From Chromera velia (taxonomy: Eukaryota > Sar > Chromeraceae), in the NCBI GenBank assembly GCA_018398765.1, contig JAHBMJ010001856.1:34653-98652 (forward strand): a stretch of DNA of 64,000 nt, written 5' to 3'. The translations under genes were made by a program, and so were the position numbers. Positions 1 to 64,000 of the stretch are shown piece after piece. Numbering within the stretch: position 1 is the first letter of the stretch; every line of letters begins with the position of its first letter. A model generated the notes under the pieces. It worked only from the letters and a program-made list of their open reading frames with translations. It had not been told where the DNA came from and ran no database searches.

Positions 1-27
1 TGATGATATGTATGAAGCACAGAGGGT

Positions 28-624
28 TCAAAAAGAACTTCTCAAAGATCCTCTCTCCCTTTGGAAAAGGAAGAAGAAAGCCATCTCATCGGCTAGTGGT
101 GCATCACGCCCGTCCCCCCGCGTATTCTCGAACCATTGAAAGAGTGCGATGGAAGGAAGAGTGCATACAACCCACCCCGTGACACCCGTGCAGTTCTGCA
201 TGAGAGGAATCAAGTCTTCTCTCTCTTCTTCCTGAAGCACAGGCTCAAGAATGGATGCATTCAACCTACCACCATGCAGAAGCTTCTTATCTATCTGCGC
301 TGACTCAAGGTAATCGTTCTGTCCAATCTCATATCCTTCCTTTGTTCGAGTAAGAGTCATACCAATGTACTCAAAACTCTGCCCTTTCTCTAACAACTCA
401 GGCTCATCTATTTTCAATCGCTTTTGAATGGGAACAAAGTGAGAGAGAGGATCGGTAGCAAAGATGAGTAGATCGTGTACGTGCATGAGCATGACAGTCA
501 CGATCTCTCCCTTCTCATCCTTCTTTGCAAACACACTCTCCCTCAGCTCATCCCACCGCTCCTCTTTCGCGATCTTTCTAAAGCTCTGAGTGTACAAATG
601 GGGAGCATCGGCCAGACCATACAT
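28..624 (-). pseudogene. Copia reverse transcriptase fragment (RVT_2)
   Basis: The 198-codon frame has the copia RT landmarks MYGLADAPHLY (usual LYGLK.AP..W) and MLMHVHDLLIF where active elements have YVDD. This is followed by the thumb-like segment FEYIGMTLTRTKEGYEIGQ and a region matching the linker before RNase H. The first catalytic Asp of the YVDD box is His, so polymerase activity is not expected. The frame is open to near the window start, where an unrelated-looking tail suggests another frameshift. Confidence 0.8.
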
Positions 625-1099
625 GGCTTCATTCTAGGCTTCATTCAACTGAAACACAGACCCCCCCTTCAATGACATCCACTCAGGCAGACCATCAGGC
701 AGACTGTTGGACAAATGAACAAAAACATCGTCTTTCATTTCTGCCATCAGAAATGCTGTCGGAACAATGTTATCTGTATGACTTCGCATAGTTCCATCCC
801 TTTAAATGTGGCTGCAAAGGACAAAACAAAAAGAACTGACCACCAATCTGCGGTACCTGAGTAGGTCTACAGATTTTTCCTATCGTTTTGAAAGCCCTTC
901 ACCACCAACCAAGCCTTTACTACCCTCATAGTTGTATTACCTCCCTTTTTCTTCCAAGTGAGTACCCAACAGCAGCGCATTGCTTTTCTCCCTCGAGGCA
1001 CATGCACCCCATAAGCAAACACCTTCTCCTCCAGGAACCTTTCAAGCTCGCCACTTCCCCCCCCACCACTTCCCCCCCGCCACTTCCTCTGCTAAGGCA

Positions 1100-2491
1100 T
1101 CAAATTTTTTGAATGTGGCCCTTTCGGGGGTTGACATGCTCCATCATGCTCTTTATGACCTGCGGATCTACAGGCATAACACGAGGCAGAGGATGTTCCT
1201 TCTTCTCTTTCTCTTTCAGCACATTTACAAGCCGTTCCTTTAATTCTCCCAGGCGCTCTCTCAACGCCTCTTCTTCATCTTCTTTCTCTCCTTCACCTTC
1301 CGGTGCACTGTACACCCCTTCCTTTTCCTTCTCCTTTTCATCTTCCTGTGCATGCAGTGCATTCCCATCACCTTGCCCCCACCAATCCACCTCGATATCC
1401 TCAGGAACAGGTTCTGAATCAGAGGGCTCTGCTACCCCCTGTTCTCTTCTCCCCTCTTGAGGGACCTGACAAGCCTCCACACGCCTCTCTCTCTCTTCAA
1501 TCTCTTCCTTCTCCCTCCCCGCTTCTTGCGTGGCATGCACCTCCAGATGGCTTGTCTGGAGCTGCACGCCTACAGGGACCTGCGGGAAGAGAGACAAAGC
1601 AGCAACCCCCCCCGCTGCATTGGCCAATGCAGAAGGAAGGACGCCACGCTCACACAGCCGTTCGGCCATGCAAAAGACCTCAAGAAAGAATCTGACAGAA
1701 ACAATGGAAGAAGAGAAACAGGCAGGACGGGCTTCACCCGCGTTCTGCACTTCCTCCACCTCTACATCCAAGAACGAATCCTCGTTTTCATCCCTATTCC
1801 CTGTCCCCTCACCCCCCGAACCCATAAAGTTCCCAGAGACCCTAAAAGATGGAGATAGAGAAGAAACAAAAGATTTGTACACATCAGTCCCTCTCTAAGC
1901 AATAAGAGAAACTGAAGAAGGGGGAACTCGAATTGCCTTCTATCCGTTGTTCTTTCTCATAATCACGACTGTCACAACCACGTTCGAACTTTCTATAGCC
2001 CCAAAAAACCCTTCTACCCCATGAACAGGCTCCTCCCCTACTTTTCGAGGATGTGTATCATACATACACATCTTATCCCCCACTGTGATGGAAGGAATCT
2101 CCTCTGTACGCTCTATTCCGAAACAAAACATCATGGGGGAATATGGGGGACTTATCAGTGATAGTAGAGACGCATCCGTTGAGCTCTTGCACAACTTTCC
2201 AGAAAAGCCACTTCTCTGTATAGGCAGGGAGACCAGTCTGTCATCTCACCTTTCTGAGGAGACGCTTAACTGTTTGATTTGCCCTCTCCCCCTGCCCCTG
2301 GTGCTAGAGAGTGTAATCTGCACCCCTCCGATGGTGCACTCTCTCCTGCTGTCAGTGATAGAAATCATTATACTGCCTCTTCTTGTCTCCTGAAAACTCT
2401 CCTCCGTTGACAATGTCTGTCTGGACCTGTTTGAACTTACCGAAGCGAGGCTTGAAGCGTCGCACAACAGAACACAGATGGCGGACAGCAT
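1100..2491 (-). pseudogene. Copia integrase C-terminal and acidic linker remnants
   Basis: Three frames of decayed coding sequence lie between the pre-integrase piece and the RT. The 1940-2194 part contains a stretch typical of the integrase C-terminus (HPRKVGEEPVHGVEGFFGAIESS is shared with the 'K..R...G.F.GY' zone; only partial match). The 1100-1882 part is a Glu/Asp/Ser-rich segment, as is common between integrase and RT in copia polyproteins. The catalytic DDE residues of integrase could not be assigned confidently. Confidence 0.5.
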
Positions 2492-2510
2492 GCGCCTTTG
2501 ACCTCAAAAC

Positions 2511-2726
2511 CTACCCATCTATCAGCCTCCCTTTCCGTTCTGTCAAGAGACTGGCGGGCACCCCTCCAGCTAGGAAAAGGAGATCATACATCCAGTGGGA
2601 CCCTACTCTCTCAGGCACCCCTCCCTCCTGCCTGGTTGACATTTTTTTCATTTCCTTGTTCACTTTTCTGCACTTTCTACAATTTACTAACTCCTCACAC
2701 TCTTTTACAGTCACCTTATGAGCCAT
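2511..2726 (-). pseudogene. Copia GAG-pre-integrase zinc-finger fragment and integrase start
   Basis: The 71-codon frame contains CEELVNCRKCRKVNKEMKK, resembling the C..C...K end of the HHCC finger, followed by YDLLFLAGGVPASLLTERKG, which resembles the first strand of the integrase core (xDL.GP....S..G). It sits exactly where the order predicts. The frame is short and both sides are shifted relative to it. Confidence 0.55.
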
Positions 2727-3081
2727 TCCTTTCTCTTTGAAGTATGCATACAGATAGGAGCCAGTTGCATGCCCAAATTTGCTGTGCTACAATGTTATGT
2801 TTAACTCATAAGGGGTAATGTATCCACCTTCCATTGCCAAAAACTTTGCCTTCTCAGTGCAGAAGGAGACGGAAGAGTACGAAACACACTTTGCATATTC
2901 ATGTGCGATTGCGACGTATACACATTCCTCACTGGTTGAGACAAAATCAGAAGATGCAGGGGGAGAAGAAGAAATGACACATACCATATGTACACCGTCT
3001 TTCTCATATAAACGAGTACAAACAGGCTTCCCCCCTTCCCCTGGAAATTCCACCCAAAACGGAGACTTAACTTTCTAAAGT

Positions 3082-3342
3082 TTACAGCCTCGCATAGAGA
3101 AGAGAGAAGTAGGGACAGACTTCTTGTAAGCTCTTTTTAGTAACGGACCATAATGGACGAACAGCCTGACCATCTACACCCTCTAGAAAAGGACTCACCG
3201 TGACCTCTTCATTAGCAATTATTTGACCTCCTGACGCCTCCTCATACCTGAAGACACGTGGACAACGGGAAACGATCGACCTCTCGAGATTGTCACCAAT
3301 TAGGTGACGACTGCAGCCTATGTCTCCAACCGGCTCTCCCAC
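3082..3342 (-). pseudogene. Copia aspartic protease fragment
   Basis: The motif DIGCSRHLIGD corresponds to the copia protease active-site box D-S/T-G-A/C-S-x-H. The Ser/Thr after the catalytic Asp is Ile here, which is expected to harm activity. The rest of the 86 codons is compatible with a copia protease. It lies between the zinc knuckle and the pre-integrase piece. A second frame (2787-3053) may continue it. Confidence 0.65.
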
Positions 3343-3522
3343 CGATCCCTGAGAAAGCCCCGTCCCTGCTGCCGCCTCTACGCACTCCTCACTCCCGTTT
3401 CCATCTGACCTGAGGGGATTAAAAAGATTTCGATGGCAGAAACCCCCCCTTGGTATCCTGAGAAACCCTGAGCATGGTCAAGCACGAGTGCCCAACCCCC
3501 TCGCGGATCCCTCCTCCTTTGG

Positions 3523-3564
3523 ACACACCTTCACTCAGTGCCCCTTCTCATTGCATTTTGAGCA
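3523..3564 (-). pseudogene. Gag CCHC zinc knuckle interrupted by a stop codon
   Basis: On the minus strand codons read CSKCNEKGH, stop, VKVC, which fits C-x2-C-x4-H-x4-C exactly. The TGA at 3535-3537 occupies the position where knuckles usually have an aromatic residue, consistent with a single G-to-A change in TGG. It is a direct marker of element decay. Confidence 0.75.
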
Positions 3565-3850
3565 TGGCTTTATGTCGGGAAGGGTCGTGCAACAGGTGAT
3601 CGTCACAGGGTGGGAGTTGCCGTAGGTCTTACGGACAGGGTGAGAGCCTTTGCTCCCGGTTGACTGACCCTGTGAAGACCTTTGGGACCCCGACTGGCCC
3701 TATCCCTGTCTTTGTTCACCTCCCCCCTTCGAACTTTACCCCCCCTTCTTTCCTTCTGTTGCCTTGTTCGCTCTCTCAACCCCTCTTTTTTGCTGCTGCT
3801 GCTGCTGCTGCTGCTGAGGGCGATGCTGATAAGGTTTGTTAGCAGTTAGT

Positions 3851-4587
3851 TCATCTACATCCCACAGTATGAGCTCTTTGATCGCTGCACACAATTAATG
3901 CAGGGAAGGAAATGTGGGAGAGGAACATGTTGTTCAGCTCTGCAAAGGATGCAGAGGGCTCCCGAATCTCTCTCGGGAGTTCGTGTTTCAACTCCTTTTT
4001 CTGCTCCTTGGAGAGGGCGTTGAAGATGTTGGTGACAAGAATAGACTCGAGAATCGTGTAGTTCTCTCCAGTTGCATGTGCCAACAGGGTGTCGAGACGG
4101 GTGTTGATAGTAAAGAAGGAGAGGAAAAGGTTGGGAGGGATGTGAATGCTTCCGTCCTTATCCTTCTTATTAATCAGGTAGGGGAAGAACTGCATGTGCA
4201 ACCTGATCTTGCTCTGTGTCTTGAAAGCAAAGAAGCCAGAATCTTTCCTCAGAGCCTTCATGAGTCCTTCCGCAGAAACCTCCCCATTCCTTAGACGCTT
4301 GACGTCTGGATGGAAAGAATCTGATACACCCCCGACCTTATCAAAAACGAGGAGAATTTTGTCTTTCCATGCTTTATCAGATAGAAAGCGCTCTTTTCTG
4401 AGCTAGTCATTGTAGAATCTCTCAAACTGGCCCTCCCAGTTGAGGAAAGCCTCCTTGGAGGCAAGCTTGGGAACAGAAGACAAATTAATTTGATATAAGA
4501 AGAGGAGACGGGAGACTGTTGCTCACAGGGGGAATCAGACGGAGGCGAAAGAGAAGAAGAAGAAGGCTTAGCACTATGATTTTTCAT
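3851..4587 (-). pseudogene. Copia gag (UBN2-like) remnants
   Basis: Two frames, 4291-4587 and 3851-4261, carry a gag-like helical protein: a start with Ser/Pro-rich N-terminus, then RLDTLLAHATGENYTILES and an LSKEQKKELKHELP stretch resembling the UBN2 gag pattern (counting L...G...). They are separated by a frameshift near 4270-4290. They precede the knuckle and protease in the expected order. A CTG trinucleotide run lies downstream at about 3791-3815. Confidence 0.55.
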
Positions 4588-6797
4588 TTCTACATATTTT
4601 TGCCTTGAGACAAGCCTCGACCCTCTTGTTAATCAGGGCGTCAAACTTGTCAACAGAAAGGGTGATCAAAGCCTCCTTGTACAACAGCCCCTTTTCTCTT
4701 CTTTCCCTGCAAACGAGTCTTCATCATACTGAAGGAGAATAAGAAGAATTTTGACCCTCACATCAGATTCTAACACACTGAACTGTTAGCTGGCAGAGAG
4801 AGGGCTAAGAGAGAAAAGATCGTTCTCCTTCTGTATTCCAATTGGTCTTTTAATGATCGATCTCATTCTGAATCAAATTGAATTAATTGTATGAAGTATG
4901 CCCATGCCGCGTATCTAGCCACGTATCTCACTCATTTGCGGTGGCGGGTCAGGTGGTAGGCCCATGCACTCTGAGCCTTTACACACACCAGACGACTCTA
5001 AGTCAGCAGACTGAAGATCAGAACCTCCAGCACCCACACCCGCCCCCCCTCACAGCCTGGATACCAGACGAGTGAGCAGACCGAAGACCAGATAACGACA
5101 GCCGCTGCATGCTTCTCCGTGGTCCAGTAGGGGTCAAAAGCGTCTCTCTCGTTCCTGCATGCACGCTAAACGGCGATGGGCAGAAAGTGCAAGGGGAAGG
5201 CCTGATTAAGAAAAATTTAATGCTATCAAGAAGAAGACCCTAAGCTTTTGATGCATGATCTCTTATGCTCAGACAGGAAAGGTGTAGGAGCATTACAGTG
5301 GACAATAGCTAATAGTCGGCAAAAGTGAAACGCAAAGTTACCAAAAAACAAAAGTTTCACAAACTTGTACACATGCGTCAAGTGAGAGCAAGTGTTCAAA
5401 GGATGAGTATGCAATCATTCTTGGAGTCATTCAGTCACTGACCTGGGGTCTGCCTGTAAACCCGATGGTTCCTTCCAAAGAGTGCGCCAAACGTCTGTGT
5501 TCCCACTTGAGAGGAGAAAGTTAACTGCATTTATGCAGAGGGCAGAACAGGCACATAGGAATGATTCAGTGACCTACCCGCGACGCAAGATGAGCAAATA
5601 TAGATTGAATTCCTTTATAACCATGATTAGTACTGCAAGATCACAATCAAAAAGATATGAAAAGGTGCAAGGTCACAAAAGCATCGGGACATGCACTGTC
5701 TAACAAACTCTCACACTATTGCTACTGTAATACCTCGGTGAAGCCTTAGGTTGAACTTCATCATTAAAGATCATCGGGGCATTGCAAAGATATGAAAAGC
5801 AACAAGGTTCACAAAAAATGAGACCTGAACACAGACCTTCCATGAAGCAAGAAGAGATCAGCAGCCCTTACCTGCAGCCCGAGGTCGCGTCGGAATGCTG
5901 GGAGCCTGAGCTTCATCCTCATTTTCCAAGCAGTCTGAAGAGAGCGGAGAGAGATTCAACCAGTCCCAGATCTCATACCTGTGTAGAGCTATGATGTCAT
6001 TGAAGGACAGATCTTGGGGAAACATCTCGGGAGGTACCCCTAATTATGCCTTCACATCGAATTGCGGATCGTTACGGTAAGTCTACATACTTCCCGGAGT
6101 TACTGTACTAACACGGTTGAAAAGCCGGCCCAGCTAGCTTAAATTGCTTTTCTTCTTGCTCTGTTTGCGGCTTTTCTCTGCACTATCTGCATGCCATGGA
6201 GCGTTTCCAAACACTTTTCCGGGATATCTTTCAACTTTAAAAGTTTAACACTGGTATCACTCATTGTCTTCAACTTCAGTAGTCCTGAGAAGGACGTGCA
6301 ACACTCAACAGGTTCAAGGCTGCCCTCAACAACAATGACATGATGTGTCACAAGGCAGTACAAGGCTGAAACTAACAATTGCGGACATGGTGTTGATCGA
6401 CAGATTACTAACAGCAATACATTTTCCACAAAAAATTGTGCGCACGTGGTGTATGCATGCATATGGTTAAAATTCAAATTTGCCGGCCTCGATCGGTCAA
6501 TTTTTTATAGCCACCTCCAATCAGATTTTAGCCACCACATACAAAAAAAAGGTCAGTCAGTCCACCTACCCGTTCTCCCTCTGATAGCCCTGGAGGGTGG
6601 AACGAGGCTTGGAGCATGTTTGCATGGAGCTCTCCGCCCGGGGGGCACTTAATCCCCCGCGACTCCTTCCTCCGGCACCCTGGGGCGACACTCGCGGGTC
6701 TACGCACACACTGTCAAGCCCCGGCATGCCCTCAAAACTTGATGTAAAAAACATGCAGCGGCCCCTAGGCCCTGCCTGGATTCCACACCGCATGCAT

Positions 6798-6844
6798 GGC
6801 CCCGCGGAGGGTGAAGCTATAATTTGTTTATGCCCTCCGGGGCC
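6798..6844. repeat. GC-rich inverted repeat (hairpin)
   Basis: GGCCCCGCGGAGGG at 6798-6811 pairs with GCCCTCCGGGGCC at 6832-6844, with one unpaired base and a roughly 20-nt AT-rich loop. It stands out from the surrounding moderate-GC sequence. It may be part of a mobile element end or a 3'-end structure; nothing nearby decides. Confidence 0.6.
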
Positions 6845-8229
6845 TTTGGAGTTGCGAGCGGAGCGAGCGGCTCTGTAGCGCTGTTAATATAGTTTCGGAA
6901 GGCGCGTTCGGCTTCGTAAAAACGTGAAACGGAGCACAAAAGCTTTAATTGTGAATGTACAGCCACGTGACTCAGTCTTCCCCAGTAAGCTTCCACATCT
7001 ATGGGGTTTGACTTGGTGTGGAGCCGTCTCCACGATTCTTCGTTTTTACCATGCATGTGGTAGAGCTTAGCTTTACTGCCATACCATGTAAACTGTCTTG
7101 GAGTGCTAGTGCAGCTGTCACCTTATCTTGTCACCTTATCTCGAAACGTACTGGGAGAGAAGGCTTCCACCTCTGCATGTACTTTCTAAAAATGGATGCC
7201 CATAGGGATGACGGGGAGGGAGAAGAGGGTGCTGCATATGTTTGGACCTTCTACTGGAGTCTGAACTTGACGGACTCTGAAGAGTACAGACGAAGGGTTC
7301 GGAACATCAGAGCCACCCACAACTACCAAAAACCAGGAACAGCCAGCAAGCTAGAGCCGACATCCACGTGGAGGGACCATTGGCTCTTCAAGTGGTTCTT
7401 CACACCACCACAAACCTCGATCTAGTACTGCATGCATAGAATCAGTGGCTTCTTTCTCCCTTTCTACAGCTGCATGCATTTGGATTTGGCTGTCTGTTTC
7501 TCTAGAACATGCTTGCAGATCGATGTGCAGATACACAATTCCACATTTTATACAGGACTCTGTTCTTCTACTCACCCAAAAACCAAAAAAACTTTGGCTA
7601 GGCTGGTCACACGCTGCTACAGCTGTCCTGCTGTTATGCATAGTTATCAACGTTTTGCCGCCTCTCAATGCTTCCCTTTCTTCTTCCTTTGTTCCTCCAT
7701 TCATGTATTCGCTTTTGTATGTTTCCTTCTGTGGTATTTGTATGCATTGCCAACTGTACTATATGTTTCAAACCATAATTAAGTATTCGAAACCGCTGCA
7801 CAAAAGCCTCAGTCACTTGTGCAAAAAGAAAATTAACGATTTGTGTATGCCCGAATGACGCAAAAACGCGCCACACACGTTAAACTTTCTATTGTCCATC
7901 CCTCTGTTTATGCAGCCAGACGTTGTCACAGTGCCCTACCACGACCAACCAGGAAAGAAGTTTCGACCTGCTCTCTAGGACCTGCTTTGACATGCATGCT
8001 TTTATCCTCCTTCGTTTTATTTTTTTGATTATGTGCACTTAATGTATATAGCATAGCATAGCACAGGTATAAACTAAACTTACCCCTAACAGCCCGTGAC
8101 AGCCATGCTGCTGCCCTCAACAGATGTGAAGGTATGTAAGCCAAACTCACTATTGATTGAATCAGATTCATTAATTGATTGATTTGTTCCACCCTAAGGC
8201 CTTCTTGCTATGTCTAAGTGTTACCACCG

Positions 8230-8980
8230 CTAGTAAGGCGGGTATAAACCCATAATCTATAACTAATTTTTGCACAAATAAGTGCAAATAATCGAATTAA
8301 ATCAGTCAAAAAATCTAAAAATCATAATTATTGTATCGTAAATTACTAGACAAATCCTTGTGACACAACTTGAAAAGATTCTAGAAACTCTCATTGTGAC
8401 ATACTATTATAGTTTCAGCATAACACGTACTATGAAATTGGTTCTTAATTTCATTATTGAATTATATTTTAAGTTCATTAAACAAAAACGATAAAACCTA
8501 CTGACAACAAGGAAGATTACATGCGGGAAATTCATCAGCAACCCACCAAGAACAGGGAACCGAATTCTAAGCGTGGTCAGGTTGGCAAACCGACCCTGCT
8601 TTTGTCTGGTAAGCTGCTGCTAATCCCGGGCATCTCCTACGAGATTCATTAAAAGAGTGAGAACCTCTCTCCACTTAAAATTACTTTGAATGTGCAGCCA
8701 GTGGCTTTACCTTGATACTATCAGTGAATCTAATGTAAGCAGGTTACAAAATGTCTGTACAAAAAAACTAGACGAAAAATGTTTTTAATGTTATAATATT
8801 CATGCGCCAGTAATTAATAATGTTGCTTAATGATCTGTCCAGATTTTGGTCTCAGACTAGCTTTCAAATCTTATATATTGAGGATGTCAAACAGTATATT
8901 GTAGTATATAACTCCATTAATATATAAAAGTGCATCACAGCAATATTACTCAATTTTCAAAATATAAAAACATGCATATT
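8230..8980. other. AT-rich island
   Basis: About 750 bases of strongly AT-rich, gene-free sequence, preceded by TTGATTGATT tetranucleotide sequence at about 8154-8182 and a GGCGGGTATAAACCC palindrome at about 8237. Similar islands occur at 22300-23160, 52300-53200 and 58880-59640. Confidence 0.6.
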
Positions 8981-9042
8981 CAATTTGTCAGTGTTGAATT
9001 TGAATAATTTAACACTCCCGATGCTTTTGGTCATCTTCTGTT

Positions 9043-12000
9043 TTACCCACTTTCATTACTTTGCGGTGCTTGTACAAGCCCAACATGTGGCCAAGAGTTT
9101 TGGCCGGAAAACAGAAACGATGCGCCCCCTCCCATCGCAGCTGCTCGTCCCGCAAAAAGGGCTTCCAAAGCAGCAGATGCCTTCACCTTTCCTTTCCTCG
9201 CTTTGGGTGCAGCTGGACGCTTTTCGTCCCCCGACTTCCGCGCTGTGCCGGGGTCTTTGCCGGCCGCGGTGGGCCCAGATGAATCCTTAGGCCCCGACGG
9301 TGGAGGGGGGGCTGGTGGAGGACCTCCACGGGAAGGTGGAGGGGGCGCAGGTGGGGGAGGTTTTGCTGCAGCAGGGGGAGGGGGGGCAGGCGGCACTGCA
9401 GGCTGGGCATGATCAGTTGAGGAAGACGTGCCTCCTCCCATGTCCCCTGCCCTCTGTGCAAAGAGCGCCTCCAAGGCTGCTGATGCCTTAACCTTCCCTG
9501 GCTTCACTTTCGGGACTGAGGCCTCTGGCTTTGGCTGTCGTTTGGCTTGCTTTGCTTGGCTTGGGGGATCGCTGGGTGGTGCTGGGGGAGGGCCAGGGGG
9601 CGGAGGTGCTTTTGGAGCAAGCGGAGGTGCTGGGGGAGGAGAGGCAGGAGCTGCTACTGAGGGAGTAGACGCTGGAGGGGACGTCGTTTTGTTTCCCCCT
9701 CCTCCCATGTCCCCTGCTCTCTGTGCAAAGAGAGCCTCCAACGCTGCCGATGCCTTCACTTTTCCTTTCTTGACCTTTGGCCCGCTCACAGGTTTCGTCG
9801 GCTTTTCTTCTGATGGCTTGGATGCAATGCCAGTGGAAGGGGCACTCGGAGGGGCTCCGGGCGGAGGAGGGGGGGCGGGAGGGGGGGNNNNNNNGGACAG
9901 TGAGGGGGGGGGGGTGCAGGAGCGGCAGGACCTGTGTCGTGGGTGGCGTTCAACATTTTTCCTCTACCTGCAAAGAGGGCCTCAAGCTCTGGGGAACCGG
10001 AGACTTTTCCCTTCTTGACTTTAATCTCTTTCCTCGGTGCTTTTGAGGTTTTCGAACTGTCGCCTCCAACCTTTCCTTTCGCGGGGGGAGGGGGGGGGGC
10101 GGGTGGTTTGGAGTGTCGGTCGGTTTCGGGTTTTTCCTTCTTGAGCGTTTTTGATGTGTCGGCCTTTTCGTCCTTCTCTTTCTCCTTCTCTTCTTCGGGG
10201 GGCTTGTAGCTGCTTGTCTTCTCCAGCCACAGCTTGACGTCTTCGCAAAACTCGACCAGAGTTGGGAGAGCACCCGCACGTGCGTCTCTGTCATTCTGCA
10301 CTCCCAACCAATCGAAAAGTTTCGTGTCTTCTTCTCGACAGTCGGAAAAGAGCGTCTCTATCTCATCGATCAGTTTCTTCCAACTCTCAAGAAACTTTGT
10401 GAAGGTAGAGGCAATCTTTTCGTTTGACGAGGCTGCTTCGTACTGCTCTTTCCAGGTCTCAAAATCTTTGTACAGGGTGTCAATCTTCAACGAACTCTTT
10501 CTTTTCAGGTGAGGCATGTTTGAGTGAAGATCGAGCATGGAGTTTAGCAACTCGCTCCGTGCTGTGTCGTCTTTTTCTTTTGCCTCTTTGGCTTGAGCAT
10601 TCAGCTCTCTGACCAGGACGAAGAGGAGGTTATCACGATTGTGGGGGGGAGAACCTTTGTAGCTGGACATTTTTGTGAGGGTATCGAGGGGAAACACTTT
10701 CCGAAGATCGTTCTTCCGTTTGAAAGCATTCAAATGATTAACTGCCCCCATCGCCAGCTGGAGCCACTCTCGTAGAGCAACAGACCCCCGGATCTCCCCA
10801 ACCGCACTACGAGAAGCTCGAAGCTTCTCAGAAAAGAACTCCCCCTGCTCGTCCAACGTCAATTCCTGTACCTTCACAGCAGCTCTCGCACCTGCGCCTG
10901 GTACCTTGAAGTAAACATGCACTAGGAACCTGTCCACTGCCCCTACTTCCTCCTCGTCTACCCTCCCATCCCCCAGGGCTTCTGCGAGTTTGGCTGCTTT
11001 CTCTGCAGGTGGGGGAACCTCCTGGGCCTCTTCATCGATCCATTTCTTCATCGACTGAATCGATTTGAATTTATCTGCAGGGATCGGGGCGTCTCCCTCT
11101 TCACAGGGTTTTCCCGTCAGAGACGCGACTAGACAGGGCCAGAGGGGCTCGGGCAATTGTCTCGAGAGCATCATCTCAATATTGAACCGGGTTTTCCCAT
11201 TCTTCACCACCCAGTACTGTCTCTCCTCCTCCTCTTTCTTCTCTTTCTCGCTCTTCCCACCCCCACCCGAGCCCGCATTCTTCTTCTGAGAAGGGACGAA
11301 TTTGAAAATCCGACCCAGCTTCGGAATCAGGTCTGCGACAGGAACAAAATCGGGTGTCTCGAAGCACTTCATCTCTCCGAATACCGTCTCCTTCAACCGG
11401 CTCTCTTCCCACTTCTCCTCCTTCTCCTTTCTGTCACTCAGGTAGAAGGGCTTCCCTTGGACGTGCTCGCACATTTCACAATCCTCGACCTGCAGAACCA
11501 AATCGGTGAATATGATCAACCATGTTCATTGTTGAAAGCACAGGAGCGAATTTCTCTGACCACTCACCAGGATGAGAAAGCAAGAAAGACGTACGTCTTG
11601 GATAAGCGAATGACTTCAAATATGAAGAGTTGAACGAGTAAGAAGACACTTCAGACGTCAAAAACCCACTCCCCCTCCCCCCTCCCACACACACTTCCAT
11701 GCGGGATGCCTGCGTCTGCTCCAAGAGACCAGCAAACGAATACTTTGAGAACGGAGAGAGGGACTCGGCGCACGTGAAGGGAAGCTGAAGCTCTCTCTCT
11801 GTATTCGTTCACGCAGACGGACCTCACATAAGAACGGATCCTTTTTCTTTGCCTTTTTCTTCCCGCCCCCCCCGCCCACTTTCTCCTTTCCGTGCTCTAT
11901 GAAATAATCCACTTGGTTCATCTGCCCCTCTGTCAACCCGTTCAACAGCTGCTGCATCTTCAGCATTTTTTTGCACTGATCGGGCTTCTTCCCCATTCGC

Positions 12001-14047
12001 TTGAATGACTCAATCTTCCACTTGACCTCGTCAGGCAAAGGCTCGTAGGGAACGCCTCCTCCCGCGGGCGGCTCGTACTCTTTGTCGTGCTCTATAAAGT
12101 AGTCCACCTGATTCATTTGACCCTCAGACAATCCGTTGAGAAGCTGCTGCATTTTTAACATCTTCTTGCACTGATCAGGTTTCTTTCCCATTCTCTTGAA
12201 GGATTCGATTTTCCATTTGACCTCATCAGGCAGAGGCTCAAAGGGAATACCAGGTCCCTCTTCAGGCGGTTCGTATTCTTTGTCGTGCTCTATGAAATAA
12301 TCCACCTGATTCATTTGGCCCTCCGATAAGCCATTTAGAAGCTGCTGCATCTTCAGCATTTTCTTGCACTGATCAGGTTTCTTTCCCATTCGCTTGAACG
12401 ATTCAATCTTCCATTTGACTTCATCGGGAAGAGGCTCGTACGGAATTCCGGGTGCTTCCTCGGGCGGCTCGTACTCTTTGCCATGCTCTATGAAGTAGTC
12501 TACCTGATTCATTTGGCCCTCAGACAATCCGTTAAGGAGCCGCTGCATTCTCAACATCATTTTGCATTGCTCCGGCTTCTTTCCCATGCGCTTAAACGAT
12601 TCAATTTTCCATTTCACCTCGTCAGGCAGCTCCTCATAAGGTTTGCTCTCCTGGGAAGGGGACGCATTCTTTGATGAAGACGCAGCGGCCTGCTGTTCCT
12701 CCGTTGGTGCGGGTTCTTCTTCTGGTGCTTGCTCTGGGGGGGGGCGCTGTGCTCTCTTTGCAAACAGATCAGCCACGGCGTTGGAAGGGCCCGGTTTTTG
12801 CTCCTGCTGAGTTTCGGCTGGAGAAGACTCTTCACCTGTGCTGGTGGGTGCAGCTGCAGGTGCCCCTCCACCCATGTCAGCGGCCCTCTGTGCGAATAGA
12901 GCCTCCAGAGCCCCCGATGCTTTGACCTTCCCCTTTCGGACTTTGGGGATCTTCGGAGCGGGTTTGGCGGCGCCTCCTGTGTCCTTTGAAGGGGCCACAA
13001 TCGGTCCGGGAGGAGGAGGGGCCGGGGCGGGCGGTGCGGGTGGAGGGGGTGCAGGAGGGGGTGCAGCCGGGACAGCAGGGGGGGCGGCAGCAGGTGCTGC
13101 TGCACCTCCACCCCCCATCTCCCCCGCTCTTTGGGCAAAGAGAGCCTCTAATGCTGCGGACGCTTTCACTTTCCCTGTTTTGACCTTGGGGGGACCTGCA
13201 GCCTTGGGCTTTGCGCTCTCGTCTGGTTGTGAAGGAGGGCCTGGGGGAGGTCCACTGCTGGGCGGAGGGGGGGGTGGGGCGGGAGGGATACCTCCAGGAG
13301 CGGCAGGGGGGGGAGGGGGAGCAGGAGGAACTTTTGCAGGGGGGGGAATAGGTGCGGCAGATGGCGGGGAGGCGGCTGTTGTTTTGGTTTCTCCTCCTCC
13401 CATCTCCCCTGCTCTTTGAGCGAAGAGCGCCTCTAGCGCTGCAGATGCCTTGACTTTTCCTTTTTTTACCTTCGGACCTGAGGCTTCCTTCTCGTCTGGC
13501 TGTGATGAAGGGGTAGTAAAGGGAGGGGATGCGGGAGGTGGGGGCGCAGGGGGGGGTGCAGCAGGTGCTGTTTTGGCGCCTCCCCCCAAGTCTCCTGCTC
13601 TTTGAGCGAAGAGGGCTTCGAGGGCAGCAGACGCTTTGACTTTCCCTGCTTTTGCTTTTGGCACGGGAGCCGCTGGCTTGGATGGGGGCACAGCTTCTCC
13701 GTTGGTCCCTTCGGACGTTCCTGTTTGTGAGCTGGAAGGAGGGGGTGGGGGGGCAGGGGGGGGAGCTGGCACGTTGGATGGCGGGAGGGGAGGGGCAGGG
13801 GGCGGGGGGGCAGGGGGGGCTGGAGCAGGTGTGTCTTTTTTTCCGCCTCCCATGTCCCCTGCCCTCTGTGCGAAGAGCGCCTCTAAGGCTGCAGATGCCT
13901 TGACCTTCCCTGGCTTTGCCTGAGAGCCTCCACTTGGAGCTGAAGAGGGCTGGGGAGAAGGAGGGACGTCTGATTTTGGTGAGTCGGACGGTACGGGGGC
14001 AGGCGCGGGTGACGGCGCAACTTCCGCAGAAATGGGCTTGTTGGGTT
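9043..14047 (-). CDS. Formin (FH2) with FH1 segments and motif repeats on both sides of FH2
   Basis: Formins nucleate and processively elongate actin filaments; FH1 polyproline recruits profilin-actin. Two large exons are visible. The 5' one runs from an acceptor (tgtgcag) at 14047 to a donor near 11823-11828 and encodes five copies of a GKVKASAALEALFAQRAG motif alternating with polyproline, then four about-65-aa repeats. The 3' one starts after ctgcag at 11489 and runs to the stop at 9043. It holds the FH2 domain, including NHLNAFKRKNDLRKVFPLDT (the GN.LN...GF...L zone) and the coiled C-terminal part ending KLFDWLGVQND, then more polyproline and motif copies. A 7-N gap (9888-9894) in a G/C homopolymer causes an apparent frameshift; the downstream frame is open on both sides of it. 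The exact donor, and the connection to the exons upstream of 14047, are unresolved. Confidence 0.85.
9888..9894. other. Assembly gap (7 N) inside formin coding sequence
   Basis: The Ns sit in a run of G (C on the coding strand) encoding polyproline. The frame before the gap (FH2 exon) and the frame after it (three motif copies) differ by one base, so the gap size is probably wrong rather than the gene broken. Confidence 0.9.
11866..12650 (-). repeat. Four tandem about-65-aa repeats in the formin
   Basis: Each unit reads PDEVKWKIESFKRMGKKPxQC, then a KMLKMQxLLNGL stretch and QMNQVDYFIEH, joined by acidic EYEPPEE linkers; spacing is about 195 nt. The first unit (about 12480-12650) is the most diverged; units 2-4 are near identical, which points to recent expansion. 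The predicted structure is helical. I do not recognise the family. Confidence 0.85.
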
Positions 14048-14419
14048 CTGCACATGCACACACGCAGGCATCGATGCAGCAGTGTGTTGACAAGGGCAAG
14101 AGAGTGCATTGATCCGGCCCTTCATTTTCATGAGGTCATCCTTGAAGCTGGACAAGAGAGACAAGATGCGAAAAGAAACGCAGAAAAAAAGAACAGGAGG
14201 AGATCAACTGGAGCAGTGTCACGGCATAAGCGATCCCCGAGGAAGTACAGCATCAGACTGAGGAACCGCGAGGCTAAATGAGAATGGTGTGGACGGAAAC
14301 ACAGTCACCCAACATCTCTCTCTAGTGATTGCTCCAAACGTGAGGTTGCATGCGGCATGGGAAGTATACATGAGGTTGAAGACGAAGGAAGGAAAAAATG
14401 AAACTTGCAATGTTATTGG

Positions 14420-14906
14420 TGACACTCCAGGGAGACGTGAGGGGATTGTAGGGCATGGCATCGAAGAACTCTTCGTCCTCGTCGTCGTCCGAATCGGAGT
14501 CGTCGTGTGTGGGTGAAGAGGGCAAGGGAGGGAAGCTCTCGAAGGGGGGGGGGTCGTTCATCCCAGGGATTGTGAAGGGAGGCAAGTCTGCATTTAATGC
14601 TCAGAGAAGAGATAAGGAACGTGATTCACCTTTAAGTGAGCAAAGTTGGAGCGAGGCATGCGAGTCAGCACGCAAAGTTTTCTTTTTTGCGTTTTTGTCT
14701 GTCAATATGTTTGATTGCCTGCCTTCAGGCTCACCCTTTTGTCAGCAGACCGAAAACGAAGAACAGGATTGTCGCACGAGAAACAAAAACAAATCGAACG
14801 GCCGAAAGAAAAGACGTGCAGTCAGATGGGCACACAAGCAGGCAGGCCAACTGCATGTTTTCCTTTCATCGCCCTCTCTTCATCTCTTCACTTACACAAT
14901 GGAAAG

Positions 14907-14937
<31 letters not shown>

Positions 14938-15104
14938 AGGGAAGAAAGACACAAGGAAAGAAAGAAACAAGGAAAGAAAGAAACAAGGAAAGAAGGAAAG
15001 GAAAAAAAGAAGGAAAAGAAAAAACAAAAGAAAGAAAGAAAGAAAGAAAGAAGGAAGGAAGGAAGGAAGGAGGGAAGGAGGGAGGGAGGGAGGGAAAAGG
15101 AAGG

Positions 15105-15143
<39 letters not shown>

Positions 15144-15747
15144 AAGAGAAAAAAAAAGAAAGGAAGATGAAAGGAGAAAAACACAGACAGAAAGAGAGAC
15201 AGACAGACTCGCCTTTAATGAATGAAGGAACGGGAGGTGCGCCTCCAAAAGGCTGCGCGAGGGGGTTGTGTGGCATCTCTGAGTAGGCCTCAAAGTCGTC
15301 TACAGAATCAAAATGGGGGTAATCTTCTTCCTCGTTGCTGCTGCCTGAGGTGTAGAGGTCATCTTTCACAGCCGTCTGAGGCTCCGATTCGGTTCCCTTG
15401 GCCACCTCAGCGGGACCCGCAAACCAGTCATACACATTTTTGAGTCCTTGTGCAATCCCCCAGCCACCCCCAGCCTGTTGGTCCTCTGCTTCTTCTTTCG
15501 GTTGCGGCTCTGGATCTGGAGAGGGAGTAGGAGCGCTTTTCATCTCGGAGGGTGCTTTCTCATCAGAGGGCGGTTTCTCTTCCAAAGGCGCGTCTACCAT
15601 GTGTGATTGCCCCGGTCCCTTTTTCTCCTTTTCTTTTTCCACCTGCTTCTGTTGTAACAAAACTGAAGAGCTGCATTCTACGTTCTTTGAAAGCAAGCAG
15701 CTGAGTATTGCTGCTGTGCAAAGGACAATCTGAAGCCGTCTGCCCAT
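14420..15747 (-). CDS. Acidic, proline-rich exons with N-terminal signal peptide; probable 5' exons of the formin gene
   Basis: Exon 1 (15747-15213) starts MGRRLQIVLCTAAILSCLLS, a good signal peptide, then a Lys/Glu/Pro-rich stretch and an acidic end containing EMPHNPLAQPF. Exon 2 starts after atgcag at 14587 and contains a Ser/Asp run and AMPYNPLTSPW, so the two exons carry a duplicated [SA]-x-MPxNPL motif. The junction AAAG then GCGAGT fits a GC-AG intron and keeps the frame (K then D). Exon 2 may end at A/GTGTCA near 14420, which would join in frame to the exon at 14047. Plant class I formins also carry signal peptides, but they have a TM segment, which I do not see here. A separate secreted-protein gene is the alternative. 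Confidence 0.55.
14896..15170. repeat. GAAA/GAAG/GGGA purine microsatellite in an intron
   Basis: About 275 bp of nearly uninterrupted purines on the plus strand, made of AAAG, AAGG and AGGG units. It lies inside the intron 14588-15212, so the transcript strand is polypyrimidine. Long open frames on both strands here are artefacts. Confidence 0.9.
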
Positions 15748-16698
15748 ACCGTCTGCACGGAGATTTCCAGTATCAAATCACAACACAAAACGGCAATCTG
15801 TTGCTCACCGTCTCTCAACTGACGACAGGAAGTCGGGCGTCTTTTCGCGAAGTTTCCTTATTTCTCTTCGCTCCAGAAAGCTTGTTCAGCGGGAACTCGC
15901 GATCTTTTAGTCGGACACCCTCATGCATCTCATGATTGTTTGATCTTTTGGCTCAGCATTGTAGCGTCGTCTGCATGCATGTTGCTTATGGTTGGTCGTT
16001 TCGCTGCAGCGTGTTACGAAAAATTTCGCGTGTTCTACGGATGAGTCCTGCGCTGCCGTCCCTCCCAATCCCTGGTTTTCTGCAGATTCACATGACAGGT
16101 CTGCAGTGAAGTGAGAAAATATACGCATGCCTGCAATTTTTCTGCTGCAATCAAATTCTACATGCATGCATGAGATTGCATGAGTTGAATTAAGAATTAA
16201 GTCATCCGCGCGCGCGATTTGCGCGCAAGCATGCAAATGCGCGCGAAAAAACGACCCGCGCGGGCGGCGCGGCGGGCCGCGCACGGGGTCCAATTATAAC
16301 CCCAGCGCGGAGGCGGCGCGCCGCCATGCACCCGCCGCCGCGCACAACATCATGCACCCGTGAAAGTTTTTCTTTAATTTTGGCCATTTTTGGCCTCACA
16401 GTTTTTTCGGAGACGATCGAGTTTTGATGGGCGTGAAACGGGCGCAAGCAATGCTAGCAATGCCGATTGGCAGTGAATAGAGCACCATTTCATGTTCGTG
16501 CATGTCCGAACAACCAACACATTCAACACCGCAGACTGTCTGGCTTCAGGTCTTGTGAAGGAATTTCTGTCGCAGTTGGAGCCGGTGGTCTGGTCTTCAA
16601 CAACTCGCTGTTGCCTTGTTTCACCACAACGCTGCTGATTTTGTGCTGAAGTTCTGCTTCTTGGTCTCTCCGGAAACAGAAGCAGATTGTCAGGCAGG
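15748..16698. promoter_or_regulatory. Divergent promoter region between the formin-side gene and the KH gene
   Basis: The 950-bp interval separates two start codons pointing outward. It contains TGCATGCA at 15972-15979 and 16163-16170 and a GC-rich CpG cluster at 16205-16330 around an ATTATAAC string. No convincing open frame is present. Shared regulation of the two genes is an inference from spacing. Confidence 0.5.
16205..16330. other. CpG-rich spike with GCGC runs
   Basis: The sequence is dominated by CGCG/GCGC alternation with several short palindromes (GCGCGCGATTTGCGCGC, GGCGGCGCGCCGCC), far above the GC of its flanks. It sits about 370-490 bp upstream of the KH start codon. Confidence 0.7.
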
Positions 16699-19600
16699 AT
16701 GTCGGACTACAGTAGTGAGAGGAAGAACGGTAGAGGAGGGTATGACCGTGACGAGGACATGGTTAAAGAGGAAGACCGGGTGAAGAGGGAGTCCCGTTCC
16801 AGGTCCAGGACTCCTGGATCTGGCAGGTCTCGCTCTCGCTCCCGCTCTCGTGATGGGGGCAGGGACAACCTTGCCCGTGCTTCCCTGAGGATTACTGACG
16901 AAGACGCGGCCTTCATTCTCGGACGAGGGGGGAAAACCAAAAGTAAAATTGGACGCGTCTCTGGTAAGTCTCTCTGAGAAACGTTACTGCTTTCCCACCT
17001 CCTTTTGCTGTGTGTGCCACTTTTTCCGCTTCACACACCTTTCATGACCCTCTTGGACGAACCGCGTCGTCAGATTCACATCTCGCGAATCTGTGTGACG
17101 CCTATTTCGCGCTGCCTGTCTCACCTCTCGGCATGCACAAACCATTTTGTGTGTGTATATGAATGAATTATTCTCTCTCTGTCAGTATGCGGCCTCGTCA
17201 TGCACCCTCTTCTCTCTTTATCCCCTTCGCTACAGCTGTGTCAATGAGTCCGGCGAACCCGATAGTCCACCTTTCTCCTTGATCTCGTTTGACCTTTTTG
17301 CTGCCCTTTCTTTTTGTCGCAGGCGCCTCTCTGAATCTGGAGAACTCCACGCTCGAAATCTCCGGCACGAAAGAGGCCGTGGAGCGTGCGAAGAGCTACT
17401 GCGAGATGGTGATGGCACAGCGTGTCGGACCTGTGAAGCTGCCAGACGACATGGACACGCGTGGAGACCTCACTGTCCTTGAGGTGCCCTCTGACTGTGT
17501 GGGGTACGTGACCGGCCGCAAGGGTATGGTTCTCCGCAACATTGAGGAAGAGTTCGGCACGATCATGTTCTTTGCAGAGGTCACCACGGAGAGAGGAGGG
17601 AGGGGGCGTACTGAGAAGTTGGCCATTTTCGGTACAGAGAGGAATCGGAGGGGCGCTGAGCTGAAGGTGATGTCCGCAGTTGAGCAGAAGTCGCCCGGCT
17701 GGTTCACTGAGGACCTCAGCGACAAGTACGACAGCTCGGACGGGTTTGGGACGGACATCTTCCACATCAAGGAGGAGGACTACTCGTATGCTCTCGGCAA
17801 GGAGGGCAGCACGAGGGTCAAGCTTGGCAGGGCTGCAGGCGCACTGATGGAGTACGTCGGCAGATTCGCGTACATCTCTGGTCAGTCAGTCAGTCGAGGG
17901 AGGCAAGGCTTTCCTTATTTCCTTCTTCTTCTCTCTGCGACTCTGCCTCTTTTTCGTTGTCTCTCTCTCTCTCTCTTTTCTGCTGGCTGTATCTTCCCAC
18001 TGTTTTGTGCATGGGGACGGCATTGATTCTGCTTTCAAGCTGCAAAGCAATGATGACGGATTTTTCTTGATTGCTTCTCTTTCACTTTCTTTTGTTTGAC
18101 TCTTTCTCTTTGTTTTGTTGTGCAGGTACGAAGGCAGAGAGGACCAGATGTCTCGACTACCTGAAGTGGCTCTGTCAACAGAGAACGGGGGCTGTGAGCG
18201 TCGAGACTGAGGGCAGGTCGGTCGGTCGGTCGGTCTGTAGGGTGGATCGGTGTGGGTTGATTCAAGGAAGCGTCTTCCATTGCATGGCCATGTTGCATGA
18301 CTTCCTTCGTACTCTAGTCGTGTAGACATCGCACAGGGTGGAAGTGAAAGTGTTGAGCTTGCAGGGGTTTTTCACATGGGTCTATCATACTTGCGTCTGT
18401 CTAGTGTCATCTCTCAGCCTTCTTGTGGCGTATCTTTTGTGCTGTCTGTGTTGTTTTGGAGCAACGAATGCCTCGTCGAAGAAGAAAGCAAGGGAATAAA
18501 AAGAGAAAAGCAGACTGGTGTAAGGAAAACATGTAATGTGAGTGAACCGTTGTTTTTCATGTGTCGTTCTTCAGTGTACGCTCCTGGTTTCGATTTGAAC
18601 TTTGATCATCATCAATTCTATTTGTTCAGCAACCAGACCTACCTCTCCCCTCATGCGTCCGCCTCATGCCTTACAAGTACTTCTTGAGAGAGAGAGAGAA
18701 CGAGCGGCGGTGACCGCCCCGTGCTGTTCTGCCTCTGCCGTTGATCATTCGTTCGTTGAAGGGAAAGAAGAACGTCCTCATGTCACTGCCGTGCTCTCCC
18801 GTGACCTCGCCTTACTTGACCTGATCGAAAACTCGTCACAACAAGAGAAGAGCCCATGAGCAGATCAACCTGCCGGCTGAGATACAGAGAGAGAAAGACG
18901 GGCTGCCGATCTTCATGTACGATAGCAATATGGCACCCACCCGCCAGCCAGAAGAAGCACAAGATGAATATGAGCGTCGTTCCGATCCTCCCAAAGCCAA
19001 CCAACGAACGAGCGTTGAACAAGTATGGACGCACGGGAGGACAGGCGGGCGATGTGATCCTCCTGATTGCCAACCTGCTGCTGCTCTTACATACCTCTCC
19101 TTCCTTCCTGCTCATGTTCTGCTGCGCTTGTGCGTACCTCAGAGGTGTGACACAGTCTCCTCTCCCTCCTTTCTTGACGTTCTGTTCTTTCCTTCCCTCC
19201 TCCCACCTCGTTGTCCGTTACGTCCTGCGCTCCCTCCCACAGAGAGAGGCTGCAGACCCAGACAGACAGACAGACAGACAGGAGACGGGAGAGATCGGAA
19301 GGGGAAGGTAAAAAACAAGGCGGAGACAACTGACATCCCTCCCTCGTTTTGCAATGTGGCAAAGACGAGATGAAACGAAACGAACGAATCCTCTTGACTG
19401 ACGGAAGGAAGGGGGCCGAGCTAGATCGATCCGATCGATTTCCCTCCATGCTGACGAGATCGAACAGCATGTGTGCAGAAAGAGAAGGGAAGATATCATA
19501 GAAAAAAGGCTGATTCAAGAGGGTACTGCATGACTATAATCTGTGTCTCCTGCATGCCCTTCCCTCTTGCTTCCTTCATGTCGTACATTGTCGTGTGCTT

Positions 19601-21101
19601 GCCCCTTACCAGTGCCTTGCCCCCCTCCCTCGGTTCTTTCTGCCTCCTGTCTTTCTTTCTCCCTCCCTCTTTCTTCTCTGTCTACCTGCAGGGAGGATGT
19701 GACGGACGTGATGATTCCGGGTGACTGCGTTGCGTGGATCACGGGATCTCGGGGACAGGCGCTCCGAGCTGTGGAGGACCGGACCTCGACTTTCTGTTTC
19801 ATCGCCAATGCAGAGTCAGTCAGTGAGGGAGGAAGTGAGGGAAAAGCGAGAGAGAGAACGACAGAAAGAGAAATGTAATCTAAAGGGAGTGTGCGGTTGT
19901 GCCGAGAGGATCTTTTCCGTGGACCGGCCGGGATATTGCTGCCCCCCCCGTTCGCTTTCTTTGAGGAGGAATCGCGGAGGTCTGCTTTCGTTTTCTTTCA
20001 TTCATCTGTTTGGGGAAAAGTGGTTGACCTTTCATTCTCTCCGTTCCTTCCGTGCACTTTCTTTTCTTTGCGTTCATTCTTCCCTGCCTGCATGTCCCTT
20101 CGCATCGTCGTGTTCCTCATTGCCTGTTCTTACTCCCTATCTCTCTCTCTGCGTGCCTCCTGTCTCTGTGTCTGCAGTTCCGACAAGAAGGACGACAACC
20201 CCGACCGCGAGGAGAGACTGCTCATCTTCGGTCACGCCCTCGCAGACAGACGTCGTGCAAAGGAGCTGATTGACGACAGAATCAACGAGAAACTCCATGG
20301 ACGCGCGTCAGTCTCTCCCGGCTTCCTTCCCCCTTTCTCGCTTCTTTGTTTGTCCTCTCTTTGCTTCTCGATCATTCTGCACGGTCTTGGGCTCCTGCAG
20401 TTCTCCCTTGCTTCTTCTCCTTTCCTCCCGCTTCCAGTAGAGCTAGAGGGGGGGGACCGCGCTGCTGCTTCACAAAGCCAGCCAGCCTGCCTTCCTGCCT
20501 GCCATCTGTCAAGCAAGCCGCTTTCTTGCGCTCCTAAAAGTCTCGTGTTCACGCTCTCCAGCCGAAGCCATGTACGCTGCATACCCTCCACTGTGTGTCC
20601 TGTATATGTTCACTTTCTGATCTATCTGCCTTCCCACATCTGTTGAATTCTGCAGGCCGCCCAAGGGGTCTGGAGGTTACTACAGGGGTGACTTGGACGA
20701 GTACTACAGCAGGGGTGACAGATACGATAGAGGATACGACGACCGCCGAGGGGGGAGATACGACGACAGGTATGACGACAGATACGACCGGAGAGGGGGA
20801 GGCGGACGGTACGATGACCGTTACGACAGAGACAGGGACAGGGGGCGAGACAGAGACAGGGGATACGACGGGAGGGACAGATACTACGACAGGGGGGACT
20901 ACGACAGAGACGCTTACGACAGAGACAGGGATCGAGATAGAGGGTACGACCGTCGCGATCGCAGCAGATCCCCCTACCGGTAGGTCACCCTTTCTCTCTG
21001 TCTCTCTCCGCCTCTCTCTTTTCTCTCTTTCTCCCGTTGTCTCCCACCCTCTCTCTTTCATTCTCTCTGACCACTGCCTTTCTTTGAAGCAGCGCCCGTC
21101 T

Positions 21102-21153
<52 letters not shown>

Positions 21154-21256
21154 TGTGCGTGTGTGTGTGTGTGTACATACGTACGGATCTCTTTCCCCTT
21201 TCTCCTGCACATGTGAAATTTGCAGCCGGTCCCGGGACGACGACTACAGGCGCTGA
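16699..21256 (+). CDS. Four-KH-domain RNA-binding protein with SR-rich N-terminus and RD-rich tail, 7 exons, 506 aa
   Basis: Exons: 16699-16963, 17323-17880, 18126-18216, 19692-19814, 20178-20306, 20656-20979, 21226-21256. All splice phases agree and the total is 1521 nt with a TGA. The protein begins with an Arg/Ser segment (residues about 32-51), followed by KH domains whose GXXG loops are all intact: GRGG, GRKG, GKEG and GSRG. The tail (about residue 390 on) is made of RYDDRYD/RDRDRG repeats ending in SRSP and SRD. KH domains bind single-stranded RNA, and SR/RD tails are typical of splicing or mRNA-processing factors, so a nuclear mRNA role is likely. ATG at 16699 is the first in frame; an upstream TTG is ignored. 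Introns 2-6 begin GTCAGT, GTCGGT, GTCAGT, GTCAGT and GTAGGT. Confidence 0.93.
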
Positions 21257-23245
21257 GAAAGAAAGATGAAACGTCCAGTTCAGAAGCGAGGGGGGGAGGG
21301 AGGGAGGGAGAGAGGGGTACTGGCATGCAGCTGGGTGGGTGTGTGGGTGGATGGGTGGAGACCCCCCCCTTAATTCCTCTCTGTGCTTGCTTGATTCGAT
21401 TCTCTCTCTGCGTGGCCTGTTTTGTTTTGTCTTTCGGGGCAGACAGGCAGGCAGGAAAAGGAAGAAGGCAGGGAGCTAGCTGACTGGACAGACTGGCTGC
21501 GTGCTGTGAGGGCTTGGGGACCCNGGGGGGGGGGGGGGGAGAGGACGACTGGTACAAAAAAGTGCTCTGTCGGACAGGATGGAGGGTCCTCAACGAGCTC
21601 TTTCCCTTGTTTGTATGTTCAATCTGTCTTTGGTTCCTTGATTGACTCTTTGATTTACTGATTGATTGATTAATCGATTGATTGAAGCAGCCGTCCTGCA
21701 ATTCGCCTCCGAAGCGTTTGTCGATCGGTTGACTTGACAGGGTCACCTCCGACAGGCACATATTAATACAACGGTGTGCTGGTGAGGGGGGCAGGGAATG
21801 AAGGGCATCTGAGGTCTTTCTTGCGTACACCACGATCGTGTCCTTCTGTCGGCCTGTCGTTTGAACTCCTCCCTGAATTCCTCTTCTACCCCATCCTTTC
21901 TGCCGTGCCTGCTCGCCTTTCTTCCTCTTCCTTTTTCGTCCCCCCTTACATTACAGTACAGTCACAGTGGAGGCGGCCACTTTGAGGTGTCGACAACACG
22001 GCGTCCTCATGCAGGTCCCTCATTCGTTTCTTTGTCCGTCCGTCCGTCCGTCCGTGCGTGCGAATTAATCTTTTGGAACTCCCTCACAGCCTTCCATGCA
22101 TTCGTATTTGCAAGATATTTTAGTGAGGCGCTGTTGGATTCCTTTCGCCCCCCCCCCCTTCTCTTCCTTACGTCTTTCGTTAGCTGGCAGTCATCGGAAT
22201 CCATGAAAGGAGAAGGGGGCGGAAGAATGCACTAACCGGGAATTTCTCGATGGGTCGGCAAATGCGGTAATGGGGAGGTCATGTGTGCAGGGCCGGAACA
22301 AGTGTAGTGACTGTTATCCAGATTTGTTGTTCCAACATCGAACGATGAATTTAAGTTAAATGATAGTGAAGACGGAAATGCATGCACATTTGATCGATCG
22401 ACACTGGTTCCGAAAGGCCGGACACGTTATGGCAAACCATGAGTATATGGGCCATCGGCGGATAAATACATTGTTACGGTGCTTTAGCATTCAACTAGCA
22501 AGTTTTACTGTTACTTTCACAGAAATTCACACAGTTTTTAAAGTGAATGCTTCACAAATAATAAAATATTTATTATAAATACAAGTTAGAGTACAAACGC
22601 TGTTGTGTAGGAATAAAAATGTCTTGTGCGTTGCTATTAAATGCTAGAAGCCTAGAAATAAGCCGATAACGATAGCGTATGATTATGTTTTGATGATAAT
22701 GATAAGAGTACTATATAGAATATAGAATAAGATAGGATAGGATTAATCTCTGGAGGATTTGCCTTCTACCCTAATGTCGGGCGTTCGGCGTGCGGCATCC
22801 AGGAAAAGCGTACACACGCCGCCGGCACATTGCGGATAAGTAACCTTAGTAACGGCTCATATTTTTGTACATTAAAAAAAAAAGTTCAGAGTATTAATAC
22901 TGTATTATAAAAAAATGTTTACATCAAACCTTATTTTACTTTATTTTCAAACTGAGTAGAGCCTGCCAGTGAGGTTTTAAATCAAGCTTCAAGGTGAAGT
23001 CTTCCGTGAAGGCACTTCCCGGATAAGGAAATATACTCCTACGTACACCCGACCCAGAGCATACCATACCATATCCGTGCTACATATTATTTTTTCAACA
23101 AAAGTTGCCCTAGCTTTTAGCCGAAAGTCGCACACTTGAGTTAACTTGAGTAAAGGAACCGAAATTTCTTCCCGCATGCTCTTGCAGACTTACTTCCGCG
23201 CGCAAGGCGCGCGAACTGACTTGTAAGTTTAAGCAATTAATAATA

Positions 23246-23253
23246 TGCATGCA
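23246..23253. promoter_or_regulatory. TGCATGCA palindrome upstream of the giant gene
   Basis: The perfect 8-mer lies 312 bp before the proposed start codon. The same 8-mer is bound by an ApiAP2 factor in Plasmodium; a role here is inference. It also occurs in the two divergent promoter regions of this window. Confidence 0.4.
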
Positions 23254-23299
23254 TGCGTGGGCCATGTCTATATATATAGTCATGCAAAAACATACGCCT

Positions 23300-23308
23300 T
23301 ATAAATAG
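23300..23308 (+). promoter_or_regulatory. Possible TATA box (TATAAATAG)
   Basis: A consensus TATA element about 50 bp downstream of the TGCATGCA site and 257 bp before the start codon. Transcription would begin around 23330, leaving a 5' leader with a short upstream ORF (ATG at about 23374, 10 codons). Confidence 0.4.
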
Positions 23309-23564
23309 CTATATAGGTGTACGCAGGCACGCAGCAAACTCCCTCTCCGTCAGCTAGAAGAGCAAGGAAGCATCATGTCCCTGCAGCTCGACGCTCCATC
23401 ATTTTGACGACCGACCGTGTCCACACATGTGTGTCATGACTCTCCGTTTAGGTTTTCAGACAGCAGCATTCAAGAGACGCGGACCGGAACTGTAATCCTT
23501 CATACTCCTGGATGCTTCCACCACTGTGCGTACATTGCATAGCAAGGTATCCGATTGAGCTCTC

Positions 23565-24149
23565 ATGAGAGCCTTGGGTCTGTTCCTCTGTCTTCTTTTC
23601 AGAAGGTCTGAGGCTCTGGGTGTGAGCGCAGTTTCTGCAGGATACGGACATTCACTCCTTGTTGATGAAAATGGTGATGTCTGGTCTACAGGTGAGCTCG
23701 CCCAGACGCATGCAGTCCATCCATGTGCACCCATTCGCGTAGGTTGAGCACAAGGACCCCACATCTCATGCTCTGTGCCTGCAGGGGACGGAGGACAGGG
23801 ACAGCTTGGGCACGGCAATACCGACAGTCTGGACACCTGGACAAAAATCACTTCCCTCTCAAATGTGGCGAAAATTTGTACAGGAGACAACCATAGCGGT
23901 GCCTTGACAACCAGCGGTGATTTGTACATGTGGGGTAAGTGGCTCTCTTCCATTGATTGGTCTGGATGTCTGCTTGAAGATGATTTGTTCGGTCCTGCAG
24001 TATGTTGGCATGCGGGCTGGCGATTCTGTAACAGCACTATGGTGGGCGGTCGATCATGCGCTGGTGCGAATGGAAAGGGACACCAAACTGTCGGACTGTG
24101 CAGACTAACTGAGAGAGTCTGAGACATCTTGCTGACTGTCTATGTACTC

Positions 24150-24184
<35 letters not shown>

Positions 24185-26215
24185 GTCTGTCTGTCTGTCG
24201 GTCTGTCGGTCTGTCGGTCTGTCGGTCTGTCGGTCTGTCGGTCTGTCGGTCTGTCTGTCTGTCTGTCTGTCTGTGTATCTGTCTGTCTGTCTGTGTATCT
24301 GTCTGTCTGTCTGTCTGTCTGTCTGTCGGTCGGTCGGTCTGTCCTTCTGTATGTATGTATGTCTCTTGCTGTAGTGCTTTCTGTCTTTCTGCCTGTCTGA
24401 CTGTCTCCATCTGCATGGTTGACTTGAGCTTCTCATGAGATGCTGCTGCCTTTTTGTCCAGTCGCTCTTGTTCTTCAAAACAGCCTCTACACGGGTAGAC
24501 ACAAATTGAACATGCAACAGTCACATGTGTGTATCATTGTGTATCTACGTCTGGCTACATGTTTCCTGGCGCTCCCTCACGTTTCTGCAAAAGGTTCCAA
24601 AACTTAGCCTCTTTTTGGTATCTCCCTCTGCCTTATCCTGATCGAATGCATTCGGCCAGTCACGTACCCTGCCTCATTTGTTTTAAAACTTCGCCTGTGT
24701 GTCTTTTGTTTGCAGGCAACGGTAACAATGGGCGGCTCGGTACCGGGAATAGTGCGGTCCAGAATACGCCGCAATATATCATGGGCAGTGTGGCTGACCT
24801 TCAATGTGGCATGCGACACACTGTGGTTCTCGACACGTCAGGCGATGTGTATACATTCGGAAGAGGCGCCCAGGGAGCTTTGGGGCATGGCGATTTGAAT
24901 AACCAAAACAGCCCAACAAAGATCTCAGACCTCGACGCCGTCACCATTGTGGGCGTGGCGGCAGGAGAATCCCAAAGCATGGCCTGGACGGACACGGGAG
25001 CTCTGTATGTGTGGGGGTACGAGAGGGACGGCGCATTAGGGAACGGAGTGACAACTCAAACATACGTCACCTCGCCGGAGTTGGCTTCCCTTCCGGTCGG
25101 GGAGGTGGTCGTTGGGGGTGACATGTCAGACCAAGTTGCTGCGGTAGTCACACAAAGTGGCAAGCTGTATGTCACAGGGAGAGGGAACCAAGGGTGAGTG
25201 AGCATTTATTGAGTATTCATTCATTCATTCATTCATTCATTCATTCATTAAATCATTCATTCATTCATTCATTCATAAGATGCAGTTTCTTCATTCTCTC
25301 CCTCCTTCCTTCCTCTCTCCCTTGCTTCGTCAATTCTCTCGTTCATGTATTCACTCATTCATTCTTCCCAATTCTTCTTGTTTTGTACGCTTCGGCCTGT
25401 CCCTTCATCAGCTAGAGGAAAGTTTTACAGAGAATTGTTGTGATGCCAGAGAGGTAAGGTTGTGTCAACTGTCAAATGATGTCTCTCTTCTTCAGTTTGA
25501 CTGCTTTCAATAGTGATGATGCATCTTCAGCACCACTTCATATTTCTTTCCTCAACCGCCTTCTCGCTGCGACATATTTTGCTCGTTCTGATCTAGCATG
25601 GGTGGGTGGGCAGCTACTCGATCACATGTGTGTTTGGGGGTGTCTCTTTCAGCAGAGTCACTTCCAACTCTTTGTTGCAGTCCATCATTCCACTGGCAAG
25701 CTCTCTCTGCGACTGCTGGTGCACATAAACGGGGAAAATATGCCTGTGTATCAGATGCTTCCTTAGAGCATCCCAACAGACGGATCAGACGAAAGACAAG
25801 AAAGTGCCTGTCTGCCCTCTGTTTGCGCGCCTGCAGCCGCACAGGCCTCGGGTCCACGAGCAATGTGGCGACCTGGACAGAGGCCATCTCTTCAGGGGTG
25901 GCTGGGGTCGCGATGGGGACAAGGCACACTTTGGTTTTGATGACTGACGGCACACTGCAATCAACTGGACAAAACAACAATGGGCAGCTGGGCGATGTTT
26001 CGGGGTCAGATCAGACTTCATTTTCCACAGTGACAGGCATATCTGGAATCACGGACATTGCCCAAGTGAGTGCAGGGGAGGGAATGTCACTGGTTGTGTC
26101 TTCTGACGGTCTGGTCGTCTTCGGGGACAACTCAAATGGACAATTGGGAGTCGGATCAACAACCACATCGGATTGCCTCGAGACAGTCTCTGGTCAGTCA
26201 GTCCCTTCTCTCTCT

Positions 26216-26258
<43 letters not shown>

Positions 26259-26259
26259 A

Positions 26260-26293
<34 letters not shown>

Positions 26294-26309
26294 GTGCGTG
26301 TATATATAC

Positions 26310-26346
<37 letters not shown>

Positions 26347-26348
26347 CT

Positions 26349-26385
<37 letters not shown>

Positions 26386-29300
26386 GTGTGTGTGTTTGTT
26401 TGCGTGTGTGTTTGTTTGCGTGTGTGTTTGTTTGCGTGTGTGTTTGTGCGTGTGTGTGTGTGTGTGTATGTGTGTGTTTGTTTGCGTGTGTGTGTGTGTG
26501 TGTGTGTTTCTTTTTCTCCCCCTCCGTTGCTCATTCTCTTGTTCTCCCCTTCTGGTCTTTCTCCACGATGCGGCACCTTCACTGTGTGGTCAAGTCTTCT
26601 CACTGAAACTTTCGATCACTCTTAATTGCTTTGACATTGGTTCATCGACGCTAGCTGTGTCTCTCCCTGCTTTCCCTCTCTTATTCTTTGTATTTTCTTG
26701 TCTTTTCTGATTGATCTTTGAGACCTCTCATGTGAAGCGTCCTTCCTTCATGCTGCCTTCCCCCATCCTTGTTTCAGGGTTCAGTACGGGCACGCTCACT
26801 CTCTGCGATATGGGAGGTCACGGGTGTGACGCCAACGCAGCTTGTGCAGACGCGGGATCGTGCACCGTCACTTGTACCTGTAACTCGGGGTATCTGGGGG
26901 ACGGTACCACATGCGGTGAGTGAGTGACCTAGCTCGGTGTCCTTCGTCTTCTATCGTTCGCTGCAAGAGTCCGCTCACGTACGCGGCTCTCATTTCTGCT
27001 GATCAAATCCACATCCCCCCCTCTGGACGCCCTTATCAAAGGACACCTTCTTTCCTTCTGCGCTTTGACGTACACTAGCTGGGCCAAAGAGGATTAATTA
27101 AAAGGGAAAGAGTGTACCTCTCCATTTATTATCACTCGTACTTCGCGAAGTATACAGAAAAAGGGCGTACTCACTCCCTGCTGCTGCTGCTGCTCTGCTT
27201 TTCGACTCTCTCTTCTAAACCGGAGTATCAACCAACCGAACACGCGAACCGCTGCAACATCGGGCAGCCTCACCCTAAGTCAACTTCCAAATCCTTCGAC
27301 TGACGCAAAAGCATTTTTCCACATGCACCTCGATTTTTGCCCCTGCTTGTCCTCCTTTACATACAGCGCTTCCCTGTGGGGCAAATGAGTACGTGAGCTC
27401 AAACGCCTGCACTGCTTGCCCTGCTGGGACAACAAACGCTGCGGGTGACGACCCGACGGGAACCGACACCACTTGTGACGGTCAGCAAGCAGGAGAGACC
27501 TATTCGCCTTTTCTCTTCACTTGTGTACACGTGAAAATGTGGAAAGGTGCATGCAGCCGGTGAAATTGGGGGAGAGAAAGCTCATGATGTCGTGTAAATG
27601 AAATGCAGTCAGCAAACAAGTCACTAGAGGCTGTGGACCAGTCACCATTTTGCACCTATGCATGAACCAAGCCGGCAAAATGGAGCATGCTCCCGGGCCC
27701 TCGCATGATCTGCTCAGCTCTGCCTCTCACAAACACATTACATGGCTCTTTTTCTCCCATGCCCTGCCCTGCAGCGACACTGTGCGGGGCGAATGAGTAC
27801 GTGAGCTCGAACGTCTGTACTGCTTGCCCTGCGGGGACAACGAACGCCGCAAATGACGATGCCTCCGGAAGTGACACAACGTGCGATGGTCAGCCGATCC
27901 TCCTTCCATGCTATCGTAGTGCGCATAAATTACCGACGGCGATTTTGCTTCACTGCTTCAGTTGCTTCTCGCATTGCCATCACATACGCAGAGAATGGCA
28001 CGGAGGCACTTTCACTGGCAGAGTGCTCAAGAGTCAGACGCAAGTCGTTTCTTCGTGCCTTGTCGCCCTCCCTTCCCTGCAGCCACTCTGTGCGGGGCAA
28101 ATGAGTACGTGAGCTCGAACGTCTGCACTGCGTGTGCTGCGGGGACAGAGAACGCCGCAAATGACGACGCCTCCGGAAGTGACACGACGTGCGATGGTCA
28201 GTAAGCGGCCGATACATGTTCGCATTTCTTCTGCAATGATTGGCCGAGAATTTTGCCCCTGCCTTGCGTCAAAGGTTCTCCAACTGGACTCATTCCCTTT
28301 CGAACGCTACTCTGCTCTGCTTTGATCTGCCCTGCAGCGACACTGTGCGGAGCGAATGAGTATGTGAGCTCAAATGTCTGCACAGCGTGTCCGGCGGGAA
28401 CAACGAATGCCGCCAACGACGACGCCTCAGGAAGTGATACAACGTGCGACGGTCAGTAAGCAAACGACAGATCTTTGCCTTTCTTCTGCAATGAATAGAC
28501 TCCACTGCTTTTTCTTGGCCCGTATCAGAAGTGGTCTATGTATTCTTTCTCCAGTCGGAAGGTGCAGAAGGCATGGCAATTCTCTATTGATCAGCCTATG
28601 TGCCCATTGTGCACTCATGCACCCAGCCAGGATTGAGTATTCAGATGCAGATGCATGCATTTGCGCTGTGCAGAGCCACCGTTGCTTATATCCCTATTCG
28701 ACTCATTCCCTTTCGAACGCTACTCTGCTCTGCTTTGATCTGTCCTGCAGCGACACTATGCGGGGCGAATGAGTACGTGAGCTCGAACGTCTGCACTGCG
28801 TGTCCGGCAGGGACAACGAACGCAGCGAATGACGACGCCTCAGGAGGCGACACAACGTGCGATGGTCAGCCGCTCATCTCTGTGTGCGCTGTTGGTGCGC
28901 TGAAAGATCAATGGTGTCGCATTTTGCTTCTTCTGCTCCAGGCATTGCGGTCTAAAGAGTGTCGCGGCACTCTCTCCGTGGGTTATGCAGAGTGGTGTCA
29001 CTGGGAAAGCTCTCCGCAGCTAGCTTCAGACAGCTAGTTACACATGGGTCTTCTCGAACCCTTAAACTTACTCAGAATTAATGAGGCACGACTCTTTTCT
29101 TTCTGCCTTCCTTTCGCTGCAGCCACTCTGTGCGGAGCGAATGAGTATGTGAGCTCAAATATCTGCACAGCCTGTCCGGCGGGAACAACGAACGCAGCGA
29201 ATGACGACGCCTCCGGAAGTGACACGGCATGCGATCGTCAGTAAGCTCCTGATGGGTTTGTCCCTTTCTTCTCAAATGATGAGACCACACTTTTGTTGCT

Positions 29301-32300
29301 GGCTTCTGTCACGAGATCTCTACAATTTCTTTCCATTGACTGTGGAAAGGTGTAAAAGGACATAAAAAACCGCTGATTGTCAGCCTATGTGCCCATTCTG
29401 CACTCATGCACCTTCCAACATTCAGCATCCTGGTGTGTCCACGACTTCACATGCATGCATGTACGCTGTACGGAATTACCGCGCTTTTGGCAACAGTAGT
29501 ATCAAACTCTCCCCGTTTCGCACGTTCGATCCCCTCCTTTGCCCTGCCCTGCCCTGCCCTGCAGCGACACTGTGCGGGGCGAATGAGTACGTGAGCTCGA
29601 ACGTCTGCGCTGCGTGTGCTGCGGGGACAACGAACGCAGCCAACGACGATGCCTCCGGAAGTGACACAACGTGCGATGGTCAGCCGACCCTCCTTTCATG
29701 CTATGGTAGTGCGCATAAATTACCGATGGCGATTTTGCTTCACTGCTTCACTTGCTTCTCGCATTGCCATCACATACGCAGAGAATGGCACGGAGGCACT
29801 TTCACTGGCAGAGTGCTCAAGAGTCAGACGCAAGTCGTTTCTTCGTGCCTTGTCGCCCTCCCTTCCCTGCAGCCACTCTGTGCGGGGCAAATGAGTACGT
29901 GAGCTCGAACGTCTGCACTGCGTGTGCTGCGGGGACAGAGAACGCCGCAAATGACGACGCCTCCGGAAGTGACACGACGTGCGATGGTTAGCGGGGATCA
30001 ATAGGGAGAGATCGAAACTTTTCAGTATTTTTGAAGGTTTCCTCGAGTTCGCATCTCTGCTCTGGCCGTTGCGTGGAAAGCCTGGCTGGGTTTGAATGGG
30101 TCCTTCGATTACCTGATATCCTTCCTGTGTGGGAGTAACGAGTCTTCTGTCGATATCATTCAACGAGCACTTGGAATTACCGATTTGTTTCTTTGGCAGC
30201 TGCTATCACTCAAGTAATCGAGTTCGTGGCTTCACACAGACTATGCAGATATTTGTCCCGACCGACCGAGTTGTGCGTGCGTGCAGACGTTCTGGAATGC
30301 TCCTTGGGAACCCACAATTGCCACGGGAATGCAACTTGCTCGGAGACCTACAGCTCCTTCACCTGTGCGTGCAATGACGGATGGACAGGAGACGGCATAT
30401 GGTGCACGAGTCAGTGTCGAATTTTTTGTGCCCAGTCTGGTTGAAGCAGGTGCACCTACCCACCTCTCTGAGTTCACTTAATTGCTGCGGGCGGCAGATT
30501 GCTAGAACCCTCTCTGACCACGTTTGCTTGGCAGATTGCTTGGCCGCGTTTGCAGGAAGCCTCTTTTTGCGACCCTCTGCGTTGCTCCCGTCTGCCTGCC
30601 TGCCTGCCTGCCTGCCTGCCCGTCTGCCGTCTCTAAGAAGTTGAAAGAAGAAGACAGCCGCTCCTTTCTTCCTGCCGATGATATGCTGACTTCTATATAG
30701 TTGCTTGCTTGCAGACGTGAACGAGTGCTCTGGAGTCACTCACAACTGCGACGGGAACGCAACATGCTCAGAAAACATCGGGAGCTTTGTGTGTGCGTGC
30801 AATTTAGGCTTTCAGGACAACAGCGCCGGCACAGACGGCACGAGCTGTGCAGGTGATTTTCTCAGAGACAGGCCAGCTCCCCTTTTAAAACCGTCCCTCT
30901 CGTTACATTTGTCTTTCTGTAATTCAGCCAGAGGTTTCTTTCAGAATCCAATGTACAAAGCATCTGAAGAGAGGAGACAGCTGGGGGGGGAATAGCAGAC
31001 CTGGAGTGCCACTTTAAACCAACGCATTGATCCGTGAAGATGCACAGAGGCTTCGACAGGCCTTCCATTTTTGAGTGTCCTCTGCGGTGGTGTCGCGGTG
31101 CTTGTGCAATCCGATGCGTTCATTATCCGTGCAGAAATCGACGAGTGCAGCACCACCGCCCACACCTGTGATTACGGAGCGACGTGTACAAATTCTGTCG
31201 GCTCCTTCTCCTGCGCGTGTGACAAGTCTCCCGGTCTTCGCTCTCTGGACAACGCCAACGACACTCTGTGCATCGGTCCGTCCGTCGCTGTCGAGGGCCG
31301 GGGCGCGATTTCATTCTTCTCCTTTACCTTCCTCTCCTTTCCTTTCCTTGCATTGACAGGGAATGAAAAAAAGGAGAGACAAAGAACAGACATAGCATTG
31401 ATCCTGAAATATTCCACAAAAGACGAAAACAAAAAAACAGTTTCTCTTGGTAGTGCATGCAAATGCAGCTTTCTGTTGTTTTTGGTGGTGCCTCTCTCTG
31501 CGTGAAAAGAGTGGATGGATGCATGAATGCAGATAGATATGCATGTGCTCATTTTGACGGTATGGACCGCTGAGGATACGTAGATTGATGCTGAAGGACG
31601 AAAATTGAAATATGAGCAAAAACAAACACACACTGTAGAAGCGCTAATTCATTTGCGTGAATATTAATTGTGCGTTCAGGGTGCATCGATCACGGAAGGT
31701 ATTTGAGTCACGGGACCCCAGACGTGGAACTGAACTCCATTGCTACAGTGGAGCTCTGTCAGGCCGAGTGTGAAGAAGACACGACCTGCACGTTCTTCTC
31801 CTACTGGAGCGCCAACTGGGGCACTGCAGGGCATGCAGCTCGAGAGAGGTGCTATTTGTATCGGACCTCGGGGGCGGGTGACTCTGAATACTCGTCGGAC
31901 AGATGGAACGCGATGGCTGGTCCCAAATTCTGCGGTCAGTGGAAATGCCTCGTGGCTCCACACACTGCCGAATGGAATTTATCAATGAACATATCAATGA
32001 ACAAAATGTGTGTTGTGCTTGTCGGGTTTGCCACTTTCGCTCTGATTGGGTTGTTGCAATGTCTTGTCAGCGGAGAGTGCCTAACGCATGCGAAAGAACA
32101 AAAACAAAAAAGCACAAGTGTGTGCAGAACAAGAAATACAATTACATGTATTGTGCAGACTGTTACGACGTGGGGGTTCGCATCAGCGGCAACGTGATCA
32201 GCTCTGCTTCGACTGACACGGCGGTTGAGTGCAACTGGAACTGCCACAACGACGCCAGCTGTCTGTTCTTCTCATGGGAGAAGACAACCACCACCTGCGA

Positions 32301-32710
32301 CCTGCACTCAGCCAATGACACAGCGGTCTCAGAGCATGACATCGTCTCAGGACCAAAAGATTGCAGTCAGTTGGTTAGTCTGCGTGTCGCCTAGATGCAT
32401 GGTGACTCCAGGCTTGCATGCAGCTTTGTCCCTGACTATCTCTCACTTGGTTTCGCTGTTCTCCATTCTGCAAGGCACAAAGCAAAATGAAAATGAGCAA
32501 TGTCTCCCCACAGCAATGACAGACAGGAACAGCTAGAATTCTTTAAGTTCTTGCGTCAGTGTTTCTGCTGTGCGTAGATCTCTTCTCTCTCTCTCTCTGT
32601 TTCTCCCTCTCCCCTCCTCTGCCCCTCTCCCTCTGTCTATCTATGTGTGTGTGTGTGTCCGTGCGTATATACGTGTGGTGTGTGTATGCGTGTATACATG
32701 TTGTGTGTGT

Positions 32711-32773
<63 letters not shown>

Positions 32774-35658
32774 CGTGTACACATGTTGTGTGCGTGTGTT
32801 TCCCTGCCTCTCTGCAGATCGAGACGAGTGCACACTGGGGACTCACAACTGTGACGGGAACGCGACGTGCTCCGATGAGGTCCACTCTTTCACCTGTGCC
32901 TGCAACGACGGCTTCTCTGGTGCAGATGGAACGTCCTGCTCTGGTCAGGGGATCTGCTCTGTCATTCCTTGTCGTGTCTTTCTTCTCCTTCATCCTCTCT
33001 TGTCTGGCTTTCTTTTCATTTTGTTCCAGCTGGAAGTGCATCAGTAAATCCAGTCATGAGCAAGATGACACTGTGAGTAACCGTCGTGGATGTCATTTGG
33101 TTTGCTCTCGAGTTTGTCTTTTCTTCAACCGCCTTGGATTGTTCTTTTGCTTTCAGGAATGGCTCCCAGGCAGACCCTCAAAGCGCCTTCCATCCATCCC
33201 GTCGTCTCCTTTGAATTCAGATTATCTCTCTTCTTCTGTGAACACGTGTGTGTATGTATGTGTGTGTGTGTGTGTGTGTGCGTGCAGATGTGGACGAGTG
33301 CACACTGAACACTCACGACTGCTCCTATGGGGCCGTTTGCACGAACACCAACGGGTCTTTCTCCTGCGAGTGCGAGGCCAACTTCCGGGACGTCGGCACA
33401 CCCAACGGGACCATGTGCATAGGTCAGCTTGTGTAGGTTGAATTATGTGGTTGAAGCAGCTGATTCAAAGATTCCTTTGAGACCACGCGCCTGTGTTGAA
33501 CAGTGCATGTGACCATCTGTCTGTGTGCAGGTTGTTGGGACCCCGCTGTGGTTGTGGACCCATGGGACGGTCCGATCGTTCAGACCACTGGGGTTGCGTC
33601 CCCTGACTTGTGCCAGTCAGAGTGTATGACGAACCCCAACTGTTTCTTCTTCACCCACTGGGAGGGCGTCAGTGGGGGCTTGTGCAACCTGCAGAGGAAT
33701 CACACGGAGAATGAACGGTACACAGGGACGGACAAATGGATAGCCGTCAGCGGACCTAAATTTTGTGGTGAGTGGGCCGTTCTCGTCATAGATCAAGGCA
33801 GGCAAATTTAGAGTGTTCGCACTTGCGTCATGAGGAGCCGAGGACCTATGTCTCTTTCTGTTCTGGAAACTCAAGCATACGCATTATGTGGACAAGTTAC
33901 GCAACTGTCGTCCGGAGATCTCACTTGGTTCATATGATTGTTGAATGGCCTTCTGTATTCTTATTCAATGCGTGGGTGCAGAATGCTACACGGTCGGACA
34001 GACGCTGACGGGCGACATCGTGAACACCTTCTCGTCGATGATGACAGCCATCAAGTGCCAGTACCACTGCTTCGAGGACTCCAGCTGCAACTTCTTCGCC
34101 TTCCAGCACGCAAACGGGGAGTGCACTCTTCACAGCACCAACACAACTGCCACCTCCAACACAACGAGCGTGACGGGCCCCCGAGAATGCTGTCAGTCTG
34201 CCCAAGCATTCGACTTCGCTCCTGTCTTCTCCTCATTACTTCTGCCCTTCAAAGAGTGTGTACACAGTATCTCATTGCCATTGTCTCCACATAACACAAA
34301 ATTGCCTTTCAGCTTATGGCTTTCCTACGCCACTTCAGCAGGATGAGCGCCTCTGTCTTACTGGCTAGATGGACAGCCTCTGTCTTTTTCGGTCGTCTGC
34401 GGAAACTGTAGAAGGAAGCGTCCGGAAAGTTCAATTTGAAGTGTCTGGAAAAAACGAAAAAGTAAAAGACTCAGAAGAGATTTGATACGGCAACCTCCAT
34501 ACGTCGTTTCCCTCTCGCGACTGACTGCAGTACTCGACGAGTGTGGGAAGGGACTTCACGACTGCCATGCACAAGCCTCTTGCAACAACACAGTCGGGTC
34601 CTTCACTTGTTCTTGTAACGTGGGCTGGACAGGAGACGGAGTCTCGTGCAGCGGTGCGTGCGTCAGACGGGGGGGAATGGTGGTTCCTGGAGAAATGAAA
34701 GAAGTGTACTTCGACTGTGTCGGCAAGAGGGAGAGGGCTTACCGGGATTGTACTTCTCAGCTTCCTTTGTATTTTTCAATTCTTGGTCTGCTGGCTCAGA
34801 ACCTGCCGACGACTCACTTCAATGACAGACAGACCTCATCATCTCCATGACATACTGCCCGCAATGCTGTCTGTTGCATCCATCCGTTTTTTCCTCCTCT
34901 TCTGCCCTTTCTTCTTCTCCGCTCCCCTTGTTCACGAATGCAAGGAAGGACCTGAATGGATGGATGGATGCAGATTACGACGAGTGCACAGACGTGTCCT
35001 ACCCACACGACTGCGATGCCGTGGCGACTTGCACGAACACCGACGGGAGCTTCGTCTGCAGCTGTCCCTCCACAGGGTGGTATGACGTCGGCAGCTTCAA
35101 CGGCACCAACTGCACCAGTCAGTCAGTCAGTCGGGAAGTCGCACGGAAGGAGTCCGTTTAGCAGGTGGTTCAGTCCGATGTCACACGGGATGTGCTCCTA
35201 TGCCTCCAAGAAGCCTCTAAGACACCAAAGAGGTCTTGCAGGGTTTTTTTCTTGGTTTTCTCTGCTTTTAGCTCTAATAGAAGAAGAGTGATTGGTGAAC
35301 ATGTTTCTTCTCAAGTTTCTCTTCCTTCTTCTCGTGTCGATCTGTTTGCACATGCAGACATCAATGAGTGCACCGAAACGAACGCGCTCTTCTCCAACGA
35401 CTGCCACCAGTTCGCAGACTGCACAGACACCAACGGATCCTTCACCTGCGCTTGCCGACTGGGATTCGTTGAATTCGCAGCGGTCAACGGCACCAACTGC
35501 ACCGGTAAGCATCAGGGAAGGACTCTCTTTGCGTGTGGTTACTTGTTGTGGGACGTGGCTGTTCTTTGCTAGACCCTCCATCCCAGAGGGGCATCTGTGA
35601 GATGAAAGGTCGTTCACGCACCTCTGCTGTCGAACATTGATCTTTCCACCCCTTCCTA

Positions 35659-35691
<33 letters not shown>

Positions 35692-35715
35692 GTCTGTCTG
35701 TCTGTCTGTCTGTCT

Positions 35716-35774
<59 letters not shown>

Positions 35775-38700
35775 TCTGTCTGTCTGTCTGTCTGTCTATA
35801 TGTTTCTCGGTCTGACGGTGTGTGTGTGCAACTGTGTGTGTGCACGTGTGTGTGTCTTCCTGCTTGCCTGCAGATATCGACGAGTGTGGAACATCAGCGC
35901 ACGACTGCGACACCCGAGCCGCGTGCACAAACACGAATGGGAGCTTCACCTGCGAATGCAACACCGGCTACGAGGACGTGCCCGGCCTTGGCGCTCCCTC
36001 AGGCACCTTCTGTCGGGGTGAGCAATTCCCCGAGCTACTGTGTGAAGCAGAACCTGTACAAATGAGTCTGTTTGCTTCAGTCGGGATTATGATTATTCAG
36101 TGCGATGCAGAACTGAACGCCTTCCTGGCCTTCCTCGAATGTTCCTTGGGCGCGCGACGTAGTTTGCTCATTTGTGTACTTTCTGCCTTTCTTGTACGTT
36201 TTCCCTTCCCTACCTGCTTGCCGCTCTGTCTCCCTGCCTGTCTCTTTGCCTCCCTGCCTCTTTACCTCCCTCCCTTCCCATCTGCCTGCGTGCGTGCGTG
36301 CGTGCAGACATCGATGAATGCACTGCGGGAAACGACACGTGCTCCAGCAACGGGACTTGCACGAACACCTTCGGCAGCTTCTCATGTGGATGCAACACTG
36401 GGTACAACTCGACTGACAGCGGGGTGACGTGCTTGGGTGAGTTGCATGGGGAACTAGTGGGATTATTGGTGGTGGTAGAGACTCTGTGGGGATTACTGGG
36501 AAGCAAATAGAAGAGACTTGCTTTCAACGGTGAAATCGAAAGGAGAATGAAAAGTGTCTGGAGGCGTCTTTCCAGTTGCGACTCTGTTGTGTTCCTTGGG
36601 ATCTGGACAGAAGAAAAAGAAGAGAGGAAGGCTGGGCGCTGCTCCTTTTTTCTTCGAATGTTGCGCGCACGGACTCTTCTGCATGTACCTAGCTGTCGAA
36701 AGAGGCGCGATGCTAAGGACAAGGACAGTGAAGCAACGAATTGTGTTACGCTCCTTTTTGACTCATCCTGGTCAGTCCTCATTCATCCCTTCATTCAGCA
36801 TTCACCCTGCTTCACGAGATCCCCCTCTACCGGAATTCATTTGGTTGACTTCGGTGTGCATGCAGACATCAACGAGTGTGCCAACGACACGATGACCAAC
36901 AACTGCGACGGGAACGCGACATGCACCAATGAGGTGGCATCGTTCACGTGCGCGTGTAATTCTGGATACGGTGCGTTGGCTGCCCTGTATTTGGCCTCTC
37001 TTTTCCAGCTCTGCTGTTCTATTCTAGCTCTGTTAAGGACTCTTCACATTTTGATCGAGCGGTCTTTCGCCCTTCAATGGTGGAAAGCATTCGTGTTCCG
37101 CAGCGCCTCAGGTGGTCAGGCAGTGAGTGTCGCAATTAATTTTGATAAACTTTAAAAGAGTGGAAGACAGAAAACGTGAATTCAAACGGAATACAACCCA
37201 AAGACCAAGAAAAGACACAAGAGAGGCGTATGGAAGAAGCTGACAAGGACCAACAAATTGAGTGATAAAACTCGCTAGCTGCAGATGCATTCAATGAGCC
37301 AGACGGTCAATTTGTTTCTCCTCGGATCGCTGTGCTGTTAATTGTGCAGGAGGTGACGGGACTTTTTGCCTGCGTGAGCCGCCCCTCTTCCCTCCCTCTC
37401 CTTTTGGTCTTCTGAAAAAACAAGCAAATCTCAAGACATGCGTCACTATTGCTGCAAGGAGAGGCAGCCTTGTGTCATTGGTGGATGAATCGATCTGAAG
37501 CAGTCTTTGTTTTGGTTGATGAGTCCCCCCCTTCGTTCCGGCTCCTTGGTTTTGCCTGCGTGCCTTCATTTGTTCTCAATCCCTTTCTCTTCCCCAAAAA
37601 CTTCATTCAGAGCATCTTCGTCATTTCTTTTCTGTGCGTAGCAGCGAACAGCAACCTGACGTAGGGGGGTCAATCGGGCTCTTCCCTTCCGTGCACTGCC
37701 GTCGCGATACCCTCCCCTTTGTCGAAACTTTCTATTCTTCTGCATCCCCCACTTGCTCGAATGCAGTCTCGTTCCAGGTTTCGTGTGGGTCGTCGTACGC
37801 AGTCTCCTTGAGCAACACAGGGTCTGTAGCTGCAGACGTGTGCGGAGTGGGGGCGGGGGAGTCTGCCACCTCCCTCAACTTCGACTGGGCCTCCGGACCC
37901 TGGACGGTCGGCAACCAGCAGTACCCTGTGAAAACCTTCAGGGTGTCCACCTGCTCGGCAGGCACAGGGTTCGACTCCCAGATCTCTGTGACCAACGTCA
38001 GCAACACGGCCTGCATGGGGTCACAGACAGACGACGGGAGCGCGACGTGCGCAGCGCGACCTGACGCCGCGACGGTCTCCTTCAACGGCACAGAGGGAGA
38101 ATTCTACACGGTGCGGGTGGCCGGAACGTCTGGGACCACAGGAAGCTTTGACCTCACGGCTTCTGCCTCCTGTGCGTGCGCTGATCCCGACTACACACTC
38201 GTCGGGGAGCTCTGCAGTCAGTCAGTCAGTCAGTCAGTCAGTCAGTTAGTCAGTCAGTCAGTCAGTCAGTCAGTCAGTCAGTCAGTCAGTCTGTGAGTCA
38301 GTTGGTTGGGGAATCAGTCAGGCAGTCGCTGAGGCAACTTTACATACCACATCTTGTTCCGCTCTCTGTTGCCAGAACTTCAAATTTCAATAAATGTGTG
38401 CTTAATGATTTGTGCGCCTTGATGGATGCAGATTACGATGAGTGCGCTCTGGGGGTGCATCGATGTGCGAGACGCACGGACTATTCGAACTACACGGCCG
38501 GGCTGACGGTGGCCACCGCGACATGTACAGACAGCATCGAGAGCTACTCGTGCAGCTGCGACCTGGGGTTTGAGGACTCCGGCGCTGCGATGGGACTCGG
38601 CGAGGCGGGGCTCTTCTGTGAAGGTGTGTACGTGCATGGGTGGGAGGAGATGAGTGTCGTTGCGGGTTCTCAGAGAGGAATCAGAGGTCTGTGTGAATTT

Positions 38701-41700
38701 AAAATCTCCACCACTGGAGACTACTCGCTGCTCTCCATGCGGTTATGGATTCAATTTTTCAATACTTGCATTGCAGCTGTGAGTTGCTCCGAGCAGCCCA
38801 CGTTCCCCTCAAACGGCCAGCTGTCGTTCACAGACCCTGTGTACACCTTCCAGACGCTGGCAGAGACGGCGTTCCAGTGCAACGACGGCTACGAGCTGAG
38901 CACCTCCACCTTCCTCCCTGCCGGGACGATGAACTGTATTGGGACTGCGCAGTCGGCATCGACTTGGCCGACAGTGACCGCGACTTGCGACGGTCTGTTT
39001 CTTTGTGTTGGTCATTCGTTTGTCAGTAGAAGCAAAAATTGTGGGATAAATGAATATGTCACACTCTTTCCAAGCCGCCCTCTTCGTGTGTGTAAGTGCA
39101 TGTGATTGGGGGAGAGACCTGCAGGCGCAAAGGAGAGGGCGGCTTCGATGGCTCCCTTCGAGTGGTAACAAACATACTTCTCTGTAGGTGCTTGTGCTTT
39201 TCTTCCTCTCTTCTCCTCTGCATGCCGTGAGTGAGTGAGTGAGTGAGTGCGTCGACTGATTGCAGCTGTCATGTGCGGAGGGCAGACTCCTGTGCAGCCT
39301 TACGGGGGCGTGATGAGTCCCTCCAGCCCTCCGAATGGGGTGAATTGGGTCACGGGGGACAGCGTCAGTTTCACGTGCAACGGGGGCTTCACCCTGGGGG
39401 GCGTCTCCTCCGTGACCTGTGAGGGCGTGGCGGGGACAACCGTGACGTCCGAGTGGCCGACACACACGAGTTTCTGCCAAGGTGTGCCCGCACACATAGA
39501 CCTTCTTCTCGTATCTCTGCCGAGCCAAACCGAGCCAACTCGTCTTCTGAAATCCGAGAAAAGCTGGCACGCATCTACCTGCATCCCCCTGAATACTTAT
39601 CCGTGCGCGTGATTTGGTGATTTAGGCATGCAGGGAAAGCATTGGTTGATGCGGTTCGCTGTCGATGGATACGTGTTGCTTCTTTGTCTGTTCGTGTTTC
39701 CGTTTGATGGATCTGATTGTCCTTCCGTATTTCTTTCTTTCTGCTCCGGCCCCGACCGGTGTACGCAAACGCCAGCCACCGACCATCCACCCACCTGTCC
39801 GGCTGCGTGCAGGAGTGCCGTGCTCGGGGATCGCTCCTTCGGCCCCGGTAGGCGGCACAATGACGCCCTCCTTGCCGCCCTATGACGGCGTCTCCTGGCT
39901 GGCTGGGGACTCGGTGACCTTCGCGTGCAACTCGCCCTTCCACACCTTCTCGGGGTCCGCCTCCAAGACCTGCGTGTACGACTCGGCCTCGGGCCTGGCT
40001 GCGTGGGACGAGACTGGCTACACCGACCCCGCCTGCGCCGGTCAGCTAACTCCGAAAACCACACTACAGAATACTACGCTTCAGTACACTTCAATCTCGC
40101 AGGCTGCCCAATCAGAAAAGCATTCTCTGAATAGGCCTGTCATTTCTCCTCGCACCTGGTCTCTTTCTCTGATGACGTCTGCCTGTCTGTCTGTGTGCAG
40201 ACTCGACGCCCCCGACGATCACGTGCATCGAGGTCGACTACGAGACAGACGCGCGGTCGTCCACCAGGCTGTTTGAGAGCGTCACCGACGTCTCGCAGAG
40301 CGTCGAATACTCAGACAGCGCGGCCATGGACCCCTCAGATCCCATCGCGTACTACAAGGAGGATGGCCTGACGCCCTACTCGTTCCCTCAGAGCTTCGAA
40401 TTCGGAAAGACAACTCTCATAGCAGAGGCAAAGGACCAGGCGGGAAACACAGCGCGGTGCACACTCGTCGTCAACATCATCGGTAAGCCCGCTTTCTGTC
40501 TCCACCTGAGCTCTGCTGCCTGCTTGTATGTCTATGTCTCCTTTGGTTGTCCCCCCGACTTATTCTTTCCTTGAAGCGCGTTTGCTACACGGAGTTGCGT
40601 GTCGCTGAGTGAATCTGAGCGAGTGACCGGCTGAGTAACACACATCTTTGAAGCTTTCCCTCCGCTCCCTGCACGCACTCACTCGATCACGCATGCATGC
40701 AGACACGGAGGCCCCGCGCATCCTCTGCCCGAACGGCGTCTTCACAAACCAAATCGAGGACCAGCTGCCCCAAATTTTCTACCCGGCAGAGCCTGTCGGA
40801 ATTGACAACGTCGACGGGGGGGACATCACGTCAGTCCGTCCGTCTGTCTGTCCGTCCGTCTGTCTGCCTGTCTGTCTGTCTGCCGGCCTGCCTGCCTGTC
40901 GAAGAACACGATCAGTGGTCATGTTTTTTCTCGACTCCTGTACCATCGATCTGTGTGAGCGTCCACATGCATGCAGGTACACCTACTCGAAGGACAGCGG
41001 GTCCACTTTCCCGGTGGGAAGCACCATCGTGAGTGTGACTGGAAGTGATTCCTCAGGCAACTCGGACACCTGCGAGTTCTCCGTGGCGGTCTCGGCATGT
41101 CCCGCCAACTCGAAGAGGGTGTCGGCAGGCACGAACTGCATATGCGAGTCAGTGAAATTATGTACGTGATTTCAGACCCATGATGTCAGGTTGCAAAGGA
41201 CAAGTGCAATCGAAGGGCAAGTCAGACGGATGATTGTATTGAGTGCGGACATAAGTCATCGAGTATGCAGGCAAGTGAGTACGCATGCTGCCGGCTTTGC
41301 TTTGCGTGCATGGAGGTCGGACAAGGACAGGAGTGGCAAAAGAGAAGGCGCAAATTTTCAGACATTGACGATGATCTCTCGGCGGGACTTGTGACCTCTA
41401 CTTGCTACGCATTAAAATGTCATTTCAGTCTGTGTGCATGTCATTCTGTTCAGAAGAGCACAAAATGTTCCGCATGCCTTCCCACCTGCATTCACCTTTC
41501 TTGCCCACTATTCAACCTGCCTGCACGACCGTCTCACCCACTCATTCAATTGCCATGCAGCGAGGGGTTCTGGCAGGACCTGACCACCCAGGAGGGCGGA
41601 GGTCTGAAGGCCGCCGGGTACTCCTCAACGATCTGCATCGACTGTGTCCAGAACGCCTGGAGCGCCAGGGGGCAGAACCACCCCTCTGCGTGCTTCTGCA

Positions 41701-43790
41701 AAGAGGGGTTCTACTTCGTCCCCGACGACTCGCAGCCCTCCGACACATACGCATACTGGACACAGGTGGGCAGTCAGCTGAGTCAAAGGACAGACACTGT
41801 GACACCTCACTCAGCTCAGACTACTTTGAAGCGAATTTCGGTGCATACCCGGACGACCGTGAGTCTCCGACGTTTCCTGAGTTTTCCCACCAGAGATTGG
41901 AAAGACTCCACAATGCCATCTCCCGTGTTTGTGTGTGCCTGTCCGAAAATAAATAGCACGCTCACCAGAACTGGCCTAGCTCTGAAAAGAGTTGACGAGG
42001 ATTGATTTCATGTCTGGGGGCCCCTTTTGTTTATCTCCCTTTCTCACGCCTCCTACTCGCCTCCCTCTGCCTTGTCCCCCAGGGCCGGTGCATGCCGTGT
42101 CCCGAGAACGCCGACTGCTTCGGAGAACTCCTCGGAGACGCCACCGCAAAGGATGCCACATCTGCGACTTTGCGGAGACTCCGATATCGAGAATCCTCAG
42201 AGGGCAGCGTGGGAAGCGACAGACAGGACACAACAATGAACGTGACCGACTCAGCGACGCCAATCACAGAGAGAGAGGCTGGATTGGAGGAGGATGCAGA
42301 GTCGGCTTTGCGGGCCCTCCAGACGTCAGACGCAAGCACGCCCAAACTCCAGACGTACTCAGTGGAGCAGCACTCCAGACCGCGACCACAGGACGGGTGT
42401 GTCAACTACGTATGACGGTTGCTTGTTTGCGTTTCGTAGATAGAGACAGAGGCAAGATCGAATGGACGTAGGTGTGCGAGAGAGCGAGGAATGGATTGAG
42501 TTTTCTTCGCTTCTTTCTCCAAAAGACGTGCATGCAGTGGGAGGGAGGGAGCGAAGCGCCGTGTGTGGGAAGAACCACTGACTGAAGAGAGAACCGCGAG
42601 ACATCACAGGCAGCAGCCGTATGACGAGAGAGACCCTTGTGTCTTCTTCCCTGCATTCGAAAATCTCCTTCTTTAATTTCCACACTCCTTCCTTCCTTCC
42701 TTCCTTCCTTCCTTCCCTCCTTCCCTCCCTCCTTCCTTCCTTCCTTCCTTCCTTTCCTCCTTCCTTCCTTCCTTCCTTCCTTCCTTCCCTCCCTCCTTCC
42801 TTCCTTCCTTCCTTCCTTCCCTCCCTCCTTCCTTCCTTCCTTCCTTCCCTCCTTCCTTCCTTCCTTCCCTCCTTCCTTCCTTCCTTCATTCCTTCCTTCC
42901 CTCCTTCCTTCCTTCCCTCCTTCCTTCCTTCCTTCCTTCCTTCCTTCCCTCCTTCCTTCCTTCCTTCCTTCCTTCCCTCCTTCCTTCCTTCCTTCTTTCC
43001 TTCCTTCCCTCCTTCGTTCCTTCCTTCCTTCCCTCCTTCCTTCCTTCCTTCCTTCCTTCCCTCCTTCCTTCCTTCCTTCATTCCTTCCTTCCTTCTCTCC
43101 TTCCTTCCTTCATTCCTTCCTTCCTTCTTTCCTTCCTTCCTTCCTTCCTTCCTTCCCTCCCTCCTTCCTTCCTTCCTTCCTTCCTTCCTTCCCTCCTTCC
43201 TTCCTTCCTTCCTTCCTTCCTTCCCTCCTTCCTTCCTTCCTTTCTTCCTTCCCTCCTTCCTTCCTTCCCTCCTTCCTCCCTTCCCTCCTTCCTTCCTTCC
43301 CTCCTTCCTTCCTTCCATCCTTCCTTCCCTCCCTCCCTCCTTCCTTCCTTCCTTCCTTCCTTCCCTCCTTCCTTCCTTCCTTCCTTCCTTCCCTCCCTCC
43401 TTCCTTCCTTCCTTCCTTCTTCCTTCCTTCCTTCATTCATTCATTCCCTCCTTCCTTCCTTCCTTCCTTCCTTCCTTCCCTCCTTCCTTCCTTCCTTCCT
43501 TCCTTCTCCCTGCAAATTCGATTGCCTCACATTGAATAAATGCAGCTTTGCCCTCATCAAGTCCTACCCTGATGCCATTGTGTTTGAGTGCGAGCTGGAG
43601 GAGGCGTGCGTTCAGACAGACAACCAGACAGTGTATCAAGGAGAAGAGGGCGGCGTCATTTGTGGAGACGGAATGAGAGGGGTCGGTCGGTCGGTCGATA
43701 TTAGTTTGGTCCTTCTGTATGTGTGTGAGTCAACTTGCCGCAGAGCGTCTACGCTTCCCCTACCGCCCTCCTTTCCTCTTGCCGGGACAT

Positions 43791-43839
<49 letters not shown>

Positions 43840-46367
43840 TGTGTGTGTACCTCCTTTTGTGCAGCCTGTGTGTAGCCAGTGCGAGAGTCTCCACCAGCAG
43901 CCCACGGACTTCCAGCTGTGCAGCAAGTGTCCGGAGATCGGCCTGAATGCGCTGAGTGCGGTCGCTCAGTTTCTGGGCCTTCAGATCTTCGTGCTGGGGT
44001 TCACAGCCATGAACGTGCGCACAGCCGACGAGGGGGTCCATATCATCGTGACCCGGAATCTGTTCAACTACATCGCCCTGATGGCGGTCTTCACAGAATT
44101 TGAGCTCGCGTCCATACAGCTGCCTGAGTGGGTCTCTCCAGAGATCGTCTTGCCCTTCGACGCAATGCCTGGGGCAGGGGACGTGCTGACCCTCTCGTGC
44201 ATCATGCAGCCGTTCATCCGACAGGCGGGATGGCAGGACAGTGACGAGGTGTTCATCATCGTCAATCTATTCACACAGGTACGTGGGTATGGGTACCGGT
44301 GTGTGCGGGCGTGCGTCGGTAGCAGTCAGCTCTTCTCGTCTCGTATCCTTCCCTTTCCTGTAGCTGCACTTCGGAAAGAGATGAAGACAGAAGCAGGGAA
44401 AGACAGACACAAAAAAAGGGAGAGGAAAGCAGACTCTCACTGAGGGAATCCATCTCTTCATTTCGTTTGATTATTTCCACAACACTGCAAATGGATGGAC
44501 TTCGTCTGCAGGCAAAACTCTTCTTCACGATCATTTTCTGCACCCTCGTTGGATTTCTTCTCGTGACAATCTTCCACTGCCGTGCGGAGACGAGAAGGAG
44601 GAAGGCAGAAGGGTTCAGGAGACGGCAAGCAAGGCACACAGCAGCTCTGGAGGTGGATGCAACAACGAGACGAGGCGCGAGCTCTGAAGAGGCAGAGAGG
44701 GGGGAAGGACAAGCAGAAGAGGGACCGGAGTATGTCGGTCTGACAGCAGCCGAGCTGAGGCAACTCAAACGGGAGGCAGACTATCAAATACAGAGCCAAA
44801 GAGTGATTAACATTTGGAGATACAACTTCAAATTTAAGAAGGGACGGCCGAAATGGATCACATTTTTCTCCAGTGTGATGAAGGACATGGTCCCTGTGTA
44901 CGTGATCTCGTACTTCTTCATGTTTGAAAACGTGATTGAAGACCTGATTGCCCTCGTCAAATGCGAGCCCCTAGCAGACGGGCTGCCGAGAGTGATGAGT
45001 GAGGCCCCGTCAGTCAGGTGTGACTCTCAGCTCTACCTCAAGTGGGTTGTCGTCACGTTGATTGTCATCACCGTTTTGGCCTTCGTCATCCCGACCGTTC
45101 TGGCAGTTATGATCTTGAGGGGCCAGAGGAAGATGGTGGGACTTGCAGCGAGGGAACTGCGGCCACAGTTCTACAGGACGTTCGGCTTCCTCATACAGGT
45201 CTGTCTGTCTGTACACGTGCGGGCAACCCTGGGCTCAGGCTGAGAAAGTATTTGTTTCAGATGGTCAACAAATTTCGTTCGAATGTCCCCAAAAACAGAC
45301 CGAAGGAAGAGTCCGAGCTAAAGAAACAAATCACGGCATGAATGCAGAGTGAATCTTCTCCCCGATGCAAACAAACAAACAATCAAAGAAACAAACAAAC
45401 CAACAAACAAAGAATCAAACAATCAATCAAACAAACAAACAAACAAACCAACCAACCAACAAACAAACAAACAAACAAACAATCAAAAAAAAAAAAAAAA
45501 TCAATCAAACAAACAAACCAACAAACAAACAAACAAACAAGCAAACAAACAATCAATCAATCAATCAAACAAACAAACAATCAAACAAAAAAACAAACAA
45601 ACAAACAATCAAACAAACAAACAGACAAACAAACAATCAAATGCAGGGACTGGAACCGGAGTATGCGTACTGGGAGATCATCACAATCGTTCGAAAGCTC
45701 GTCGTCTTGCTGGTCATCGCGTACTACCCTGGTCAGTGCGGACCGGAAAGCTCCGTAAGAAGAGTCAGAGGTGGAGAAGAGGGACGATCGTCATGAAAGA
45801 CAAACAACTGTGATATGCTCTAAACGCACTCACGAGAACAAGAGAATAGCCGCAAACAGTAAACGCAGTATTTTGTTTGATTTTCTTTGTGGCTGGTTTG
45901 CATTTGGAATGCTGCACGTCCCCATTTAGTCAGTTACTCTCTCTGTGTGTGTATATGTGTGTGTATGTGCGTGAGTGCTTCTGACTGACTGTCTTTGTCC
46001 CTGCAGGAGAGGACCCCAACATGCGTGTGTACTCCGTGGGCATTCTGGCCGTGTTTATTCTCGCCCTGCAGTACTACGTCCGTCCCTACGACAACCGGGA
46101 GAACTGCCTCCTCGACCGTCTGGAGGAACACGCCCTCTGCGTCTTCCTCTACACACTCGTCTGCTTCCAGGTATCGGCGTGCGTGAGTGCGTGAGAATGA
46201 ATTTCAAGTGGCTTTGGAGGTCGAGAGGAAAAAGTGGGAGGCAACAGCTGATTGTCATAAAAGGCAGCAGGCTACAAAATATCTTCAGCGCAACGACCGG
46301 CATCGAACGTACTGTAATCCAAAAGGATGTGAGAGGGCTCCGTCCGTCCGCCCGCCGTGTGTGTGTG

Positions 46368-46402
<35 letters not shown>

Positions 46403-49400
46403 CTGTGTATCTGTGTATCTAGGTGTTTGTGTATCTGCGTATCTGTGCCTGTGAGCCTGTGTGCGACAAAGGAAGAGATTATGTGTCCGTAAGGGTGCTT
46501 GTCAAAATGAGCACATTCACGTATGCATGCAGTTCCTCTACGTGGCTGGTCTGGCCCCTCTGACGAACCTGGCCTTTGCAATTATGATTTTTGGGATGAA
46601 CGTCGACTATCTCCGGAGGAACTTGATGATCATCCTGCTCGGCAACGCCAGAGAGGCATATGCATTCATCCTCCAGTACAAGCAGGCAGAGGACAAAGAA
46701 GCGATTGTCGGGTCCAGATTTGCGGTGCGCGTCGTTGACTGTGCCCTGCCGGTTGCCGACCGAGTTGCCCTCCCCGTGATGCGGTTCATCGCTCGACACA
46801 CAAATCTGTGGAGGGTGACGGTGCCGGAAGACAAACCGACGGACAACTTCATTTTGAGACTCCAAAATGCCGAAACCGAAGAGTTCCTCAACTTCCCTGC
46901 CCATAGAATTCCTGCACACGTCCTCTCGCTCTGGTCAATTCTTCAGGTCCGTCGGTCGGTCGGTCGGTCGGTCGGACCACTCTTTCTCGATTCAGCTTTT
47001 CGATATGCAAACATCCATCCTGCTGATTTGAAACACCATTTGAAGCAACCCGAGAGGTGTACACGAATGAAAACAGGCAACGCAGTAAATCCGGCCTTTT
47101 CGCGTTCGAGCCCCAGCATCCGCAAAGGAATACATATTCGGTTCTCTCATTTCTGGAGTCTCCCTGAAGGAATGAATGAAGGGATAGTGATGAATGAATG
47201 AACGAATCAACGAACGACCGAACGACTGAAAAACCGAATGAATGGGTGAGTGCAGGAAGTGACGGACTTCTGGTTGAAGGAGCAGGCGGACGGCGAAAGA
47301 GGAGAGCAGACGGCAATGTTGCAGTCAATCCAGGCTGTTCAGAGCCTTCAGAAACAGGGGGGAGGGAAAGGGAAAGGAAGTGGAGAAGCTAAGCTGCCTG
47401 CAGCGTCTCTCAAACGTTCACTCTCGCGCCAGAGTGGCGGTTCGCAGAAGGAAGGGAAGAAGCGCAAAAGAAAGGACAGACAAGAGACATTACCGCCCCC
47501 GGACATCCCCCTGCTGCCTTCACTCCAGGCCACCAAGATGCCGCTCTACTTCATGGAGTTTGCTGTCCGTTGGTCGATTGTGACCTACGAGCACTTGACT
47601 CACAACGACGAGTTGATCCGCTCAGCCGAGAACGTGAATGACCTCGACGAGCTTCTCCTCACCGCACAGCGGCTTCTCCGCCCCCGAAAAATGGGAAACT
47701 ACCCAAAGGGAAAAGACAAAGTCAACACCTCAAGGGGCCGGCGGGGGTCCATAGTGGATCTGCACAGAGAGGGGACACGCACTGACACAGAACGGCGGCT
47801 CTCTCTGGACGGCCCGGCTGTCCCAAAGAAGAGCTCAAGAAGAAGTACAGCAAAGACCGCGGTCTCATCAACCCGGGGGGGGAAGATGTCGAGAGTGGCA
47901 CCATCAGGGAAGGCCGAGGGGAGACGCGAGAGCGATGCGGGAAGCCTCCCAGAGTCCCTTCCCTCGCATTTCCGGGAAGAGGACAGAATCAGGAAAGAGC
48001 AGGAACAAACACAAGAGGGTGACAGTGCAGATCCTGCAAATGGCCGACAAAGTTCCACATCCTCTTTTCCCGTCCCCGCTCCATCTTCCCCGCAGGAGCC
48101 CCCCTCTGCCTTTCAGGGGGTGGTGTCTCGTCGTCGCCAGATGATCATTCAGGGACAGAGGGGGCAGTCACTGTGGCGGCCGCTGACAAGAAAGGAACTC
48201 ATCCTGGCTGCAAAGACGAGGCGGCTTCAGGCGCTTCCAGCCGCCGCACGGGGCCGTCTAGCAAAGACGATTTCTAAGGAGTCCCTCGACCTTGTGGGAG
48301 GTCATTTGGGGCAGCAGCAGGGAGTGGGGAAGGTAAGGAAGGGCTCAGACGTCGGTCTGAATGGGAAGAAGAAAACGAAGCTGAAGGGACTGTCTCCAGG
48401 AAACGTCCGACGGGGCAGTGCAGCGGAAGTCCTCGTGCCAGTCACAGAGGAGCAGTGGACGGAGCCAGAGACGGTGCCGTTGTTCCTTTTTGGACGCAAA
48501 GTCTCTGCCACCGGCCGCTCCTCGGGCTTTCCCTACGACACCGACGTCCTTGCGGTCAGTCGAACGGAGTAGGCGTGTACCAGGAAGGAAGAGACGTCAC
48601 AGTGCGCATAGAGTGACAGAATTGTTCAACAAAGAAATTTATTTTTTAGGGGAAGTCGTGGAAAGAAAAAGCAAATCACAGAGCAATTGTTTCTTCAGCT
48701 AGAGGGATCGATGAATGAACGAGCACGTTCGTTCCCTCCGATCAATTTGTTCTTCGCGGAGAACAACCATATTTCAAATGCAAATGATGATTGACGTCTA
48801 GTATGTCTACCTCATGCTCGCTCATGGCCTGCTTGCCTGGTTTGTATTATAGTATTGAGAGACGCTTGACAGCATGCTAACGTAAAAATTCTTTGACTCT
48901 CCGCAGGAAATCGGTGAAGCCTTCTTCAGAGGCGGATTGAACAGTGAATCGCTGGCTGAGGGTCTTCACATGGAACAACTGGAGTTCGGAGTGAGGAGAC
49001 TGAAAAAGATGCACCCTGCTGTGCTGGAATGGGTGCGTTGCTTTGCTTTGCTCGCCTGTATTTGTGTCTATCTGTCAGCCTGTCCTTTTCATTCTCGATC
49101 CATCTGTTTGTCTGTCTGTGCAGCTCGCTATCTGTCTTATTTCTCTTGCCGTCCCCCGCTAGAGCTCGTACCCTCCCAGTGTGATGACCTTTGTGTTGCA
49201 GACGTGAGCATCGGAGTTTTCAGTGGAACGTTCATCCTGAATTTGCTATTGCCAGTGAACTGCATGAACGACTGGTAAGTGAACGGACCTATTTCATCTC
49301 TCAAATTTGTCGATGCTTTGCAGCACTGGTTCGCGTTCCTTGCGGTGAAGAACAAGCTGGTGATGGCGAATTTCACTTCCTACTGGTTGAAGTTTCTGGC

Positions 49401-51737
49401 GGCTCAGTCACGGTTCCTCTCCAGCAAGCACACGGCGTTCGAGGACGAGATCGCAATGGTTCTCGGAGGCCAACAGGGAGAAGAGAAGTTCCGCATCATG
49501 CCGCAGCTTTTCAAAGAATCCGCAGCATTCCTCGCTGCCACACAGAGAAACGAAAAGTGAGCTCGCAAGTGGGAAGAGCACTTGCGCACATAACCACAAC
49601 CATCTCCACAGACGCATCCTTCGCCTTCCCTCACCTCTCATCTCATTCAGCTTGCTTCCATCTGCACGAAAGGATTGCAGTTGCATTTGCAGCATTATGC
49701 ACCTAGTAGAGGCCTGTTGTCTTCGCCTGCCCCTGAGTTGTTCGCCTGAGTCGTCAGGCCGCAATTTCGCATCGGGCCGCAGCTGCTCGAGATTTGCAAC
49801 GGCTGACAGATTTCTCTTTCCTGGATTTCCCCCTTCCTTTCTGTCTTTCTTTGTGCAGGTTCGCCTTTGAGGGTCCATCGAGCAATCAGGAGGTCCGTCG
49901 CGTAGTGGAAATTCCGATGGGAAAGAAGACCGCGCAGCTCGTGCGTGTGTGCGTCCCCCTGAACGACACGTTCGGAAGTTTCTACACAGTTGAGGGGGAC
50001 AAACGACGTGTGGTGGTGGTGGAAGAGGGAGAGCGCATGACCGTGTGGATGAAAGTGGCAGAACCGCGACAAGGATTTGGCACCTACAAGCTGAGCGTGA
50101 GAGAGGACGGCCTGACAGGGGGGGGGGAAGGGGACGAGGGCGAGGATGGGGGGATTTCGGAGCCCGAGAGAGAGTCGACCATAGGTCGGGGAGGGGGGGG
50201 CTCGAGGTGGAGCGTCAACCGTTCCTCTGTCACAAAGGAGGACCTGGAGGAAGAGCGGGAGGGCCACGGCGAAGGGTGTGAAGGAGGAGGGGAAGGAGAA
50301 GAGGAAAAAGAAGAGGAAGGAGAAGAGAACAGAAAAGGGGAAGGGGACGAGGTAGCCATAGGGGAAGCACGAGAGGGAGAGAAGGGAGGGGGGGAGGGAG
50401 AGGAGGGGCCGGAGTCAGGCAGTGAGGAAGGGGCAGGGGGGGTGCCTGACGGAGGAGGAGAGGACGAGAACAGCGACGAGAGCTTTGAACCTGAGGCCTA
50501 CAACAGATTCGGTTGGTCGTCGGTTGCGTGAAGAACTTTGGGGGACCGCTTTGCTCTGCCTTTCCTTCTCTTCTCTTCGTGCATCGACCTTTTGAGACAG
50601 AATGCAGGCGCGTGGCTTAGAACGCAAAGTTTCATGATCTGCTCCTTTTTCTTTCATAATTCTACGCAGTTCGTACCTCACTCGGCTCTGTGAACAGTCG
50701 GGAGGTCGCGTGGGAAGCTCTCTGCCGCTTTTTGTGCTTGATTGACTTTGCTCCATTGGTTCTTGTGCAGCATCGCAAGCCTTCAATCAGCAACTTGCCC
50801 AACTTCAGAGCAGCGGGATGAGAGAGGCGAAGAAGGACGAAGAGGAAAATGAAGACTCGTCAAGTGGGGAGGGTCAGCCGCCAGCCTGAGCCTCTGTGCA
50901 TGCATGCGCCATGCATCTATGCGTGTGTGGCTCGGTCTGTTGCTCCAGTCTTCATTTTCCCTTCTCTGTTGTGTGAGTTTTCCCGAAGTTTTTCTACCCT
51001 TCTCGCCGTTCCTTCTCGCCGATCTATCGCCATTTTGTGTTCGGTTCTTTCTTTTGCCCATTTGTGCGGTTGCTGATTCGGTCAGCCAGCCAATCAGTGG
51101 TTGCTTGGTCTAGCTCCTGACAGTACAAGTGAGCATTGCAAAATGCCGGCCCCTTGCTGGTTCGTTGTCACAATAAATACACTTTCTTGATGGACTTGGA
51201 GTTTGAAGTCCAGTGCTGCTTGAGATATCGTCGTGCTCTCATTCCCTTTCTGCGTCCTTCCCTTTCTCTCTTCAAATGTTGTCTGTCTGTGCAGAGTCCT
51301 ACATGGCACAGTTCAGAGGCCTCCTGGAACTCGCTAAGGACGGAATGGCAAATGTCAGCAGCAGTGGCGAATCGGAGGCGGAGTCAGAGACGGAAGCAGG
51401 AGGCGAAAACAAAGAGGAACAGAAAGCAGCGGACACCTCCAAAAGCAGTGCTCCTCCTCCGGACCTCCGACCGCAGTCTCCTCCAGTTGTGCCACCCCGC
51501 CCTGCCACTGTCGAGTCCCCTCCGTCCCCAACCGCCAGTAGGCAAAGCAATAGACCTAAAACAAAGGAAAGAGACAGATCCGGCACTGCCTACGTGACTC
51601 AGGCGAGCAAGATGCCGTCTGAGGTGTCAGAAGAGGAGGAGGAAGACTCGAACGAGGGTGACGGAGGAGAAGGAGATAGCGTGGTGTCCGATTCCGACGC
51701 TCCACCGGAGTCTATTCCAGAGGAGCCCGCAGAGTGA
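23565..51737 (+). CDS. Giant multi-pass surface protein: RCC1 propeller, Cys-rich repeats, EGF, PAN, sushi, HYR, ephrin-like, 8-9 TM (about 51 exons, about 3,901 aa)
   Basis: I chained 51 exons with GT-AG sites; the summed length (11,706 nt) is a multiple of three with matching phases throughout. Exon starts include 23565, 23785, 24716, 25837, 26778, 27367 ... 47256, 48907, 49324, 49859, 50771 and 51295, with the stop TGA at 51735-51737. Order: signal peptide ([12 protein letters not shown]), seven RCC1 blades (to about residue 370), an EGF, eight 38-aa Cys-rich repeats (about 417-720), EGF/PAN clusters (about 721-1516), PPC-like (about 1516-1666), EGF, three sushi (about 1730-1950), two HYR, ephrin-receptor-like Cys module, 8-9 TM helices (about 2370-2940), then a about-950-aa low-complexity tail. 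The N-terminus is predicted outside the cell, making it a candidate adhesion or sensing receptor. The ligand is unknown. The start is the first ATG giving a signal peptide; an acceptor-like ttttcag at about 23603 allows an alternative first exon. Confidence 0.85.
24140..24360 (+). repeat. (TCTG)n/(TCGG)n microsatellite in intron 2 of the giant gene
   Basis: About 220 bp of CTGT with interspersed CGGT units. Frames of Ser/Val/Cys/Leu or Asp/Arg/Gln/Thr over it are artefacts. Confidence 0.9.
25210..25275 (+). repeat. (ATTC)n microsatellite in intron 3
   Basis: A 66-bp run of CATT units with one interruption, just after the donor GTGAGT at 25194. Confidence 0.9.
26213..26510 (+). repeat. (TG)n tract of about 300 bp in intron 4
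   Basis: Nearly pure TG with GTTTGTTTGCG interruptions, starting shortly after the donor at 26193. Alternating purine-pyrimidine sequence with Z-DNA potential. Confidence 0.9.
26778..26915 (+). other. EGF-like domain, exon 5
   Basis: A phase 1-1 exon with six Cys in EGF spacing: [18 protein letters not shown], then [18 protein letters not shown]. It links the propeller to the Cys-rich repeats. The second half is a little irregular, so it may be a diverged EGF. Confidence 0.75.
27367..29986 (+). repeat. Eight tandem 114-nt exons (6-13) encoding a 38-aa Cys-rich repeat
   Basis: Exons 27367-27480, 27775-27888, 28083-28196, 28338-28451, 28751-28864, 29123-29236, 29565-29678 and 29873-29986 are all exactly 114 nt and phase 1-1. 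Each encodes [19 protein letters not shown] followed by [17 protein letters not shown] with small variation. Each has four Cys, suggesting two disulfides. Similar C..CPAGT..AAGD repeats are common in marine protist surface proteins. Confidence 0.93.
30287..31275 (+). other. Three calcium-binding EGF domains, exons 14-16
   Basis: Exons 30287-30409, 30715-30852 and 31135-31275, all phase 1-1. They open with DVLEC, NVNEC and EIDEC, matching the cbEGF start [DN]-x-[DN]-E-C, and carry NCDGNATC-type second halves followed by C.C..GF. The third has an extended final loop. Confidence 0.85.
31680..32365 (+). other. Two PAN/apple domains, exons 17-18
   Basis: Exons 31680-31934 and 32159-32365. The first contains [18 protein letters not shown] and later RCYLYRTSG, the second [18 protein letters not shown] and CDLHS. 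C...C..D..C.FFS(Y/F) with a later C.L is the PAN signature. PAN domains bind proteins or carbohydrates. Confidence 0.88.
32580..32800 (+). repeat. (TC)n then (TG)n tract in intron 18
   Basis: A CT-rich stretch followed by about 160 bp of TG repeats leading to the acceptor of exon 19 (cag at 32817). Confidence 0.88.
32818..33422 (+). other. Two calcium-binding EGF domains, exons 19-20
   Basis: Exons 32818-32943 and 33288-33422, phase 1-1, begin NRDEC and DVDEC. The second has [12 protein letters not shown], matching the Asn-hydroxylation consensus C-x-[DN]-x4-[FY]-x-C-x-C of cbEGF domains. Confidence 0.87.
33531..34191 (+). other. Two PAN/apple domains, exons 21-22
   Basis: Exons 33531-33767 and 33982-34191. 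They contain [18 protein letters not shown] with CNLQRN, and [17 protein letters not shown] with CTLHS. The EGF-EGF-PAN-PAN order repeats the preceding EGF-PAN-PAN block, so the pair may have been duplicated with its neighbours. Confidence 0.88.
34531..37373 (+). other. Six calcium-binding EGF domains, exons 23-29, the last split by a 24-nt microexon
   Basis: Exons 34531-34653, 34974-35117, 35358-35504, 35874-36017, 36308-36436, 36866-36970 and 37350-37373, all phase 1-1. Starts are LLDEC, DYDEC, NINEC, DIDEC, DIDEC and DINEC. The exon at 36866 stops after GYG and lacks the last Cys; the 24-nt exon at 37350 supplies GGDGTFCL in frame and completes the fold. Confidence 0.82.
35657..35805 (+). 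repeat. (TCTG)n/(TATC)n microsatellite in intron 25
   Basis: About 150 bp of CTGT/CTAT units followed by a short TG run before the acceptor of exon 26. Confidence 0.9.
37767..38216 (+). other. PPC-like beta-sandwich domain, exon 30
   Basis: A 450-nt phase 1-1 exon. The second half ([19 protein letters not shown] then [11 protein letters not shown]) fits the 'F....G..Y.v.V.g....GsF.L.v' pattern of bacterial pre-peptidase C-terminal domains. The acceptor at 37766 was chosen because it continues the phase from the microexon; an in-frame ORF extends further upstream. Confidence 0.6.
38217..38300 (+). repeat. (GTCA)n microsatellite starting exactly at a 5' splice site
   Basis: The donor of exon 30 (after 38216) is the first GTCA unit of about 20 almost perfect units. 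See the finding on splice-site-seeded repeats. Confidence 0.92.
38432..38623 (+). other. EGF domain with long insert, exon 31
   Basis: Starts NYDEC and keeps the [18 protein letters not shown] core. An insertion of about 20 residues sits between the second and third Cys. Phase 1-1, 192 nt. Confidence 0.78.
38777..40040 (+). other. Three sushi/CCP domains, exons 32-34
   Basis: Exons 38777-38992, 39266-39481 and 39813-40040, each one phase 1-1 exon of 72-76 codons. Each has four Cys with the G.V.......G..V.F.C..G(F/Y).L.G......C......W......C pattern, for example [20 protein letters not shown]. Sushi domains are typical adhesion or complement modules. Confidence 0.87.
40201..41147 (+). other. 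Two HYR domains, exons 35-37
   Basis: Exons 40201-40482, 40703-40829 and 40977-41147. They start DSTPPTITC and [10 protein letters not shown] and end with the classic [15 protein letters not shown] and [17 protein letters not shown] strings of hyalin repeats (Ig-like fold). The second HYR is split by a phase-2 intron, where the run of 1-1 exons ends. Confidence 0.85.
42685..43508 (+). repeat. (CCTT)n/(CCCT)n polypyrimidine tract of over 800 bp in intron 39
   Basis: Almost uninterrupted pyrimidines on the sense strand of the giant gene, with few ATT or GTT interruptions. Long Pro/Ser/Phe/Leu frames (plus) and Lys/Glu/Gly/Arg frames (minus) over it are artefacts. Mirror symmetry gives triplex potential. 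Confidence 0.95.
43795..43848 (+). repeat. (TC)n(TG)n in intron 40
   Basis: About 25 bp TC followed by about 28 bp TG, close to the acceptor of exon 41. Confidence 0.9.
43865..46946 (+). other. Multi-pass membrane region, exons 41-45
   Basis: Exons 43865-44278, 44512-45198, 45647-45731, 46007-46170 and 46533-46946. Hydrophobic helices include [119 protein letters not shown] and [13 protein letters not shown]. The [15 protein letters not shown] string and [12 protein letters not shown] occur in protist proteins where ephrin-like repeats precede a TRP-like membrane domain; channel or receptor activity is not shown. Confidence 0.8.
45363..45640 (+). repeat. (AAAC)n/(AATC)n microsatellite in intron 42
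   Basis: About 280 bp of CAAA units with CAAT interruptions, running to within 6 bp of the acceptor cag at 45644-45646. It is the one large purine-rich sense-strand repeat in this gene. Confidence 0.92.
47256..51737 (+). other. Cytoplasmic low-complexity tail, exons 46-51
   Basis: Exons 47256-48554, 48907-49032, 49324-49556, 49859-50511, 50771-50872 and 51295-51737. The tail is rich in Lys/Arg/Ser at first (many SRR/RRGS sites that could be phosphorylated), has one more ordered part ([20 protein letters not shown] and a [20 protein letters not shown] stretch resembling a small beta domain), then Glu/Gly-rich and Pro/Ser/Glu-rich segments to the stop. Confidence 0.75.
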
Positions 51738-52197
51738 GGGACCTGCGCTTCAGTATGATTCACTTCCCTGTTGTCTCAGACTGTATGTCTTCCTCTCTTC
51801 GGAAGAGATGCCGGCAGAGAATGGTTTTGCTTCAGAGAGACACGAGTCGATCTTTTTTGAGTGAAACTAAGGATAGCTTCCTGTGCTCCCGCGAGGATTT
51901 TGTACTAGGGGCCTGTGAGAAATTGAATGTTTAGCGGCTCTAATCTTTCAAACAAACTCTAACTTTGTCACGAAGAGTTTGAGAAAAACCTTGGTCCCCC
52001 TCCCATCCACACCCCGCTGTTCCCCGTTCCACACGGACAGTTTCCCATCTGAAGGAGTATTGTCTCCCAAATTTCACTTTTCAAAAAGATTCGGAAACTT
52101 CTTAGAAAGCCTGCATGGGTTCCTAGACGTGGACTTTTAAGTTTATCAAACGAACAGACTTTGAAAGATTTTTGAATTGAATGCATAATCAACATTG

Positions 52198-52240
<43 letters not shown>

Positions 52241-54155
52241 ATTAGTTGATTGAGTGATGCCAAACCCTAGGTGGAGTTTAAACTCCCGGGCGGCGCATTT
52301 ATCTTATATAATTCCTCATAAAACTCAATATTAGATAAACATTCCATTCATTAATGAATCATCAAGTAATTTGCTTTTTTATAGCTACCAGTTTAATATC
52401 ACTACTCATCACAGTGCTTAAGGGTACCAATAAATCACTTATCATTTAATAATCACTTATCATAACTTATCACTAATAATAAAGACTATGTCAATAACTA
52501 GGTCGATGATTGTGATGATAACTATTACTGGCAATTCCCCTATCATACGACTTCCTAAGCATCAATGTTAATCTGTTCATTGTTCATATATTCCTAGCCA
52601 TATTCATGACTTTTAAAATATTTTGTATGTTATAATCTAGGTTATGTTCATGTTTAAAATGTTAACGGTGTTTTAGATATAGAGCCTAGCTAAAAAAAGT
52701 TTGGTTTTATATATATTACACTTTACTGGCTATAGTTTACCAGCGTGATACTTGTAATCTAGCTTATAATGTGGCTCACTTATAGACAACTAGAAATCTG
52801 GCTCAGGTTTTTTGTTAAAGTCTTGAATCTGGGCTCTATGTTAGCCGCTATAATATAGAAACACTGAATTAATGATATGGGCCGTCATAGGGTAAAACAA
52901 TGTTCTTATCAAATTAAACAATTGGCCTCAATTGATTATGATACTAGTTATGGTAATTCGGATCACAATGATGATGACTAGGCTAGTGACTCGGATAATG
53001 ATCGAATCATTTGATGATGTCAGCTAGGTTAAGTCCTATAGATTCAATTGCATTTTTTAAAGCAATTTTCCCGTGTTTTACTTCTCAGTGTGTTTCAAGC
53101 TAGCCTCCAAGTTGTTTTCAACTGTTTTTGTTACTAGTTTTGTTACTTGGTCACAAAATTTTTAGCTAACTAGTTCGCTGATTCACTGATCTACTACTTG
53201 CCCACTCTGAGTCACTCACTCATTCATTCATGCACTCACCCGCGTTTGCCCTAGCTGGGGCCGCTCGCTCATCGATCTACTCTGATCGAAATTAACAGTA
53301 CGACTCAGGTTCATCCATGCATCTTCATCACCGGGCCCTCGTACAAAAACTTTTGGGAATCACACCAACGGTGACTCGCACACATGCATGACAGTTCCCA
53401 CACTGTCCTTGCTTGGAATGACAGTCTTCATGCAAAAAATGACGGCCCCTTGCCTGGACGGGGACAAGTAAGCAAGCAACGTACCAAAAAGGAAGCAAGA
53501 AAACGATCAAGACGTATACGTGAGAATAACACTCAGTCACAATCTCTCTGCATTTCTCCTGAGTTTCCTGCTGTGTCTCTGCTGTCCGACTTTGCCGATG
53601 CCCGACAAGACCAACAGAGGCATTGAACCAACTGGAAGAATTCACTTCCACTCCCTCACAATAGAAAAATCCCACAGGGGAAGGTGTGCTTCACCCCAAT
53701 GTTTTTTCTTATGAATGAAGTAACACATATTTATTCTACACGGCAGCAGCAAACCAGACTGTGTGGTATACCGACATGCAATTCTTTCCTCTTCATCCTT
53801 TTCCAAACAAATCCGCGCCACCGGCCTTCCGTGAACCTGGTTCTTTCTTTTTCAGAGATGAACCAACCGATGGCATTCGATCAGTCGATCCTTTCGGGTC
53901 ACCATCAGTTGACACACGGCGCTTGGAAACGCAAAAACATCTCGTGAAAAAGAAAAACGGAATCTTGATTCCTTCCTCCCCCCCTCCGAATGGCCTCAAA
54001 TTCGCCTCTCCTCATCTGTGACATCTGCATCTCAGCCTCCCTTTCGTCACTCCCCTCATCTTCTTGACAGACAGGCCACCTGCTTCTTTCTCTTCGCTCC
54101 TTCTCTTCATGTACGTCAGCAAGACAGATAGACACGCAGACACACAGACAGGCAG
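51738..54155. other. Intergenic region between the giant gene and the 4-TM gene
   Basis: 3' flank of the giant gene, then (GATT)n at 52197-52250, a GC-rich palindromic motif (52256-52297) and an AT-rich island to about 53200. 53300-54150 is of ordinary composition without a supported frame; it probably includes the 3' UTR of the convergent 4-TM gene. Confidence 0.6.
52256..52297. repeat. Palindromic GC-rich motif of a candidate repeat family, copy A
   Basis: GATGCCAAACCCTAGG, then GTGGAGTTTAAACTCC, then CGGGCGGCGCA. It is preceded by (GATT)n and followed by an AT-rich island. Its reverse complement closely matches 58834-58875. Confidence 0.6.
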
Positions 54156-54950
54156 TCAGACTGGAGGAGCATTATCAGAAGGAGCAGCAAGGGGAGCCGA
54201 GGGGACGGCCACGAGGGGGATCTGCCGGGGGTCGGTGGGTGTGCGCAGAGGCCGTCGGTCTGCCTCGGAGTCGGACTCCCCCCCTGTGACCTGTCTGTAC
54301 CCCGAGTATTTGGCCTTCAGGCTCCAGGCAATGTAAACAAGGTAGAAACTGTTCAACAGGTTGAGAACCAACGCAACCGGAAGGTAAAACTCATACACCA
54401 GGTGAATGCCTCTCTTCAAAAGCGACTTGAAATCTTCGTTTTGCCACATCTCAGCACTTTGTTCAAGTCGTGCCGCCTCTTCTTCGCGTCCCTCGGCAAT
54501 CAGGCGCTCTCTTTCCTTCTCAAGTTGTTCGGGCACAACTTCGGAGAGCTTCTCCACCATGGGGTTGATCGCCTTGGACACCATAGGCAAAAAGACGAAG
54601 TAGACGACCACTCCAACGAGAAGCACTGTGGCAGAGACCGTCAGAAGAGCATACAGAACTGTCGCAGTCTTGGGGTTCTTCTTGGAGACAGTATACATGG
54701 CACACACACCGGTGGCCAGAGTGAAGAACGATAAAGAGAGTCTGAGGTAGTCCACCTGCCCGGAGACGGCAGCCGCAAACCCGAGCATTGACCAAATCAC
54801 CTGCCACACTCCCAAGGCACAGACTCCGGCATCTAGTGGGAACCAACAGCAGGGATAAAGACAGCAGCACGGAAAACAGCAGCACTTTGTGGCGACTGGG
54901 GCACCAAGAAAGGTGCGCGGTCTCGAGTTGCTCGAGTTCGGGTTTTCCAT
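54156..54950 (-). CDS. Four-TM membrane protein with Cys cluster, 264 aa, single exon
   Basis: I chose ATG at 54950 (MENPNSSNSRP) because upstream in-frame sequence looks like leader; the frame stays open to 55130. The N-terminus has CCCFPCCCLYPCCW, a cluster typical of palmitoylated or membrane-embedded Cys. Four hydrophobic segments follow: CALGVWQVIWSMLGFAAAV, YLRLSLSFFTLATGVCAMY, VLYALLTVSATVLLVGVVVYF and YLPVALVLNLLNSFYLVYIA. An amphipathic charged loop (residues about 145-200, QLEKERERLIAEGREEEAAR) lies between TM3 and TM4, and the tail is polar. I do not recognise a family. It is divergent from the uricase-hemerythrin gene. Confidence 0.82.
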   Translation of the reverse strand: MENPNSSNSRPRTFLGAPVATKCCCFPCCCLYPCCWFPLDAGVCALGVWQVIWSMLGFAAAVSGQVDYLRLSLSFFTLATGVCAMYTVSKKNPKTATVLYALLTVSATVLLVGVVVYFVFLPMVSKAINPMVEKLSEVVPEQLEKERERLIAEGREEEAARLEQSAEMWQNEDFKSLLKRGIHLVYEFYLPVALVLNLLNSFYLVYIAWSLKAKYSGYRQVTGGESDSEADRRPLRTPTDPRQIPLVAVPSAPLAAPSDNAPPV

Positions 54951-55464
54951 TCTTAAGTCCACGTCGGTATCAAGGCAGACTGACAGATGGCAACCACTCT
55001 TGTTCGATCGGAAGGACTGCGCACACTTAGACGATTCGAAGCCGACGGCTGTACAGAAGGACACTCGTCTTCCTTGATATAATGCAGGGGCACTTTGGGA
55101 GTCCTGCAAATCCATCGATCTGCATGACAATGATGTCCCGGCCGTCTACATGCTTCGTGTGCGTGCATGGCTAGCATATGGCTAGCTGCGCGCTGCGATC
55201 CCGAGCTACGCCGAGCTATATGCATGCATGCCGCGAATTGCCGCGAGCTATGCCGAGATATGCATGCCGATCGAGGCCGAGCTCACAGTGTTGGCAGGTG
55301 TCTCACTGTCACAAACACATTGAAACACAACTTTTTAAAAATCATTCGCGCTCCCGCCTATTTTGTAGAGAGGTCCCACATGTTTGAATCCAAGTCTCCC
55401 TGCTGTCCCAAGAAGGAAGGCATAGTACAGACTGCTGTCAGGGGTGCTTCAAGAGGAAGGCAAG
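54951..55464. promoter_or_regulatory. Divergent promoter region, 4-TM gene / uricase-hemerythrin gene
   Basis: About 515 bp between the two start codons. It holds TGCATGCA at 55221-55228 and several related GCATGC/TGCATG and AGCTATGCCGAG-type short repeats at 55170-55270. Shared control is inferred. Confidence 0.5.
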
Positions 55465-56982
55465 ATGCCATCCTTCATGATCAGCAACAGCTACGGGCAC
55501 GCGGATGTCCGTCTCCACCTTGCGCTGCGCCCCACGTCCGAAAATACTGACCAAGCAGGCAGATCGCCTGACTACTCCCACTGGTACCGCAGTCTGAGGG
55601 TGCATGTGGAGCTGAAGGGGGATTTTGCGGCGTCATACGTCGCAGGTAACAACACTCTTCTGATTCCCACTGACACAATCAAGAATATTACTCAGCATGT
55701 GGTGTTTTCCAGCCACGCACCCACACAGACAGATGGGGCACAGCAGAAAGAGGAACAGAGACGGAGACGGCCGTCTCTGGAGGTTCTCGGGAATGAAGTG
55801 GGGTCCGTTCTTCTCCGCAGATACTCCCACGTCTCCGTAGCAAAGGTGCGACTGGAGGAGACTCCGTACGCTCATGCCTCCTCCTCCTGTTCCACTGCAT
55901 GGAGTGCCGTGGCCCCTGAAAGTTCAGACACGAAAGGGGTGGAGTCTGCAGCTCTGTCTAGCTGTTTTCTCCCATCGCCAGGCCACGGTACTTTTTTCGC
56001 TGAGGTGGTTCTGAATCGTGGGGGTACAACGAATGTGACGTCAGGGGTGATGGGACTCCAACTTGTGCGGACCGCCAGGGGTGCGGCCTTTTCGAAATTT
56101 CTGAAAGACTCGGACGGTTTTACGACTTTAGATGAGAAGGAGGATGTGGGGGTGATGAGTGTGGAAGTTGACCTGGAGTGGGATTTCTTCTCGAACCCCC
56201 TCCTTGACTTGAAGAACGGAAGTTGTGAGGGGGACCTTGAGGGTCAGGTCACGCTGCCGTTGCGACAGGCAGCCGTGCTCACTTTCTCCACACACGCGTC
56301 CCGGAGCCTGCAGCACACATGCCTTGCAATAGGGAAGGCAGTGGTGGGTGCTTCAGAGGAGGTGAAGGAAGCCAGGGTACTTCTCCGCAAGCGCCCTCTG
56401 TTGGGAGGGCCGAGAGGGGTCGGACAGAGTGAGGGGGGGAAGGAAGAATTGATCTGCGGTCTGCCTGGTCCTGGCGGCAGGGCAGAGGTTCGGTGTGCTG
56501 TGCGTCGGACTCACGTTGAGATTCCGTCTCCGTTTGTTTGGAATGCCGAAATGTTTGACTGCAAAGAGGACACGATCAACGAACAGCACGCAGCTCTTTT
56601 TGATCTGATCAGAGAATTGGACGATATCCGGTCGGCAGCTCAGAGCAAGAGACTGCTGCCTCTGATTGTCGAACACGCTCTGCAGCATTTTGAAGATGAA
56701 GAGAAGATTTTTGAAGAGCATGGGTATGCTGAAAAGAAAGCAGATATGCATGCGCAGATTCACAAGAAATTCGCAGAAAGTGCACAGAAGGCTGCAGCTC
56801 CTTTTTTGAAGGGAGAAGGCAAAGCGGTCGAAGATCAGCTTGTGCTCTTTCTCAAAAAGTGGCTGGTCGAGCATGTGTGCGGCCCCGACATGCAGTTTGC
56901 GCGGTTTCTTGAAAAGAAACAGAAAGCGGCTGGAAGTGGGGGAGAGCAGAGAAGAGAGAAGGGTCAGAGAAGCCGACTCTAA
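55465..56982 (+). CDS. Uricase-like domain fused to a bacteriohemerythrin-type domain, 505 aa, C-terminal SRL
   Basis: Residues about 8-355 follow the urate oxidase tandem T-fold: SNSYGHADVRL, LKGDFAASYVAGNNTLLIPT and DTIKN, then VTSGVMGLQLVRTARGAAF, FTTLDEKED and THASRSLQHTCLAIGKAV. Uricase oxidises urate with O2 to 5-hydroxyisourate and H2O2. T69 and Q283 match the catalytic Thr and urate-binding Gln, but the catalytic Lys (YGK) is H12, the urate-binding Arg after ETxD is V228, and NKH is RKR at 308-310, so ordinary activity is doubtful. Residues about 360-482 are hemerythrin-like with all seven diiron ligands: H375, H408, E412, H429, H433, H470 and D475. The C-terminus SRL is a PTS1 peroxisomal signal. 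No introns interrupt the frame. ATG 55465 is the first in-frame ATG. Confidence 0.88.
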   Translation: MPSFMISNSYGHADVRLHLALRPTSENTDQAGRSPDYSHWYRSLRVHVELKGDFAASYVAGNNTLLIPTDTIKNITQHVVFSSHAPTQTDGAQQKEEQRRRRPSLEVLGNEVGSVLLRRYSHVSVAKVRLEETPYAHASSSCSTAWSAVAPESSDTKGVESAALSSCFLPSPGHGTFFAEVVLNRGGTTNVTSGVMGLQLVRTARGAAFSKFLKDSDGFTTLDEKEDVGVMSVEVDLEWDFFSNPLLDLKNGSCEGDLEGQVTLPLRQAAVLTFSTHASRSLQHTCLAIGKAVVGASEEVKEARVLLRKRPLLGGPRGVGQSEGGKEELICGLPGPGGRAEVRCAVRRTHVEIPSPFVWNAEMFDCKEDTINEQHAALFDLIRELDDIRSAAQSKRLLPLIVEHALQHFEDEEKIFEEHGYAEKKADMHAQIHKKFAESAQKAAAPFLKGEGKAVEDQLVLFLKKWLVEHVCGPDMQFARFLEKKQKAAGSGGEQRREKGQRSRL

Positions 56983-57393
56983 TTCGATCTTGCCTTGCAG
57001 TCAGAGAAGGGGGATCGTACAAGTGCGTTTTTGTCGCAGTCTAGGCAGCATTTGTTTCCTTTCTTTTTTACTTTTCTTACATGGATGTGCTCTTCCGTTG
57101 GCCACTGAGTACAGAAACAGGCAGTGAAGAGATTGACAGACAGAGAGACAAGAATGGATGGAGTCGATTCTGCATGCATTGGAGTCCTCAAAGAAAGGAG
57201 ACTTCTGTCTCTTGTGTCGGCAGTCAATCCCTGCTTCCCCCCTTTCCCAAACGCAGCCTCTTTGTCAGTTTTGCCTCTGGTCCGGTTGTTCTTTGTGTGT
57301 GCGGCGGCTTTTGTTCAATGCAATAGGTTTTTTTGCCTGCTGATCGAACCACCGAGAGAGAAACGGATGGATCGACAAATCGATAAAAAAAGG

Positions 57394-57482
57394 AGAGATG
57401 CAAAGAGGGTTCCGTTCCGTCTGGGTCAATGCCCATTGAGAGATGCAAAGAGGGTTCCGTTCCGTCTGGGTCAATGCCCATT
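57394..57482. repeat. Perfect 45-bp tandem duplication
   Basis: The unit beginning AGAGATGCAAAGAGG and ending GGGTCAATGCCCATT occurs at 57394 and again at 57439 with no visible mismatch until the end of the second copy. Confidence 0.92.
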
Positions 57483-58833
57483 CTCTTTTCCCTTAGGGGC
57501 GACTCGGTTCTCGCTCTGTTTGCCGAGCAATCATTAAATGGATGGATGACAGCCTGGAAGTCCGCATGCACAGTTTCCTTTAAGGGACGGGAGCCTTGGT
57601 GGGAGGGAGGCCAGTCAGTCAGCTCGTGCAGTCAGCAGGTCGAGTTTCATCTTCAGACTTCCGTTGATAGTATTCGTGTGCATGTGCATCAGTCTGACAG
57701 GTACTTAGTTTTGATCTGGGTTTTCAAGTTGATCTTCTTGTTTGTGCAGCTTTCACCTTTCTGTGAATCAATGGTGACACGTCGACTTGAACGTCGATCA
57801 TCAAAAGTCAAGACTCGCCGTTGCGATGAAGCGCGGTTGACTGTTTCTTTTACGCGAGATTTAACGAGAATTCATGTGGTCCCGATTTTCAGAAGAAGAA
57901 AACAAAATTTTTTTATTGTTTGCCCTCCCTGTGTATTTTCGGCCTGCTTCCTGCAAAAGCCCTGCTTTGCTCTAGAGTGGCGACTGGTGGTGCTCGCTCT
58001 GGCAAACCATGCACACCGTTCCCGCTGCAATGCTGCGTGCCTGGAAGGGAAACAGTGGTCCAGAGTTTTCGAGAGCCTCCTTGTGGCTACTTCGTTGGGC
58101 TGGTCTGGATTTTGTTTGTTCGTTGGGGGTGGGAGTGCCGCAACACCCTGGCACCAGCGGGCAGCAGCGACGGAGAGTTTAAGGCATCGGCTCTCTCTTC
58201 TTTAAGGGCAGAGCTAGACATGCAGTTGCGGAAGAGGTCTGCACGCGGCGGGCGGGGGCTATCGCTTCTTCACATTTCCCTCCTCTTGCCAAGCTCACCC
58301 CCCTTCAACAAGCTTTTCCCTCCTCTCATCGTATGTTTGTGTTTCTTCTTTGCAACAAATCCGCCTCTGGTCTCTACTCGTTTTCCGCCCTCCCTCGATC
58401 TGCTCTCACAGTAACCGACGGCTCTCTGTTCGGTTTCTTACGTCTGCTCTCATTTAACCCACAAGGCGAAAGCAGTGCTCTGTCTGTTGAACTTGAATGT
58501 AGCGACCACAAACTCTGTGTACATGACTCTTGTATTCGGTGTGTTGATGACTTCATGCATAGACTTTCTTCATGTGCCAAGTGGCTGGATGAAAGAGAAT
58601 TTCAGAACTTTTCAATTTCTGCACTGCCTGGCTGAGCTAGAATCCATTAATTCGAATGATTGTAACTGTCCACTCCCCGGTGCAAGTACATCTGAACTCT
58701 TCATCCGTAATGTCATTCGATCGCTTCTACGCTCGCATCCGGTCTGTCTCTTTGGTGCCTGTCTCCCTATTCTAGAAAGTGATTAACTGATCAACTCCAC
58801 CGGCGACTTAACAAACAACAACCATGCATGTAT

Positions 58834-58875
58834 GTGCCGCCCGGGAGCTTAGCGCTCCAACTGGGGTTAGGCATC
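58834..58875. repeat. Palindromic GC-rich motif of a candidate repeat family, copy B
   Basis: GTGCCGCCCGGGAGCTTAG, CGCTCCAACTGGGG, TTAGGCATC, then (CTAA)n to about 58902 and an AT-rich body. It is the inverse of copy A in orientation. Confidence 0.6.
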
Positions 58876-59644
58876 CTCTAACTAACTAACTAACTAACTA
58901 TAAAGTTTTTCTGATATATTTTTCTTCCAGTATAGCTAGTTTAAACTAATTTACCGTGTCCCATAAAAATTTTGAAGTGCTTTAAATGTATTTTATCATC
59001 ATTTTCTATGTCTAGTTCAGGCTTCTAATATTTTTAAATACTTTCAAAGTTAGTTTCAAAGTTGAACCAGAGTTACCCAACTTTGAAGTTTGAAGAAAAT
59101 ACACGTATAAATCTCAATATGAATTTATCAGTGGGTTAACTCAATGTTAAAGCGAGTAATGATTATAAATTTCAATAATGATTATGAACTTTTGATAATC
59201 ATTAGTCATTTTTTCATTAATGAGAATAATCATTATTCATTTCATAATTTTTATACAGAGATTGCTCTTACAATTATCAATTTTTTTTCAAAAAAATGAT
59301 AGACTAAGGTTTCAAACAAGTTAAAAAACAACTTTGATTATGGAATGAAAAGCTTATTTTGCATATTTTTAATGTTGAAGTCAATAATAATTATCGGAAA
59401 TCAATAGTCACTATCCGAAAATAATGGTTTTTGATTACATAAGAATAATGAAAAACAAGTTAACCCACTGATGTTGTTTTATTGACAAATTTATACAATT
59501 TTTAACTAAAAGTAGAACTAAAAATTAATATCAAATTATGATTCAAGTAAGACTAAATAGATACATCTATTGATTTGTTCCCGTCGGTATTTGCTTAATT
59601 AAGTGTTTATTTAATCAGCCAGACTCAATTCATACAAAGTGACA

Positions 59645-59668
59645 ATTGGAGTTTAGCTCCCACCGGGT
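59645..59668. repeat. Inverted relative of the GC-rich motif, right end of an AT-rich segment
   Basis: ATTGGAGTTTAGCTCCC followed by ACCGGGT. Its reverse complement aligns with the core of copy B (CCGG..GGGAGCT.A..CTCCAA), so the 58834-59668 segment has inverted-repeat-like ends about 830 bp apart. Confidence 0.5.
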
Positions 59669-59850
59669 ATATACCTATATTCCCGACTAAGTTCCCGGTA
59701 ACATTGTTCTTATGGTTTCAAAACGCACATAACTGCATCACACAGTTATAACAAACGTGAGGATACGGTCGATCGATGAGTCATGACGGGTCCCGAGCTA
59801 GAGGCAACAAAAGAAGTCAAGATTCGATCGAAGAGTGCAATCATGAGTAC

Positions 59851-62438
59851 TCAGGCCAGGAGGCCCCGCAGATAGAGAACGGCTTCCTGCATCCAAAACA
59901 GAATGGGGAGAAGCAAAACAAGAAGGGGTAAAGGTGCGGCAGCACGAAGGAGCCAAGTATGCGACTCTGAATACACCAAATTGAAAGCGCGTGAGGGACA
60001 GACAAGCAGGCAGACGTCCCAGCTTCCGGCAGTCTAGCAGGAAATGATCGACCGACACCTTCCTTCTCGTACATTTCAGAAACTGAGGGACCATAAATCC
60101 ATGTATGGAAGAAAAGCGCCATTGAAGGAGTGAAGAGAGAATTCATGCCGCTCCTTCACAATTCAGCGGGACCCTAACCAATCCACGCGTCCCTTCAGAG
60201 CCGAGGATGCAAAGGAACAAAGAAAAACAGAAAAATAACAACAAAGGGCGGACCGACTCACCGCGTCCTGCGCATTCCACTCTTCACCCCCGTCCTCTTC
60301 ATCCCCCTCTCCCTGACCACCCTTCCTCTTCCCCTCCTCTCCACTCGGCACCCGTGTGCTCATCAGGGCCCCGGCCTCCGTCCCACGTCTCCGCACTCCC
60401 TCCCGGAGCAGCCCCAGGAGGCCGGCATGCCGATGCACACCCACGCAGGACGCCCTGACCAGACGCAGCCACAGAAGGGTGCCCTCATCGCTAAAGTCTT
60501 TCATCTGCAAGTAGAGAGAACAGAAAAGAAACAAGAATATGATAATACAATAAAATGAGACGGGGAGGAGGGAAAAAGAACATATGAACGTCTCTCTCAA
60601 TGCACTCATTTGTCAACCGATCGATCGGGCCACACAATCGAGGAAAACCTCCCACATGAATCAAGTCAATCCAGGACGCCAATGTAAGGCAACTAATGAG
60701 ACAGATAGACAGAAGGGACTCAATGCGAAACGCCACTACGAGAATTAAAAATCCTTGTGCACTTTTCCGTTCTGCGTACAAGCCCGACGAAAATCGTTTT
60801 CCAACTGTTGTACCAACAGAAAGGGAAAACAGAAAAGTAGAACTCCTCGTTCACCGCTGCAGGAAAATTTTTCCAGGGTGCAAGAGAAGGCGGAAAAACA
60901 GACTCATGCAAGAGAAGAAATTTCTTTGTAGAGCTGGAACTAGGCAGCGAAGCACACAAGAGGATCGAGAGAGAGACCACTAGCCTTCGCTTGTCTGTCT
61001 ACACATCACTTACTTCATCAGCTGAGGAGGGAGCGAGTGCCAGGAGAAGATCCGCAACCTCTTCCTGCAGTATCCCCAGATGGAGTGGAACATGATAGAC
61101 AGAAAAGCAGCGGAAGGGAGATGAGCCGCTGAAAATCGAAAAGAGGAAAAACACACTTTTTCTGCCTCCCTGCCTCTACGCCATTTTTATCCTGTCAGTC
61201 CTTTTTCCTGCTTCCCTCCCTTTTCTCTACATCAACTGATCGGCTGATCAGGACCGATAGATTCCCCTTCCGAGTGGCACATGGCGACCCAGAAGAGAGA
61301 GAGAGAGAGAGAAGGGATCCATCCAGACATTCATTTACAGTCTTGAAAAGCGAAAATGAAGCAGCAAAGGAAGTGAACGTGACACAACCAGAAACAGCCC
61401 TCAGATCCCCCCAAGGTTGGTCCCCTACTTTCTCGCCTGGTCTTGATTGGAAGGAAACGACAAGACCATTAGTACAGAGACAATCTCACTTGACTCACCC
61501 AGACTCTTCGCATCCCTTCCGAAATGGCAGAAGAAGAAGAAGAAGAAGAGGAAGCAGAAGAGGTTATTTCCCCCTCGACGCTCTGGCTTCTGGCCCCGCT
61601 CAAGGCTGCAGAGACGCTCACGACCTCAGCCCGAACGAGGACCACCAGGGACACCAGACCCTCCTCGTTCCTTCCCTCTACCCTCCCACACCCGGTGTGC
61701 AGACCCGAAAGACGATCCCACAAAGACCTGTTCTCCGATGCAATCTCCCCCGCTAGTTTCCGAATGTCCCCTGTTGATGCAATAGCTGCGGTATCAGAAT
61801 CGCTATCTGCCCCCTTCTCCCTCCCCGCGTGGAGTCTCTGAGGGTCTGAGGGAGACGGCAAAGGCGGTAGAGGGAGAGGGCACGGAGGGAGAGCAGAGCG
61901 GACCTGCGTCTCGACCGGTGTCCCCCCAATCCCCCCTCTTCTGAAGGCGTCAGGTCCGATGTCCGCCTGCAGGCAGGAGAAGGAGAGGATGGCCCCAATG
62001 TCACGGAGACGCCTGAGGAGGGATTCCATCTGCACTGCTCTCGTTTCCCGTCCCTCGTGCCTGTCGCTCTTCTTCCCTGTGCCTGTCTTCTGCTGTTCGT
62101 CCGCCTCAGCCAGTCCCTCTGCGCAGCTTCTCTCAACCAAAGTCAGTGCCCTTGCAAGACCCTCAAAGAGTCCGGGTACCGAGACCCAGTCAGCACTGCA
62201 CAGAAACCATGAGAGCATGGTAGGGGATAGCCGGTTTTTCCTTTGGAGAGAGAAGGAGAAACAGAAGGAAGAAAACAGAAGACGTAAGTGTGAGAAGAAA
62301 TGAAAAAACGAAGGGACAGAGTTGATTCTCTGACATGTCAAATTAGCAACTGTCGAAGATCTCAAGGAAGACCTTCTGAGATGACTGATCGTTATTGTCG
62401 ACAAACACTCGCGCCTGGATCTCTCCGTCACTCGCTCA

Positions 62439-62476
<38 letters not shown>

Positions 62477-62528
62477 CCGTCCGTCCGTCCGTCCGTCCGT
62501 CCGTGCGTGCGTGCGTGTGCGTGCGTGC

Positions 62529-62565
<37 letters not shown>

Positions 62566-64000
62566 CACCACTTGTATCTTTTCTTTCCTGCATCGACAAC
62601 GAATAGGCCTTTGTTCCTTCTCTTCTTCCTGCCATTCAGCACGTCCCTCTGCCTCCCCTCCCCCCTCCCCCAGAGAGAGAGAGAGAGAGAGACTGACGGG
62701 TCCTCCAGGTTGAAGAGTGCAGGCACGAGGGCCTCGAGCTCCTCTCCGTCCAGATGTTGGGAAAGAAGGGGAAGCACCTGCCGGAACTGCAGAAAGGGGG
62801 AAGGACGACGCATGGAGAGATCAAACCACAGGCAGGCAGGAGGAACAGAAGGCAAGCCCATTTGATAGCCAATCACCGAGTTGCACTCTGTCATCTCCCC
62901 ACAGTGTGACAAGCGGACTGTGAACATTTGTCCTTGTTTCCGTGTTTCCTTTCGGTCTACCCTCTACCAGCTTCAAGCAACACGCAACAGCCCAGGCTCC
63001 ACAAGCAGAAACGCAAACAATTATGATAGAGAGCTTGGCAGACCGACCCACTCCTTCCTTTCCTGCCCGGGCATCGATCCTTCGTTCGCTTTTTCTTTCT
63101 TTCTTTCTTTCTTTCTTTCTTTTTTTCTTCTCACTGACCTCTCTCTCGAACCTCACGGGTTCAGCCGCCATCCAGACACCCACCAGACGTGCACACGCGG
63201 TGATCTCAGGCTTCAGTGTGTGGACCATTTGGGACTCAACGGACCCTGACTGCAACGCCTCCAGGAACTGTAACGCCGAACCGACGCTTCGGTGAAAACC
63301 CTCAAAAAGCCCCGTCAAGACAGACGCGGGTGCACTTCCACCTGCCCCCCCTGTCTTGGCTGCCTCTCCGCTCCTCGAGAAAGAAAGGGACTCAAGGATT
63401 CTCTCTCCGACCTCCGATGTCGCCTCGTCAATGCACGTCTGCGTCAATTCGCAAGCGCTCTGAAACAGCAGTCTCTGTTCCTCTGATGAAATCCCCCCTT
63501 TGTTCAGAGCCTCCTCGTCCATCCCCTCTGCGAATGCAAGGCGCTTCTCGAGAGACAGACGGAGTTCCACTGACGCACGCTGGACAGACAACAGCAGAAG
63601 AGATGCATCCTGTTCACAGTCATCACGAGCCAAACCAGGAAACCCTGGGGCGCCAGTCTGCCCCCCCGCCAGAGCAGCAACAGAGAAGGTGCGGAGGAAA
63701 GCCTCAGCAGCCCTGAAGGCGGCGAGGCGTCCCTTGGGAGGCGCGAGGCTCTGGAGCTGCCTGCTCAGACCCCTTCGCAGCGCCTGCAGGAGAGAGAGCA
63801 CAGGGCAACTCAAAACTTGAAGTCTGCCTCTCACTCTGTTTCTATGTGAGCCTGTCCTTCCTGGAAGACAGGTAGGGGGGTAAGGGCAAGGACAAAGGAC
63901 AACAAGAAGCACTCACGGGAAGAGCAAGAAGACATACGGCAAAAAATGTAAGCAGGTGGGCAGCCGGGCAAAGGGAGAAAGGAGAAGCAGGAGAGGAGGG
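59851..64000 (-). CDS. Helical-repeat protein, neurochondrin-like, C-terminal part (N-terminus beyond the window)
   Basis: Exons read on the minus strand: an exon ending at 63917 (AAHLLTFFAVCLLALP; continues past the window), 63783 to about 63139-63157, 62786-62698, 62195-61499, 61064-61014, 60504-60262 and 59886-59851 with TGA. Phases agree across all junctions where both sites are clear. The segment ACARLVGVWMAAEPVRFE followed by FRQVLPLLSQHLDGEELEALV and PALFNLEDP resembles the neurochondrin pattern (LG.WLAEEP....REV..LLP.L....LLPAL). The rest is helical with acidic, Ser-rich insertions. Neurochondrins are cytosolic armadillo-like proteins without known enzymatic activity. The family call is from pattern memory; a generic HEAT/ARM protein is the alternative. 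Confidence 0.55.
62440..62565. repeat. Compound (TC)n(CCGT)n(GCGT)n(TG)n microsatellite
   Basis: Four repeat types run into one another within 125 bp in the intron 62196-62697 of the minus-strand gene. Confidence 0.9.
63086..63125. repeat. (TTTC)n run
   Basis: About 40 bp of TTCT units just 3' of the exon ending near 63139 on the minus strand (purine-rich in the transcript). Confidence 0.85.

Follow-up and report, generated by a model that had tools for sequence, protein, structure and literature searches.

A uricase-fold/hemerythrin fusion gene with a peroxisome-type C-terminus in Chromera velia

Introduction

In uricase (urate oxidase), the Thr-Asp loop reaches into the active site of the neighbouring subunit. 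Active-site residues are numbered here as in the A. flavus enzyme. The ligand is bound by Thr57, Asp58, Arg176, Val227 and Gln228; the active site is formed at the interface of two protomers, one supplying Thr57 and the other Asn254, which hold the catalytic water; and the Lys10-Thr57 dyad helps in the proton relay, Lys10 being hydrogen-bonded to His256 (PMC7792999).

For hemerythrins, a survey of the family (PMC4919030) lists functions that include oxygen supply to particular enzymes or pathways, assigned to aerobic and facultative species, and protection from oxidative damage, in anaerobic and microaerophilic organisms. The same survey counts 56 architectures; signalling modules are the commonest identified partner domains, and 56.9% of the long sequences lack any Pfam partner. 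Among eukaryotes, hemerythrins without introns are described in one apicomplexan and in Naegleria (PMC2556348), and a protist hemerythrin with a stated location, that of Naegleria gruberi, is cytosolic (PMC8134430). In the literature found on hemerythrin together with peroxisomal targeting, hemerythrin is used as a cytosolic marker (PMC8134430), and elsewhere the word occurs in a table.

The initial annotation of the locus considered here had stated that no described uricase-hemerythrin fusion was known to it, and this holds within the literature searched, where uricase and hemerythrin were queried jointly with fusion and no prior description was found. The words uricase and urate are absent from the main text of the hemerythrin survey (PMC4919030), and a full-text literature search returned no report of a hemerythrin in Chromera. 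Here we describe such a fusion in a stretch of 64,000 nucleotides of Chromera velia DNA (hereafter, the window) and consider what its product might do.

Results

A single frame encoding both domains

The fusion gene occupies positions 55465..56982 of the window (forward strand): 505 codons run without interruption to a TAA stop, no intron is apparent, and the stretch 54000-58000 around the gene contains no N. Given the stop-codon frequency of the window, chance would yield approximately 0.001 frames of this length over the two strands of 64 kb, a figure that leaves both profile matches uncounted. The product matches the Pfam model Uricase PF01014 in two stretches (E = 2e-12; 48.1 bits, cut-off 25) and the model Hemerythrin PF01814 at residues 369-478 (E = 5.1e-9; 37.1 bits, cut-off 25.3). 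Among the NCBIfam models, the score exceeds the cut-off for the hemerythrin domain TIGR02481 (80.4 bits vs 51.75) and lies below both the equivalog cut-off for urate oxidase TIGR03383 (E = 3.5e-27; 95.5 bits vs 168.4) and the cut-off for the bacteriohemerythrin subfamily NF033749 (76.3 bits vs 84). When the whole fusion was compared with solved structures by phmmer, the 33 distinct sequences found were hemerythrins (DcrH, bacteriohemerythrin, myohemerythrin) and uricases, and the uricase part alone retrieved 24 sequences, whose names are uricase, urate oxidase, uric acid oxidase or uric acid degradation protein.

The existence of a uricase-family/hemerythrin fusion in the DNA is thus confirmed. 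The earlier reading of one frame uniting a uricase-like region and a hemerythrin is borne out by the 505 open codons and by both profiles, and the expected pattern, Uricase twice plus Hemerythrin, was obtained, both models being above the Pfam cut-off. Bacterial contamination was ruled out, because the window also encodes FH2 (formin), KH and RCC1 frames and the assembly comprises 178 Mb.

The window has further features of its own. Positions 9789-14099 on the reverse strand hold the frame with the FH2 (formin) domain and, adjoining it, a frame rich in proline, which contains repeated KVKASAALEALFAQRAG units as well as four LPDEVKWKIESFKRMGKKP repeats that are nearly identical. A long simple-repeat tract at 42359-43539 is open in several frames, with GRKE- or LPSF-type repeats. 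Upstream of the fusion gene and on the opposite strand (54156-55130) there is a 324-residue frame with hydrophobic segments and a weak match to 7tm_7, under the cut-off; downstream of the gene, at 57397-57482, two copies of a 41-base stretch beginning GATGCAAAGAGGGTTCCG, four bases apart, were seen by eye.

A hemerythrin domain with the full set of ligands

Profiles and alignment place the hemerythrin domain at residues 356-485 (56530..56919, forward strand). Its seven diiron ligands are H375, H408, E412, H429, H433, H470 and D475, and the pattern H...HxxxE...HxxxH...HxxxxD (five His, one Glu, one Asp) is complete, so the canonical spacing proposed in the initial annotation is found at every position, also on alignment with bacteriohemerythrins. 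We compared the domain with eight bacterial and archaeal hemerythrins taken from plasmid records (25-35% identity): the H-H-E-H-H-H-D set is identical in seven of them, the eighth having His for the last Asp. A predicted hemerythrin of the O2-binding ligand type is supported by these residues. In the whole assembly two hemerythrin models matched the fusion alone, in a search that ignores introns and scores the best candidates.

A uricase-like region with a partly lost active site

The uricase-homologous region comprises residues 1-305 (55465..56379, forward strand); a profile built from eleven uricase references matches residues 5-305 and ends ahead of the Asn254/His256 loop. Two alignments were used. 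The first compares residues 1-355 of the fusion with eight plasmid-borne prokaryotic uricases, and the second includes eleven references, namely the same eight, two genomic uricase loci and this assembly's own canonical uricase; without two PucL-type sequences, these give nine core references. Relative to the other aligned uricases the fusion has two insertions, at approximately residues 87-105 and 138-165, and it is 22-27% identical to the uricases of the eleven-reference alignment and 25-31% identical to a set of 61 sequences. In shuffle tests, the five upstream uricase segments gave z from 6.2 to 13.4, with 0 of 1000 shuffles as good for each, and the best-preserved of them, residues 44-84 (z = 13.4), holds T69-D70. 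Judging by profile similarity, this part would adopt the uricase fold.

Among alignment columns occupied by eight or more residues, 36 are invariant in the nine core uricases; 20 of them are conserved in the fusion, including T69-D70 (55669..55674), equivalent to Thr57-Asp58, and Q283 (56311..56313), equivalent to the urate-binding Gln228. The Phe159 position is occupied by Phe. At the position of the catalytic Lys10, which is Lys in all nine core references, the fusion has H12 (55498..55500), and hence the Lys10-Thr57 dyad is incomplete, T69 being kept and the Lys replaced. The Arg176 position is Arg in nine of nine core references (the Arg of the canonical gene was entered as typed residues); where this urate-binding residue is expected, both alignments place V228-G229 (56146..56151), so that of the urate-binding pair the Gln228 equivalent is present and the Arg176 equivalent absent. 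Finally, the P-N-x-H catalytic loop with Asn254 and His256, whose P, N and H occur in 9/9 core references, is replaced by R308-K309-R310-P311 (56386..56397). All these codons are on the forward strand.

Residues hidden by the choice of frame were ruled out: when all three forward frames were read near the start, near the Arg position and across the join, no P-N-x-H loop appeared, and around the Arg position both alternative frames are interrupted by stops. By the mechanism described in PMC7792999, a protein with this set of residues should not oxidise urate.

A search of the assembly with the Pfam uricase model gave four matches, three on another contig (C717) and one to the gene in the window. 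On the C717 stretch, tblastn with five bacterial uricases found eight pieces, which lie in order on a single strand; this canonical uricase is intron-split, in at least eight pieces. The well-supported pieces read Q-Y-G-K with P-T-D-T, T-T-Q-S-G-F, S-V-Q-E-T with L-P-N-I-H-H-F, and F-G-I-E-N-D. The second and third pieces are weak (best E = 0.001 and E = 0.044, respectively), as is the Arg176 piece R-E-R-I-F taken alone (E = 0.038), and the last exon is a weak match (E = 3.2) found by one of the five queries. This exon reads G-L-I-K-C-S-V-S-R-G-D-A-R-S-R-L-stop, is preceded by CAG, and ends in SRL, the sole PTS1-like ending that the stretch has in any of the three forward frames on that strand. 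With one exon missing from its sequence, the canonical uricase shares 38-44% identity with the eight core bacterial references, vs 24-27% for the fusion. As predicted from its pieces, it keeps the positions lost in the fusion, the Arg and the SRL depending on weak pieces and on their order.

The initial annotation suggested an active bifunctional enzyme, whose uricase part oxidises urate while the hemerythrin supplies O2 in cis. This would agree with the uricase homology in two stretches, with the retained Thr57, Asp58 and Gln228 equivalents and the Phe at the Phe159 position, and with the peroxisome-type tag at the C-terminus. However, the Lys10, Arg176, Asn254 and His256 equivalents are replaced, the score is below the urate oxidase equivalog cut-off, the profile match stops before the Asn254/His256 loop, and the C717 gene has the missing residues. 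As the equivalents of these four residues are lost, an active uricase is therefore rejected as the main reading, and we regard it as very improbable. Since a separate uricase with the active-site residues is encoded on C717, the fusion is unneeded as the enzyme.

The segment between the domains

Recognisable uricase sequence stops at residue 305, and the join that follows (residues 306-355; 56380..56529, forward strand) is poorly conserved; by coding score, profile and shuffles it retains no more than a faint trace of the C-terminal part of uricase. Taken alone, residues 296-352 were not reported by the eleven-reference uricase profile, though some shuffles were, and for residues 308-348 in global alignment 12 of 2000 shuffles were as good (z = 3.0), far below the upstream segments. 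The coding score, trained on one formin frame and six uricase pieces, is -0.03 for the join in frame vs 0.10 in the next frame. Elsewhere it is best in frame for residues 106-305 (0.12) and for the hemerythrin (0.36), and it equals -0.03 for residues 1-81; the statistic is generally weak, since the score of the 3' flank (-0.01) is no lower than that of residues 1-81.

An intron within the join is possible. If the locus comprised two genes, one for a uricase remnant and another for a hemerythrin, or a single gene with the join partly spliced out, this would account for the weak coding score and little homology of residues 306-355; a scan of nine hexamers, with donors scored alone, also found two donor-like hexamers within the frame, at 56225 and 56429. 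On the other hand, the frame is open throughout the join, which by the above estimate is not expected by chance (~0.001 such frames), and a gene consisting of the upstream part would encode a truncated uricase. We consider such an arrangement quite unlikely.

Retroposition of the canonical uricase was considered as the origin of the fusion, because no intron is apparent in the fusion gene. A copy of a uricase gene, fused to a hemerythrin, might also be decaying, that is, drifting without function. The lack of an apparent intron, compared to at least eight pieces in the canonical gene, the low identity to all compared uricases and the active-site loss would be in line with decay, but 505 codons have no stop, and the hemerythrin ligands and the C-terminal tag are intact, which makes it decidedly unlikely in our opinion.

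The C-terminal ending

Peroxisomal targeting signals of the PTS1 type have the C-terminal motif [SAC][KRH][LM]. The fusion protein ends in -RSRL and matches this motif, the S-R-L being encoded at 56971..56979 (forward strand); this ending went unmentioned in the initial annotation. In the six frames of the window, endings of this type precede 15 of 3436 stop codons, and five of them, with that of the fusion included, are SRL; its occurrence by chance is possible but unlikely. The peroxisome, which had been proposed as the site, is likely, given the SRL at the C-terminus of the fusion, an ending shared with the last exon predicted for the canonical uricase. The assembly also has matches to the Pex2/Pex12-family, transthyretin-family (HIU hydrolase) and OHCU decarboxylase models. 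In a table of PMC6320678, urate oxidase and xanthine dehydrogenase are marked present in the first four columns, which by the order of the legend would include Vitrella and Chromera.

Distribution of related sequences

For the whole fusion, we observed no pattern match in the collection viral_contigs and 38 pattern matches with zero relatives in genome_contigs, both searched with short exact peptide patterns, which are insensitive. Nine plasmid records were found, 0 of them covering 80% of the query, and in its own assembly the fusion matched itself alone. The hemerythrin part had matches in three phage and 33 plasmid records; three plasmid records compared with the whole fusion all matched it, solely from residue 341 onwards. 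Two single hemerythrins found no relative in viral_contigs.

We also scanned the six frames of 80 uricase loci, with flanks of up to 1.5 kb, using a hemerythrin profile whose source alignment included the fusion. The profile reported the fusion and none of the 80 loci, which are the best 80 of 589 relatives, carry actinobacterial names and hence form a narrow sample. A pucL gene from a Deinococcus aquaticus plasmid is 1479 bases long, longer than uricase alone, which suggests an extra N-terminal part.

Discussion

The fused frame, the intact diiron ligands, the loss of catalytic residues, the presence of a separate gene for uricase and the C-terminal SRL are best explained, with a probability of roughly one half, by a peroxisomal O2-binding hemerythrin on a non-catalytic uricase-fold scaffold, storing, buffering or delivering O2. 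The uricase part, of the tunnelling fold, would no longer oxidise urate and would be retained as a structural or docking module, which might form an oligomer of its own or join the oligomers of the canonical uricase. The diiron site of the hemerythrin would bind O2 reversibly, and the fusion could then store, buffer or deliver O2 in the peroxisome, beside O2-consuming, H2O2-producing oxidases. Storage or delivery of O2 is suggested by the ligand set and by known roles of hemerythrins (PMC4919030). We infer that the gene is transcribed and that its product folds, oligomerises, is imported into peroxisomes and binds O2; any partner of the fusion would likewise be a matter of prediction.

A peroxisomal hemerythrin of the same anatomy, on the same uricase-derived scaffold, might handle peroxide, nitric oxide or iron and not supply O2; uricase makes H2O2, which would suit such a role. 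Protection from oxidative damage is listed for hemerythrins of anaerobic and microaerophilic organisms, but O2 supply is the function assigned to aerobic and facultative species (PMC4919030). No finding favours the peroxide, nitric oxide or iron role over O2 handling, and we regard this role as unlikely.

Docking of the fusion on the canonical uricase, or mixed assembly with it, may possibly occur, and the presence of the Thr-Asp loop in the best-preserved segment fits this. Since Thr57 and Asn254 belong to different protomers (PMC7792999), a partner without one half could still complete mixed sites. Such a two-subunit urate oxidase would take the half with Arg176, Asn254 and His256 from the canonical uricase, and the Thr-Asp loop, together with an O2-loading hemerythrin, from the fusion. 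Against it, the Lys that partners Thr57 is His in the fusion, and the loss of this residue from the Thr-Asp side of the site makes fully active mixed sites less likely; we therefore think a two-subunit enzyme unlikely. If it were real, the fusion would serve a cofactor-free oxidase as its O2-delivery subunit.

If the preferred reading, a peroxisomal hemerythrin on a retired uricase, is true, it would represent a new eukaryotic way of managing O2 in the peroxisome, and would show an enzyme fold put to use as a carrier once catalysis was lost.

Comparison with known systems

The hemerythrin of Naegleria gruberi (PMC8134430) is, like the fusion, a protist hemerythrin, but it serves as a cytosolic marker, and uricase and urate are absent from the main text of that paper. 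The hemerythrin-like protein of the dinoflagellate Symbiodinium microadriaticum (PMC8070245), likened here by its description, represents the hemerythrin superfamily in an alveolate, as the fusion does; it differs in that uricase is unmentioned in the main text.

With the bacteriohemerythrins and other O2-binding hemerythrins (TIGR02481, NF033749; the DcrH domain, Bacteriohemerythrin 4xpx) the fusion shares all seven ligands. Its hemerythrin is also C-terminal in a longer protein, an arrangement for which PMC4919030 counts 117 cases vs 52 N-terminal ones. In contrast, its partner is a uricase fold, whereas chemotaxis and GGDEF modules are the most frequent partners in the passages of that survey; the fusion also has a PTS1-type ending, is a eukaryotic gene and scores below the subfamily cut-off.

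The A. flavus urate oxidase (PF01014, TIGR03383) is resembled in the two uricase-profile stretches, in the region of the P-T-D-T-x-K-N motif, in the Gln228 equivalent and in the Phe at the Phe159 position. Unlike a urate oxidase, the fusion has the Lys10, Arg176, Asn254 and His256 equivalents replaced, scores below the equivalog cut-off, has a C-terminal part of the uricase region that is not recognised by the profile, and carries a hemerythrin. The canonical uricase of this assembly shares one more trait with the fusion: its predicted last exon also ends in SRL.
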